From contig CACANS010000002.1 of the NCBI GenBank assembly GCA_902533945.1, positions 1-64,000 of the forward strand: a stretch of DNA of 64,000 nucleotides. Reading direction: 5' to 3'. Source of the stretch: an uncultured Pelagibacteraceae bacterium (lineage in GTDB: Bacteria; Pseudomonadota; Alphaproteobacteria; Pelagibacterales; Pelagibacteraceae). A program made the translations under genes and the position numbers. Below are positions 1 through 64,000 of the stretch, one piece after another (the stretch's first letter is position 1; each line of letters starts with the position of its first letter). The notes beneath the pieces are model-generated. The model did no database searches and was not told where the DNA came from. It saw only the letters and a list, made by a program, of their open reading frames with translations.

Positions 1-1100
1 GAAAGTAACTTATATGAATCTTCTACTGTTATTAATTGATCGATACTAAATTGAAATCTTTTATATAAATTAAACAAATCTTCTTCTTCATAATTTCCAG
101 AATGTGTGGCTTTTTCTATAGAAAGAATTCTTTCACTATTTTCTAAGTCAACTTTGCTTGTATCAATTAATAAATTTGAAGAAGCTAAATATTTCCAAAT
201 TAGGTCTGAAGTCTTATCTAAAGGTTCATATTCAAATCCATCATTATTTGTTCTATGTGATAAATGAAAATCTAATAAGTTTTTATCAGATACTGTATTA
301 TCAATTTGTTCATTATACCCCATCAACAGCAATAATCGATCTTCAAAAAATTTATCCTTAAATCCTTCTTCTTTTAACAAATCTAAATTAAGTTGAGCTT
401 GATCTTGCTCATCTTCGTTAAATAAACAATATATTTTATATTTTAATAAATATTGATCAGTTAATGGATAATCTAAAATTTTAAAAATTTCACATGCTTT
501 TTTTATATCAGCAAGTGACAAATAGTGATCAAGATAAAACCTAATAAGATTATCATTGATATTTGAAAAATTATTTTTTATTACAAATTGTTTTATTAAA
601 TTAAGGTCTTTTTTTTTAATTAACCAATTAATTTTGTACTTGTTAAATTGGTTTACAGAAATGTTAACTTTAGGAGCTAACGAATTTGTTAAAATTACTT
701 TATTGTATATTTCTCTAGCATCTTGTGAAAGATTTAATTTATCTAATTTTTTTATTAAATTATCAATTTTTTCACCATCCGAGTTTACCCACATATTTAA
801 TTTAAAATTATTTTCGCCAGGATCATATAAACCCAATATTTCTAATTTTTTTGAATCAATATTACCATCCTCAGAAATTTTATATGAAACTATCTCACCA
901 ATATTTTTTTTTTCATCTATAATATTAATTTCACTTGAACTAACATTGTTTTCATCTTTTTTTATTTGATTTTCTCCTTCATTATTTAAGCTCCATATAT
1001 CTTTTGCTTCCTCCTCAGCATAAAGATTCGCTGAGATTGAAATAAATATTGTAAAAATTGTTATAATAAATTTGTTATTTAACAACTTTAAGTTTTTCAT
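1..1100 (-). CDS. Putative secreted/periplasmic helical protein, C-terminus cut by window start (partial)
   Basis: Manual reverse-strand translation from ATG at 1100: MKNLKLLNNKFIITIFTIFISISANLYAEEEAKDIWSLNNEGENQ..., with a signal-peptide-like N-terminus and an open frame to base 1. Missing from the ORF track, probably because it has no stop inside the window. Confidence 0.7.
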   Translation of the reverse strand, partial: MKNLKLLNNKFIITIFTIFISISANLYAEEEAKDIWSLNNEGENQIKKDENNVSSSEINIIDEKKNIGEIVSYKISEDGNIDSKKLEILGLYDPGENNFKLNMWVNSDGEKIDNLIKKLDKLNLSQDAREIYNKVILTNSLAPKVNISVNQFNKYKINWLIKKKDLNLIKQFVIKNNFSNINDNLIRFYLDHYLSLADIKKACEIFKILDYPLTDQYLLKYKIYCLFNEDEQDQAQLNLDLLKEEGFKDKFFEDRLLLLMGYNEQIDNTVSDKNLLDFHLSHRTNNDGFEYEPLDKTSDLIWKYLASSNLLIDTSKVDLENSERILSIEKATHSGNYEEEDLFNLYKRFQFSIDQLITVEDSYKLL

Positions 1101-1257
1101 TAGGTATTATTTTTTCTATTTTTTGGTTTGGTGATGGAAAATCGATTTTATTTAGCAAAAATATTCCAAATATCAAAATTAAAAGAACAACTAGTATTTT
1201 TATAGTTATACTAAATAAGTTTGCTTTAACTTGGCTTGTTTTTTTATAGAATTGCAT
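1075..1257 (-). CDS. Small single-TM hypothetical protein
   Basis: 60-aa ORF with a central hydrophobic segment (ITIKILVVLLILIFGIFLL). Overlaps the start of the downstream gene by 26 nt and is divergent from aroK. Confidence 0.55.
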   Translation of the reverse strand: MQFYKKTSQVKANLFSITIKILVVLLILIFGIFLLNKIDFPSPNQKIEKIIPNEKLKVVK

Positions 1258-1314
1258 ATAACTTTAACTAGTTTCAAAATAAGACAAATTTGTGTTTTTT
1301 CAAATAATAATAAT

Positions 1315-1824
1315 ATGAAAACAAATAAAAACCTAGTTTTACTAGGTATGATGGGTTCTGGAAAATCAACAATTGGTAAATTTTTATCAAAAAAAACTAA
1401 TTACAAGTTTATTGATATAGATAAAAAAATAGAATCAGAAAAAAATTTGAGTATATCGAATATATTTGAAAAATATGGTGAAAATTATTTTAGAAAGCTA
1501 GAAAGAGAAATATCAATAAAATATATTGATCATGAAAATGTAATAATTGCTCTTGGAGGTGGTGCATTTTTAGATGAACAAATAAGAAAAAAAGTACTTA
1601 AAAATAGTTTATCTATATGGCTAAATTGGGATGCAAAAACTTTGATAAAAAGAATTAAAAATAGTAAAAAAAGACCAATAATTTTGTCCTTAAATGAAAA
1701 TGAAATTAATGAACTTATTGAACAAAGGAATAAAATTTATTCAAAAGCACAAATTAAAATAGATTGTGATAACTTAAAAAAAATTGAAATAGTAAATTAT
1801 ATAATTAAAAAGTATATAAAATGA
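1315..1824 (+). CDS. aroK: Shikimate kinase
   Basis: P-loop LLGMMGSGKSTIGKFLS and ALGGGAF motif; directly followed by aroB. ATG at 1315 preferred over the ORF-track start at 1231. Confidence 0.93.
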   Translation: MKTNKNLVLLGMMGSGKSTIGKFLSKKTNYKFIDIDKKIESEKNLSISNIFEKYGENYFRKLEREISIKYIDHENVIIALGGGAFLDEQIRKKVLKNSLSIWLNWDAKTLIKRIKNSKKRPIILSLNENEINELIEQRNKIYSKAQIKIDCDNLKKIEIVNYIIKKYIK

Positions 1825-2915
1825 AAAAAATTAATGTAAACACAAAAATTGGATCATACAATATTTATATAGGCAATAAAATTTTAAGTAAAATAGAATT
1901 TTTGCTTAAAAAAAATAATATAATTTCAAACAAATTCTTGATTATAATTGATAGCAATGTTCCAAAAAAATATAAAAAAATATTCGCATCGAAATATTTT
2001 AAAAAAAAATATATTATTTCAATTCGATTTAATGAAAAAAATAAAAACTATAATTCTATACAAAAAATTTTAGAAGTTTTACAAAAGAATAACTTTAATC
2101 GAAATGATGCTATTATATGTTTGGGTGGAGGTATTGCTGGTGACTTAAGTGGATTTGCAGCAAGCATATTTAAAAGAGGAATAAAATTTATAAATATACC
2201 TACAACTTTATTAGCACAGGTAGACTCATCAATTGGTGGTAAGACTGGCTTTAATACAAAATTTGGAAAAAATTTAATTGGAACATTTTATCAACCTTCT
2301 ATAGTTATCTCTGATACAGAAACATTAAATAGTCTCAACGAACGTGAAATAATTTGCGGTTATGCAGAAATATTAAAACATGCATTAATACAAAGTAAAA
2401 ATTTTTATAACTATTTAATCAATAATCAAAAAAAAATTTTGAAATTAAATTCTCAAAAAATCCAAATTTTAATTTACAAAAGCTGTTTAATTAAAAAAAA
2501 AATAGTTCAGAAGGATACGGCTGAAAAAAATATTAGAAAAATATTAAACTTTGGCCATACTTTTGGTCATGCATATGAGTCTACTTTAAATTTTTCAAAA
2601 AAATTAAACCATGGAGAAGCTGTATTATTAGGAATAATTAGTGCAATTAAATTAAGTAATAAGTTAAAAATTCTGAGTAAAAAAAATTATGAAAATATTA
2701 CTAATCATTTTAAAAAATTATTGTTACCTAAAGACATTAAAAAATATTTTAAAATTAAAGACATAAATAAAATAGTTTATTTTATGGAAAATGATAAAAA
2801 AAATGTTGATAAATATATTAATTTAGTTTTGCTTTCCAGTATAGGTAAAACTATTTACTATAAAATTAATAAAAAATTTTTAAAGAAATTTTTTAATGAT
2901 CAATTAAATAAATAA
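1821..2915 (+). CDS. aroB: 3-dehydroquinate synthase
   Basis: GGGIAGDLSGFAASIFKRGI, PTTLLAQVDSSIGGKTG and FGHTFGHAYE motifs; overlaps aroK by 4 nt. Confidence 0.95.
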   Translation: MKKINVNTKIGSYNIYIGNKILSKIEFLLKKNNIISNKFLIIIDSNVPKKYKKIFASKYFKKKYIISIRFNEKNKNYNSIQKILEVLQKNNFNRNDAIICLGGGIAGDLSGFAASIFKRGIKFINIPTTLLAQVDSSIGGKTGFNTKFGKNLIGTFYQPSIVISDTETLNSLNEREIICGYAEILKHALIQSKNFYNYLINNQKKILKLNSQKIQILIYKSCLIKKKIVQKDTAEKNIRKILNFGHTFGHAYESTLNFSKKLNHGEAVLLGIISAIKLSNKLKILSKKNYENITNHFKKLLLPKDIKKYFKIKDINKIVYFMENDKKNVDKYINLVLLSSIGKTIYYKINKKFLKKFFNDQLNK

Positions 2916-3164
2916 TATTTCTAATGAATGAATATTATTTTTTATTTGATCTTTAAGTAATGAGTGTAATTTTCTTGTAGCCTCTATTTTTGACAATTTA
3001 TTTAATTCATCTGATTTAATTTTTATCTTAATGTGAAATTTATCTGGATTAAAATTCTTATGTTTTTTATGTAAAAAACTTTTGTCTAAAATTTCCAATT
3101 CTATAACTTTAATATTATTTTCTATTTTTTGTTTAACTACATTAATTAATTGATTTATATCCAT
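2904..3164 (-). CDS. BolA family protein
   Basis: 86 aa with a BolA-like fold signature (HKNFNPDKFHIKIKIKSDEL...HSLLKDQIKNNIHSLEI); located beside the DnaJ/cobS/cobT block. Confidence 0.8.
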   Translation of the reverse strand: MDINQLINVVKQKIENNIKVIELEILDKSFLHKKHKNFNPDKFHIKIKIKSDELNKLSKIEATRKLHSLLKDQIKNNIHSLEILFI

Positions 3165-3186
3165 AAAGAATATTAAGATATAATAT

Positions 3187-3714
3187 ATGAAAAATTTATG
3201 CGATTGGAATAACTGCTATAAATATGGTGAATTTAGAGCTCCAATTGAAAGAGATAATAGTAAAAAGCACAGATTACTGTGTATTGATCATATAAAAGAA
3301 TTTAATAAAAAATGGGATTATTTTTCAGGCATGACAGATAAAGAAATATATAATTTTATAAAATCTGATATGACTTGGCATAAATCTACACAAAATTTTG
3401 CTTCATCTGATAATTTTTTTAATATCCTATGGCAAAATACTCTAAAAGATGAAAAAAAAAATTCACAATATTTTGCGAAATTTTCAGATCAAAAAAATAT
3501 TAAATTTACAAGTAACGACATTAAAGCTTTTAGTATTTTAAACATATCTGTAGGCGATAAATGGGAAAAAATAAAAATTAAATTTAAAAAACTTGTAAAA
3601 AAATATCACCCTGATATGAACTCGGGAAGTAAAAAATTTGAAGAAAAATTGAAAGTTATTACATTGGCATATAATCAATTAAAAAATACGTATAAAGGAA
3701 AAATTGACACCTAA
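3187..3714 (+). CDS. DnaJ-domain protein
   Basis: C-terminal J domain with HPD ([28 protein letters not shown]). Confidence 0.85.
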
Positions 3715-4678
3715 TTTAAATATTAAACCAGATATTAAAATATCAGTTAAGCAATCTTTTGGAATTGATAGTGAAATGGAAGTAGAAGCTTTCTCAAAAA
3801 AAAATGAGTTTGTTCCAGAAATTGACAAAGATTATAAATTTGATCGAGATACAACTTTGGCAATTTTAAGTGGATTTAATTATAACAAAAAAGTTATTGT
3901 TCACGGCTATCACGGAACTGGTAAAAGTACACATATTACTCAAGTAGCCGCTAGATTAAATTGGCCTTGTTTAAGAATTAATTTAGACTCTCATATAAGT
4001 AGAATTGATTTAATAGGAAAAGATGCAATTGTAGTTAAAGATGGAAAACAAATTACTCAATTTGTTGAAGGATTGCTGCCATGGGCATTTCAAAATCCAG
4101 TTGCTTTAGTTTTTGATGAATATGATGCTGGACGTCCTGATGTATTGTTTGTATTACAAAGAATATTAGAAAGCGATGGTTCTTTTACTCTAATAGACAA
4201 AAATAAAGTTGTTAAACAAAATGATTATTTTAGATTATTTGCTACAGCTAACACAATTGGATTAGGTGATACAACAGGTTTGTATACTGGAACTCAACAA
4301 ATTAATCAGGCACAAATGGATAGATGGAACATTGTTACAACTCTTAACTATTTAACATTAGAAAAAGAAATGGAAGTTGTTTTAGCAAAAAATAAAAATT
4401 TAAATAATTCAAAAGGTAAAGAAAAAGTTTCAAATATGATTAAAGTTGCTTCATTAACAAGAAAAGGTTTTATAGCAGGAGATATTTCTACAGTAATGAG
4501 TCCAAGAACTGTTTTACATTGGGCAGAAAATTCAGAAATATTTAAAGATACTGGTTATGCATTTAGAGTAACATTTTTAAATAAATGTGATGAAATTGAA
4601 AAAAGCACAATAGCTGAATATTATCAAAGATGCTTTGGTGAAGAATTACCAGAGTCAATGATAAACGTTCAGATGTAA
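3704..4678 (+). CDS. cobS: CobS-like AAA+ ATPase (cobaltochelatase CobS family)
   Basis: Walker [31 protein letters not shown] and [11 protein letters not shown]; followed by cobT. TTG start overlaps the upstream gene by 11 nt. Confidence 0.9.
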
Positions 4679-6475
4679 ATGAAAAAAGACGACATAATTA
4701 AAGAACAATTTAAACAAGCATTAATATCTACAATTAAAGTTATATCAGACGAATATAAAAAAGACGTAAAAGTAAAAGATAATCTTAGTTCAAAAAATTT
4801 TAATTTTTTTGAATTAGATAATCTAAATGTGAAACATGATTTTGTTAAATTAAGAGCTGCAGGTGACTCTGAAGCTTTGAAAAGAAAATTTTGTAATAAA
4901 GAAATTTACGAAAATAATAAACCTCAAAAAAATTCAGCAAAATCACTATATGATATATCAGAAAAAATAAGATACGAATTGCTTGGTTCAAAAATGTTGA
5001 AAGGTGTTTCAAAAAATCTTAATGATAATTATTTGTTTCAATTGAAATTAAAAAGAAAAGATCAAATTAAATCAAAAGATGATACCAACATAGGTGAAGC
5101 ATTTGAACTTTACATGCTTAAAAATTTTTTTAAAATTGAATTAAACCCATTATCTAAAAAAATATTAAGTTTTTGGGAAGCTGATTTTAATAATTCATTT
5201 GCGAAATATTTAACATTTTTAAATCAAAATTTAGAAAATCAGGAGTTATACAATTCAAAATTTTCAGAATTAATTGATAATATGGAAATATTCAATGATG
5301 AAAATGAAGAAAAAAACGAACAAGATCAAGAAAATGATCAAGAAAATTCTGAAAATCAGAATGATGATAGCCAATCTGAAGGAAAAGAACAGTCAAGTAA
5401 GGCAGAAGATGATCAAGGAAGTTTTGACTCAGAATATGATTTAAATGATTTTAGTATTGACGAAAAACTAGTAGACACTGACTCCAGCAAAGAAAGTTCA
5501 GAAAAAATAATTCAAAAACTAAATACAACAACTGGTGAAAAAGATTATAAAATTTTTACAAATGAATATGATGAAATAATAAAAGCGGAAAATCTAGAAA
5601 ATCCAAAAGAAATTCAAAAGCTTAGAAAAAACTTGGACCAACAGTTAACTAATTTTCAAAATGTAGTTACAAAACTTGCAAATAAACTTCAAAGACAACT
5701 TTTAGCAAAACAAAATAGATCCTGGGAATTTGATTTAGAGGAAGGATTGCTTGATAGTTCAAAACTTCCAAGAATAATTATAGATCCATATAATTCTCTT
5801 TCTTTTAAAAGGGAAAAAGATTTAGAATTTAAAGATACAATAGTTAGTTTGCTAATTGATAATTCAGGATCTATGAGAGGACGTCCTATAACTATCGCAG
5901 CCATATGTGCAGATATTTTATCTAGAACGCTTGAAAGATGTTCTGTAAAAGTTGAAATTTTGGGTTTTACAACAAAAAACTGGAAAGGTGGCCAGAGTAG
6001 GGAAAACTGGAATAAAAATGGGAAAGTTAAAAATCCAGGAAGGTTAAATGACTTGAGGCACATAATTTATAAAGGAGGCGACATTCACTGGAGACAAGCA
6101 AAAAATAATATAGGATTAATGTTGAAGGAAGGCATATTGAAAGAAAATATCGATGGTGAAGCAATTTTGTGGGCTTATAATAGATTAGTTAAAAGAAAAG
6201 AAGAAAGAAAAATATTAATGGTTATTTCAGATGGCGCACCAGTTGACGACTCTACACTTTCAGTTAATTCAGGAGATTTTTTAGAAAAGCATCTAAAAAA
6301 AATAGTAAAATATATTGAAAATAAAACTAATATAGAAATACTGGCAATTGGTATAGGTCATGATGTTTCTAGGTATTATAAAAAAGCTATAAAAATTTCA
6401 GATGTACAAGAACTTGGCGATGTAATGATAGGTCAATTAAGTGGTTTATTTGATAATAAAAAAAAGCTTAATTAA
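4679..6475 (+). CDS. cobT: CobT-like VWA-domain protein (cobaltochelatase CobT family)
   Basis: Acidic central region followed by a C-terminal VWA domain with MIDAS DNSGSM ([26 protein letters not shown]). Confidence 0.9.
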
Positions 6476-7763
6476 TTTTTGATAAATCCTTGTTTCTCCA
6501 TTTTATTATTACCTCTGCGCCAGTAGAATTTTCTGAATTTTTAAATAATATATTTGCATAATTTTTCTCTAAAAGAGTTTTACCTATAAAGGTTCCTAAA
6601 CCTAATCCATATTTAGCTATATTTTTTTCTTCAGCACTTCTTATATAAGGTTCACCAAGTTTATTTTTTTCAATTAGATCTTTAGGAAAGCCTGGACCAT
6701 CATCTTTTATTATTATTTTTGTATTTTTTATATCACTGATCAAAGAAATTTTTATCTCATTTCTACTAAACTTATTTGCATTACCAATAAAATTTCTTAA
6801 ACCATATATGATCTCTGATGATTTTGAACTTTTTATTGGATTTCTATGATCATCAATATTCAATGTAATTTTTTTGTTGCTTATTTCTGCGTAGGATCGA
6901 ATTATTTCTTTTAAGTAGTCATTAAGTTCTAAATTGGAATCTAGGAAACTGTCATTAATATTTGGTTTCATTGTTAATTTCTTTAAAATTTCACCACATC
7001 TATTGCTTTGGCTTATAAGTAAATCTAGATCTTTTTTAAATTTTGTGTCTGTTGTCAAATCTTTTTTAAGTTCTTTTGCAGTCAACAAAATTGTAGACAA
7101 AGGAGTGCCAAGTGAGTGAGCCGCAGCTGCAGCCTGGCCACCTAAAGAAATTAGTTCATTTTCTTTGGCCATTATTTCTTGAATTTGATCGTATGCTCTC
7201 TGTCTTATTCTGTTTTCCTCACCAAATTTAAAACCAAAATAAACTAAAAATAATAATCCTATTACAATGCTTAAAGGAATAGAATAAAGATAATATTCTG
7301 GAGCATGAAAATGTAATTGAGAAGAAATAGGATGTGGCAAATCAAGATAAAAAAAAGTGAGCAAACATAAAATTAAAATTACAATTAAAACTAAAATTAC
7401 AGAACTATATAGATTTAAATACTGAGAAGAAAATACAGCTGGAATTATAATTAAAAAAATAAATGGATTAGTAATACCGCCTGTCAAAAAAAATAAAATT
7501 CCAAGCTGAAATATATCAAAAGCTAGGTATATTGTTGAAGATAAATTATTTAATTGATTTTTTTTAATTTTAAATTTTAAATAAATATTTGTTAATAAAC
7601 TTAAAAAAACTATAAAGATACATAAAGTATAATTAAATTTAAAATTTAATAAAAATTGTACACATAAAATTGTAGTTATTTGTCCAATGTACGCAATCCA
7701 TCTTAAATTTACATAGGTTGATTTATTTAAAAAATAAAGGTTTGAAGCTTTTAAAAACTTCAT
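6468..7763 (-). CDS. regB: RegB/PrrB/ActS-type redox sensor histidine kinase
   Basis: Six-TM-like N-terminus, H-box [26 protein letters not shown]-terminal HATPase (DDGPGFP...[14 protein letters not shown]). Confidence 0.85.
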
Positions 7764-7765
7764 TG

Positions 7766-9826
<2,061 letters not shown>

Positions 9827-9994
9827 TTATTTTTTTTGGAAAAATTAATTATATCATTTTAAGAATAAATAATAAAATCGACATTCTTAACATCATCAAA
9901 TTAAGCTTGATATATCTTAATAATTGGACCGATATAATAATATTTTTCTAATTTTACAAATAATTGAAAAAAAGCTTATTTTTAGGCACTAATT

Positions 9995-10084
9995 TGGCGG
10001 AGAGAGTGGGATTCGAACCCACGGTACCTGTGAGGGTACACACACTTTCCAAGCGTGCGCCTTAAACCGCTCGGCCATCTCTCC
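9995..10084 (-). tRNA. tRNA-Ser (anticodon GGA), CCA encoded
   Basis: Reverse strand GGAGAGATGGCCGAGCGGTTTAAGGCGCACGCTTGGAAAGTGTGTGTACCCTCACAGGTACCGTGGGTTCGAATCCCACTCTCTCCGCCA; paired acceptor stem, long variable arm, anticodon loop TTGGAAA. Confidence 0.95.
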
Positions 10085-10098
10085 CGAATAAAATTAAA

Positions 10099-10902
10099 TT
10101 AAATTAAAAATTTCTTATATTTTTCTTTATTTTTTTTTAAATATTCTGGAAATTCTTCTGACAATTCTTTTTTTTCATATTTATGACCTCTGTTATAAAG
10201 GTCCACTTTCTCATTAATTTTTTTATTAATTATATCAGGTGATGAAAAAGCTTTGTCACTAAATTCTGTGTGCGCAAAACTTTTTAACTTAATTGAGATT
10301 TCTTCTGCTGATAAAATATTATGAAAATGCCAACCTGAGTTCTCAAATACTTCAATACTTTTCTCTTTGTCTATACGCCAAAAAGGATAATTTAAATTTT
10401 TAGTTTTAATTTTCATACGCATATAATCTATTGATTTTAAATTTTTTTTTTTACAAACTCTAGTTCCTTCCCAAGGACTTTCGTATTTATTATACAAATT
10501 AAATTTATAATTAAAACATTTTTGCATAAAAATTCCATATTTTTTTTTTAATATAAAATTTTTTAAAAAATTAGGATTTGGTATTTCATCAGGATCTGAA
10601 AAAAAAATATAATCGTCACTATCTAAAAAATCTAAATTTTTTAATAAATAATCTCTTTGTATAGCTTGATTTTGCCAGGGATTGTTTTTATTAGGAAATG
10701 GTTCCTCTAAAAGGATTAATTTTATTTTATTTTTTTTATAGTTATCTTTTATTTTAAAATTTTGACTTTTAGGTTTTCCTCTATGGTCATATTTTGATTC
10801 GCATATAACAAAATAATCAACATATTCCTCTAATATATTATATCTAAGATCAAAAATATAATTTTCAGAAAAAAAAGTTATACAATCTATTATTTTACTC
10901 AT
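10099..10902 (-). CDS. Glycosyltransferase family 17-like protein
   Basis: MSKIIDCITFFSENYIFDLRYNILEEYVDYFVICESKYDHRGKPK...FSDPDEIPN pattern typical of GT17-like enzymes. Confidence 0.8.
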   Translation of the reverse strand: MSKIIDCITFFSENYIFDLRYNILEEYVDYFVICESKYDHRGKPKSQNFKIKDNYKKNKIKLILLEEPFPNKNNPWQNQAIQRDYLLKNLDFLDSDDYIFFSDPDEIPNPNFLKNFILKKKYGIFMQKCFNYKFNLYNKYESPWEGTRVCKKKNLKSIDYMRMKIKTKNLNYPFWRIDKEKSIEVFENSGWHFHNILSAEEISIKLKSFAHTEFSDKAFSSPDIINKKINEKVDLYNRGHKYEKKELSEEFPEYLKKNKEKYKKFLI

Positions 10903-10922
10903 ACTTCTACCGACTCATTAAA

Positions 10923-12728
10923 TTAATCTTTTTTAATTTTTAGCACACCAATAAATGCTTCCTTTGGTATCTCTACTTTTCCAAATTGTTTAGCTCTTAC
11001 TTTTCCTTTTTTTTGTTTATCTAATAATTTTCTCTTTCTGTCTCTTGCTCCGCCACCGTGAATTTTTGTTAATACATCTTTTTTAAATCCTTTTATTGTT
11101 TCTCTCGCTATTATTTTACCACCTATAGCTGCTTGAATTGGTATCATGAAATTATGTCGAGGTATTAAATCTTTTAATTTTTCACAAACAATTCTCCCAA
11201 TATTTTGGGAAAAATCCTTATGAACCATCATTGCTAAAGCATCAACAGTTTCTCCATTTACTAAAATACTTAATTTCACCAAATTACCTTCTTTATGACC
11301 AGAAATTTCATAGTCAAAGCTAGCATATCCACTAGTCATCGATTTTAATCTATCGTTAAAATCAAATACCACTTCATTAAGAGGAATATCATAATTCAAA
11401 ACCGCTCTATTGCCTGAATAACTTAAATTAGTTTGAATACCTCTTTTGTCTTGGCATAGTTTAATTATTGATCCTAAATATTGATCTGGAGTAATAATTG
11501 TTGCTTTAATCCAAGGTTCTTCAATATGTTTAATTCTTGTAGGATCTGGCAAACTTGAAGGATTTTGTAGATCTTTTACCTGACCATCATTCATATATAT
11601 TTTATAAACGACCCCAGGAGTAGTTGTTAGCAAATTTATTTCAAATTCTCTTTCAAGTCTTTCTGTCACAATTTCAAGATGTAATAAACCCAAAAATCCA
11701 CATCTAAAACCTAGTCCCAATGCCGACGAAGTTTCTGGTTCAAATGAAAAACTTGCATCATTTAATTGTAACTTAGCCAAACCATCTTTTAACTTTTGAT
11801 ATTCAGAACTATCTACTGGAAATAGCCCACAAAATACCACTGGTTTACTAGGTTTAAAACCTGGTAATGCATCTTTTATAGGGTTTGCACTATCACAAAT
11901 CGTGTCTCCAACTTTAGTTTCTGATAATTCCTTTATTCCTGTAGTAATAAATCCGATTTCACCGGCATTTAATTCATTAACATCTTTGGGTTTTGGTGTA
12001 AAAACACCAACTTTTTCAACAATATATTCCCTATTAGTAGACATCATTTTAATTTTCATATTTTTTGAAATTTTTCCATCTATAGCTCTTACTAAAATAA
12101 CCACTCCAAGATAAGTGTCGTACCAACTATCAACTAATAAACATTTTAATTTTTCATCTTTTTTTCCTTTAGGAGCAGGTAAAATTTCGATAATTTGCTC
12201 TAAAATTTCGTCTATGCCTTCACCTGTTTTTCCTGAACAGGGGACTGCCTTTGAAGTATCAATTCCTATTACATCTTCAATTTGCTTATTTGTTCTATCT
12301 AAATCAGAGGCTGGAAGATCAATTTTATTAAGAACTGGTATTATTTCATGATTTATATCTAGTGCTTGATACACATTTGCCAAAGTTTGTGCCTCTACAC
12401 CTTGTGTACTATCCACAATTAATATTGATCCTTCACATGCATATAGCGATCTACTTACCTCATAACTAAAATCTACATGTCCAGGTGTATCAATGATGTT
12501 TAATATATATTTTTTTCCATTTTTTGAATTGTAATTTAATTTTACAGTTTGAGCTTTTATTGTAATTCCTCTTTCTCTTTCAATATCCATTGAATCTAAT
12601 ACTTGAGCTTTCATTTCTCTGTCTGTAAGTCCACCACATTTATGTATTATTCTATCTGCAATAGTCGATTTTCCATGATCTATGTGCGCTATGATTGCAA
12701 AATTTCTAATATAATCAATTTCACTCAT
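10923..12728 (-). CDS. lepA: Elongation factor 4 (LepA)
   Basis: [37 protein letters not shown], and C-terminal [29 protein letters not shown]. Confidence 0.97.
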
Positions 12729-15076
12729 TAAGATCTTAATTTTGCACTAGCTTTTTCTTCAACACTGGAAATAATTTTCTTTGAAATTTCATTTAAATCC
12801 TTTTCATTTAAAGTTTTGAAGTCTGACTGAATAGTAACTTTTAAGGCTATTGATTTTTTATCTGAAGGTATATTGTCTCCTTCATATACGTCAAAAATTT
12901 TAACATTTTTTATCAATGAATTATCAACATTTGAAATAATCTCTATTAATTCTTGTGCTTTAAAATCTTTTTTAACAACAAAAGCAAAGTCTCTATCTGA
13001 TTTTTGATAATCGGAAAACGTTATTGTTGGTTTGGTTTTTTTATTTTGACTTTTATATTCAACTAAATTTTCCAAGAAAATCTCAAATCCATAAGTTTTA
13101 TCAATTATTTTTGGATGAATTTCTCCGAAATAAGCTAACAATTTTTGATTTTTTTTTGTTTTTATTGAGCCAGATCTTCCGGGATGATAGTAACCTGGCG
13201 TATTGGTATCTACAACCGTTTCATTTTTATTTATGCCTAATTCAAATAAAGTCTGGACAACATCTGTTTTGATAGAAAAAACGTCTATTAAGTGTTCTTT
13301 TCTGATGCCACAAATAATTGTTATTTGTTGACCAGATTTCCTTCCAGTGAAAGAAGGTCCAATTTCAAATAATGATTGTTTTTCAAAGCCTCTATCAATA
13401 TTTTTTTTTAAATAATAAATTAAATTTGGATAAAGGGAGCTTCTTAAAACATTCAAATCAGAGCTTATTGGATTAACAATTTTTACTTCTTCAACATTTT
13501 CTCTAAAATTATTATTAATTTTTTCATCTGTAAACGACCAAGTAATTGTCTCTAAATATCCTTTGGAAGCAACAGATCGTTGAGCTAAATGAAAATGTCT
13601 TTGAAAAAAGTTTAAAGTTGGTTTCAATCTTTTTTTTTCAGGTTCAATTGATTCAATTTTATCAAATCCCTTGATTCTTATTATTTCTTCAACTAAATCA
13701 ATCTGACCATATATATCTGGTCTCCAACTTGGGATTTCTACACTAAGTGCTTTGCCTTTTTTTTTAATTTTAAAACCTAAATCTTCTAAAATTTTAATTA
13801 TTTCTTGAGTTTTTATTTGCATTCCAATTATTTTAGATGCAAGATTTGGGTCAAATAATATTTTTTTAATTTCTATTTTTTTTATAGATTGAATATCTGA
13901 TTTTGAAACTTCACCACCACAAATTTTTACTATCATTTTAGAAGCTTTTTCTAGTCCCAATGAAATTGAGTTAGGATCAATTCCTCTTTCAAATCTAAAC
14001 TTTGCGTCACTATTTAAGTCCAATTTTTTGGCTGTCTTTCTTGTAATCTCAGGATCGAAATAGGCCGATTCTAACAAAATATTTTTTGTATTTAATTCAG
14101 TCCCAGATCTTGTGCCACCTATTATTCCTCCTAACCCCAAAACTCCTTCACGATCTGATATAACACACATATCATTATCAAGTTTATACTCCTTATTGTC
14201 TAATGCTTTAAAACTTTCACCTTTTTGTGAATTTCTAACTATTATTTCTTTATTTATCTTATCTACATCGTAAGCATGAAGTGGTCTATTGAGATCAAAC
14301 ATTACATAGTTTGTTACATCAACAACTGCTGAAATTGGTCTTAAACCTAAAGAAATAATTCTTTTTTTTAACCATTTTGGACTTTCTTGATTTTTTATAT
14401 TTTTAATAAGGCAACTACCAAATATTTTGCAAGACTGATTTTTGCTTTTTTCAATCTTTACTTTTAAACTTTGCTTAGAAGTTTTTTTTATTTTGGTACT
14501 TTTTTCATTTATTAATTTCCCAAATCCACTAGCTGAAAGATCTCTTGCAATACCCCTTATACCTAAACAATCTGGTCTATTAGGAGTTATTGACAGTTCT
14601 ACGACATTATTTAAATTATTTTTAAAATAGCTTTTGCCTATTTTATTTTTGTAATTTTGATTTAATTCAATAATACCTTCACTTTCATTTGATATGTTGA
14701 GCTCCGATTCAGAACAAAGCATACCGTAAGATGTTTCTCCTCTTATTTTTGAAACTTCTAATTTCATATTATTTTTAGGAATCACCGATCCTGGTGGGGC
14801 ATAAATAGTTAATAAGTTATCTTTTGCATTCGGTCCACCACAAACAACCTTTACCAATTCTTTTTTTCCAACATTTACGTGGCATAACTTCAATCTGTCA
14901 GCATTTGGATGCTTTTCTGCTTTAATAATTTTTGCAATAATAAAATCACTTAATTCATTTTTTACAGGTTCAACTTTTTCAACCTCCAAACCAGTGCTAT
15001 TTAACTTATCAATAATTTGAGCCTCGGTTTTGTTTGTTTTTAAATGATCTTTAAGCCACTCTGTTGTAAATTTCAT
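12728..15076 (-). CDS. pheT: Phenylalanine-tRNA ligase beta subunit
   Basis: 782 aa; N-terminal tRNA-binding domain ([15 protein letters not shown]), B3/B4, B5 and C-terminal anticodon-binding regions; adjacent to pheS. Confidence 0.97.
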
Positions 15077-16140
15077 TTACTTAAACCTCGATAATTTGTT
15101 GGAACATCAAGAGGATCGAAACCATAATAATTTAACCATCTATAATCACACTCAAAAAAAGATCTTAAATCATTAATTCCATATTTTAACATAGCTAATC
15201 TATCTATGCCTATTCCAAATGCAAAACCTTGATATTTATTTGAATTTATCTTTGAATTTTTTAAAACATTTGGATGAACCATTCCGCATCCAAGTATTTC
15301 TAACCATTTATCACCTTCACCGATAATAATTTTATTTTTTTCAATTCTGTATCCAATATCAACCTCGGCTGAAGGCTCGGTAAAAGGAAAATGACTTGGG
15401 CGAAATCTCATTTTAATTTTTTCTACTTCAAAAAACTCTTTTACAAAATAATTTAAACATCCTTTTAAATGACCCATGTTTATATTTTCATCAATATGAA
15501 GCCCTTCTAATTGATGAAACATAGGAGTGTGGGTCTGATCACTATCGCTTCTATATGTTCTTCCTGGTGCTATAATTTTAAATGGTGGTTTTCCTTTTAA
15601 CATTGTTCTTACCTGAACTGGAGAAGTATGCGTTCTAAGTAATGTTTTCATATTTTCTTCAATATAAAAAGTATCATGCATATCTTTTGCAGGATGATTT
15701 TCAGGTGTATTGAGTGCAGTAAAATTATAATATTCACTTTCAACATCAGGACCTTCTTCAACACTAAAACCTATTTCCGAAAATATAGATGATATTTCAT
15801 CAATTACTTGTGATACTGGATGTATTTTTCCAATTCTAAAATCTTTTTCTGGAAGTGTTACATCTTCTTTTTCTTTTTTAACTCTTTCATCTATTTCTAC
15901 ACCTTCTAAATTTATGGCCTTTAAATTAAATAATTTTGTAAGTTCTTGTTTTGCAAAATTTATTTTTGTTGCTATTTTTTTTTTATCTTCTTCAGGTAAA
16001 GTGCCTATTTTTTTAAACTCAGAGTTTATAAAACCATTTTTACTAAAAATTTCAGCTCTTATAATATCAACTTCTTTAGAATTTTGAGCACTAGCTAATT
16101 TATCTTTAAAATTTTCTTTTAATTTTTCAAAATCCGACAT
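15073..16140 (-). CDS. pheS: Phenylalanine-tRNA ligase alpha subunit
   Basis: [19 protein letters not shown]...[14 protein letters not shown]...[21 protein letters not shown]...[18 protein letters not shown]. Confidence 0.97.
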
Positions 16141-16182
16141 TTTTACAGATTATTTCTTAAACAAATAAAAACAATAGTAAGA

Positions 16183-16539
16183 TTAATTTAATGCAGATTG
16201 AGCTTTTTTAACTATTGTTTTAAAGGCTTCTGGATTATCATAGGCAATATCAGCCAAAACTTTTCTATCCAGTTTAATACCTGATTTGTTAAGACCATTT
16301 ATAAATTTAGAATATGTCAAACCTTCTGCTCTAACTCCTGCATTAATTCTCTGTATCCATAAAGATCTAAAATTTCTTTTTTTTGTCCTTCGATCTCTAT
16401 AAGCATATTGCATAGCTTTTTCCATTGCTTGTCTTGCAACTCTTATGGTATTTTTCCTTCTTCCCCATTGACCTTTTACTGCTTTAAAAACTTTTTTATG
16501 TTTTGCTTTACCTGTTGTTCCTCTTTTTACTCTAGCCAT
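16183..16539 (-). CDS. rplT: 50S ribosomal protein L20
   Basis: [51 protein letters not shown]...; typical L20 in infC-rpmI-rplT order. Confidence 0.97.
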
Positions 16540-16540
16540 A

Positions 16541-16748
16541 TTAACTTCTTAAACTATAAGGCATATAAGATTTTACAATTTTTCCATCTTGTTTTGACAT
16601 TATAGTTGTACCTCTTTGTTTTCTAATTTGTGTATTTGTTCTCTTAATCATGCCATGTCTTTTCCCCGCTTGAGGCATAACAACTTTACCTTTTGCAGTA
16701 ATTTTAAATCTTTTTTTTAGCTGAACTTTTTGTTTTTAACTTAGGCAT
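16541..16748 (-). pseudogene. rpmI: 50S ribosomal protein L35 with an apparent single-base frameshift in an A8 tract
   Basis: Reverse strand ATGCCTAAGTTAAAAACAAAAAGTTCAGCT(A)8GATTTAAAATT reads [14 protein letters not shown]. Removing one A gives [68 protein letters not shown], a full L35. The span is 208 nt (3n+1). Confidence 0.9.
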
Positions 16749-16792
16749 GACGGGAATTTATATAGATTCAAAAAAATTTTACAACAATATAT

Positions 16793-17338
16793 TTATAATG
16801 GTTGAATTACCATAATCATTTGTTTTCCATCAAATTTTGGGTGCAATTCTACTTTGCCGATGACCTTCATGTCTTCTTGAATTTTTTTCATTAATTCATG
16901 GCCTAGTTGTGGATGTTGTAATTCTCTTCCTTTAAATTTGATAGTAAATTTTACTTTATCACCTTTTACAATAAATTTTTGAGCATTTTTTATTTTAAAG
17001 GAATAATCGTGGACATCAGTTACTGGACGTAATTTAATTTCTTTAAGTTCAATTTTCTTTTGTTTCTTTTTCGCTTTATTTGCTTTCTTTTGCTGATCAT
17101 ATTTAAATTTTCCTATATCCATTACTTTGCAAACAGGTGGTTTGGCATTTGGTGCTATTTCGATTAAATCTAGATCTTCATTCTTTGCAATATTTATAGC
17201 TTCATCTACATTTAATATTCCAAGATTTTCACCAGAGCTATCTATTACCTGAACCTCTGATGATGTAATTCTATAATTTATTCTAGGTCCTCTGGGTTTA
17301 TTTCTTCTTTGAAAATAGTTTTGTTTATTTGGTGACAC
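16793..17338 (-). CDS. infC: Translation initiation factor IF-3 (GTG start)
   Basis: RGPRINYRITSSEVQVIDSSGENLG...DLIEIAPNAKPPVCKVMDIGKFKYDQQKK. Confidence 0.96.
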   Translation of the reverse strand: MSPNKQNYFQRRNKPRGPRINYRITSSEVQVIDSSGENLGILNVDEAINIAKNEDLDLIEIAPNAKPPVCKVMDIGKFKYDQQKKANKAKKKQKKIELKEIKLRPVTDVHDYSFKIKNAQKFIVKGDKVKFTIKFKGRELQHPQLGHELMKKIQEDMKVIGKVELHPKFDGKQMIMVIQPL

Positions 17339-19255
17339 TTAAATTGATGGGACCTTATTTAAGGCTGAATAAATTTCTAGAAATTTTTTTATTTCCATAT
17401 TTTCTTGTTTTGTAGAATCCAATTGTCTAATAGTTACCGTGTTACTGTCAACTTCTTTTTTACCACAAATCAACAATATTGGTACTTTGCTTAAAGAATG
17501 TTCTCTTATCTTATAATTTAAATTATGATTTTTTAAATCAACTTCACAATTTAAACCTATGCTGCTGATTTTGTTATATATTTTTTTTGCATAATCATCA
17601 AATTCAGAAGAAACTGGTATTACAATTACCTGAAGTGGGTTTATCCAAAAAGGAAGTTTGCCGGCATAGTTTTCTATTAATATTCCAATAAACCTTTCAA
17701 GAGATCCAAACAATGCTCTATGTAACATAACCGGTATTTTTTTTGACCCATCTTTATCAACAAATGAAGCACCTAACCTTTCTGGTAAATTTAAATCTAC
17801 TTGTAAAGTTCCACATTGCCAATCTCTTCCTATTGCATCTCTTAAAACAAATTCAATCTTTGGTCCGTAAAATGCTCCTTCTCCCTTATTTATACTATAT
17901 TCTAATTTTGATGCTTTTACTGCTTCAAGCAAAGCAGCCTCAGATTTATCCCAAACTTTATCATTCCCAACTCTAATTTCTGGTCTATCAGAATATTTTA
18001 GTATTACATTTGAGAAACCTAAATCTTTGTAAATGTCTAAAATTAAATTAGTAACTGACAAAGATTCATCGGTTATTTGATCTTCTGTGCAAAAAATGTG
18101 CGCATCATCTTGAGTAAATGCTCTAACTCTCATTAATCCATGAAGAGCACCTGATGGTTCATATCTATGAACTTTCCCAAATTCAGACATTTTAAGTGGT
18201 AAATCTCTATAACTTTTTAAACCTTGATTAAAAACTTGTAAACACCCAGGACAATTCATTGGTTTAATAGCAAATATTTTTTCATCTGGAGTAGTTGAAG
18301 TATACATGTGTTGACCAAATTTTTCCCAGTGTCCCGATTTTTCCCATAGAGATCTATCTAATATTTCAGGTGTATTTATTTCTTTATAACCAGCTTGTTT
18401 TTGTTTGTTTCTCATATACTCAACTAATTTTTGAAACAAAGTCCAACCTTTTTCATGCCAAAAAACAGAACCTGGGCTTTCTTCTCTGAAATGAAATAAA
18501 TTCATTTCTTTTCCTAATTTTCTATGATCTCTTTTTTCTGCCTCTTCAATTCTTTTTAAATATTCATCAAGTTCTTTTTGGGATGGCCATGCTGTTCCAT
18601 AAATTCTTTGCAACATTTCGTTTTTTGAGTCACCTCTCCAATACGCACCAGCAACTTTCATTAGCTTAAAATACTTTCCAATTTTTCCTGTTGAAGTTAG
18701 ATGTGGTCCTCTACATAAATCATGCCATTTTCCATGAAAGTAGATGGATACTTCTTCTCCTTTTGGAATACTTTTGATTATTTCAGCTTTGTAAATTTCT
18801 CCAGCTTTTTTAAAATGCTCTATAGCTTTATCTCTTTCCCATACTTCTCTATGCGTTTGTTCATCTCTTTCAACAATTTCTTTCATTTTTTTTTCTATTT
18901 TTTGAAGATCTTCTTCAGTAAAAGTCTCTTTTCTCGCAAAATCATAATAAAAACCATTATCAATTACTGGTCCTATAGTTACTTGAGTTCCTGGAAAAAG
19001 TTCTTGTACTGCCATTGCTAAAACATGTGCTGTGTCATGTCTTATTGTTTCTATCCCTTCTTTATCTCTAGAAGTATAAATTTTTACAGAACAATCATTT
19101 TCTATTTCAAAGTTTAAGTCTCTTAAATTCCCATCAACACTTATTACTAATGCTTGTTTTGATAAAGATTTACTTATTTTCTCAGCAATTTTTAATCCGG
19201 TAACTTTCTTGTCAAAAGCTAGCGTATTTCCATCTGGCAATTTTATATTTGGCAT
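17339..19255 (-). CDS. thrS: Threonine-tRNA ligase
   Basis: RHDTAHVLAMAVQELFPGTQVTIGPVIDNGFYYDFA, class II motifs (MNCPGCLQVFNQGLKSYRDLPLKMSEFG), anticodon-binding C-terminus. Confidence 0.97.
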   Translation of the reverse strand: MPNIKLPDGNTLAFDKKVTGLKIAEKISKSLSKQALVISVDGNLRDLNFEIENDCSVKIYTSRDKEGIETIRHDTAHVLAMAVQELFPGTQVTIGPVIDNGFYYDFARKETFTEEDLQKIEKKMKEIVERDEQTHREVWERDKAIEHFKKAGEIYKAEIIKSIPKGEEVSIYFHGKWHDLCRGPHLTSTGKIGKYFKLMKVAGAYWRGDSKNEMLQRIYGTAWPSQKELDEYLKRIEEAEKRDHRKLGKEMNLFHFREESPGSVFWHEKGWTLFQKLVEYMRNKQKQAGYKEINTPEILDRSLWEKSGHWEKFGQHMYTSTTPDEKIFAIKPMNCPGCLQVFNQGLKSYRDLPLKMSEFGKVHRYEPSGALHGLMRVRAFTQDDAHIFCTEDQITDESLSVTNLILDIYKDLGFSNVILKYSDRPEIRVGNDKVWDKSEAALLEAVKASKLEYSINKGEGAFYGPKIEFVLRDAIGRDWQCGTLQVDLNLPERLGASFVDKDGSKKIPVMLHRALFGSLERFIGILIENYAGKLPFWINPLQVIVIPVSSEFDDYAKKIYNKISSIGLNCEVDLKNHNLNYKIREHSLSKVPILLICGKKEVDSNTVTIRQLDSTKQENMEIKKFLEIYSALNKVPSI

Positions 19256-20415
19256 TAATTTATTTTTTTAAATAGTTTTTTATACTCTGTGTACGTAGAA
19301 AAACACATTTTTTCAATTTCAAATTTTTTTACAACATGTTTTCTAGCTTCTGTACCCATTGATTCTAAAGTTTGACGGTCTAAATTTAATACATGAACTA
19401 TTTTATCAGCTAATTTTTCAACATTTTTATTTTCAAATAAAAAACCTGTTTTATTATCTATTATTGTTTCTATTGAGCCACCAATATTGCTTGCAATAAT
19501 GGGTTTTTCCATTGATTGTGCTTCCACTGATACTCTTCCAAAGGCCTCTGGTTCAATTGAAGCAGATACAACTATTCTTGAAACTTTATACGCTATTGGC
19601 ATTAATTCACATTTTTCAATAAATTTTAAACTTTCATGAAGTCTGTATCTATCAACTAAACTTTCTAATTTTTTTTTATATATTTTTCTACCTTGATCGC
19701 TACCAAGTATTATAGCATAAAAGGGAAATTTATAATGTTCATTAATCCTATTTAAAGCTTCTATGAATAATTCTTGGCCTTTCCAAGATGTAAGTCGGCC
19801 AGGTAACAAAATTATAGGTCTATCGTTTTTGATTCCCCATTGCTTTATAATTTTTTCTTCATCTCTAAGATTGATTTTTGTTGAGTGAAAATATTCTGTA
19901 TTTATTCCTCTAAATATAACCATAAATTTTTTTATTCCACTTACATAATCAGAGTAATTCTCATTAATATGTGAAAATATAAAATTTGAACCAGCAATAA
20001 CTAGATCGGATCTTAACATTACTGAATTATAAAACTTTTTAATTTTATTATTAAAATTATATGTGCCGTGAAATGTAGTGACAAATTTTCTTCTTGTTAA
20101 TCTTGTTGCAATTAGGCATGACCAAGCTGGTGCTCTGCTTCTTGCGTGGACAATATCAATATTAAAAATCAAAATAACTATAGATAATATTATTGAATTA
20201 ATTAACATCAAAATTGGATTTTTGGATTGTACAGGCAGACGAATAAGTTTTACTTTTTTTTTATTTAAATATTTTATTAACTCTCCACCACTTGTTACAA
20301 CAAAAGATCCTACCTTATTCTCTGCCAAATAATGTGCAAGGTCGTAACATCCTGTTTCGGCACCACCATATCCAAGTCTAGGAATTACTTGTAAAACTTT
20401 TAATTTTGATGACAT
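19255..20415 (-). CDS. Glycosyltransferase, GT4/GT-B family
   Basis: LQVIPRLGYGGAETGCYDLAHYLAENK...PGRLTSWKGQELFIEAL...SASIEPEAFGRVSVEAQSMEKPIIASNIGGSIETI. Confidence 0.9.
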   Translation of the reverse strand: MSSKLKVLQVIPRLGYGGAETGCYDLAHYLAENKVGSFVVTSGGELIKYLNKKKVKLIRLPVQSKNPILMLINSIILSIVILIFNIDIVHARSRAPAWSCLIATRLTRRKFVTTFHGTYNFNNKIKKFYNSVMLRSDLVIAGSNFIFSHINENYSDYVSGIKKFMVIFRGINTEYFHSTKINLRDEEKIIKQWGIKNDRPIILLPGRLTSWKGQELFIEALNRINEHYKFPFYAIILGSDQGRKIYKKKLESLVDRYRLHESLKFIEKCELMPIAYKVSRIVVSASIEPEAFGRVSVEAQSMEKPIIASNIGGSIETIIDNKTGFLFENKNVEKLADKIVHVLNLDRQTLESMGTEARKHVVKKFEIEKMCFSTYTEYKKLFKKIN

Positions 20416-20458
20416 ATGATAAAATAGTATAATATCAGAATAGTTCTATAAAACTTAC

Positions 20459-21223
20459 ATGAAAAAATATAAATTTATTAAAATTTCCAAAACTAAAAAA
20501 CTCAGATATATAGGCAATTATTTCAAAAAAAACCTATATATAATTTTCCTTCATGGCTTTGCTTCTGATATTGAGGGAAAAAAACCAAATTCACTTAAAA
20601 AATATGCAGTAAAAAAAAGGCTAGGTTTTTTAGCTATAGAATATTCAGGACATGGAAAATCTTCAGGAAAATTTACTAGTGGAAATATAAGCACTTGGGT
20701 AAATGATGCAAAAAAATCAATAAAAAAAATCGTAAAAGGTAATAATTTTATTTTGGTTGGGTCGAGTATGGGATCATGGCTTTCTTTAATTTTATTCAAA
20801 TATTTTAAAAAACAAATTAAAGGATTTGTTGGAATAGGGTCTGCCCCTGAGTTTACATCAAGACTAATGTGGAAAAAATTTAATAAAAAAATAAAATATG
20901 AAATTATTAAAAATAAAGTTTATAAAATAAAAATTGAGAATTATGAATATATGATAAGCCATCAATTAATTAAAGATGGGAAAAAAAACAAAAATAAAGT
21001 TTTGAACAAAAAAATTGAGTCAGATATTTACGTAACCATGATACATGGAAAAAAAGATGAAGTTGTGCCAGTTCATTATTCAAAAAAAGTTCTTAATATT
21101 TTTACTCAAGCAGAAAAAAAGCTTAAAATAGTTAAAAAAGGTGACCATAGTTTATCATCAAATAAAAATCTAAAATTAATTATAAAAGAATTAAATCTGA
21201 TTGTTCAAAAAATTATTAACTAG
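20459..21223 (+). CDS. Alpha/beta hydrolase
   Basis: HGFASDIEGKK...LVGSSMGSWLSL nucleophile elbow...MIHGKKDEVVP...GDHSLS. Confidence 0.85.
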   Translation: MKKYKFIKISKTKKLRYIGNYFKKNLYIIFLHGFASDIEGKKPNSLKKYAVKKRLGFLAIEYSGHGKSSGKFTSGNISTWVNDAKKSIKKIVKGNNFILVGSSMGSWLSLILFKYFKKQIKGFVGIGSAPEFTSRLMWKKFNKKIKYEIIKNKVYKIKIENYEYMISHQLIKDGKKNKNKVLNKKIESDIYVTMIHGKKDEVVPVHYSKKVLNIFTQAEKKLKIVKKGDHSLSSNKNLKLIIKELNLIVQKIIN

Positions 21224-24200
21224 CTATACCAATATTTTTTTTATTAGATAATGGATTTTCAAGTTTATCTATCATTTCTTTTGGACAAACTTGGTAAAAA
21301 TGTTCTAACTCATTTTCAAAATTATCTAAAATTTTTTTTGAATGCTTAGATTTTGTTTCTGTATAATGTTTTAATATTAATTCTTTTAAAAATTTTTTCC
21401 AATAATCAGTATCTAGCCTTTGCCAAACAACTGTTTCGGGGTTGACTTTTTTTTCAAAATCATTTTTTTCATCATAAATAAACGCCATACCACCGGTCAT
21501 TCCTGCAGCAAAATTATCTCCAACATCACCTAAAATTACCGCATTTCCGCCTGTCATATATTCACAACCATTTGAATCACATCCTTCAATAACTGAGTTA
21601 GCACCCGAATTTCTGACTGCAAATCTTTCTCCAGCTTGCCCTGAGGCAAATAAAAAACCGGACGTCGCACCATACAAAACAGTATTTCCGATGATAGTAT
21701 TTTGATTTGATATCAAATTACTTTCATCTTGCAGACTTATAGAAATTGTAGCTCCAGATAAGCCTTTTCCCACATAATCATTCGCGTCTCCTTTAAGATT
21801 TAATTTTAGACCTTGTGCTGCAAAGGCACCGAAGGACTGTCCTGCTGATCCAATAAAATTAAGAGTAATTAGATTTTCATCTAATTTTTTTTCGCCAAAT
21901 TTTTTATATAAATTGTAAGAAATTCTTGTTCCTACAGCTCTATTTGTATTTTCAATTTTATAATTTTTTTTAATTGGATCCTTTTTGTTTATTGATTCCT
22001 CAATTTCAGGCCAAATTTTTTGATCAATAGTTCCTGGAACCTGGATTATAGAACTATTTTCACAATACCTTTTATTTTCTCCAGGATCGGCTTGCACAAA
22101 AAGAGGATTTAGGTCGAGATCATCTAGATTCGGAGAACCTTTGTTTACCTGTTTTAAAAGATCTGTTCTACCTATAACCTCATTCAAATTCTTAAAACCA
22201 AGCCTAGCCAAAATTTCTCTAACTTCTCTAGCAATAAAAGTGAAAAGATTCACTATTTTGTCTGGAGTTCCGCTAAATTTTTTCCTTAACTCTTCATCTT
22301 GAGTACAAATACCAACTGGACAGGTATTTGAATGACATTGTCTTACCATAATGCATCCCATTGCAACTAATGCTGTAGTGGCTATACCAAATTCTTCTGC
22401 TCCCATCATAGCTGCTATAACTATGTCTCTTCCGGTTTTAATTCCTCCATCTGTTCTCAATGTTACTGAATGTCTAAGATTATTTAATGTTAATACTTGG
22501 TTTGCTTCAGTTAAACCCATTTCCCAAGGTACACCTACATATTTAACACTTGTTTGAGGTGTAGCTCCAGTACCTCCATTATGACCAGAAATCAAAATAA
22601 TATCTGCTTTTGCTTTTGCGACTCCTGCGGCTATAGTTCCAACTCCTGATGAAGCAACTAATTTTACTCCGACTCTAGCATTTGGATTAATTTGTTTTAA
22701 ATCATATATAAGCTGAGCTAAATCTTCTATAGAGTAGATATCATGATGAGGGGGAGGAGATATTAAAGTCACTCCAGGTGTTGAATGTCTTAGTTTTGCA
22801 ATTTCTTTAGTAACTTTAAAACCTGGGAGCTGGCCTCCTTCACCGGGTTTAGCCCCTTGTGCAATTTTAATTTCTATTTCGTTACAATTATTTAAATAAT
22901 TTATTGTTACACCAAATCTAGCTGAGGCTATTTGTTTTACTCTTGAATTGGCTGAATCTCCATTGTCTAACTTTTTAAATCTTTTCTCATCTTCACCTCC
23001 TTCTCCGCTGCAAGAAGCACCTTTAATTCTATTCATAGCTATTGCTAAAGTTTCATGAGCTTCTTTGGACAAGGCTCCATGTGACATGCTTCCACTTCCA
23101 AAACGTTTGAGTATATTTTCTACTGGCTCAACCTCAGAAATATCGATAGAATTTTTTAAATATCTTTGTCTAAAATCAGTTAAATCTCTTAGATTTATTG
23201 GTGGCAAATCATATATACCTTTTGCATATTTTTTATATAAATCGTAAGAATTTTTTGTAACCGATGTTTGAAGTAGATGAATTAAATTTCCTTGGTACTG
23301 ATGCGTTTCTCCATTTTTTCTAAATTTGTAAAGGCCACCAATAGGTAAAATGTTTGAATTATTTTCAAAAGCGCTCTGATGATTTGTTTTAATTTTTTTT
23401 TCTATTCCTGTTAATCCGATTCCTGAAATTTTTGACAGCACTCCTGGAAAATATTCATTTACAATAGTTCTGCTTAGACCTACAGTTTCAAAATTACAGC
23501 CACCTCTGTAAGAACTAATTACAGATATGCCCATTTTAGACATAATTTTTAATAAACCGTAGTTGACTGACTTTACATATTTTCTAACACATTCATCATA
23601 GGTTAGCTTTGGAAAAAGTTTTTTTTGAAATCTTTGATAAATACTATCTAAAGCAAGATAAGGATTTACAGTTGTAGCTCCAACACCAATCAAAGTTGCA
23701 AATGAATGAGTATCTAATGCTTCGCCAGTTTGAACATTTATAGAAACATATCCTCTTAGCTTTAAATTAATTAAATGAGTATTTATTGCACCAATGCATA
23801 AAAGCATTGGCATTGGCATTTTGTTTTCTGATATATTTTTATCTGATAGTACTATTTGAGTATTTCCTTGCCTTACAGCAATTTCTGACTCTTTTTTTAT
23901 TTTTTCTATAGCATTTTCTAAGGTTTCATCATCAACAAATGTGCAATCTATTAGTTTATGGTTATCACCAAAGTAAGATAAAAATTTTTCAAACTGTGAA
24001 TTAGATAATATTGGACTTTCTAAAACATAAATATTTTTTTCTGTTAAATTATTAAAATCTAGAATATTTCCTAGATTACCAAATCGTGTTTTTAGACTCA
24101 TTACTTTATTTTCTCTTAAAGAATCTATTGGTGGGTTTGTAACTTGACTAAAATTTTGTCTAAAATAGTGATATAATGGTCTATACTTATCAGACAAAAC

Positions 24201-25724
24201 TGCCAAAGGAGTATCGTCACCCATTGAACCAGTAGCTTCTTTTTCATCTTCTACCATTGGATGCAAAATTAACTCTAAATCTTCTAAGCTATAACCAAAA
24301 CAATGTTGTTTTTGCCTTAATTCATTACTTTCAAAAATGTTTTTTTCATTTTTAATTTGAAATTTTTTATCCAAGTCAATTATTTGATTATTAAAATCTT
24401 TATACTCTTTTGCTAAGTAATTTTTTATTTGATTATTTGTATAAACTTTTCCTTTATCTATTCTGACACCTAAAATATCTCCTGGACCTAATCTTCCTTT
24501 AGATACAATTAATTTTTCATTAAATTCAATCATTCCTGTTTCGGATCCAGCAAAAAGTAATTTATCTTTTGTTACAGAATATCTAAGTGGTCTTAAACCA
24601 TTTCTATCATTTGCAACTATCACCCATTCATTATCTGTAGCAGCTATTGCTGCTGGACCATCCCAAGGTTCCATTGTGCTATTAAGAAAATTAAATAAAT
24701 GTCGCTGATCTTTTGATAAAATTTTACTTTTTTTTGACCATGCATCAGGAATTAACATTAGTTTTGCTAAAGGAGCAGATTGTCCAGATATATTTAATAG
24801 TTCAAAAACATTGTCTAAGGACGCAGAGTCTGAATTGCCTGATGGAATTACTGGTTTAAGATTTTCAATATTATCAAATATAGGGCTAAACATTTCTTGC
24901 TCGTGAACTTTCATCCAATTAATATTGCCTTTTAGAGTGTTGATTTCACCATTATGAGCTAATGCTCTAAATGGCTGAGCCAAATCCCAACTTGGAGCAG
25001 TATTTGTAGAAAATCTTTGATGGAAAATTGCAAATCTAGATATAAATCTTTCATCTTTTAAATCAGGATAAAAATCAGAAAGCGCTTCCGCTAAAAACAT
25101 TCCTTTATAGATAATTGATTTAGAACTAAATGAACAAATATAAAAACTGTTTAAATTATTAACTACGGCTTCCTTCTCTATTTTTCTTCTGGACTCATAC
25201 AATTTTATTTCTAACTTTTTTCCAGTAATTAATTTATCATTATGATTAAATAAAACTTGTGCTATTTCAGGCCTAGTTAATTCTGCTTTTTCTCCTAAAA
25301 CTTTTGGATTAACCGGAACCTGTCTCCATCCATAAATATTAAAATTACTTTTAGTGAGGATACTTTCTATAATTGTTCTACATTGTTCTTGTGCCGGATA
25401 ATTATTTCTAGGAAGAAATACCATTCCAACACAAACTTCTGAATTATCATGTGAATGGCCTGTATTTTCTATTTTTTCTATAAAAAAATCTTGAGGTATT
25501 TCAACATGGATTCCAGCTCCATCTCCAGTCTTACCGTCTGCATCAACTGCTCCTCTATGCCAAACAGCCTTTAATGCTTCAATTCCGTACTCAACTACTT
25601 TTCTTGATTTTTTTCCTTCTGTAGAAGCAACGAGTCCTACTCCACAAGCATCATGTTCTTGACTTTCTGAATAAACATTATTTTTTTTTAATAAATTTAA
25701 ATTTTTTTCTCTAATTTTTATCAT
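21216..25724 (-). CDS. gltB: Glutamate synthase (NADPH) large subunit
   Basis: 1502 aa; N-terminal Cys amidotransferase ([10 protein letters not shown]), FMN-binding core ([29 protein letters not shown]), C-terminal GXGXG-type repeats. Confidence 0.97.
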   Translation of the reverse strand: [1502 protein letters not shown]

Positions 25725-26061
25725 GCAACTTTTTTCTTTTTTTCATCATTTATTTTTAAATACTTGCTGATTGACATGGCTGCGTCTCTTCCATCTTTAA
25801 TCGCCCAAACAACTAATGAAGCTCCTCTTACAATATCTCCTGCAGCAAAAACACCTTGTAAATTAGTTTCCATTGTATCAAAATCAGTTTTAATTGTTCC
25901 CCATCTAGTAACCTGAAGATTTGTTTCGTTAAATAAATATGGGAGGTTTTCTGGATCAAATCCAAGAGCTTTGATTACAATATCTGCTTTTAAACTAAAT
26001 TCTGAATTATTTTCAACAACTGGCTTACTTCTTCCGCTTTCGTCAGGTTCACCTAATAATA
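25721..26061 (-). pseudogene. gltD: C-terminal fragment of glutamate synthase small subunit (about 113 codons)
   Basis: Reverse strand LGEPDESGRSKPVVENNSEFSLKADIVIKALGFDPENLPYLFNETNLQVTRWGTIKTDFDTMETNLQGVFAAGDIVRGASLVVWAIKDGRDAAMSISKYLKINDEKKKKVA*. Only the GltD C-terminus; the frame reaches a TAG at about 26063-26065, where the sequence changes to uppP. Confidence 0.85.
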
Positions 26062-26736
26062 GCTACAAATTTAGCAAATTTTGAAGTTGGTTCATTAGAA
26101 CTCGATATAGGTCTTCATTTAGGTTCTTTGCTAGCAATAATTTTTTATTTTAGAAAAGATTTAGTGAATATTTTTCATAATAAAGATTTAGCATACTTAA
26201 TTTTTATTGGATCAATTCCGTTAATAACATTTGGATATTTTTTATATTTTACAGGATTAATTAATCATCTGAGAAATATCGAAATTATTGCATGGACAAC
26301 GTTAATTTTTAGCTTTTTACTTTATTATTCAGATAAATTTAAAGTTGAAAAAAAAATTGAAAAAGATTTAAAAATCAAAAATATTATAATAATAGGTCTA
26401 TTCCAAGTGCTGGCTTTAGTGCCAGGAGTAAGCAGATCAGGTATAACAATAACTAGTGGTAGATTTTTAAATTTTAGCAGATTTGACTCATCAAAAATTT
26501 CTTTTTATCTTTCTATACCAGCGTTAGCGGGTGCTAGCTGCTTGGGTTTAAAAGATATATGGAATGAAGGAATTGAATTGAATAATTTAATATTATTCTC
26601 AATATTTTTTTCCTTTATTTTCTCATACTTTACAATAAAATTTTTTTTATTATATGTAAAAAATTTTTCTCTAAATTACTTCGTGTACTATAGAATCTTT
26701 TTAGCTTTAATTTTATTTACGATTATTTATAGTTAA
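26062..26736 (+). pseudogene. uppP: Undecaprenyl-diphosphatase lacking its N-terminus
   Basis: In-frame ATNLANFEVGSLELDIGLHLGSLLAIIFYFRKDL...LVPGVSRSGITITSGRFLNFSR... (BacA/UppP PGxSRS motif). The N-terminal EGxTEFLPVSSxGH-type motif is absent; sequence begins abruptly at the gltD fragment. Confidence 0.85.
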
Positions 26737-27625
26737 CTTTTTTTATCTCAGGCATCAATTGGGAAAACAAAACGCCAATTAAGATAAAAGAACAACCTAA
26801 AATATTATTTAAATTTAATACTTGGCTTAATAAAATCCATGCTGCAATAGTGGCAAAAACACCTTCTAATGAAAAAATTATCGCGGCGGGTGCTGGAGTA
26901 ATGTTTTTTTGAGCATAAATTTGTAATACAAAAGCAAAACCGCCTGATAAAATTCCAGCATAAAGAATCTGAAACTTATGAATTAAAATATTTTCAATTA
27001 TTAATTCTTCAAAAATTAAACTTAAAATTACTGAACAAACTGAAACAACTAAGGTTTGTATTAAACCAATTAAAATAGGTGTATTAAATTCCTTTATAAT
27101 TTTACCAATAAATATTATATGTAATGCCCAAAAAATAGCACAAATAACAACAAGAGAATCACCAAGTCTAATTGTTGCATCTTGAAAATTGGTTAATAAG
27201 TAACCGCCAATTACACAAAGTATTGCAGAAGGCCAAACACTCCAATGAATATTTTTCTTAAAAAGAAAAAAAACAATTATAGGCACCATCGGCACATAAA
27301 AGATTGTAAAAAATGCTGCGTTTGCAACATCTGTATAAAGCAATGCTACCTGTTGAAATACAGAAGCTAAAAATAAAAAAATTCCAATCAAAATTGAAAG
27401 ATACAGAAATCTATTTTTATCTTTAGAAATAATTTTTTTTGTTACTGATTTTTCTAATATTAAATAGAGTGGAATTAGAGCTACAAATCCAACAAAAAAT
27501 CTTACAGCATTAAAAGTGTATGGACCTATCTTTTCCATGCCTGTTTCTTGTGCAATAAAAGTTGTTCCCCAAATAAAAGTGCAAAGTAATGCACTAATAA
27601 TAGAAACTGGCTTGGACATGGTCAT
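26723..27625 (-). CDS. DMT-superfamily (EamA) transporter
   Basis: 300 aa, ten hydrophobic segments, TFIWGTTFIAQETGMEKIGPYTFNAVRFFVGFVALIPLYL. Confidence 0.9.
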   Translation of the reverse strand: MTMSKPVSIISALLCTFIWGTTFIAQETGMEKIGPYTFNAVRFFVGFVALIPLYLILEKSVTKKIISKDKNRFLYLSILIGIFLFLASVFQQVALLYTDVANAAFFTIFYVPMVPIIVFFLFKKNIHWSVWPSAILCVIGGYLLTNFQDATIRLGDSLVVICAIFWALHIIFIGKIIKEFNTPILIGLIQTLVVSVCSVILSLIFEELIIENILIHKFQILYAGILSGGFAFVLQIYAQKNITPAPAAIIFSLEGVFATIAAWILLSQVLNLNNILGCSFILIGVLFSQLMPEIKKVNYK

Positions 27626-28548
27626 ATCGCCAATTTATAAGCAAAATTTTTACCAAGATTTTCTTTTAAATCATTACAAAATCTAGCAGCTTCTGCTCCA
27701 TCTATAATTCTGTGATCATATGATAGCGACAATGGTAGCATAATTCTTTTTTTAAATTCATTATCAATATAAACTTGCTTATAATATTTTTTACCAATAC
27801 CGAGTATTGCAACTTCTGGATAGTTGATTATTGGAGTAAAGAAGGAGCCACCAATTCCTCCTAAGCTAGTAATAGTAATAGATCCACCAAAAAATTCCTT
27901 TTTATCAATTTTTAATTTTCTACACTTGTCACTAATTTCTTTTAGATGCTCACTCAATTGATTAAAATTTTTTTTATCTGCATCTCTAATTTTAGGAACC
28001 ATTAAACCATGCTTTGTATCAACAGCAATTCCAATGTGAAAATATTTTTTTAATGTAATTTTACCTTTTTCTATATCATCAATTGATGAATTAAAATTTG
28101 GAAATTTTTTTAATGAAGAGACTAGTGATTTTATAATAAAAACAAGTGGAGTAATTTTTTTTGTTTCACCAGTAATTCGATCCTTCAATGATAATCTAAA
28201 TTCTTCTAATTCTGAAATATCGGCTTCATCATGGTGAGTGACATGTGGTATTGATTTCCAGGAATTTGTAAGATTTGGCGCAGCTATTCTTTTAATTCTT
28301 GGCATGTCAATCACTTCAACTTCGCCAAAATCAGAGTGATCAAATTCTACTTTTAAATTTATTTTCTCTTTATCATTTTCATTGTCTATTTTTGGATTGT
28401 TTAATTTGTTATTAATATAATTTTTAACGTCATCATTGGTAATTCTTCCAGCTCTTTCTGTTCCTGAGATTTCACTTATATTTGCTCCAAGTTCTCTAGC
28501 AAATTTTCTTGTTTTTGGAGTTGCAAATATTTTTTTATTAATAGACAT
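27622..28548 (-). CDS. aceF: Dihydrolipoamide acetyltransferase (E2) without lipoyl domain
   Basis: Starts directly with a peripheral subunit-binding domain (ATPKTRKFARELGANISEISGTERAGRITNDDVKNYI), then the catalytic domain ending LSYDHRIIDGAEAARFCNDL; no lipoyl DKA/DKS motif. Confidence 0.88.
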   Translation of the reverse strand: MSINKKIFATPKTRKFARELGANISEISGTERAGRITNDDVKNYINNKLNNPKIDNENDKEKINLKVEFDHSDFGEVEVIDMPRIKRIAAPNLTNSWKSIPHVTHHDEADISELEEFRLSLKDRITGETKKITPLVFIIKSLVSSLKKFPNFNSSIDDIEKGKITLKKYFHIGIAVDTKHGLMVPKIRDADKKNFNQLSEHLKEISDKCRKLKIDKKEFFGGSITITSLGGIGGSFFTPIINYPEVAILGIGKKYYKQVYIDNEFKKRIMLPLSLSYDHRIIDGAEAARFCNDLKENLGKNFAYKLAI

Positions 28549-28551
28549 AGA

Positions 28552-31500
28552 CTATAATTTTGTAGGAATTGGTTTGTCTGGATTAATATTATATTTTTTT
28601 ATTGCGTCATTTGCATATTTTGAAGAAATTAGCTGCTCCCTTGCTAATACACTTAATGAATAAGTTACTATATGTTCTTTATCTACTTCGAAAAATTTTC
28701 TTAAATTTTTTCTAGTATCACTTCTGCCGTACCCATCTGTTCCAAATGAATAAAAACTTTTACTTGTAAATGGTCTTATTTGATCAGCATTTAAACGAAT
28801 GTAATCTGAGGCAGCTAGTACTGGTCCTTCAGTATCTAACAAGCATTCTTCGATAAAATTTTTCTTATTTTTTTCATCTGGATTTAATAAATTATATCTT
28901 TCAATTTCAATAGCATCTTTTCTTAATTCACTGAAACTCGTAACACTCCAAACATTACTATCAATTTTATAATCATTCTGTAATATTTCTGCAGCTTTGA
29001 TCATTTCTCTTAAAATAGTCCCTGATCCAAGCAATTGTATTTTTGTTTTTTTATGATTTTTAAATTCTTTAAATAAGTACATGCCTTTTAATATGCCCTC
29101 TTCGGTAGTTTTATCTTTTGGTATAGCAGGATGAGAATAGTTTTCATTCATAGTAGTAATATAATAAAAAATATTTTCTTGTTTTTCATACATTCTTCTA
29201 AGGCCATCTCTAAAGATTACTGCAAGTTCATAACCAAAAGTAGGGTCATAGGATTTACAATTAGGTATTACTGACGACAGAATGTGACTATGTCCGTCGC
29301 CATGTTGTAACCCTTCGCCCGCTAAAGTTGTTCTGCCTGACGTAGCACCAATTAAAAATCCTCTTGTTTGGTTATCTCCAGCAGCCCAGGCAAAATCCCC
29401 TGTTCTTTGAAATCCAAACATAGAGTAAAACAAATATATTGGTATCATTGATATATCATGATTTGCATAAGAAGTTCCTGCGGCAATCCATGAAGACATT
29501 GCTCCAGCTTCAGTAATACCTTCCTCTAAGACTTGTCCTTTGATATCTTCTCTATAAGAACTTAATTGTTCTGAGTCTACTGGCTCATATTTTTGACCTT
29601 CATGAGCATAAATACCTATTTTCTGAAAAAAACCTTCCATGCCAAATGTTCTTGCTTCATCAGGTATAATTGGAACTAAACGAGGAGCTACGTTTTTATC
29701 TCTTAATAAACTTGTTAACATTCTTACCAGTATCATAGTTGTGGACATTTCTTTTTTACCTGTAGACTCTTTCATTGCGCTAAAAACATCTTCTGGTGGA
29801 GTTTTTATAGCTTTTGCAAAAGACGATCTTTCTGGAATATTGCCTCCTAATTTAATTCTACATTCTTTTAAGTATTTTATTTCTGCAGAATTTTCTGAAG
29901 GTTTATAATATTCAATATTTTTTACTTGCTTATCTGTTAATGGGACATCAAATCTATCTCGATAATATAATAAATCTCCTTCATCTAGTTTTTTTTGTTG
30001 ATGTGTTATATTTATACTTTCTCCAGATTTACCCATGCCATATCCTTTGATCGTTTTTGCAAGAATAACTGTTGGTGTGCCTTTATTTCTCATTGCTAAA
30101 TCGTAAGCTGCATAAACTTTATGGGGATCATGTCCACCTCTATTAAGTTTCCAAATATCTCTATCTGTCATCTGAGATACTAAATCTAATAGCTCAGGAT
30201 ACTTTCCAAAAAATTTTTCTCTCACATAAGCTCCTCCTTTAGCTTTAAATGCTTGATACTCACCATCAACGGCTTCACCCATTCTTTTTATTAATAATCC
30301 TGATTTATCTTTAACAAGCAAAGAATCCCAGTACGAACCCCAGATGACTTTAATTACATTCCATCCTGCTCCTCTAAATATTCCTTCAAGCTCTTGAATT
30401 ATTTTTCCATTGCCTCTTACAGGACCGTCAAGTCTTTGTAAGTTACAATTAATTACAAAAATTAAATTATCTAACTTTTCTCTTGCAGCCAATCCGATCG
30501 CACCTAAAGATTCTGGTTCGTCAGTTTCTCCATCTCCAAGAAAGCACCAGATTTTTCTTCCTTCATCTTTTAATAAACCTCTATTTATAAGATATTTATT
30601 AAATCTAGCTTGATAGATTGACATTATTGGTCCCAGACCCATTGAAACGGTCGGGAATTGCCAAAATTTTGGCATTAACCATGGATGAGGATATGATGAT
30701 AAGCCACCGGGATTAACTTCCTGTCTAAATTTATCTAATTCTTTTTCTTTAATTCTTCCTTCTAAAAATGCTCTTGCATACATTCCTGGAGCGCTGTGTC
30801 CTTGAAAATAAATTAAGTCTCCACCAAATTTATTATTTTTAGCTCTCCAAAAATGATTCATACCAACATCGTATAAAGTTGCCGCAGATGCAAAAGTTCC
30901 TATATGACCACCTAATTCCGGATTTTTTTTATTTGCTCTTACTACCATTGCAGCAGCATTCCATCTAATTAAGGATCTTATTTTTCTTTCAATATTTTGA
31001 TCTCCTGGAGATTTTGTTTCTTCTTCAGGTGAAATTGTATTTATATAAGGAGTATTTCTTGACAAAACCAAATCTGATCCTTCTTTATACGAATGATCTA
31101 TTAGTTTTTTTATCAAAAATTGAGCTCTATGTTTTCCATCTTTTTCAAGAACTGCAGAAAGTGACTCCATCCACTCATTTGTTTCTATAGGATCAATATC
31201 ACCATTTTTTACGATCTCAATTTTTTCGTCCCTTTTTTTATTTAGGTTTGTAGTATTTGGATTTTTAACTTCTTCTTTTAAAACTAAAGTTTTCTCTGCT
31301 TCTTGTATAATTTTTTCGGTAGCGGGTGGTATTTTTTCTTCAATTTTCTTTTGTGGTATTTCATCTGATTTAAGATTATTTTTTAATGTAATGAGCAAGT
31401 CTCCTTTTGATACTTTATCTCCAATCTTCACATTAACATTTTCTACTACTCCCTCAAAAATTGATGGTACTTCAACGCTAGATTTGTCGCTTTCTAAAGT

Positions 31501-31608
31501 AACTATTGGGTCATTTTTTTTTATTTTTTTTCCTGGCTGTACTAAAATTTCAATAATTTCTACTTTTTCAAAATCACCTATATCAGGAACTAGTAATTTA
31601 TTTTGCAT
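28552..31608 (-). CDS. aceE: Pyruvate dehydrogenase E1 (homodimeric AceE type) with N-terminal lipoyl domain
   Basis: N-terminal lipoyl domain (PGKKIKKNDPIVTLESDKSSVEVPSIFEGVVENVNVKIGDKVSKGDLLITL), linker, then full AceE (GHIGTFASAATLYDVGMNHFWRA...WCFLGDGETDEPESLGAIGLAAREKLDNLIFVINCNLQRLDGPVRGNGKIIQELEG). Confidence 0.93.
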   Translation of the reverse strand: MQNKLLVPDIGDFEKVEIIEILVQPGKKIKKNDPIVTLESDKSSVEVPSIFEGVVENVNVKIGDKVSKGDLLITLKNNLKSDEIPQKKIEEKIPPATEKIIQEAEKTLVLKEEVKNPNTTNLNKKRDEKIEIVKNGDIDPIETNEWMESLSAVLEKDGKHRAQFLIKKLIDHSYKEGSDLVLSRNTPYINTISPEEETKSPGDQNIERKIRSLIRWNAAAMVVRANKKNPELGGHIGTFASAATLYDVGMNHFWRAKNNKFGGDLIYFQGHSAPGMYARAFLEGRIKEKELDKFRQEVNPGGLSSYPHPWLMPKFWQFPTVSMGLGPIMSIYQARFNKYLINRGLLKDEGRKIWCFLGDGETDEPESLGAIGLAAREKLDNLIFVINCNLQRLDGPVRGNGKIIQELEGIFRGAGWNVIKVIWGSYWDSLLVKDKSGLLIKRMGEAVDGEYQAFKAKGGAYVREKFFGKYPELLDLVSQMTDRDIWKLNRGGHDPHKVYAAYDLAMRNKGTPTVILAKTIKGYGMGKSGESINITHQQKKLDEGDLLYYRDRFDVPLTDKQVKNIEYYKPSENSAEIKYLKECRIKLGGNIPERSSFAKAIKTPPEDVFSAMKESTGKKEMSTTMILVRMLTSLLRDKNVAPRLVPIIPDEARTFGMEGFFQKIGIYAHEGQKYEPVDSEQLSSYREDIKGQVLEEGITEAGAMSSWIAAGTSYANHDISMIPIYLFYSMFGFQRTGDFAWAAGDNQTRGFLIGATSGRTTLAGEGLQHGDGHSHILSSVIPNCKSYDPTFGYELAVIFRDGLRRMYEKQENIFYYITTMNENYSHPAIPKDKTTEEGILKGMYLFKEFKNHKKTKIQLLGSGTILREMIKAAEILQNDYKIDSNVWSVTSFSELRKDAIEIERYNLLNPDEKNKKNFIEECLLDTEGPVLAASDYIRLNADQIRPFTSKSFYSFGTDGYGRSDTRKNLRKFFEVDKEHIVTYSLSVLAREQLISSKYANDAIKKYNINPDKPIPTKL

Positions 31609-31822
31609 TAAACAACCTTGATTCTAGTCAGTTATTATTAAATTCATAGTAAAATTATTTGGACACAATTATATCAACTTTTAGTCATGGTAAAATGAGT
31701 AATTATATCATGTTCATAAATATAATAAAAAAAATGAAATTGTTAAATAATACTAGAAATTTAGACGGTAGATTTTGGATACAAAAATTGTTGCTAAAGA
31801 AAAGTTTAAATTCTTTAAAATA

Positions 31823-32935
31823 TTAATCTCTTTCTATACACATTGCAATTCCCATACCACCGCCAATACATAAGGTTGCCAAGCCTTTTTTTGCATTTCT
31901 TCTAATCATTTCATGAATTAATGTAACTACAATTCTGCTACCTGAAGCGCCTATAGGATGACCTAAAGCTATTGCACCACCATTGACATTAACTTTTTCA
32001 ATAGGAATTTTTAATTCTTTAATAACAGCAATACTTTGTGCAGCAAATGCTTCATTGGACTCGACCAAATCTAAATCTTCTATATTCCATTTTGCTTTCT
32101 TCAAAGATTTTTTTGATGCAGGTATTGGTCCTGAACCCATTAAAGCTGGCTCTACTCCGCATGTTGCCCATGATACAATTTTAGCTAGTGGTTTAAGACC
32201 TCTTCTTTCAGACTCCTCTCTACTCATTAACATTACAGCTGCGGCACCATCATTTATTCCAGATGAATTGCCAGCGGTTACTGTTCCATTTTTTTTAAAA
32301 ACTGACTTAAGTTTTGAAAGAGATTCTAATGTTACTCCATATCTAGGATATTCATCTGTTAAAGAATCATCATCAATTATTTCACCATTAAATTTTTTGT
32401 TTTTTATTGCTTCTAGAGCTTTTGTTTGGGATGACACTGAAAATAAATCTTGTTCTTTTCTAGTAATATCCCATTTCTCTGCAACATTTTCTGCTGTTAT
32501 GCCCATGTGATAGTTATTGAATGCATCGATTAGACCATCTTTGAGCATCACTTTTTGTTTACAATTAGTCATACTTTCCTGTCCTCCGGCAATAATTACT
32601 TTTGAATCGCCTAGTAGGATAGATTGATATCCTGAAACTATCGCTCTTAATCCAGAGCCACATACTTGATTTATTAAATAACTAGTTTTATCTTTAGGTA
32701 TTCCGGCTCTAACCGCTGCTTGTCGTGCAGGGTTCTGTCCTGTATCGCCAGTTAAAACTTGACCAAAAATAACTTCATCTACTAATTGTGGTTCAATTTT
32801 TGATTTATTTAAAATATTTTTTATTACTTTTTCCCCTAGATCGTGAGCTTGAAATTTACTAAACATACCTTTATATCGCCCAATTGCTGTACGAAGTGCA
32901 CTGGTAAAAACTATATCTTTAGAATTTTTTGTCAT
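31823..32935 (-). CDS. Acetyl-CoA acetyltransferase (thiolase), compact form
   Basis: NQVCGSGLRAIVSGYQSI, NGGAIALGHPIGASGSRIVVTL, GLATLCIGGGMGIAMCIERD; 370 aa. Confidence 0.93.
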   Translation of the reverse strand: MTKNSKDIVFTSALRTAIGRYKGMFSKFQAHDLGEKVIKNILNKSKIEPQLVDEVIFGQVLTGDTGQNPARQAAVRAGIPKDKTSYLINQVCGSGLRAIVSGYQSILLGDSKVIIAGGQESMTNCKQKVMLKDGLIDAFNNYHMGITAENVAEKWDITRKEQDLFSVSSQTKALEAIKNKKFNGEIIDDDSLTDEYPRYGVTLESLSKLKSVFKKNGTVTAGNSSGINDGAAAVMLMSREESERRGLKPLAKIVSWATCGVEPALMGSGPIPASKKSLKKAKWNIEDLDLVESNEAFAAQSIAVIKELKIPIEKVNVNGGAIALGHPIGASGSRIVVTLIHEMIRRNAKKGLATLCIGGGMGIAMCIERD

Positions 32936-33004
32936 ACAAATACAATAGTTGCTAAATTACAAAATTACATTAAAAAATGTATGTGGTATATTAATACCAG
33001 TGTT

Positions 33005-33081
33005 GCGCCTGTAGCTCAATTGGATAGAGCGCTTGGCTACGGACCAGGAGGTTCTGGGTTCAACTCCTAGCAGGCGCGCCA
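33005..33081 (+). tRNA. tRNA-Arg (anticodon ACG), CCA encoded
   Basis: GCGCCTGTAGCTCAATTGGATAGAGCGCTTGGCTACGGACCAGGAGGTTCTGGGTTCAACTCCTAGCAGGCGCGCCA; paired acceptor stem, loop CTACGGA. Confidence 0.95.
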
Positions 33082-33096
33082 AAATATGAAATAAAT

Positions 33097-33180
33097 ATGA
33101 AAATATCTTTACAAAAAGCTGTTATATATTTTTTTGTAGTAGTTTTAGTTATACTCATAATAATCTCATTAACGATTTAG
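33097..33180 (+). CDS. Possible 27-aa single-TM peptide
   Basis: ATG-initiated MKISLQKAVIYFFVVVLVILIIISLTI*, just after tRNA-Arg and 3 nt before the thioesterase start. Small ORF below the ORF-track cutoff. Confidence 0.35.
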   Translation: MKISLQKAVIYFFVVVLVILIIISLTI

Positions 33181-33183
33181 ATA

Positions 33184-33582
33184 ATGAATAAAAAATTCGA
33201 ACAAATAAGTATTAAATCTAGTTTTATGAAGCATAATGGTGGATTATTATTTAGAGAGATATCTAAAAATCAATTTGAATTCAAAACAAAAATTAAAAAA
33301 ACTCATTTAAATACTGCTGGAATTACTCATGGTGGTTATATTTCTTCTATTATAGATTCTGGCGCAGGAACTGGAGCATTTAGAGCATCTAAAAGTTCAC
33401 GTTGTGTTACAATTTCTTTGAATATAAATTTTATTTCTTCAACTAAACTGGATGATGAAATTATTGGTTTTGTAAAAGTTTTAAAGCGAACAAAGTCTAT
33501 GGTATTTTTAATATGTCATCTTAAAAGTAATAAAAAAATAATAGCTTCTGCTTCTGGAATTTGGAAAATTCTTAAAAAGTAA
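33184..33582 (+). CDS. PaaI-family hotdog thioesterase
   Basis: HLNTAGITHGGYISSIIDSGAGTGAFRAS hotdog signature. Confidence 0.85.
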   Translation: MNKKFEQISIKSSFMKHNGGLLFREISKNQFEFKTKIKKTHLNTAGITHGGYISSIIDSGAGTGAFRASKSSRCVTISLNINFISSTKLDDEIIGFVKVLKRTKSMVFLICHLKSNKKIIASASGIWKILKK

Positions 33583-35896
33583 TTTTTCTTCTATAATTTA
33601 AATATCCAAAAATAATTAACAGTATTGTGGCAAATGGATAAACAATAGCTTTATTTGGTCTATCTAAATTTTCTATCTTAAATTCACTAATAATATCTCC
33701 CATTTCAAGCCCTTGTTTTTTTGCCAAGCCATTCCATTTTATTGTATCAACTACAATTCTATTTTCTTCTTTTATTAAATTAACACCGTAGTCTTCTAAA
33801 TTAAAATTTTTTTCAAAACTATTTTTTTTAATAACAAATAATTTATATCGTTCACCATACTCACTTAATCTAGTTACTTTTAAATGAACTTCCCTATTTG
33901 GTTCTAAATTTATTGAGTTAATATTTTCAAAACTTTTATAATCATATTTAGGATAAAATTTATTAAGAACAAAATCCGGTGACAAAAAAGATATTGAAAT
34001 AATTAAAAAAATGATAATTTCATACCAACGAAGTTTATTAAAAAACCATCTTTGAGTAGCTGCAGTAAAAACTAATATTCCAACTAAAGATGTTATAATT
34101 ACTATCAAAGCATGCCAGATGTTATCTACTCCTATTAAAAGTAATTCATGATTAAATAAAAAAACTATAGGAAGAATGCCAGTTCTTAAACTGTACCAAA
34201 AAGCTTGTACTCCAGTTCTAAGCGGATCTCCTCCTGAAATTCCTGCTGCAGCATAAGAAGCAAGACCTACTGGTGGTGTTACATCAGCCATTAATCCAAA
34301 GTAAAACACAAACAAATGTACAGCAATAATTGGAAAGATAAATCCAGAGGCATTTCCTACATCAACTAAAACCATCGCCATTAATGATGCTACAACAACA
34401 TAATTTGCAGTTGTTGGAAGCCCCATTCCTAATAACAAACACAAAACTATAGTTAACAATATTAAAATTATAACATTGTCTCTAGCAACAGATTCTATAA
34501 CTATAATTAAATTTGTACTTAAACCTGTGGATCCTACTGCTCCAACAATAACACCCGCAGTTGCTATAGCAATTCCAACGGCAACCATATTTATTGCTCC
34601 CTTTTGAAATCCCACTATAGTTTGATTGAACCAAACTTTTAATGCTTCTTTAAAATTTCTTTGTTTGATTATTATATTTATTAAATTTACTAAAATGAGA
34701 GCGTTTGTTGCATAAAATATTGAATATGCAGCAGTAAATCTTAGATAAACCAACAAATATATTAAAACAAAAATTGGGATTAAAAAATGTAAACCTGACA
34801 AAAAAGTCTTCTTTAAATTTGGCACATCTTTTTCTTCCATTCCTTTAAGATTTAATTTTAAAGCTTCAAGGTGAGAAATATAAAATAAAGCAATATAAGA
34901 TATAACGGCAGGCAAAAAAGCATGTTTAACTACTTCAAAATAAGTAACTCCTATAAAGCTTGCCATAACAAATGCAGCTGCACCCATAACTGGTGGCATT
35001 ATTTGCCCATTTACAGAAGATGAAACTTCAATAGCACCAGCTTTTTCTTTAGAAAAACCAGTTTTTTTCATAATAGGAATCGTAAAAGTTCCTGTTGTAA
35101 CTGTATTAGCAACCGATGAACCTGATATCATGCCTGTCATACCAGATCCTAAAATAGCTGCTTTAGCAGGACCACCTCTCATTTTTCCAACCATAGCAAA
35201 AGCTAAATTTAAAAAATATTGTCCACCACCAGCAGTTTCTAAGAGAGCACCAAATAAAACAAATAAAAATATAAAATCGACTGAAACTCCAATTGGAATT
35301 CCAAATATAGCTTCCTGATCAAACCATTGAAATCCAACAAGTCTTTTTAACGAAAGTCCTCCATGAGAAATTATATCTGGTGCATATTGTCCAAAATATG
35401 AAAATAATAAAAAACATACTGCAATTACAACTAAAGGTATTCCAATTACTCTTCGAGTTGCTTCGAGTAGAATCAATATTCCAATCGATCCAATAATTAA
35501 CTCTATTGGTATAATATATTCTCCTAAGGTAATTTTTAAAAGAATACCTCCCCTATCTACCATTTGATCATAAAAAAAATAAATATAAAGACAGCAAAAA
35601 GCTCCTAGGACACTTATTAAAACATCTATGATTGTAATTTTTTTTGATCTTGAAATAGGAAATATTAAAAATGCCAATAATAATGCAAAACCTAAATGTA
35701 TAGCTCTTGCTGGCAAACCTTTGAACATTCCAAAATCAAACATGAATGGAAATGGAGATGCATACCATAATTGAAACAAAGACCAAATGATAGCGATGGT
35801 TGCAACAATTTTTAAATGTAGGCCTGTAAGATTTCTAGTCGGGGATAAATCCTCATGAATTTTACTTTCAATGTTTGACTCGGGTTTTTGATTCAT
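33572..35896 (-). CDS. TRAP transporter, fused 4TM/12TM permease (TAXI-associated)
   Basis: Many TM segments; GSGMTGMISGSSVANTVTTGTFTIPIMKKTGFSKEKAGAIEVSSSVNGQIMPPVMGAAAF is typical of DctM/fused TRAP permeases. ATG at 35896 preferred, because the track's TTG at 35932 lies in the hairpin. Confidence 0.9.
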   Translation of the reverse strand: MNQKPESNIESKIHEDLSPTRNLTGLHLKIVATIAIIWSLFQLWYASPFPFMFDFGMFKGLPARAIHLGFALLLAFLIFPISRSKKITIIDVLISVLGAFCCLYIYFFYDQMVDRGGILLKITLGEYIIPIELIIGSIGILILLEATRRVIGIPLVVIAVCFLLFSYFGQYAPDIISHGGLSLKRLVGFQWFDQEAIFGIPIGVSVDFIFLFVLFGALLETAGGGQYFLNLAFAMVGKMRGGPAKAAILGSGMTGMISGSSVANTVTTGTFTIPIMKKTGFSKEKAGAIEVSSSVNGQIMPPVMGAAAFVMASFIGVTYFEVVKHAFLPAVISYIALFYISHLEALKLNLKGMEEKDVPNLKKTFLSGLHFLIPIFVLIYLLVYLRFTAAYSIFYATNALILVNLINIIIKQRNFKEALKVWFNQTIVGFQKGAINMVAVGIAIATAGVIVGAVGSTGLSTNLIIVIESVARDNVIILILLTIVLCLLLGMGLPTTANYVVVASLMAMVLVDVGNASGFIFPIIAVHLFVFYFGLMADVTPPVGLASYAAAGISGGDPLRTGVQAFWYSLRTGILPIVFLFNHELLLIGVDNIWHALIVIITSLVGILVFTAATQRWFFNKLRWYEIIIFLIISISFLSPDFVLNKFYPKYDYKSFENINSINLEPNREVHLKVTRLSEYGERYKLFVIKKNSFEKNFNLEDYGVNLIKEENRIVVDTIKWNGLAKKQGLEMGDIISEFKIENLDRPNKAIVYPFATILLIIFGYLNYRRKITF

Positions 35897-35922
35897 TTGT
35901 GAAGAATACTTTACTACAAAAA

Positions 35923-35950
35923 AAAGGCCCAATAAATATATTGGGCCTTT
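35923..35950 (-). terminator. Intra-operon hairpin between TAXI solute-binding protein and TRAP permease
   Basis: Perfect inverted repeat aaaggcccaa-taaatata-ttgggccttt (10-bp arms), followed on the minus strand by a T-rich run. Confidence 0.8.
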
Positions 35951-35974
35951 TAAATTTAATTTAATCTACTTGTA

Positions 35975-36979
35975 TTACATTAATCCAGCTTCTTTATAGT
36001 ATCTAACTGCTCCTTCATGTAAAGGTGCTGATAAACCATCAGCTATCATATCTTCCTTTTTTAAAGGTGCAAAAGCAGGATGTTGTTTTCTAAAATCATC
36101 AAAATTTTCAAAAACTGCTTTTACAACTAAATAAACAAGATCTGCTTCAACGGCATTACTAGTAACTACAGTAGCTTTAACTCCAAAAGTAGTTACATCT
36201 TTTTTTTGTCCAGTATATGTACCTTTAGGTATTGTTGCTGAAGCATAATAATCTGCACCATCAATTAGACCTTGAACAGGTCCACCTGTTAAATTAATTG
36301 GCAATGCTTTAGCTCCGCAAGTAGCAGCTTGCTCCATAGCACCATTTGGAAATCCAACTGAATATCCAAAAGCATCTATTTTACCATCACAAAGTGCTTT
36401 AACTTGTTCAGATGAAGTAAGTTCAGTTACAGATTTAAAGTAACTATTATCTACTCCCATTGCTTTCATAAGCTCTTCCATTGTTCCTCTTTGCCCAGAA
36501 CCGGGGTTACCTATGTTAACAACTTTACCTTTTAAACCATTAAAGTCTTTAACTTTTGCTTTTTTTCTAGCCCAAATTTGGAAAGGTTCGTTGTGAACTG
36601 AAAAAACAGCTCTTAATCCTTCAAACTGTTTTCCTTCCCATTTACTTGAACCATTAACAGCATGAAATTGCCAGTCAGATTGAGCTACACCGAATTGAAA
36701 CTCGCCATCTTTGATTTGACCAATATTGTAATTTGATCCACCAGTTGATGGAGCTGTACATCTGTAAGCTTTATCTATACCTTTTTTTCTTCCATGTTCT
36801 TTTGCTATTGCAGATTTATGCAACATTTTACAAATTGCGTTTCCAGTTTGGAAGTAAACTCCAGTTGGTCCGCCTGTTCCTATCGTGAAAAACTCTGCAG
36901 ATTTTGCAACTGTTGTAAATGACAACGATGCTACAAAAATCAAAAGAGCACTCGATAAGGAAGTAAGTATTTTTTTCAT
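35975..36979 (-). CDS. TAXI-family TRAP transporter solute-binding protein
   Basis: Signal peptide, then EFFTIGTGGPTGVYFQTGNAICKML...CTAPSTGGSNYNIGQIKDGEFQFGVAQSDWQ; strong GGAGGGG Shine-Dalgarno before ATG. Confidence 0.93.
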   Translation of the reverse strand: MKKILTSLSSALLIFVASLSFTTVAKSAEFFTIGTGGPTGVYFQTGNAICKMLHKSAIAKEHGRKKGIDKAYRCTAPSTGGSNYNIGQIKDGEFQFGVAQSDWQFHAVNGSSKWEGKQFEGLRAVFSVHNEPFQIWARKKAKVKDFNGLKGKVVNIGNPGSGQRGTMEELMKAMGVDNSYFKSVTELTSSEQVKALCDGKIDAFGYSVGFPNGAMEQAATCGAKALPINLTGGPVQGLIDGADYYASATIPKGTYTGQKKDVTTFGVKATVVTSNAVEADLVYLVVKAVFENFDDFRKQHPAFAPLKKEDMIADGLSAPLHEGAVRYYKEAGLM

Positions 36980-37001
36980 TTTCCCCTCCGCTATTGTTAT
37001 T

Positions 37002-37016
37002 TTAGAACGATTCTAA
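37002..37016. promoter_or_regulatory. Operator-like palindrome upstream of TAXI solute-binding protein
   Basis: ttagaa-cga-ttctaa, a perfect 6-3-6 dyad in the 68-bp intergenic region. Confidence 0.4.
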
Positions 37017-37047
37017 TCAAAACTTTGGGGATGAGTCTATAAAAAAA

Positions 37048-38274
37048 TTAAGTTGATTCAGCCCAGTCTTTTAGTCTTTTTGTGCCTTCAACTATCTTTG
37101 GAGCAAATTTATGAACTAATTTATTATCTAATTTATTTTGATTTGACAAATTATCCATAAAATTTTTTCCATCAAAATCAGTAAAGCTTAATCTAGCAAT
37201 AAGTTTATTCTTAAGGAAACCAAAGTCTGAACCTGGCAATAATGCAACTCCCGTATTATCCAGTAAATTTGTGCACATTTCTTCTGAGTTTTTAAACTTC
37301 ATATCCAAAAATTCAGGCATTAGATAAAAGCCTCCTTGAGGTTTATTAATTAAAATTTTATTGGATCTTAAGTTTTCATAGACATATTCTCCAACTAACT
37401 TAAGAATTTTTCTTGAATTATTTAAATAATTACTATGGTCATTTTGATAGGCTGCAATAGCTGCATACTGAATTGGGGCACTAACTGATGAAAATGTTTC
37501 ACTTGCAAGAACTTTCAATGAATTTTTCAATTTAGCTAATTCATTAGGAATAACAAAGTGTCCTAATCTCCATCCACCTGCTGCACACCATTTACTAAGG
37601 CCACTACTTATAATTGTTTGTTCAGGACAATAATTTGAAATAGATTTAAAAGTATCACCAAAAGATAATTCTGCATAGATTTCATCTGACAAAACTAAAA
37701 TATTATTTTTTTTAACAATTCTACTTATTTCTTCTAAGTTTTCACAAATTTGTCCTGATGGATTATTAGGTGAATTTAAAAATAACAAATAATTTTTATC
37801 TCTATTTTTTGAAATAATCTTTTCAATATCTTCAGAGGTTGGAAACCAATTTTTTTCTCTATTAGTTTCTAACCAATGCACTTTGTTTCTTCCTAAAATT
37901 GCTTGTGGTTCGTATGATACCCAGCTAGGGATAGGTAATATAACCTCACCATCAAAAAGCATTTGTAATAAAAACATTAATTCTTTAGTACCAGGTCCTA
38001 TTAAAATATTATCGGCTTTATAGTTATAATTTTTCCTAGATGATTCAAATTTTGCTATTACTTCTCTTAATTCAAGCAAGCCTTGCATAGGTAAATATTT
38101 ATTTCGAAAAGAATTTTTTTTTAATTCTAAATTAACATCCTCTGGTATTTCAAAAGGAGATTGGCCAAAACCAAATTTAAAAATCTGTTTTCCTTTTAAT
38201 TCCAATTCCTTAGATATCTCATTTATTCTTAAGGTTGATGATATTTTTAAATTTTTTACTACTTCTTTAATCAT
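37048..38274 (-). CDS. Aminotransferase class I/II (PLP fold type I)
   Basis: LFLNSPNNPSGQICENLEEISRI...LSDEIYAELSFGD...SGLSKWCAAGGWRLGHFV. Confidence 0.9.
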   Translation of the reverse strand: MIKEVVKNLKISSTLRINEISKELELKGKQIFKFGFGQSPFEIPEDVNLELKKNSFRNKYLPMQGLLELREVIAKFESSRKNYNYKADNILIGPGTKELMFLLQMLFDGEVILPIPSWVSYEPQAILGRNKVHWLETNREKNWFPTSEDIEKIISKNRDKNYLLFLNSPNNPSGQICENLEEISRIVKKNNILVLSDEIYAELSFGDTFKSISNYCPEQTIISSGLSKWCAAGGWRLGHFVIPNELAKLKNSLKVLASETFSSVSAPIQYAAIAAYQNDHSNYLNNSRKILKLVGEYVYENLRSNKILINKPQGGFYLMPEFLDMKFKNSEEMCTNLLDNTGVALLPGSDFGFLKNKLIARLSFTDFDGKNFMDNLSNQNKLDNKLVHKFAPKIVEGTKRLKDWAEST

Positions 38275-40230
38275 TTAAATTTTTAATTCCTCTAAATTCT
38301 TAAACTCTTTTAATATTTCTGGGTTTGCTAAAGCCTGAATATTTTTTACATTATTACCATCTATTATACTTTTTACAGCTAATTCAACAATTTTTCCATT
38401 TTTGGTTCTTGGAATATCTTTTACACTTAATATTTTTGATGGCACATGTCTTGGGGATGCATCTTTTTTAATCAACTTTCTAAGTTTTTCTATAAGAATT
38501 TTATCGAGTGTGAATGGTTCATTTAAAACAACAAATAAAATTATTCTAACATCATTATCCCAGTTTTGGCCTACAACAATTGCCTCTTTTATTTCTTTAA
38601 AACCTTCCACAACAGAATAAATTTCTGATGTGCCTAATCTAACTCCACCTGGGTTTAAAGTGGCATCTGATCTTCCATAGATTATATATCCACCCGTTTT
38701 TTTTCTCTCTGCATAATCTCCATGATGCCATACGTTTCTATATCTATTAAAATATGCCTTTTTATATTTTAAATTTTTTTCATCATTCCAAAACCTTTTC
38801 GGCATCGAAGGAAATGAATTTTTACAAACTAATTCACCTTTTTTATTTAATATAGATTTTCCTTTTTCATTAAAAATATCTACATCCATACCAAGTCCAT
38901 TATTCTGAATTTCTCCTCTCACAACAGGACTATATATATTGCCTAAAACAAAACATGACACAATGTCGGTACCTCCAGATATTGATGCTAGATGTATATT
39001 TTTTTTAATATTTTTATAAACATAATCAAATCCATCTTCAGATAATGGAGATCCTGTAGAACAAATAGTTTTAAGATTTTTAAGTTTAAATTTTGCTTTT
39101 GCAGAAAAATTTAATTTTTTTAAAGTATCAATATACTTTGCACTTACACCAAAAAGTGTAATTTTTTCTTTTTCAATAATTTCAAATAATAGGTCTTTTT
39201 TTTTATACATTGGAAACCCATCAAATAAAACAATTGATGCTTTTGATGCAAGAGAACTTATAAGCCAATTCCACATCATCCAGCCACAAGTAGTGAAATA
39301 AAAAATATTATCTTTTGGCTTAATTTCACAATGTAGCTGATGTTCTTTTAAATGTTGCAACAAAACACCACCCACACGATGACATATGCATTTGGGTTTG
39401 CCAGTAGTGCCACTGGAATATAATATTGCCAAATCATGTTCAAAATCAAACTTTTTGAAATTGATTACATTTGCCTTATAATTTTTTATATTTTTCCAAG
39501 TAAATATCTTATGTTTTTTAATCTTCTTAAATTTTAGATAACTCTGACCAGGATAGTTTATAATTAAAACTTTCTTAATTGATTTTATCCTTTTTAAAAT
39601 TAGAGGAAGTCTATTAATAATATTTATTTCTTTTCCATTGTAATAGTATCTATCTGCAATAATTAATAATTTTGGTTGAATTTGCGAAAATCTTTCAATA
39701 ACGCCATTGATTCCAAAATCTGGAGAACATGAAGACCAAATCGCTCCTATTGCTGAGGTTGCCAAAAAGCTTTCTACACTTTCAATTATATTAGGTAAGT
39801 AAGCAGCTACTCTATCATTTTTTTTTACTCCAATTGATTGAAAAAAATTAAATACTTTATAAGTATTTAGATTTAGATTTCTCCAACTTCTATATTCCCT
39901 AAAATCATTTTCACTTATAAATGTTATAGCTTTAGAATCGTCTTTTTTTGAAAGTAAATTTTCTGCAAAATTTAACTTGGAATTTATTAAAAATTTATGT
40001 TTAAAAATATTTCCTGAAAAGTTAAATCTTAATTTTTTATATCCTTTAACATTAGCAAAATCCCAAATAGAACTCCAAAATTTTCTAGGATTTTTTAAAG
40101 TCCATTTTAATAATTTTGAATATTTTTTTGATATTTTATATTTATAATTATTTGATAAAAATTTTTCATACTTAAATAAATTAGATTTTAGTTTTATATT
40201 TTCAGATGCTTCCCACAATTTTTTAATCAT
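38275..40230 (-). CDS. Acetoacetyl-CoA synthetase (acetoacetate-CoA ligase)
   Basis: 651-aa AMP-forming ligase: LYSSGTTGKPKCICHRVGGVLLQHLKEHQLHCEIKPKDNIFYFTTCGWMMWNW; GGYIIYGRSDATLNPGGVRLGTSEIY. Confidence 0.9.
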   Translation of the reverse strand: MIKKLWEASENIKLKSNLFKYEKFLSNNYKYKISKKYSKLLKWTLKNPRKFWSSIWDFANVKGYKKLRFNFSGNIFKHKFLINSKLNFAENLLSKKDDSKAITFISENDFREYRSWRNLNLNTYKVFNFFQSIGVKKNDRVAAYLPNIIESVESFLATSAIGAIWSSCSPDFGINGVIERFSQIQPKLLIIADRYYYNGKEINIINRLPLILKRIKSIKKVLIINYPGQSYLKFKKIKKHKIFTWKNIKNYKANVINFKKFDFEHDLAILYSSGTTGKPKCICHRVGGVLLQHLKEHQLHCEIKPKDNIFYFTTCGWMMWNWLISSLASKASIVLFDGFPMYKKKDLLFEIIEKEKITLFGVSAKYIDTLKKLNFSAKAKFKLKNLKTICSTGSPLSEDGFDYVYKNIKKNIHLASISGGTDIVSCFVLGNIYSPVVRGEIQNNGLGMDVDIFNEKGKSILNKKGELVCKNSFPSMPKRFWNDEKNLKYKKAYFNRYRNVWHHGDYAERKKTGGYIIYGRSDATLNPGGVRLGTSEIYSVVEGFKEIKEAIVVGQNWDNDVRIILFVVLNEPFTLDKILIEKLRKLIKKDASPRHVPSKILSVKDIPRTKNGKIVELAVKSIIDGNNVKNIQALANPEILKEFKNLEELKI

Positions 40231-40393
40231 AAAAAAATTATATTGAATTATTGTTATTTATGTTACTGTTCATCTGATAAAATTTCAAAATGAGAACTTT
40301 TTCCTTAGTGATTCGGTCATGTTTTAGTCCATTTTTGTTCTTTAACCATAACAAGATATAGTAGGAGAAAAAAAATATATACCAAAAATAGAA

Positions 40394-42877
40394 ATGATTA
40401 AAAATAAAATAACTGCAGTTCTGGGGCCTACAAATACAGGAAAAACCTATCAAGCAATTGAAACATTACTTTCATTTGATGACGGAATGATTGGTTTTCC
40501 TCTAAGACTTCTCGCCAGGGAAGTTTATGACAAAGTTGTTAAAAGAATAGGTCAAGAAAAAGTAGCTTTAATTACTGGTGAAGAAAAAATTATACCAACT
40601 AATGCAAAATACTATCTTTGTACTGTGGAATCAATGCCGATAGATAAAAAATTGGAATTTGTTGCTGTAGACGAAATTCAAATGTGCTCAGACCATGAAA
40701 GAGGTCACATATTTACTGAAAGATTATTAAATTTAAGAGGTGAAAAGTTAACTATGTTTTTAGGTTCTCATACAATTAAAAATATTATTGAAAATCTTGA
40801 TGAAGATACAGAATTTGTAAATAAGAATAGATTGTCTAAATTATCATTTGTTGGACATAAAAAAATATCCAGAATTGATAGGAAAAGTGCAATTATAGGT
40901 TTTTCTGCAGAGGAGGTTTATGCAATTGCTGAATTGATTAGAAGACAAAAAGGAGGCGCTTCCATTGTAATGGGTTCATTAAGCCCAAAGACAAGAAATG
41001 CTCAAGTAGAATTATATCAATCTGGAGACGTGGATTATTTAGTAGCTACCGATGCTATTGGAATGGGTATAAATATGGATATAAATAGTGTCTATTTTTC
41101 TAACATAAAAAAATTCGATGGAAAAAAATCAAGAAGATTAAACCTACCTGAAATAGGTCAAATTGCTGGGAGAGCCGGAAGATTTTTAAACGATGGTTTT
41201 TTCGGTATTACTGGTGAATGTGATCAAATTAATTCTGTAGATGTAGAGCTTTTAGAAAAACATAAATTTGAAGAAATAAGAAATATTTTTTGGAGAAATT
41301 TTAATTTAAATTTTTCATCAACAGAAAATTTAATAAAATCGTTGGAAGTCAAACCACCAGCTAATTGGTTAAGAAGAATTAGTGAATGTGAGGATGAAAA
41401 AGTTTTAAAGTTTTTAATAAAAGACAAAGAAAAATATAAAATTCAAAATAATTCTAATAATTTAAAAGTATTGTGGGAATGTTGTCAAATTCCAGACTTT
41501 GTAAAAAAAACATATGGTCATCATTTACAAGTTGTAATTAAAGTTTTCGAATTTTTATCTAGTAATAATGGAAAGGTTCCCAGTGACTATATGAAAAAAC
41601 AGTTAAAGTCACTTGATAATCTTGAGGGTAATGTAGATTCCTTATCAAATAGAATAGCTAATGTTCGAACATGGTCATATGTTGCAAATAAAATTAATTG
41701 GGTAGAAAATCAAGATTATTGGATAGAAAGAACAAAATATTTAGAAGATAAACTTTCTGATAGATTGCATGAAGAATTGACAAAAACTTTTATTGATAAA
41801 AGAGCAAGTATATTGGCAAGAGGACTAAAACAAGACTCAAAATTAGAAACTAAAATAATTGACCAAAAAAAAGTTACAATAGACAATCAATTTATTGGCG
41901 AAATTGTTGGTCTTAAACTAAATCTTGATCTTAAAGCAAACACTTTAGATACAGATATTAAATCTTTAAGAAAAGCAGCAAGACAAAATATAGGTCCTGA
42001 ATTTTCTAGAAGAATAAGTGAAATAATTGACTCTAAAATGATTGTGTTGCAAGATAATTTTAAAATAACTTGGCAAAACAACACGATCGCAAAGATTATA
42101 CCAGGAAAAGATTATTTATCTCCAAAAATTGAAATTATTGTAGATGATATTATAGAATTAGAAGATCAAAAAAAATTAATTTTATTTTTAAATGATTGGT
42201 TAGAAAATAAAATTAAACAAACTCTTAAAAATCTATTTGAGCTTAAATTAATTAATGAAAAAAACTCAAATATTCGAGCTTTAGCTTACAGACTTTATGA
42301 GAATAATGGAGTAATCAAAAGAAATGAATCTAGTGATTTAATAAAAAAACTAAATAACGAGGAAAGAAAAATTTTAAGAAAATATGGAGTAAAATTTGGA
42401 AGATATCATATTTTTTTGTTCAAACTTCTTAAACCTGACGCAGTCAAATTAAGATTGACATTATGGAAAAATTTTCACAAAAAAAATATAAACTTTATTT
42501 CACCTAAATTTGGATTAAATTTTTTGCCTATAAATGAAAAAATCGACAAAAATTTAATGTTAATTTGTGGATTTGAAAATTTTAAAAATTTATATATAAG
42601 AATTGACATCTTAGAAAGATTATTTGTAAAATTGATTGAAAGTAATAAAACCAAAAATAAAGAAATAAAATTAAACCCTGAAATGCTTAATTTGCTCGGA
42701 TGTAATAAAGAAAATTTTTTAAAATTGATAGAATTGATGGATTATAAACACTTTAATAAGGAAAATGAAATTTTTCTTAAATATACTCCAAAAAAAAAAC
42801 AATTTAGAAAAGAAAGTTCAAAGCAAAAATTTTTTAACAACGCATTTAATAAACTCAAACAAATTCAATTTAAATGA
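40394..42877 (+). CDS. SUV3-like superfamily 2 helicase
   Basis: ITAVLGPTNTGKTYQAIETLL, DEIQMCSDHERGHIFTERLL, VATDAIGMGINMDI, GQIAGRAGRF. Confidence 0.88.
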   Translation: MIKNKITAVLGPTNTGKTYQAIETLLSFDDGMIGFPLRLLAREVYDKVVKRIGQEKVALITGEEKIIPTNAKYYLCTVESMPIDKKLEFVAVDEIQMCSDHERGHIFTERLLNLRGEKLTMFLGSHTIKNIIENLDEDTEFVNKNRLSKLSFVGHKKISRIDRKSAIIGFSAEEVYAIAELIRRQKGGASIVMGSLSPKTRNAQVELYQSGDVDYLVATDAIGMGINMDINSVYFSNIKKFDGKKSRRLNLPEIGQIAGRAGRFLNDGFFGITGECDQINSVDVELLEKHKFEEIRNIFWRNFNLNFSSTENLIKSLEVKPPANWLRRISECEDEKVLKFLIKDKEKYKIQNNSNNLKVLWECCQIPDFVKKTYGHHLQVVIKVFEFLSSNNGKVPSDYMKKQLKSLDNLEGNVDSLSNRIANVRTWSYVANKINWVENQDYWIERTKYLEDKLSDRLHEELTKTFIDKRASILARGLKQDSKLETKIIDQKKVTIDNQFIGEIVGLKLNLDLKANTLDTDIKSLRKAARQNIGPEFSRRISEIIDSKMIVLQDNFKITWQNNTIAKIIPGKDYLSPKIEIIVDDIIELEDQKKLILFLNDWLENKIKQTLKNLFELKLINEKNSNIRALAYRLYENNGVIKRNESSDLIKKLNNEERKILRKYGVKFGRYHIFLFKLLKPDAVKLRLTLWKNFHKKNINFISPKFGLNFLPINEKIDKNLMLICGFENFKNLYIRIDILERLFVKLIESNKTKNKEIKLNPEMLNLLGCNKENFLKLIELMDYKHFNKENEIFLKYTPKKKQFRKESSKQKFFNNAFNKLKQIQFK

Positions 42878-43302
42878 TTAATATATTTAAGAAAAATAAA
42901 GATCAGAAAGTTAAAGATAACGAAAAATATACAAATATAGCTGCTTTATTAATTCATGCTGCAAAGATTGATGAACAATATACTGAAAAAGAAAAAAAAA
43001 TAATTAAAAAAACTCTCGAAGAAATATCAAATAATAAAATAAAAGTAGATGAAGTAATTGCTGATGCTGAAAAGTTAGATAATAATTCAAATCAAATTTT
43101 AGATTTTACTAAAACGATTAAAAATCTTGAAGAAAATCTAAAAAAACAATTAGTAGAAACACTTTGGAGAATTATTTATTCCGATAAAAATGTAGACCTA
43201 TATGAATCTAGTTTAATGAGAAGATTAACTGGATTACTTTATATAGACTCAAAAACCTTAGGTGATATAAAAAATAAAATTTCTAATGAAAATTTAAAAT
43301 GA
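42874..43302 (+). CDS. TerB-like domain protein
   Basis: [29 protein letters not shown]...[32 protein letters not shown], TerB-like helical pattern; overlaps both neighbours by 4 nt. Confidence 0.75.
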
Positions 43303-43625
43303 CTTACATAGTTAATGAAAAATGTATTAAATGTAAACTTATGGATTGTGTAGAGGTATGTCCTGTAGATTGTTTTTATGAGGGAAAAAATATGCTTGTA
43401 ATTAAACCTGATGAGTGTATAGATTGTGGCGTTTGCGAACCTGAATGCCCAGTGGACGCGATAGAACCTGATACAAATGTTGGAATAGAGAAATGGTTAA
43501 AAATAAATACAAAATATTCGGAGATTTGGCCAAATATTTCAGAAAAAAAAGATCCACCTAAAGATAACGAAAATTATAAAAATGAAGAAAATAAATTTGA
43601 AAAATATTTTAAAGAAAACCTTTAA
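43299..43625 (+). CDS. fdxA: Seven-iron ferredoxin
   Basis: [47 protein letters not shown]. Confidence 0.95.
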
Positions 43626-44415
43626 AAAAAATAAAAAAAAAAGCATTAAGATTAAAAAAAAAATTAAGGTTAAAGTCAAAAAAGAAAAAAAAATTAAAAA
43701 AATACCAAAAAAAAAAATACAAAAAAATATTGCTATTAAATCAAACGAAAAATACAGAGTTTCAAAAAGTAATGAAGTAAAGCCAGAAATAAAAAAGATA
43801 AAAAAACAAGATACCCAAAAGAAAGAATACAAACCAAATCAGTATGTAGTATATCCAAAACACGGTGTTGGAAAAATTTTAAAAATTGACACTGTTATAA
43901 TTGGAGGTATAGAAGTTCAATGCTATGTGGTTAAATTTGAAAAAGATAAAGCAGAAGGTTTTGTTCCTGTAAATAAACAATTACATTTAAGACCTCTTTC
44001 TACAATAAACCAGGTTAATAAATCTATCTCGATATTAAAAAGCAAACCAAAAATTAAAAGATCAATGTGGAGTAGAAGAGCTCAAGAATACGAACAAAAA
44101 ATAAATTCTGGAAAAGTTTATGAATTAGCAGAAGTTGTAAGAGACTTAAATAAAGGTGATGATATTATGGTAGATCAATCTTATAGTGAAAGACAGCTAT
44201 TCGAGAAAGCCTATGAAAGAATTTTAAATGAATTTCAAATTGTATTAAAAGTTTCACATGAGGACACTCAAAAAAAATTAGATAAAGCTCTAAAAAGAAA
44301 CATTATTACATCTGCTTCTGAAACAAAACCTCAGACACAAACAGATAAAATACCTCATTCAGATGTAACTAATGACGAAACCTCAGAAGAGACAACAGCA
44401 ACAGAAGAAGCATAA
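43582..44415 (+). CDS. carD: CarD-family transcription factor with long Lys-rich N-terminal extension
   Basis: CarD domain [48 protein letters not shown]...[18 protein letters not shown] after a Lys-rich N-terminus of about 77 aa; overlaps fdxA by 44 nt. Confidence 0.9.
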
Positions 44416-44424
44416 GAACAAAAA

Positions 44425-44462
44425 AAAACGCTTCTCACACAAAAAGTTATGAGAAGCGTTTT
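44425..44462 (-). terminator. Intrinsic terminator, best oriented for the minus-strand small ORF
   Basis: aaaacgcttctca ... tgagaagcgtttt (13-bp arms). On the minus strand the stem is followed by a long T run; the plus side has a short T4. Confidence 0.88.
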
Positions 44463-44476
44463 AAAGAAAGAATTAT

Positions 44477-44548
44477 TTATCTTCTTCTTCTTCTTTTCTT
44501 AGCTTTTTTCTTAGCTTTTTTCTTAGCTTTTTTTCTTCTCTTAGCCAT
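44477..44548 (-). CDS. 23-aa extremely basic repeat peptide MAKRRKKAKKKAKKKAKKRRRRR
   Basis: ATG GCT AAG AGA AGA AAA AAA (GCT AAG AAA AAA)x2 GCT AAG AAA AGA AGA AGA AGA AGA TAA. Preceded by Shine-Dalgarno AAGGGAG (44555-44561) and a consensus-like promoter, followed by a terminator. Confidence 0.75.
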   Translation of the reverse strand: MAKRRKKAKKKAKKKAKKRRRRR

Positions 44549-44571
44549 CTTTAGCTCCCTTATTTGTTAAA

Positions 44572-44588
44572 CGAATCATTATGATTCG
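44572..44588. promoter_or_regulatory. Operator-like palindrome at the predicted transcript start of the basic peptide gene
   Basis: cgaatcat-t-atgattcg, a perfect 8-1-8 dyad immediately downstream of the predicted -10. Confidence 0.6.
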
Positions 44589-44598
44589 ATATAACTGA

Positions 44599-44627
44599 TT
44601 ATTATTTTTTTTAAAAAGTTATGTCAA
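44599..44627 (-). promoter_or_regulatory. Sigma70-like promoter for the basic peptide gene
   Basis: Minus strand TTGACA (44627-44622), 17-nt spacer, TAATAA (44604-44599). Confidence 0.75.
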
Positions 44628-44738
44628 TTACTTAATTTTTGTAAAATTTTATAAAAAAAAATATTTTTTATTTTATTTTTAATAATTGTAAAAAAGTTAG
44701 ATAAATTGCGATTAATAAACAATATATTTTAAATTAAT

Positions 44739-46442
44739 TTAATAAAGTTTTTCAAAAGAATTTTTATATTTTTGTATAATTTTGAATCTTTTTAACTTTA
44801 ATGTTGGTGTTAACATTCCATTTTCAATTGAAAATTTTTCATCTATTGTAAAAAATTTTTTAATATTTTCTATTTTAGATAATTTTTTATTAATTTTTTC
44901 AATTTCTTGTCTAATATTTTCTTCCGCTAATGATTTTTGTTCTTCATTAATCACTAATAATGCAACAAGATAAGGTTTATTATCTCCATAAACAATTGCT
45001 TGCTCAAATAATTCTGAATTAACTAATTCATTTTCTATTTTTAATGGTGAGATATTGTCTCCACCTGGTGTAATTAAAATATCTTTTTTTCTATCTGTTA
45101 TTTTCAAATATTTATTTTCAAAAACTCCTATATCGCCTGTATGAAGCCAGCCATTTTTCAAAACTTTATCTGTTTCCTCTTTATTGTTCCAATATCCAAG
45201 CATAACATTCTCACCTTTAACAATTATCTCTCCATCTGCAGCAATTTTTACCTCATTTCCTTTAAATGGAGGTCCTACTGTTTCCACTCTTATATCATTT
45301 ATTGGATTACAACTTACAACTGGAGATGTTTCGGTTAGACCATAACCCTGCAAAGTAGGCAAACCTATGGCATTGAGAAAGTATCCAACTTGTTTATCCA
45401 AAGCACCACCACCAGAAACGAAGGTTTTTAAAGATCCTCCAAATTGAGCCTTTATTTTTTTTCTCACTATTTTCTCTAAAATATTGTCTTGAATTTTTTC
45501 AATAAAATTCAAAGGTTCTTTTTTAATTTTTTTTAATCCAAGATTTAGCATTTTTTGAACTAGGACTTTTTTTATCCCGGTTGCTTTATTAAAACTCGCA
45601 TTAATTTTTTGATAAAGATTTTGATAAAATCTTGGAACTGCAGTCATAATTTCTGGACTACAATCATTCATATTTTTTATTAATTTCTCAATATTCTCTG
45701 CATAAAATACTCTTGCTGAAACTGTGATTTGAACAAATTGAACTGTATGTTCATAAGAATGAGATAAAGGCAACCAAGTTAAAAATCTTGTTTGATTTTT
45801 TTTAATTAATGGATCTAATATTTCTATAGCTCCTTCACAGTTATTTAAAATGCCTCCATGACTTAATATAACTCCTTTTGGATTTCCTTGAGTTCCAGAG
45901 GTGTAAATTATACATGCTGGATCTTTTCTTTTTAAACTAATTTGAAATTCTTTTTTATTGTCAGAGTCTATATCTGTAATTTTTTTATAACTTATTAACA
46001 AATTACTTTCTTCTAAATTTAATTCATCAAAATGAATTATTTTTTTTATAAAATCTTTATCTTTTGTAATATTTTTTATTTTTTTATATTGTTCTATACT
46101 TGAAACAATTACTAAAGAAGGTTTGCAGTCATTAATTATATATTCATAGTCTCTTTCAGAATAAGTTGTATATGCTGGAACAGTAATTCCATAGGATAAC
46201 ATTATTGAAAGATCAGAGATTAACCATTCTGGTCTATTTTCAGAAATTAATAAACATCTATCACCTTTTTGAATATGCTTTGATATTTCTTCTGATAAGT
46301 TCTTAATTGATTGAAAAACTTGATTCCAAGAATATTCTTGAGAATTATATAACCATTTTAAAAATATCTGATCTTTATTTTTTACTTCACAAAATCTCTT
46401 ATAAAATAACTCAATTAGATTATTTATTCGAGCAATTTCCAT
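44739..46442 (-). CDS. Long-chain acyl-CoA synthetase (AMP-forming)
   Basis: CIIYTSGTQGNPKGVILSHGG...LQGYGLTETSPVVSCNP...GWLHTGDIGVFENKYLKITDRKKDILITPGGDNISPLKIEN. Confidence 0.92.
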   Translation of the reverse strand: MEIARINNLIELFYKRFCEVKNKDQIFLKWLYNSQEYSWNQVFQSIKNLSEEISKHIQKGDRCLLISENRPEWLISDLSIMLSYGITVPAYTTYSERDYEYIINDCKPSLVIVSSIEQYKKIKNITKDKDFIKKIIHFDELNLEESNLLISYKKITDIDSDNKKEFQISLKRKDPACIIYTSGTQGNPKGVILSHGGILNNCEGAIEILDPLIKKNQTRFLTWLPLSHSYEHTVQFVQITVSARVFYAENIEKLIKNMNDCSPEIMTAVPRFYQNLYQKINASFNKATGIKKVLVQKMLNLGLKKIKKEPLNFIEKIQDNILEKIVRKKIKAQFGGSLKTFVSGGGALDKQVGYFLNAIGLPTLQGYGLTETSPVVSCNPINDIRVETVGPPFKGNEVKIAADGEIIVKGENVMLGYWNNKEETDKVLKNGWLHTGDIGVFENKYLKITDRKKDILITPGGDNISPLKIENELVNSELFEQAIVYGDNKPYLVALLVINEEQKSLAEENIRQEIEKINKKLSKIENIKKFFTIDEKFSIENGMLTPTLKLKRFKIIQKYKNSFEKLY

Positions 46443-46480
46443 AAATTAACATTAAATACTTTAAGTAATATTATTTCAAG

Positions 46481-47173
46481 TTAATCATTATATCTAAATC
46501 TTTTATTTTTAAAAATGCCATTTCCTGGAAATGATCCATATATTAGTTTAAAGTTATTTTTATTTAAATATTTTAACATTTTTTGACATTTTTTTTTTAA
46601 ATATATATTATAGGCATGACCTTCGATTAAAATGAGTTCTATATTAAATTTTTTCAAATTAATTCCTTTTAAAACATCATAATCACTTCCTTCAGCATCA
46701 ATATCGAGAAGATTTATATTTTTTTTTCTTAAAAATTTATTTAAAATAAAATCTAACGTTCTTATTTTTATTTTTTTAGATTTTGCTCTTTTTTTACTCA
46801 TTTTTGTAAAAAAATTCTTATTTAGTGAATTTACCATTGAAACATCTTTATTATAAAAAAAATATCCGTTTTTATTTTTACTTCCAACAGCTAAATTTAA
46901 ATTAACATCATTTGGTCTTGCAACTTTGAATAAATCTATGGTTTTTTTACTTATATCAATATTGATTCCTGTCCAACCATTTTTATAAAGATTTAATGTA
47001 TTTGATATTCTAATTGGATGATATGAGCCAACATCCACATAAATACCTTTCTTTTTTTGAAAGTATTTTTCTATAAATTTCTTATTTTTATTTTGATCAT
47101 TATTTTTTAACAAATTCCTTAAAGAATTTTTAAACAAATTTAATCTCAAATTTATTTCATAAAAATAATTCAT
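46481..47173 (-). CDS. FkbM-family methyltransferase
   Basis: KKKGIYVDVGSYHPIRISNTLNLYKNGWTGINIDISKKTIDLFKVARPNDVNLNLAVG...INLLDIDAEGSDYDVLKGINL. Confidence 0.88.
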   Translation of the reverse strand: MNYFYEINLRLNLFKNSLRNLLKNNDQNKNKKFIEKYFQKKKGIYVDVGSYHPIRISNTLNLYKNGWTGINIDISKKTIDLFKVARPNDVNLNLAVGSKNKNGYFFYNKDVSMVNSLNKNFFTKMSKKRAKSKKIKIRTLDFILNKFLRKKNINLLDIDAEGSDYDVLKGINLKKFNIELILIEGHAYNIYLKKKCQKMLKYLNKNNFKLIYGSFPGNGIFKNKRFRYND

Positions 47174-47186
47174 TATATTTTTTCCT

Positions 47187-47273
47187 TGGTGGGCGAAGAG
47201 AGAATCGAACTCTCACAGTATTGCTACCATTGGATTTTGAGTCCAACGCGTCTACCAATTCCGCCATTCGCCC
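47187..47273 (-). tRNA. tRNA-Leu (anticodon CAA), CCA encoded
   Basis: Reverse strand GGGCGAATGGCGGAATTGGTAGACGCGTTGGACTCAAAATCCAATGGTAGCAATACTGTGAGAGTTCGATTCTCTCTTCGCCCACCA; long variable arm, loop CTCAAAA. Confidence 0.95.
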
Positions 47274-47329
47274 ATTTAAATAATTTTTTTAAATAGTATA
47301 AGTTCAATTATTATAATAAAACAAATAAA

Positions 47330-47935
47330 ATGATAAAGCAGATTTATAAAAAAACCATAGAATTAGCAGGTCATAAAAGCTCAAAATTTTTTTTAGCAGT
47401 CATGTCTTTTATTGAAAGTTTTATATTTCCCATACCACCTGATGTCCTTATTATACCAATGACAATAGCTAAAAAAAAAGATTGGTTGAAGATTGCTTTA
47501 ATAGCTACAATTTTCTCAGTGCTTGGTGGATGTTTGGGTTATTTCATTGGTTATGTTTTTTTTAATGAAATAGGTATAAAAATATTTGAACTATATGGTG
47601 TAGACAATGCTTCCTTTTTAAAAGACAAAGTGTCCTCTGAAGGTGGTGTAATAGCTTGGATTACACTTTTAGCTATTGCCGGTTTTAGTCCACTACCATT
47701 TAAACTTTTAACAATAACTAGCGGATTTGTTCATTTTAATTTACTTCTATTTATAATGGTAAGTGCACTTACTAGAGGTTCAAGGTTTTTTTTAATTTCT
47801 TTTCTTATTGGAAATTTTGGTACAACTATGAAAAAAATTATAGAAAAAAAATTACTAAAATTTTCAATAATAATATCTATTATTTTAATTCTATTTGCTC
47901 TTTTTATTTATTATTTTTTAAAAAATTTTATTTAA
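47330..47935 (+). CDS. YqaA/DedA-like membrane protein
   Basis: FIESFIFPIPPDVLIIPMTIAKKKDW...GCLGYFIGY...FSPLPFKLLTITSGF. Confidence 0.8.
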   Translation: MIKQIYKKTIELAGHKSSKFFLAVMSFIESFIFPIPPDVLIIPMTIAKKKDWLKIALIATIFSVLGGCLGYFIGYVFFNEIGIKIFELYGVDNASFLKDKVSSEGGVIAWITLLAIAGFSPLPFKLLTITSGFVHFNLLLFIMVSALTRGSRFFLISFLIGNFGTTMKKIIEKKLLKFSIIISIILILFALFIYYFLKNFI

Positions 47936-47938
47936 GTT

Positions 47939-48418
47939 ATGAAATATATTCTTGATAAAAAAATAATTTATTTAATTACGTTAACTATATCTGTATTATC
48001 TTTGTTAACTGCAGTTTACATAGAATATTCAATTGGAATTAAACCTTGCACACTTTGCATTTATCAAAGAATTCCTTACTTATTCCTTATTTTTGTATCT
48101 TTTTTAGGTTATAATTACTCTGAAAATTTATTTTGGATAAAATTGCAAACCTTAATATTTTTAATAAGTTTTTTATTATCGGGATATCATTTTGGAATAG
48201 AAACGGGATTTTTTAATGAATTTGCAGGTTGTACTGCTCAAAATGTTAATTTATTAGACAAATCAGAAATACTAAACAGTCTTAAAAATAATACAATTAG
48301 TTGCAAAAATGTAAGTTTTAAAATAGCAGGCATGTCTCTTGCGACTATAAATATGATTATTTCTTCTATATTTGTAATTATACATCTTAAAATATTACAC
48401 AATGAAAAAAACAAATAA
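47939..48418 (+). CDS. dsbB: Disulfide bond formation protein DsbB family
   Basis: YSIGIKPCTLCIYQRIPYLFL (CxxC loop) and a second Cys pair; four TM segments. Confidence 0.85.
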   Translation: MKYILDKKIIYLITLTISVLSLLTAVYIEYSIGIKPCTLCIYQRIPYLFLIFVSFLGYNYSENLFWIKLQTLIFLISFLLSGYHFGIETGFFNEFAGCTAQNVNLLDKSEILNSLKNNTISCKNVSFKIAGMSLATINMIISSIFVIIHLKILHNEKNK

Positions 48419-48935
48419 AAAAAAGGTAGAAGAAATAATAAGAGTTGATCATGCTGGAGAACGTGGAGCAATAAAAATATACGAGGGACAACTCTTAGCT
48501 TTAAATACCTTAGTTAAGGATAAAAAATTAGAAAAAATGATAAAAGAAATGAAAGAACATGAAAAAGAACATTGTGAATACTTTGAAAATGAAATTAAAA
48601 AGAGAGGAATTAAAAAAACTATTTTTCTTCCTTTGTGGGATTTATTGGGAGTTGGTTTGGGATTTGGAAGTGTAATTTTGGGAAAAAAAGCTGCAATGTT
48701 ATGTACAGCATCAGTTGAAGAAATAATTGATGAACATTATCAAAATCAATTAAATGAATTAAAAAAAGATGAAGAAAAACTTAAAAAAAAAATCACTAAG
48801 TTCAGAGCTGATGAAATTAACCATAAAAATATTGCATACAAAGAAGGGGCTACTAAAGAAGGACTATATTCAGTGTTTGATAAAATTATTAAAACAGGAT
48901 CAAAATTTGCAATTAATATTTCAAAAGAAATATAA
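48402..48935 (+). CDS. coq7: Demethoxyubiquinone hydroxylase (COQ7 family)
   Basis: IIRVDHAGERGAIKIYEGQL...MKEHEKEHCEYFE...ASVEEIIDEHYQNQL; diiron EXXH pattern. Confidence 0.92.
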   Translation: MKKTNKKKVEEIIRVDHAGERGAIKIYEGQLLALNTLVKDKKLEKMIKEMKEHEKEHCEYFENEIKKRGIKKTIFLPLWDLLGVGLGFGSVILGKKAAMLCTASVEEIIDEHYQNQLNELKKDEEKLKKKITKFRADEINHKNIAYKEGATKEGLYSVFDKIIKTGSKFAINISKEI

Positions 48936-48938
48936 ATT

Positions 48939-49502
48939 TTAAGGCTCTAATTCAACATCCCAATACAAATAATCTAACCAACTTTTATGTAAAAAATTTG
49001 GAGGAAAATTTTTTCCATTTTTATGCAAATCTTCTGTGGAGGGACGAAATGGTAATTGATGTAGTATCATTCCAGATTTAGATAATAATCTTCCACCTTT
49101 TTTTACATTACAACAAGAACATGCTGTTACTACGTTATCCCAATCTGTTTTACCTCCTTTTGATCTAGGTAAAAGATGGTCAAATGTTAATTCTTTTTTA
49201 CTACCGCAGTATTGACAACTAAACTTATCTCTTAAGAACACATTAAATCTTGTGAAGCTAGGATTGGTTTGAGGTTTTACAAAACTTCTTAGAGCAATAA
49301 CACTTGGAAGCTTCATGCTAAATGAAGGACTTCTTATAACTCTATCATAATAACTCACTATCGAAACTCTATCTAAAAAAACAGACTTTATCGAGTCTTG
49401 CCAGCACCATAAAGATAATGGGTAATAACTTAATGGTCTATAGTCAGCATTTAAAACAAGCGCTGGACATTTTTCAAGTGATAATGTTTGATCTATTGTC
49501 AT
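48939..49502 (-). CDS. HNH endonuclease
   Basis: CQYCGSKKELTFDHLLPRSKGGKTDWDNVVTACSCCNVKKGGR. Confidence 0.92.
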   Translation of the reverse strand: MTIDQTLSLEKCPALVLNADYRPLSYYPLSLWCWQDSIKSVFLDRVSIVSYYDRVIRSPSFSMKLPSVIALRSFVKPQTNPSFTRFNVFLRDKFSCQYCGSKKELTFDHLLPRSKGGKTDWDNVVTACSCCNVKKGGRLLSKSGMILHQLPFRPSTEDLHKNGKNFPPNFLHKSWLDYLYWDVELEP

Positions 49503-49565
49503 AAGTTAATTAATTCTAGCCTAATTGTAAATTAATATCAACATGACAAATTATTTTAAAAAAAA

Positions 49566-50222
49566 TTAATAACCTAAGTTTTTTTTAATATATTTTAGAG
49601 CAATACTCGAAGCTTCCGATGAAATATGATGCTCGCAGTTCTGTAGCATATTAGTTTCTACTTCAATTTTTTTTCTTTCCAAAAAATCTTTTGCTTCTAA
49701 CAAATTATTTGGGGGAACTACTTGATCCATATCACCATGTAATAATAAAAATTTAGTTTTTGAAATTATTCTTGACTCTAGGTTTTCCTTATTAATTATT
49801 TTTCCAGAAAATCCAACTACACAACTGAATGGCTCATTTTCAATTAATCCAATATTGATTGCTAACATACACCCTTGACTAAAACCAGATAAACATACCT
49901 TTGAATTATCTAATCTATATATGGTCTTTATCTGATCGATAAATTCTTTTAACTTTTTTTCTGCTTTTAAAGATTGTTCAAGAATATATTCTTCGTTTTC
50001 TTTTGATAAATCAAACCATTGGTAGCCGTTTGGATTAATTTCACATTTCTCATGTGCATTAGGACATAAAAATACGGTATTAGGCATAAAACGTTTCCAG
50101 TTGAGTGTAAGTATGCTTATATCTTTACCGTCTCCACCGTAACCATGAAGCAAAATTACTGCATTTTTTATTTCTACATTATTTTCGGGATTGATTACTA
50201 CTGTTTCAAGGCAAAATTTCAT
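49566..50222 (-). CDS. Phospholipase/carboxylesterase (alpha/beta hydrolase)
   Basis: ILLHGYGGDGKDISIL...VCLSGFSQGCMLAINIG...LLHGDMDQVVPPNNL. Confidence 0.9.
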   Translation of the reverse strand: MKFCLETVVINPENNVEIKNAVILLHGYGGDGKDISILTLNWKRFMPNTVFLCPNAHEKCEINPNGYQWFDLSKENEEYILEQSLKAEKKLKEFIDQIKTIYRLDNSKVCLSGFSQGCMLAINIGLIENEPFSCVVGFSGKIINKENLESRIISKTKFLLLHGDMDQVVPPNNLLEAKDFLERKKIEVETNMLQNCEHHISSEASSIALKYIKKNLGY

Positions 50223-50335
50223 ATTTAATTTATTATGTTTTTTTATTAAAAAAATGTCCTACAATCAATTAATGCTTTCTTATATTTCAATTAAAGTTTT
50301 AGATTATTTAAATCTAAAGTATATAAATAACCAAT

Positions 50336-51730
50336 ATGAAGAAAAAAATAAAATCTATTTGGAACACCAGAATTAACAAAAAAACCTCATCTTTATTCCA
50401 AAAAATAGGGTCTTCTATCGAAGTAGATAAAAGATTATTTAAAGAAGATATAGATGGGTCAATAGCTCATGTGGAAATGCTTTGTAAACAAAAAATAATC
50501 TCCTTTAAAATTAAAAATAAAATAATTTGGGGTTTAAAAAAAATTGAAAATGAAATTAAGAAAAAAAAATTCATTTTTAGAATTGAATATGAAGATATTC
50601 ATATGAACATTGAAAAAAGATTATACGATATTATTGGCGAAGATGCGGGTTTCATGCATTCTGCTAGATCTAGAAATGACCAGGTTTTAACTGATTTAAA
50701 ATTATGGATGAAAAAATCTACAATTGAACTGATTGAAGGATTAAAAAATTTAAATAAGCATTTTGTTAACTTAGCTGAAAAAAATGTTTATACAATTATG
50801 CCTGGATTTACTCATTTAAAAAATGCACAACCAATTTCATTGGGTCATTATTTGTTAGCATACGTGGAAATGTTTGGCAGAGACTTAAATAGATTTAATT
50901 ACAATTTAAATAATTTAAATGAAAACCCTTTAGGTGTTGGAGCATTATCAGGAACATCTTTTAATATTGATAGAAAATTTACAGCCAAAAAGCTAAAATT
51001 TAAAAAAGTTAGCAATAACTCTATAGATACAGTGTCAGATCGTGATTTCGCACTTGATTTTCTATTTTCTTGTGCAACTTGTTCGATGCATATATCGCGA
51101 CTATCGGAAGAATTTATTATTTGGAATTCTGATGCATTCAATTTTATATCTTTAAAAGACAGTTTGGTAACAGGGTCTTCCATGATGCCACAAAAAAAAA
51201 ATCCAGATCCACTAGAATATTTAAGAGGAAAAAGTGGCAATGCTTATGGTAATTTATTTTCAATGTTTACAATATTAAAAGGTTTGCCGTTATCATATTT
51301 TAAAGATTTACAGGATGACAAAAACTTAATATTTAAATCATTTGATGATCTAAAAAATTCAATTTTAATTCTGAGTGAAATAATTAAAAATATTAATTTT
51401 AATAAAAAAAAAATGCTTCAACTGGCTTCTATTGGATATATTACATCAACTGATTTAGCAGAACATATTGTACAAAAATTAAAAATTCCATTTAGAAAAT
51501 CTTATGAAATTACAGCAAAAATAGTAAATTATGCAGAAAAAAATAATAAAACATTAGATCAAATTAGTATTACTGAAATTAAAAAAATTGAAAAAAAATT
51601 AGACTCTGATGTTTTAAAAATTTTAAATCTAGAAAATTCAATAAAATCAAAGAAATCATATGGAGGAACATCTTTTGAAAATGTAAATAGAATGATAAAG
51701 AAATATAAAAAAGGAATTAATGTTAAATAA
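50336..51730 (+). CDS. argH: Argininosuccinate lyase
   Basis: MHSARSRNDQVLTDLKLWMK...TGSSMMPQKKNPDPLEYLRGKSG. Confidence 0.97.
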   Translation: MKKKIKSIWNTRINKKTSSLFQKIGSSIEVDKRLFKEDIDGSIAHVEMLCKQKIISFKIKNKIIWGLKKIENEIKKKKFIFRIEYEDIHMNIEKRLYDIIGEDAGFMHSARSRNDQVLTDLKLWMKKSTIELIEGLKNLNKHFVNLAEKNVYTIMPGFTHLKNAQPISLGHYLLAYVEMFGRDLNRFNYNLNNLNENPLGVGALSGTSFNIDRKFTAKKLKFKKVSNNSIDTVSDRDFALDFLFSCATCSMHISRLSEEFIIWNSDAFNFISLKDSLVTGSSMMPQKKNPDPLEYLRGKSGNAYGNLFSMFTILKGLPLSYFKDLQDDKNLIFKSFDDLKNSILILSEIIKNINFNKKKMLQLASIGYITSTDLAEHIVQKLKIPFRKSYEITAKIVNYAEKNNKTLDQISITEIKKIEKKLDSDVLKILNLENSIKSKKSYGGTSFENVNRMIKKYKKGINVK

Positions 51731-51830
51731 AATATTATTTTTTATACTAATATCTATAGTTTTGTTTTCTTGTGGCAAAAAAGGAGATCCGGTCTATGAA
51801 GAATCAAGATTAAAATTAGTTATTACTTAA
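51720..51830 (+). CDS. lptM: Small LptM/YifL-like lipoprotein (36 aa)
   Basis: MLNKILFFILISIVLFSCGKKGDPVYEESRLKLVIT*: lipobox followed by CGKKGDPVY, between argH and lysA; overlaps argH by 11 nt. Confidence 0.8.
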   Translation: MLNKILFFILISIVLFSCGKKGDPVYEESRLKLVIT

Positions 51831-51841
51831 TAAAAAACTTT

Positions 51842-53056
51842 ATGAAATATAAAAATAAAAAACTTTATATAGAAAATGTGCCTATTGAAAAATTAGCTAA
51901 AAAGTATGGTACTCCACTTTATTGTTATTCATTTAACAAGATAAAAGATAATATTGCCGATTTTAAAAATAATTTTAAGTCAATAAACCCTATTATTTGT
52001 TTTTCTGTAAAATCTAATTCTAATATTCATTTATTAAAAATAATAAAAAAAATGGGATTAGGAGCAGATGTGGTTTCAAAAGGTGAGCTATTAAAAGTAT
52101 TAAAAGTAGGAATGGAGCCAAAAAAGATTGTTTTTTCTGGGGTTGGAAAAGACTATGATGAATTAAATCTTGCAATTAAGAAAAAAATTTTACTAATAAA
52201 TGTGGAATCTGAAAGTGAAATTAAACAAATAGAAAAAATTGCAAATAAAAGAAAAATTAAAGTAAATATTGGTATAAGACTAAATCCTGATATTAATCCT
52301 TTAACTAACAGTAAAATTTCAACAGGAAGAAAAGAAGATAAATTTGGAATTTCAAAAAAACAATTAGTTAAAATTGTAAAAAAAATTAAATCATCAAAAA
52401 ATTTAAATTTACAATGTTTAAGTGTTCATATTGGTAGTCAAATTACAAATTATAAACCTTACTCAAAAATGCTTAATGTAATTGAAAATTTAATTAAAAA
52501 AACTAAACATAATTTTAATTATGTAGATTTAGGTGGAGGTATGGGTATTAAATATGAAAAAAATTCTAAAGAATTAAATTATAAAAAATACAGTAGTTTA
52601 ATAGGTAGATTTTTAAAGAAAAATAAAACAAAAATTATATTTGAACCTGGAAGATCAATAATTGGTGATGCAGGTATCCTCATAAGTAAAATAATTTATA
52701 TTAAAGACGCAATTAAAATCAAATTTATAATTATGGATGCGGCTATGAATGATTTAATTAGACCAGCTTTATATGGTGCGAAACACGAAATTAAAGCTGT
52801 TAAAAAAAATAATATTAAAATTAATAAATTACATGAATTTGTTGGCCCAGTTTGTGAAACTAGTGACAAATTTTCTTCATTAAAAAAATACCAGAAACTA
52901 AATGAAAATGATCTTCTAGCAATTTATGATGTTGGAGCATATGGTATGGCTTTATCTTCAAATTATAATTTAAGAACTAAACCAGCTGAAATATTGGTAG
53001 ATCGATCAAAAGTTAAGGTAATTACAAAACGTCAACTTATTAAAAATTTAATTTAA
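51842..53056 (+). CDS. lysA: Diaminopimelate decarboxylase
   Basis: FSVKSNSNIHLLKIIKKMGLGADVVSKGEL...HIGSQI...YVDLGGGMGI...GPVCETSDKF...DVGAYGMALSSNYNLR. Confidence 0.96.
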   Translation: MKYKNKKLYIENVPIEKLAKKYGTPLYCYSFNKIKDNIADFKNNFKSINPIICFSVKSNSNIHLLKIIKKMGLGADVVSKGELLKVLKVGMEPKKIVFSGVGKDYDELNLAIKKKILLINVESESEIKQIEKIANKRKIKVNIGIRLNPDINPLTNSKISTGRKEDKFGISKKQLVKIVKKIKSSKNLNLQCLSVHIGSQITNYKPYSKMLNVIENLIKKTKHNFNYVDLGGGMGIKYEKNSKELNYKKYSSLIGRFLKKNKTKIIFEPGRSIIGDAGILISKIIYIKDAIKIKFIIMDAAMNDLIRPALYGAKHEIKAVKKNNIKINKLHEFVGPVCETSDKFSSLKKYQKLNENDLLAIYDVGAYGMALSSNYNLRTKPAEILVDRSKVKVITKRQLIKNLI

Positions 53057-53066
53057 TTTTAAATTA

Positions 53067-53768
53067 ATGATAAAAAGTTTTATTTTTAAATTTTTATTTT
53101 TCTTTGGAATTTTATTTATATGTATCCTTTTTATACCAGCATTATTTATGCCAAAAAAATTTGTTCAATTTGGCGGAAAATTAATGGGATATTGGTGTTC
53201 AATTTCATTAAAAATTTTTTTATCTACTAAAATTATTATTAATGGTAAAGAAAATATTATTGATGATCAAAAATTTTTTATTGCTTGTTCTCATCAATCA
53301 ATGTTTGAAACTTTTTTTTTGCAAACTATTTTTAATTCTCCAATTTTCATTCTTAAAAAAGAATTGCTAAAAATTCCTATTTTTGGATCATATTTAAGAA
53401 AAATAGATTCTATCTCAATCGATAGAAATAAAATTTCAAAAGATAATTTAAACTTTAGTGAACAAATAAGATTTGCTATTAAAAAATCTAATAGACCAAT
53501 AATTATATTTCCTCAAGGAACTAGAACTTTACCAGGTGAAAAAATTCCTTTTAAAAAAGGTGTCGGAAGAATATATAAAGACTTAAATATTTTTTGTCAG
53601 CCTATTGCAGTTAACTCTGGCCATGTTTGGCCAAAAAACGGTTATCTTAAATCTAATAAAACTATAAATGTTTCTATATTAAAGCCAATATCACCAGGAT
53701 TGCCATCTGAAGATTTTTTAAAATTTTTAGAAAATGATATCTATAACGAATTAGATAAATTTAATTAG
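53067..53768 (+). CDS. plsC: 1-acyl-sn-glycerol-3-phosphate acyltransferase
   Basis: ACSHQSMFETFF (HX4-like motif) and IIFPQGTRTLPGE. Confidence 0.88.
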   Translation: MIKSFIFKFLFFFGILFICILFIPALFMPKKFVQFGGKLMGYWCSISLKIFLSTKIIINGKENIIDDQKFFIACSHQSMFETFFLQTIFNSPIFILKKELLKIPIFGSYLRKIDSISIDRNKISKDNLNFSEQIRFAIKKSNRPIIIFPQGTRTLPGEKIPFKKGVGRIYKDLNIFCQPIAVNSGHVWPKNGYLKSNKTINVSILKPISPGLPSEDFLKFLENDIYNELDKFN

Positions 53769-54877
53769 CCTTTCATAGGCATAACAATATAAATACTATC
53801 AAAATCTGCTGGGTCCTTAATTAATGCTGGTGAACCACTTTCATTCAAATAAATTTCTATTTTATCACCATCTAGCTGAGAAGCTATATCTATTAAATAC
53901 CTAGAATTAAAACTTATACTTAAGTCATATTCAAATTTTACATCTAAAATTTCATTACCATCTCCACTATTGGTGTTGTTAACGGACAAATCTAATTTAT
54001 CCTTGGATAATGAAAATTTTACTCCATCTTTTTTATCCAATGAAACAGATGCAACTCTATCAACTGCATTCAAAAATAATTTAAGACTAGATTCTAATTT
54101 TTTATTATTATTTTTGGGAATTACTTGAATATAATTAGGAAATTTTCCGTCTATTAATTTAGAAATCAAAATACTATCCTTGGCTTCAAATTTAATTTTT
54201 GATTTGATATTTGAAATTTTTATATCTCCATCATAATCCTCAAGTATTGAACATAATTGATAAACAGTTTTTTTTGGAATTATAACAGGTTCAAAATTAA
54301 CTTTTTCTTTCAAATTAACTTTTGAAATAGACATTCTATGACTATCAGTAGCAACAGCTGTAAGGTAAAATTTTTCTTCAATTTGTGAAACATGAAAAAA
54401 AACACCACTTAAATAATGTCTTGTTTCATCGTTTGAAATTGAAAATTTACATTTATTTAAAAGTTTTAAAAGTTTTTTTGAATGTATAGAAAATTCATTA
54501 TCAGAAAATATTTCATCAGCAACTGGAAATTCGTTAGCTGATAAACAATTTAGATTAAACTTTGTATTATCTGACTCTAATTGAAGTTTGTTATCACTAT
54601 TTAAAAAAAAATTAACTTTTTTGCCTGAAGATAACTTTTTAACAATATCATTAATTATTGATGAAGATGTTGTTGTTTTTCCTTCTTCTAAAATTTCAAT
54701 ATTTTCTATTTGGTTTATAAAAATTATATCTAGATCAGTTGCAGTTAAAGTAAGTTTTGAATTTGCGGCATTTACCATGATATTTGAAAGAATTGGCAGT
54801 GTGCTTCTTCTTTCTATTATTCCTTGGCAATAATTTAATGATCTTTGAAGATCTTTTTGATTTACATTAAATTTCAT
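53765..54877 (-). CDS. dnaN: DNA polymerase III beta clamp
   Basis: MKFNVNQKDLQRSLNYCQGIIERRSTLPILSNIMVNA...SALIKDPADFDSIYIVMPMKG-type ending. ATG at 54877 preferred over the track start at 54916. Confidence 0.96.
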   Translation of the reverse strand: MKFNVNQKDLQRSLNYCQGIIERRSTLPILSNIMVNAANSKLTLTATDLDIIFINQIENIEILEEGKTTTSSSIINDIVKKLSSGKKVNFFLNSDNKLQLESDNTKFNLNCLSANEFPVADEIFSDNEFSIHSKKLLKLLNKCKFSISNDETRHYLSGVFFHVSQIEEKFYLTAVATDSHRMSISKVNLKEKVNFEPVIIPKKTVYQLCSILEDYDGDIKISNIKSKIKFEAKDSILISKLIDGKFPNYIQVIPKNNNKKLESSLKLFLNAVDRVASVSLDKKDGVKFSLSKDKLDLSVNNTNSGDGNEILDVKFEYDLSISFNSRYLIDIASQLDGDKIEIYLNESGSPALIKDPADFDSIYIVMPMKG

Positions 54878-56285
54878 TATTCTGTTTATACAAAACTTCG
54901 TTCTTAATATTATCAATGCTCATTGAAATATCCGAGTCTTTTTCCTTAAGTTTTTCTATAGTCTTCACTGAGTGAATTACAGTTGTGTGGTCTCTATTAG
55001 CAAAATCTCTTCCAATTTCTGGCAATGACTTCGAAGTTAGCATTTTAGTTAAATATATAGCAACTTGTCTTGGCCTTACCAAATATCTTGATCTTCTCGA
55101 TGAAAGCATTTCGTTTTTATTTATTTTAAAGTACTTGCATGATGCCGACTGTATTGCTTCAACTGTAACTTGGTTTTCTGAATGGTTCAATATATCTTTC
55201 AAAATTATTTTTGTTTCAGCAATGCCTGGGGTTTTATTATAAATTCTTGTAAATGAAATAATTCTATTTAAGGCGCCGAGCAGTTCTCTTACATTTGATT
55301 TTACTTCTGAACTTATATATTTTTGAACATCTTCATTAATTTTACAATCATTAACTTGATTTATGTTTAAATCTTCAATTCTTTTTTTAATAATTTTATA
55401 TCTTAATTCTTGATCAGGTTTTTGAATATCAATAACTAAACCACCCGAAAATCTTGATTTAATTCTTTCTTGAATTCTAAGAAGTCTATTTGGAGCTCTA
55501 TCGGCAGAAATAATTATTTGAGAACCTTTGTCTAATAGTGCATTAAATGTATGAAAAAATTCTTCCTGCATTGCTTCTTTGCCAGTCATAAACTGAATAT
55601 CATCAATTAAAAGAACATCTGTATTTCTAAAATATTCTTTAAATTTAAACATTTCATTTGATTTTATAGAACGAACAAATTGATACATAAACCTTTCTGC
55701 AGAAATTAACATAACTTTAAAAGTTTTTTTCAATTCTAGTCCAATTGCATTTAACAAGTGAGTCTTGCCCATTCCAACTCCTCCATATAAATATAATGGA
55801 TTGTAAAATCCGGTTTCTCTAGATACTTTTTTTGAGGCTTCAAAAGCTAACTTATTACTTGATCCTACAATAAATTGTTCAAAAGATTTTAGAGGATCTA
55901 TCCTATTATACTTAAGATAAGAATCCTGAATAAAAGAAATATTATTATTTAAATTCACATGTTTAGTTTCATAACCATTTAATTTTTCTTCAATATTATT
56001 TTTTTCTTTAATTATAAATTCAATTCTTGATATTTCTTTATTGTGAGATTTAACAATTTGTAAAATTTGATCTAAATATCTAGAAGTAATCCAATCTCTA
56101 ATAAATCTAGTGGTTACTGATAGTAAAATATAATTTAGATGTTCTTCTTCGAAGAATATTTTTTTTAACCAACTATCATATATGTCGCTTCCTAACTTTT
56201 TTTTCATTTCTTCTTGAATAACTTTCCAATCAATCTTATTGCTAAAAGTTTCGGAATTATTAGCGTTAAGTATTTTGTTATTCAT
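54867..56285 (-). CDS. dnaA: Chromosomal replication initiator DnaA
   Basis: NPLYLYGGVGMGKTHLLNAIG...DVLLIDDIQFMTGKEAMQEEFFHTFNAL...RDFANRDHTTVIHSVKTIEKL. Confidence 0.97.
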   Translation of the reverse strand: MNNKILNANNSETFSNKIDWKVIQEEMKKKLGSDIYDSWLKKIFFEEEHLNYILLSVTTRFIRDWITSRYLDQILQIVKSHNKEISRIEFIIKEKNNIEEKLNGYETKHVNLNNNISFIQDSYLKYNRIDPLKSFEQFIVGSSNKLAFEASKKVSRETGFYNPLYLYGGVGMGKTHLLNAIGLELKKTFKVMLISAERFMYQFVRSIKSNEMFKFKEYFRNTDVLLIDDIQFMTGKEAMQEEFFHTFNALLDKGSQIIISADRAPNRLLRIQERIKSRFSGGLVIDIQKPDQELRYKIIKKRIEDLNINQVNDCKINEDVQKYISSEVKSNVRELLGALNRIISFTRIYNKTPGIAETKIILKDILNHSENQVTVEAIQSASCKYFKINKNEMLSSRRSRYLVRPRQVAIYLTKMLTSKSLPEIGRDFANRDHTTVIHSVKTIEKLKEKDSDISMSIDNIKNEVLYKQNNEI

Positions 56286-56570
56286 AAATATAAATTAAGA
56301 AGTTTCAATTAAAGACTAAATTGATAATATTCAATAAATTTTTTGATTTAAAAAAAAAAATTTGAAATCTGTGAGTGTATTTATTTTAATTAAAATTTTT
56401 TAGTAAAAAAAATTTTTTTTTAATTTTTTTACCTACATCTTGTATAAAAAAAAAATTCAACTTTATATATTGTATAAATATTATAAGTTGTGCAACTTTA
56501 GAATTAATTTTTATCTATTATCAGTGCCGTTTAGAAAAAATAATTTTTAATCTAGTATTAGTTGTTGTTT

Positions 56571-56831
56571 TTAAAGAGAATTAATTCTTTTAGTGATCCT
56601 TGAAACGTTCCTTGAAGCATTACGTTTTTTAATTACACCCGTTTTAGCTATTCTCATTAACTCAGAATTCAACCTAGGTAAGAATGATAATGCTTCTTTT
56701 TTATTTTTTGCGTGAATAAAAGCATTCATTTTCTTAAGCGCGTTTTTATATCTGCCTTTTCTTGACTTGTTAACTATTGTTTGTCTTTGAATTCTGCGTG
56801 TTGTTTTAATTGCTGATTTTGTATTTGCCAT
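56571..56831 (-). CDS. rpsT: 30S ribosomal protein S20
   Basis: MANTKSAIKTTRRIQRQTIVNKSRKGRYKNALKKM...KTGVIKKRNASRNVSRITKRI. Confidence 0.96.
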   Translation of the reverse strand: MANTKSAIKTTRRIQRQTIVNKSRKGRYKNALKKMNAFIHAKNKKEALSFLPRLNSELMRIAKTGVIKKRNASRNVSRITKRINSL

Positions 56832-56884
56832 ATCGTGGGCGTTGTATAGCTTTTGTAATAAAATCGGTCAATACATTAATGTAT

Positions 56885-57748
56885 TTATTTTTGACATTTT
56901 TTACAGAGAAATGTTGATCTATTTGAAATAAATAATTTTATTATAGTCCCGTCACATCTACTATTTGGACATTTTTTGCCTACTTGGTTGTAAACTTTAA
57001 AAGAATTTTGAAAATATCCTTTTTCGCCTGAAGTGCTAATAAAATTTTTAATAGAAGATCCTCCTTTATTTATAGCCTTAATAATTATTCTTTTTGAAAA
57101 TAAAATTAAATTTTTAATCTCATTATTTTTTAATTTATAAGACATCTTTAAAGGATTGATTCTTGAATAAAATAATATTTCATTAGCATAAATATTTCCT
57201 AACCCACAAACAAATTTTTGATCTAATAAAGTATTTTTAATATTTTTATTTTTATTTTTTAAATATTTCTTTACATAATTCTTATTAAAATTTCTATCAA
57301 GTGGTTCTGGGCCTAATTTTGAAAAATATTTTTTTAAATTATTAATATCTTTTAGTATTAAAAAAAAACCAAACCTTCTAGGATCATTATAAATCATTTT
57401 AATATTATCAAATACAAATTCTAAATGATTATGCTTTTTTGGTAAAAATGGAGAATTATAAAAACTTGTATTTGTTATATTATTTAATTTTTTTTTATAA
57501 ATTAAATGTATAGTTCCAGACATTCCTAAATGAAATACACAGTAACTTTTGCTGTTAAGTTCCAAAACTATATATTTTGAAATTCTTGAAACATTACTAA
57601 TTTTATTTCCTTCTAGTTTATTTTTAAAACTTTTTTTTAATTTGAACCTCAATTTGTTATTTCTAACTATAACTTGTTTAATTTTTCTTGATTTTATCTT
57701 TTTGATAAGTGACTTTTTAACTATTTCAACTTCTGGTAATTCTGGCAT
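56885..57748 (-). CDS. mutM: Formamidopyrimidine-DNA glycosylase
   Basis: MPELPEVEIVKKSL...GLGNIYANEILFYSRI...zinc finger C-X4-C ... CKKCQK. Confidence 0.96.
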   Translation of the reverse strand: MPELPEVEIVKKSLIKKIKSRKIKQVIVRNNKLRFKLKKSFKNKLEGNKISNVSRISKYIVLELNSKSYCVFHLGMSGTIHLIYKKKLNNITNTSFYNSPFLPKKHNHLEFVFDNIKMIYNDPRRFGFFLILKDINNLKKYFSKLGPEPLDRNFNKNYVKKYLKNKNKNIKNTLLDQKFVCGLGNIYANEILFYSRINPLKMSYKLKNNEIKNLILFSKRIIIKAINKGGSSIKNFISTSGEKGYFQNSFKVYNQVGKKCPNSRCDGTIIKLFISNRSTFLCKKCQK

Positions 57749-57786
57749 TTCTTATTATATTAGTATTGAATTGAAAAAAATAAAAT

Positions 57787-58491
57787 ATGCAACAAGAACT
57801 TCAAAATAAAAAAGGATTGGTCAATAACGTTTTTAATAAATCCTATGATAAATATGATTTAATGAACGATATTATGTCATTTGGTATTCATAGAATTTGG
57901 AAAAAAGATTTACTATTTTGGATGTCACCAAAAAAAAATAGTAGTTTAATTGACGTTGCTTCAGGTACAGGAGATATAGCAAAACTTTTTTCAAAATTTA
58001 CAAATAATAGTTCTAAAGTTTTATGTATTGAGCCAAATAAAAAAATGTTATCTAAGGGTAAAGAAAAATTATCAAAATTTACAAATATAAAATGGAAAAT
58101 TGGAAAAGCTGAAAATTTACCAATAAATAATAATTTTTATGATTATTATTCAATAAGTTTTGGTTTAAGAAATACAACAAATATTAATAAATCTCTATCA
58201 GAAGCTTTTAGAGTACTAAAACCTGGAGGAAGATTTTTTTGTTTAGAGTTTTCTAAAGTTGAAAATGAAAATTTAGAATTAATATATAATAAATATAATA
58301 AATTTTTACCGTATATTGGAGATTTTATAATAGGAGATAGTATGCCTTATGAATATTTAACTGAAAGCATAAAAAAATTTGTAGATCAAGAAACTTTGAT
58401 TGAATTAATGAAAAAAAATGAATTCAAAAATTGTTCATACAGAAATTTAAGTGGTGGAATAGTTGCTATACATTCAGGCTGGAAAATTTAA
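57787..58491 (+). CDS. ubiE: Demethylmenaquinone/2-polyprenyl-benzoquinol methyltransferase
   Basis: YDLMNDIMSFGIHRIWKKDL...LIDVASGTGDIAKLF...FGLRNTTNINKSLSEAFRVLKPGGRFFCLEFSK. Confidence 0.96.
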   Translation: MQQELQNKKGLVNNVFNKSYDKYDLMNDIMSFGIHRIWKKDLLFWMSPKKNSSLIDVASGTGDIAKLFSKFTNNSSKVLCIEPNKKMLSKGKEKLSKFTNIKWKIGKAENLPINNNFYDYYSISFGLRNTTNINKSLSEAFRVLKPGGRFFCLEFSKVENENLELIYNKYNKFLPYIGDFIIGDSMPYEYLTESIKKFVDQETLIELMKKNEFKNCSYRNLSGGIVAIHSGWKI

Positions 58492-60056
58492 TGTTTAAAA
58501 AAATAATTATATTATTTAAATTAGCTAGAAAAATTGCTTTATCTGATGCACTTAAAATAATTTCAAAAATACAGAAACCACCTTTAATTATAAGTCTTTT
58601 TTTTAGTTTTTTTTCTTTGTCTTTTAAAAAAAAAGATAAATTTCAAAATTTATCTAATGAAGAAAAGCTTTGTACATCCATACAAAATATGGGGACAACT
58701 TTTATAAAATTAGGACAATTTTTAGCTACAAGACCAGATATAATTGGAGAAGAACTATCAAATCAATTAGAAAAACTACAAGATAAACTTCCACCTTTTC
58801 CTTTAGAAAAAAGCAAACTTATAATTAAAAAAAATTTGGGAGAAAACTTGTATAATTCAATTATTAACATTAGTGAACCTGTTGCAGCCGCATCAATTGC
58901 CCAAGTTCACAAAGCACAAATAAATGAACAAGGAACTATTAAAGATGTAGCAATAAAAATACTAAGACCTGAGATTAAAAAAATTTTCAATGAAGAAATT
59001 GATGCACTTTTAATGTTAGCTTATCTAGTAGAAAGTTTAATTAAAAAAACAAAAAGATTGAAACTTATTGAAGTGGTGTTTTTATTAAAAGAAATAACTA
59101 ATCATGAAATGGATTTAAGATTTGAGGCTGCAGCTGCTAATGAATATTCAGAAAATACTAAAAATGATGCAGGTTTTCATGTACCTAAAATTTACTGGAA
59201 TTATACAAGTGAAGAAGTTTTAACTCTTGATTGGATAGATGGAATATCAATAAGAGAAACTGAAGAATTAAAAAATAGAAAAATTAATACAAAAAATATT
59301 GCTTCAGATCTTATACAACATTTTTTAAGACATGCAGTAAGAGATGGTTTTTTTCATGCTGATATGCATCAAGGAAATTTGTTTATTAATATTAGTGGTC
59401 AAATTGTACCAATAGATTTTGGAATAATGGGAAGATTAGATAAATTGAATAAAAGATATTTAGCTGAAATTCTTTATGGATTTATCAAAAGGGATTACAA
59501 AAAAGTTGCAGAAGTACATTTGATTGCAGGGTTGGTTCCTCAAACTGTTAATGTTGCTGAATTATCACAAGCATTAAGATCAATAGGAGAACCAATTTTT
59601 GGTCAATCAGTCAAAGACATATCTGGAGCAAGATTATTAAAACAATTATTTGATATTACAGAAAAATTTAATATGCAAACACAACCACAATTATTATTAT
59701 TACAAAAGACAATGGTGGTAGTTGAAGGTGTTGCTAGAAAACTTAATGCAGATACAAATATATGGGAAACTTCAAGGCCTGTTTTGGAACAATGGTTAAA
59801 AGAAACTAAAGATCCAATTAACAATTTTACTGAAACTATCAAGGATTCAGCTGAAGTATTAAAAAAGTTGCCTGAATTACCAAAAATTATGGACAAAGCA
59901 AATCAAGCCTTAACATTTATGGCTAGTGGACAAATACCTCAAAATTCAAATTCATATTCTGCTCTTAATGAAAAGAAGCTAGAAATGAAATCTTTCAGAA
60001 ACCAAAGTATAGTTGGATTATTATTGCTTGTATTTTTAGGTTTCATAGTATTTTAA
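58491..60056 (+). CDS. ubiB: UbiB family (ABC1-type atypical kinase), ubiquinone biosynthesis
   Basis: GTTFIKLGQFLATRPDIIGEELSNQLEKLQDKLPPF...AAASIAQVHKAQ...FFHADMHQGNLF...PIDFGIMGRL. ATG at 58491 overlaps the ubiE stop. Confidence 0.95.
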   Translation: MFKKIIILFKLARKIALSDALKIISKIQKPPLIISLFFSFFSLSFKKKDKFQNLSNEEKLCTSIQNMGTTFIKLGQFLATRPDIIGEELSNQLEKLQDKLPPFPLEKSKLIIKKNLGENLYNSIINISEPVAAASIAQVHKAQINEQGTIKDVAIKILRPEIKKIFNEEIDALLMLAYLVESLIKKTKRLKLIEVVFLLKEITNHEMDLRFEAAAANEYSENTKNDAGFHVPKIYWNYTSEEVLTLDWIDGISIRETEELKNRKINTKNIASDLIQHFLRHAVRDGFFHADMHQGNLFINISGQIVPIDFGIMGRLDKLNKRYLAEILYGFIKRDYKKVAEVHLIAGLVPQTVNVAELSQALRSIGEPIFGQSVKDISGARLLKQLFDITEKFNMQTQPQLLLLQKTMVVVEGVARKLNADTNIWETSRPVLEQWLKETKDPINNFTETIKDSAEVLKKLPELPKIMDKANQALTFMASGQIPQNSNSYSALNEKKLEMKSFRNQSIVGLLLLVFLGFIVF

Positions 60057-60064
60057 TTCAGCCT

Positions 60065-61264
60065 ATGGATTTTTTAAAAGATAAAAAAATTTTACTAATT
60101 ATTTGTGGTGGAATTGCCGCCTATAAATCTTTAGAATTAATTAGATTATTCAGAAAAAATGGAGCAACTGTCAAAACGATCTTAACAAATAATGCTAAAA
60201 AATTTGTAACACCTCTTTCTATAGCTTCTTTATCTCAAGAAAAAGTTTATTCGGATTTATTTGATCATAACAATGAAGCTGAAATGGATCACATATCACT
60301 TTCAAGATGGTCTGATTTAATATTAATTGCGCCAGCCACAGCAAACACAATTTCAAAATTAAGCAATGGTATGGCCGTTGACTTAGCTTCAACAGTAGTA
60401 TTAGCTTCTGATAAAAATATATTTTTAGTTCCTGCAATGAATGTAAGAATGTGGGAACATGATTCAAATAAAAAAAATATTAAAAAATTACAAGAATTTG
60501 GTTATAAATTAATTGGTCCAGAAATTGGGGACATGGCTTGCGGAGAGTTTGGTGAAGGTAAAATGTCAGAACCAATTAATATTATTAATTATTTCATAAA
60601 ATATTTTAAAGGTATAAAAAAATATTATAAATATAAAGCTTTAGTGACAGCTGGACCAACACATGAATATATTGATCCTGTAAGATATGTAACTAATAAA
60701 TCGAGTGGAAAACAAGGTTACGAAATTGCAAAATCTTTATCAAAAAATGGTTTTGATACTACTCTTATTTCTGGGCCAACAAATCTAGATCCAATTAAGG
60801 AGGTTAATATTATAAATGTAAATTCTGCTAAAGAAATGTTTGATGCGACTTTAAATAATCTGCCGGTTGATGTAGCTATTTTTTCTGCAGCAGTTTCTGA
60901 CTGGAAAATAAAAAATTTTAAAAATAAAAAAATTAAAAAAAATAATGATATAAATTTAACTCTAGAAAGAAATATTGATATTTTGAGTCACATATCAAAT
61001 CATAATTCTTTAAGACCAAAAATGGTAATTGGATTTGCTGCAGAGACAGATAATTTGATTGAAAATTCTAAAAAAAAATTAAACGATAAAAATTGTGATT
61101 GGATAATTGCTAATGACGTTTCAGATGTATCAATTGGATTTGAGTCAGATTTCAATGAAGTAACAATATTTTATAAAAATAAAAAATTTGAAAAAATTTC
61201 TAAAATGAAAAAATCTCTTTTATCAGATAATATAGTTGAAAGAATAATTTTAGAATTAAACTAA
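60065..61264 (+). CDS. coaBC: Bifunctional phosphopantothenoylcysteine decarboxylase / phosphopantothenate-cysteine ligase
   Basis: ILLIICGGIAAYKSLELIRLFRKNGATVKTILTNNAKKFV...APATANTISKLSNGMA...VTAGPTHEYIDPVRYVTNKSSGKQGYEIAKSL. Confidence 0.96.
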   Translation: MDFLKDKKILLIICGGIAAYKSLELIRLFRKNGATVKTILTNNAKKFVTPLSIASLSQEKVYSDLFDHNNEAEMDHISLSRWSDLILIAPATANTISKLSNGMAVDLASTVVLASDKNIFLVPAMNVRMWEHDSNKKNIKKLQEFGYKLIGPEIGDMACGEFGEGKMSEPINIINYFIKYFKGIKKYYKYKALVTAGPTHEYIDPVRYVTNKSSGKQGYEIAKSLSKNGFDTTLISGPTNLDPIKEVNIINVNSAKEMFDATLNNLPVDVAIFSAAVSDWKIKNFKNKKIKKNNDINLTLERNIDILSHISNHNSLRPKMVIGFAAETDNLIENSKKKLNDKNCDWIIANDVSDVSIGFESDFNEVTIFYKNKKFEKISKMKKSLLSDNIVERIILELN

Positions 61265-61268
61265 TTTA

Positions 61269-61706
61269 ATGGTAAAAGTTCTTGTAAAAAAGCTTGATCC
61301 AAATGTTAAACTTCCTTCATACAAAACAGAAGGATCTTCAGGAATGGATTTAATGGCACGTATTGATGAGACAATTACAATTCCACCAAAAAAATCAAAA
61401 TTAATACCAACTGGATTATCTGTAGCAATACCAAATGATTGTGAAATTCAAATAAGACCTAGATCAGGTTTAGCGGCTAAATCAAACATAAGTGTACTTA
61501 ATACTCCAGGTACAATTGATAGCGACTACAGAGGAGAATTAAAAATAATATTGTATAATCATGGTGATAATGATTTTAAAGTAAATAATAATGATAGAAT
61601 TGCCCAAATGGTACTTGTTCCAATATTAAAAATGAATTTAGAAGAAACAGAGGATTTACCTGAAACTCTAAGAGGTTCTGGTGGTTTTGGATCAACTGGC
61701 AAATGA
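61269..61706 (+). CDS. dut: dUTP diphosphatase
   Basis: EGSSGMDLMARI...IQIRPRSGLAAKSNISVLNTPGTIDSDYRGEL...NDRIAQMVLVP...RGSGGFGSTGK. Confidence 0.97.
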   Translation: MVKVLVKKLDPNVKLPSYKTEGSSGMDLMARIDETITIPPKKSKLIPTGLSVAIPNDCEIQIRPRSGLAAKSNISVLNTPGTIDSDYRGELKIILYNHGDNDFKVNNNDRIAQMVLVPILKMNLEETEDLPETLRGSGGFGSTGK

Positions 61707-62458
61707 GTAAGCAAATTAATAAAAAAAATATAGAGAGATATTCTCGTCAAATAATTCTTAAAAATGTAGGACCAATTGGCCAAAAAAGGATTTTAAATTC
61801 AAAGGTGCTAATAATTGGACTTGGAGGATTGGGATGTCCAGTTGCTGATCATTTATGTAGGGCAGGTGTGGGCACGATTGGTATAGTAGACTTTGATAAA
61901 GTAAGCTTATCAAATTTACATCGTCAATCATTTTACAGCCACAAGGATATAAAAAAATTTAAGGTGGATGTTGTTAAAAAAAAAATAAATTTAATTAATC
62001 CAAAAATTAAAGTAAAAAAATTTAAAAAGGCTATTACTGAAAATAACGTAAGTAGTTTAATAAAAAAATTTGATATAATAATCGATGGTTCTGACAACTT
62101 CAAAACTAAGTTTTTACTAAATAAAATATCAATAAAATACAATAAAACTTTAATAATAGGCGCTATTAGCAAATTTGATGGGCATGTTTTTTCATTTAAT
62201 TTTAATAATAGAAAAGAGCCTTGTTTAAAATGTTTTTATCAATCAGAACCTTCAGATAATATATTAAATTGTGAAAGAGAGGGGATTTTAGGGCCTGTTG
62301 CTGGTGTAATTGGTTCTTTACAAGCTAATGAAGCTTTAAAAAGAATCTTACTAACAAAAGACTACCTTAATAAAAAAATATTGATTCTTGATGCTCTTAA
62401 ATTAAATTTTAAAAAAGTTTTATTTAATAAAAAAAGAAATTGTATATGTAAAAAATGA
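61703..62458 (+). CDS. ThiF/MoeB/HesA-family adenylyltransferase
   Basis: ERYSRQIILKNVGPIGQKRILNSKVLIIGLGGLGCPVADHLCRAGVGTIGIVDFDKVSLSNLHRQ...IDGSDNFKTKFLLN. Confidence 0.93.
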   Translation: MSKQINKKNIERYSRQIILKNVGPIGQKRILNSKVLIIGLGGLGCPVADHLCRAGVGTIGIVDFDKVSLSNLHRQSFYSHKDIKKFKVDVVKKKINLINPKIKVKKFKKAITENNVSSLIKKFDIIIDGSDNFKTKFLLNKISIKYNKTLIIGAISKFDGHVFSFNFNNRKEPCLKCFYQSEPSDNILNCEREGILGPVAGVIGSLQANEALKRILLTKDYLNKKILILDALKLNFKKVLFNKKRNCICKK

Positions 62459-62901
62459 AAAAAATAATTTACCTTTTTGTTTTTATCATATTTTTTCAAG
62501 TAGCCTATTCATCAAGTTCTGATTATGTAATGTTAAAAAATAGTGAAGTAAATGTAAGATATGGTCCTGGATTTTCATATCCAATAAAATTTAAATATAA
62601 TAAACGTTTTTTACCATTAAAAATTCTTGATAAAAAAGAAAATTTTAGAAAAGTAATTGATTTTAAAAAAAATAGTGGTTGGATACATTGGTCACAGCTA
62701 AAAGAAAAAAACAAATCATTTATCCTATTAAAAAATCAAATATTGTTTTCTAAACCAACAAAATACTCAAAACCAATAGCAAAAATTTATTCTGGAAGAC
62801 TTCTGTTGGCAAAGAAATGTAAATTAAAATGGTGCAAAGTAAAAACTGATGAATATGAAGGATGGATAACTACTGATAATTTATGGGGAAATTTTGAATA
62901 A
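62455..62901 (+). CDS. SH3-like (bacterial SH3) domain protein, secreted
   Basis: Signal peptide, then VMLKNSEVNVRYGPGFSYPIKFKYNKRFLPLKILDKKENFRKVIDFKKNSGWIHWSQL. Confidence 0.85.
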   Translation: MKKIIYLFVFIIFFQVAYSSSSDYVMLKNSEVNVRYGPGFSYPIKFKYNKRFLPLKILDKKENFRKVIDFKKNSGWIHWSQLKEKNKSFILLKNQILFSKPTKYSKPIAKIYSGRLLLAKKCKLKWCKVKTDEYEGWITTDNLWGNFE

Positions 62902-62905
62902 TATT

Positions 62906-64000
<1,095 letters not shown>

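Follow-up and report, generated by a model that had tools for sequence, protein, structure and literature searches.

On its minus strand, the window (the whole 64,000-nt stretch of DNA analyzed here) carries a real, monocistronic protein gene for a 23-residue polycationic peptide, MAKRRKKAKKKAKKKAKKRRRRR. The arrangement of promoter, dyad, Shine–Dalgarno (SD) sequence, ORF, and terminator recurs as a unit across the order Pelagibacterales (SAR11), in which we collected 118 distinct copies. With confidence slightly above even, we lean toward a joint explanation in which the product is a nucleoid-associated, polycationic peptide resembling the tail of histone H1, the promoter carries a CcrM site, and the mRNA begins in a 5′ hairpin.

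A sequence-only reading of this locus had described TTGACA, TAATAA with a 17-nt spacer, a dyad, an SD sequence, a 23-codon ORF, and a terminator, and all of these elements lie on the minus strand where it had placed them (Table 1). The promoter can be parsed either as TAATAA with a 17-nt spacer or as AATAAT with an 18-nt spacer, with a predicted transcription start near 44591–44592 (minus strand). The terminator (44462–44425) has a stem of 15 pairs (counting G–U) that encloses a loop of 8 nt and is followed by a T tract, giving a predicted transcript of approximately 170 nt. Promoter-like matches number 10 against 9.4 expected, the promoter of this locus being the best (11/12), and terminator-like matches number 1 against 0.3 expected. 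Because promoter-like matches are common in such AT-rich DNA (27% G+C), the promoter by itself proves nothing, and the case rests on conservation. No ATG ORF in the 64-kb window other than that of the peptide is ≥20 aa long and contains ≥60% Lys + Arg. Rfam covariance models run over positions 40000–48000 gave no match except one tRNA (47190–47273).

Table 1. Elements of the peptide gene and its flanking genes in the window
Feature	Position	Strand	Remarks
-35 element TTGACA	44622..44627	-	TTGACATAAC in most of the genus; kept in relatives
-10 region TAATAAT	44598..44604	-	Usually TAAAAAT in relatives; spacer 17–18
CGAATCA, containing GANTC (GAATC), a CcrM methylation site	44582..44588	-	Near +4 to +10 of the predicted start
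Perfect 8-1-8 dyad CGAATCATAATGATTCG	44572..44588	-	Predicted 5′-terminal RNA hairpin
Shine–Dalgarno AAGGGAG, then conserved GCTAAAG	44555..44561	-	
ORF, 23 aa, MAKRRKKAKKKAKKKAKKRRRRR and stop	44477..44548	-	Polycationic H1-tail-like peptide
Intrinsic terminator AACGCTTCTCATA...TGTGAGAAGCGTT and T tract	44425..44462	-	Compensatory changes among relatives
carD, 277 aa, convergent neighbor	43582..44415	+	Synteny conserved; own Lys-rich N-terminal tail
Long-chain acyl-CoA synthetase, co-directional upstream neighbor	44739..46442	-	Kept in Pelagibacteraceae, not in the sister family

A protein search of relatives with the whole peptide returned no match, the query being short and of low complexity, and DNA patterns and carD synteny were therefore used instead. 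The exact degenerate peptide pattern was found at 72 loci in named genomes, all of them Pelagibacteraceae, with at most one locus per genome in relatives. With carD as the anchor, we inspected the sequence convergent with it in relatives. The peptide was found at every readable same-genus locus, a few loci being cut by contig ends, and the gene extends to other Pelagibacteraceae genera and to the sister family. The collection rule demanded a TTGAC, an SD rich in purines, and a short basic ORF, and nothing more; the self-contained gene for a polybasic peptide that had been proposed from the window is conserved in the 118 distinct units collected this way. The expected synteny between carD and the acyl-CoA synthetase was borne out as well: carD is convergent in all 112 units having enough flank, and the synthetase lies upstream in 95/95 Pelagibacteraceae units and in 0/17 sister-family units. 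A phage origin was considered and rejected, as the peptide pattern had no match in IMG/VR and the unit had none in GenBank phages. An origin outside SAR11 was likewise rejected, since no small Lys/Ala-rich gene lies beside carD in 28 non-SAR11 Alphaproteobacteria loci.

Substitutions within the ORF were counted in minimum-spanning comparisons of equal-length ORFs, with a null of the same base-exchange spectrum placed at random sites. Single-base codon changes were synonymous in 38 cases and non-synonymous in 13, compared to an expected synonymous fraction of 0.30 (p = 8e-11, with the edges of the tree taken as independent). Lys and Arg are exchanged in 11 of the 13 replacements, and Ala/Thr and Pro/Ala in the remainder. 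All indels in the ORF are whole codons, often entire AKK(K) units, unlike the leader lengths, which spread evenly over the three mod 3 classes. The reading frame is unbroken in 118/118 distinct units. Disruption of the frame in loci that keep promoter and terminator, the refuting condition set by the sequence-only reading, was looked for and never found, the changes being synonymous or conservative. Synonymous excess, frame-preserving indels, and conservation of both SD and stop codon mark the ORF as protein-coding.

The length of the product varies among lineages. Short forms of 21–35 aa occur in the window's genus and in two further genera (g8 and g9), forms of 31–58 aa, several with KPAKK and PAKKRK units, occur in Pelagibacteraceae genera g5–g7, and the sister family encodes proteins of 40–91 aa (MEELKVIFAKARKKAKKKAAPKKKRKAAKRKPAKKKAAP...) at the same spot and with the same upstream element. 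The longer forms of the sister lineages carry histone-H1-like PAKKKAAP repeats, and Pro-containing units are limited to the longer forms. A single locus thereby presents the composition of H1-like proteins, with (A/P)KKK-type units in variable number over 21–91 aa, and these relatives lend substance to the histone H1 resemblance initially noted for the short peptide. Given the longer H1-like genes at the same locus, the short peptide seems to form the compact end of a series resembling H1 tails. A shrinkage toward surface-ocean lineages, whose direction we infer, is rated as plausible because the non-SAR11 Alphaproteobacteria loci read hold no outgroup copy beside carD. Searches of the 23-, 29-, 31-, 58-, and 85-aa forms against Pfam and NCBIfam, whose profiles are insensitive here, returned no family up to E = 1; consequently, we do not claim membership in a named H1-like family.

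Chlamydia Hc1 and Hc2, Pseudomonas AlgP, and Bordetella BpH1 share with the SAR11 series Lys/Ala(/Pro)-rich repeats and very high charge. Both groups also vary in size with the number of repeat units, as described for the Lys-rich units of Chlamydia Hc2 (PMC2848022), and the longer SAR11 homologs look like H1-like proteins of the Hc2/AlgP type. The SAR11 peptide differs from these proteins in being reduced, in the window's genus and its close relatives, to 21–35 aa without any other domain, and in its Arg-rich C-terminus, its CcrM-site promoter, and the lack of a Pfam match. Polybasic composition by itself fits binding to RNA, the ribosome, or polyphosphate equally well, and it is the loose length and the H1-like relatives that lead us to favor a nucleoid role over a ribosomal or polyphosphate/RNA-condensate role. 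As a probably disordered polycation of 21–35 residues, the peptide would act like a linker-histone tail: it presumably binds nucleic acid through electrostatic attraction, with chromosomal DNA the most likely partner, and could help to compact or charge-neutralize the nucleoid of a very small cell. The short peptide would then represent the most compact member of a SAR11 family that includes longer H1-like Lys/Ala/Pro repeat proteins.

Within the leader, CGAATCA is invariant in 118/118 distinct units, order-wide, and lies 38–42 nt from the start of TTGAC, except in 2/118 rows that were mis-parsed from another TTGAC. When seven genus-groups are given equal weight, its positions 0 to +6 are the sole fully invariant leader positions. 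The dyad CGAATCATAATGATTCG contains two GANTC sites in the window's genus, of which the 3′ site is lost in several genera. The proteins that would act on such a site are encoded by SAR11: RAMA, a CcrM-associated domain, scored above cutoff in 12/12 complete SAR11 genomes, with Caulobacter the sole matching control genome, and GcrA scored above cutoff in 13/13. A full 356-aa CcrM-like ORF was read at one SAR11 locus. RAMA had no match in the window's own assembly, which is 69% complete. In one complete genome (G190, C1:621780-621971), the RAMA match, unlike the remaining eleven, is partial, with a 66-aa open frame and one in-frame TAA, which may reflect a broken CcrM or an error in the record.

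GAATC and GATTC together occur 70 times in the window compared to 128 expected from trinucleotides, an approximately two-fold depletion that makes the retention of one such site in the promoter notable and that accords with the reported under-representation of GANTC in Alphaproteobacteria (PMC3973325). GACTC and GAGTC are slightly enriched in the window. Elsewhere in the window, the CGAATCA heptamer occurs only at 40315 and 10801 (both minus strand), and the copy at 40315 sits approximately 80 nt upstream of a helicase ORF start (40394). A shared promoter class of the form TTGAC-n-CGANTC was rejected, as other matches were sporadic and a reversed-pattern control was at least as frequent.

SAR11 is known to carry a CcrM homolog (PMC3973325), and GANTC in cultured Pelagibacter NP1 is reported to be 99.86% fully methylated, in a study that also hints at a link to the cell cycle (PMC9516812). 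GANTC sites conserved among orthologous promoters have previously been taken as a sign of methylation control. The Caulobacter CcrM/GcrA promoters of mipZ, podJ, and ctrA P1 resemble the SAR11 promoter in their conserved GANTC and in the presence of genes for both CcrM and GcrA; that of mipZ has two juxtaposed GANTC sites (PMC3667746). On ctrA P1, GcrA contacts the region from −35 to +7 when the promoter is fully methylated; when it is hemimethylated, the contact is of lower affinity and covers the region from +5 onward (PMC3667746). The systems also differ, as Pelagibacter, unlike Caulobacter, lacks a ctrA ortholog (PMC2877005). Moreover, GANTC sites in the activated Caulobacter cluster fall between −35 and −10 (PMC4287350), whereas the SAR11 site is at approximately +4 to +10 of the predicted start, inside the hairpin, and for this reason we judge methylation control of the peptide promoter to be about evenly balanced. 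The 5′ GANTC could instead be kept for the hairpin or the RNA end. Lying just past the predicted start, CGAATCA could tie transcription to replication via GcrA and hemimethylation. The full proposal that a minimal linker-histone tail of approximately 23 residues is made as its locus replicates, from a promoter switched by CcrM and GcrA, is a tentative one that we consider rather unlikely.

The dyad is present at exactly one place in each of 8 genomes of the window's genus and in 0/5 genomes from other genera, which have different dyads; a regulon marked by the dyad was accordingly rejected. Its 3′ half reads GATTCG in the window, GATTTG or GGTTCG elsewhere, and is a GTGAT- or AAGTGA-type arm in other genera, and the hairpin is predicted to fold with each altered 3′ half. 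Pairing holds in 99% of dyad cells across the short-form genera, compared to 22–43% for slid partners. Changes are mostly from Watson–Crick to G–U pairs, the outermost pair shifts among A–U, G–U, and G–C, and the spacing between half-sites ranges from 3 to 6 nt. Wobble pairs and variable spacing are more easily reconciled with an RNA hairpin close to the predicted 5′ end than with a dimer operator, and we prefer to interpret the dyad as a conserved CcrM/GANTC promoter site combined with a 5′ RNA hairpin. 5′-Terminal stem-loops such as that of ompA stabilize mRNA. The SAR11 hairpin is similar in that it, too, belongs to a short mRNA, which it probably protects or tunes, and sits within a few nucleotides of the predicted 5′ end; it differs in the invariant sequence of its 5′ arm, for which stabilizers have no need.

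The terminator is conserved too, with compensatory C–G, T–A, and T–G pairs at the same stem positions. In the sister family, the leaders (L110–L125) contain a second conserved element, CCTCTAACTAAACCC...GGGGGGAG, ahead of ATGGAGGA; its CCTCT is able to pair with the SD, an arrangement that resembles translational control. The main-text passages available to us from a paper on structured RNAs of Pelagibacter do not mention the peptide locus as a SAR11 RNA motif.

Other functions have to be weighed against a nucleoid role. eL41 is a protein of 25 aa, mostly Lys/Arg, and bTHX and mycobacterial bL37 are likewise tiny basic ribosomal proteins. An accessory ribosomal or rRNA-binding peptide of this style, seated in rRNA grooves, would explain why the SAR11 peptide is so close to them in size and composition (approximately 25 aa, mostly Lys/Arg), and the short unit with its good SD and the N-terminus MAKRRKKAKK, near-invariant in much of Pelagibacteraceae, are in keeping with it. 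We nevertheless regard a ribosomal role as unlikely: the number of units and the length vary freely, unlike in ribosomal proteins docked at a fixed site, and the PAKKKAAP repeats of the relatives are H1-like. The peptide has neither the fixed length nor the sequence of eL41, bTHX, or bL37, matches no Pfam family or PDB chain, and is encoded outside any ribosomal operon and away from ribosomal genes. An AlgP-like organizer of polyphosphate or RNA condensates, as opposed to a DNA packer, seems improbable. Any polyanion is bound by pure polycations, and the H1-like AlgP of Pseudomonas affects the spacing of polyphosphate granules, according to the part of that study available to us (PMC9239181); however, the GANTC-bearing promoter suggests chromosome replication and not phosphate, and neither carD nor the acyl-CoA synthetase is connected with polyphosphate.

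Two further alternatives concern the leader and the transcript. The sequence-only reading had called the dyad operator-like, and an ordinary operator could serve a dedicated repressor or, by autoregulation, the peptide itself, with methylation playing no part. A perfect inverted repeat near the predicted start would suit such a role, and so would its single occurrence in each complete genome examined from the genus, with no wider regulon, autoregulation needing one site. This interpretation is not supported by comparison with relatives and is given a low probability, as homodimers seldom tolerate a half-site spacing that varies over 3–6 nt, the 3′ half is swapped for other sequences in several genera while CGAATCA alone stays, and wobble pairs make sense for RNA, not DNA. 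A small regulatory RNA, in which the frame is incidental or secondary, would account for the discrete promoter and terminator, the conserved hairpins at both ends, and the size of the predicted transcript. The earlier suggestion of an sRNA with a coding segment is contradicted by the whole-codon indels and by the strong synonymous excess, which largely excludes it; with the frame intact in every distinct unit and only a tRNA detected by Rfam around the locus, we consider it very improbable.

No other bacterial clade in the sea is as numerous as SAR11, whose cells are very compact and have little regulation. A gene for a pure polycation that spans the whole clade, and that has probably been overlooked, would be core to nucleic-acid packaging in these cells. 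The portions available to us of the open-access SAR11 literature on histone, nucleoid-associated, or Ribo-seq topics contain no description of the gene. Its obligatory GANTC offers a concrete candidate target of CcrM and GcrA in bacteria without CtrA, and the natural series from 91 to 21 residues makes the minimum size of an H1-like protein directly testable. If the nucleoid role and its timing are as proposed, the peptide would be among the smallest chromatin proteins known, and its expression, in a lineage without CtrA, would be a bacterial parallel to the coupling of histone synthesis to replication.

Finally, CarD itself has a Lys-rich, H1-like N-terminal tail of approximately 80–120 aa in most SAR11 loci read (the window; L110–L112, L126, L128, L132, and L148), so that the H1-like peptide gene adjoins a carD encoding a similar tail. 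A few other alphaproteobacterial CarD proteins (L208, L212, and L226) also have such a tail, whereas the typical alphaproteobacterial CarD begins approximately 12–35 aa before the domain.
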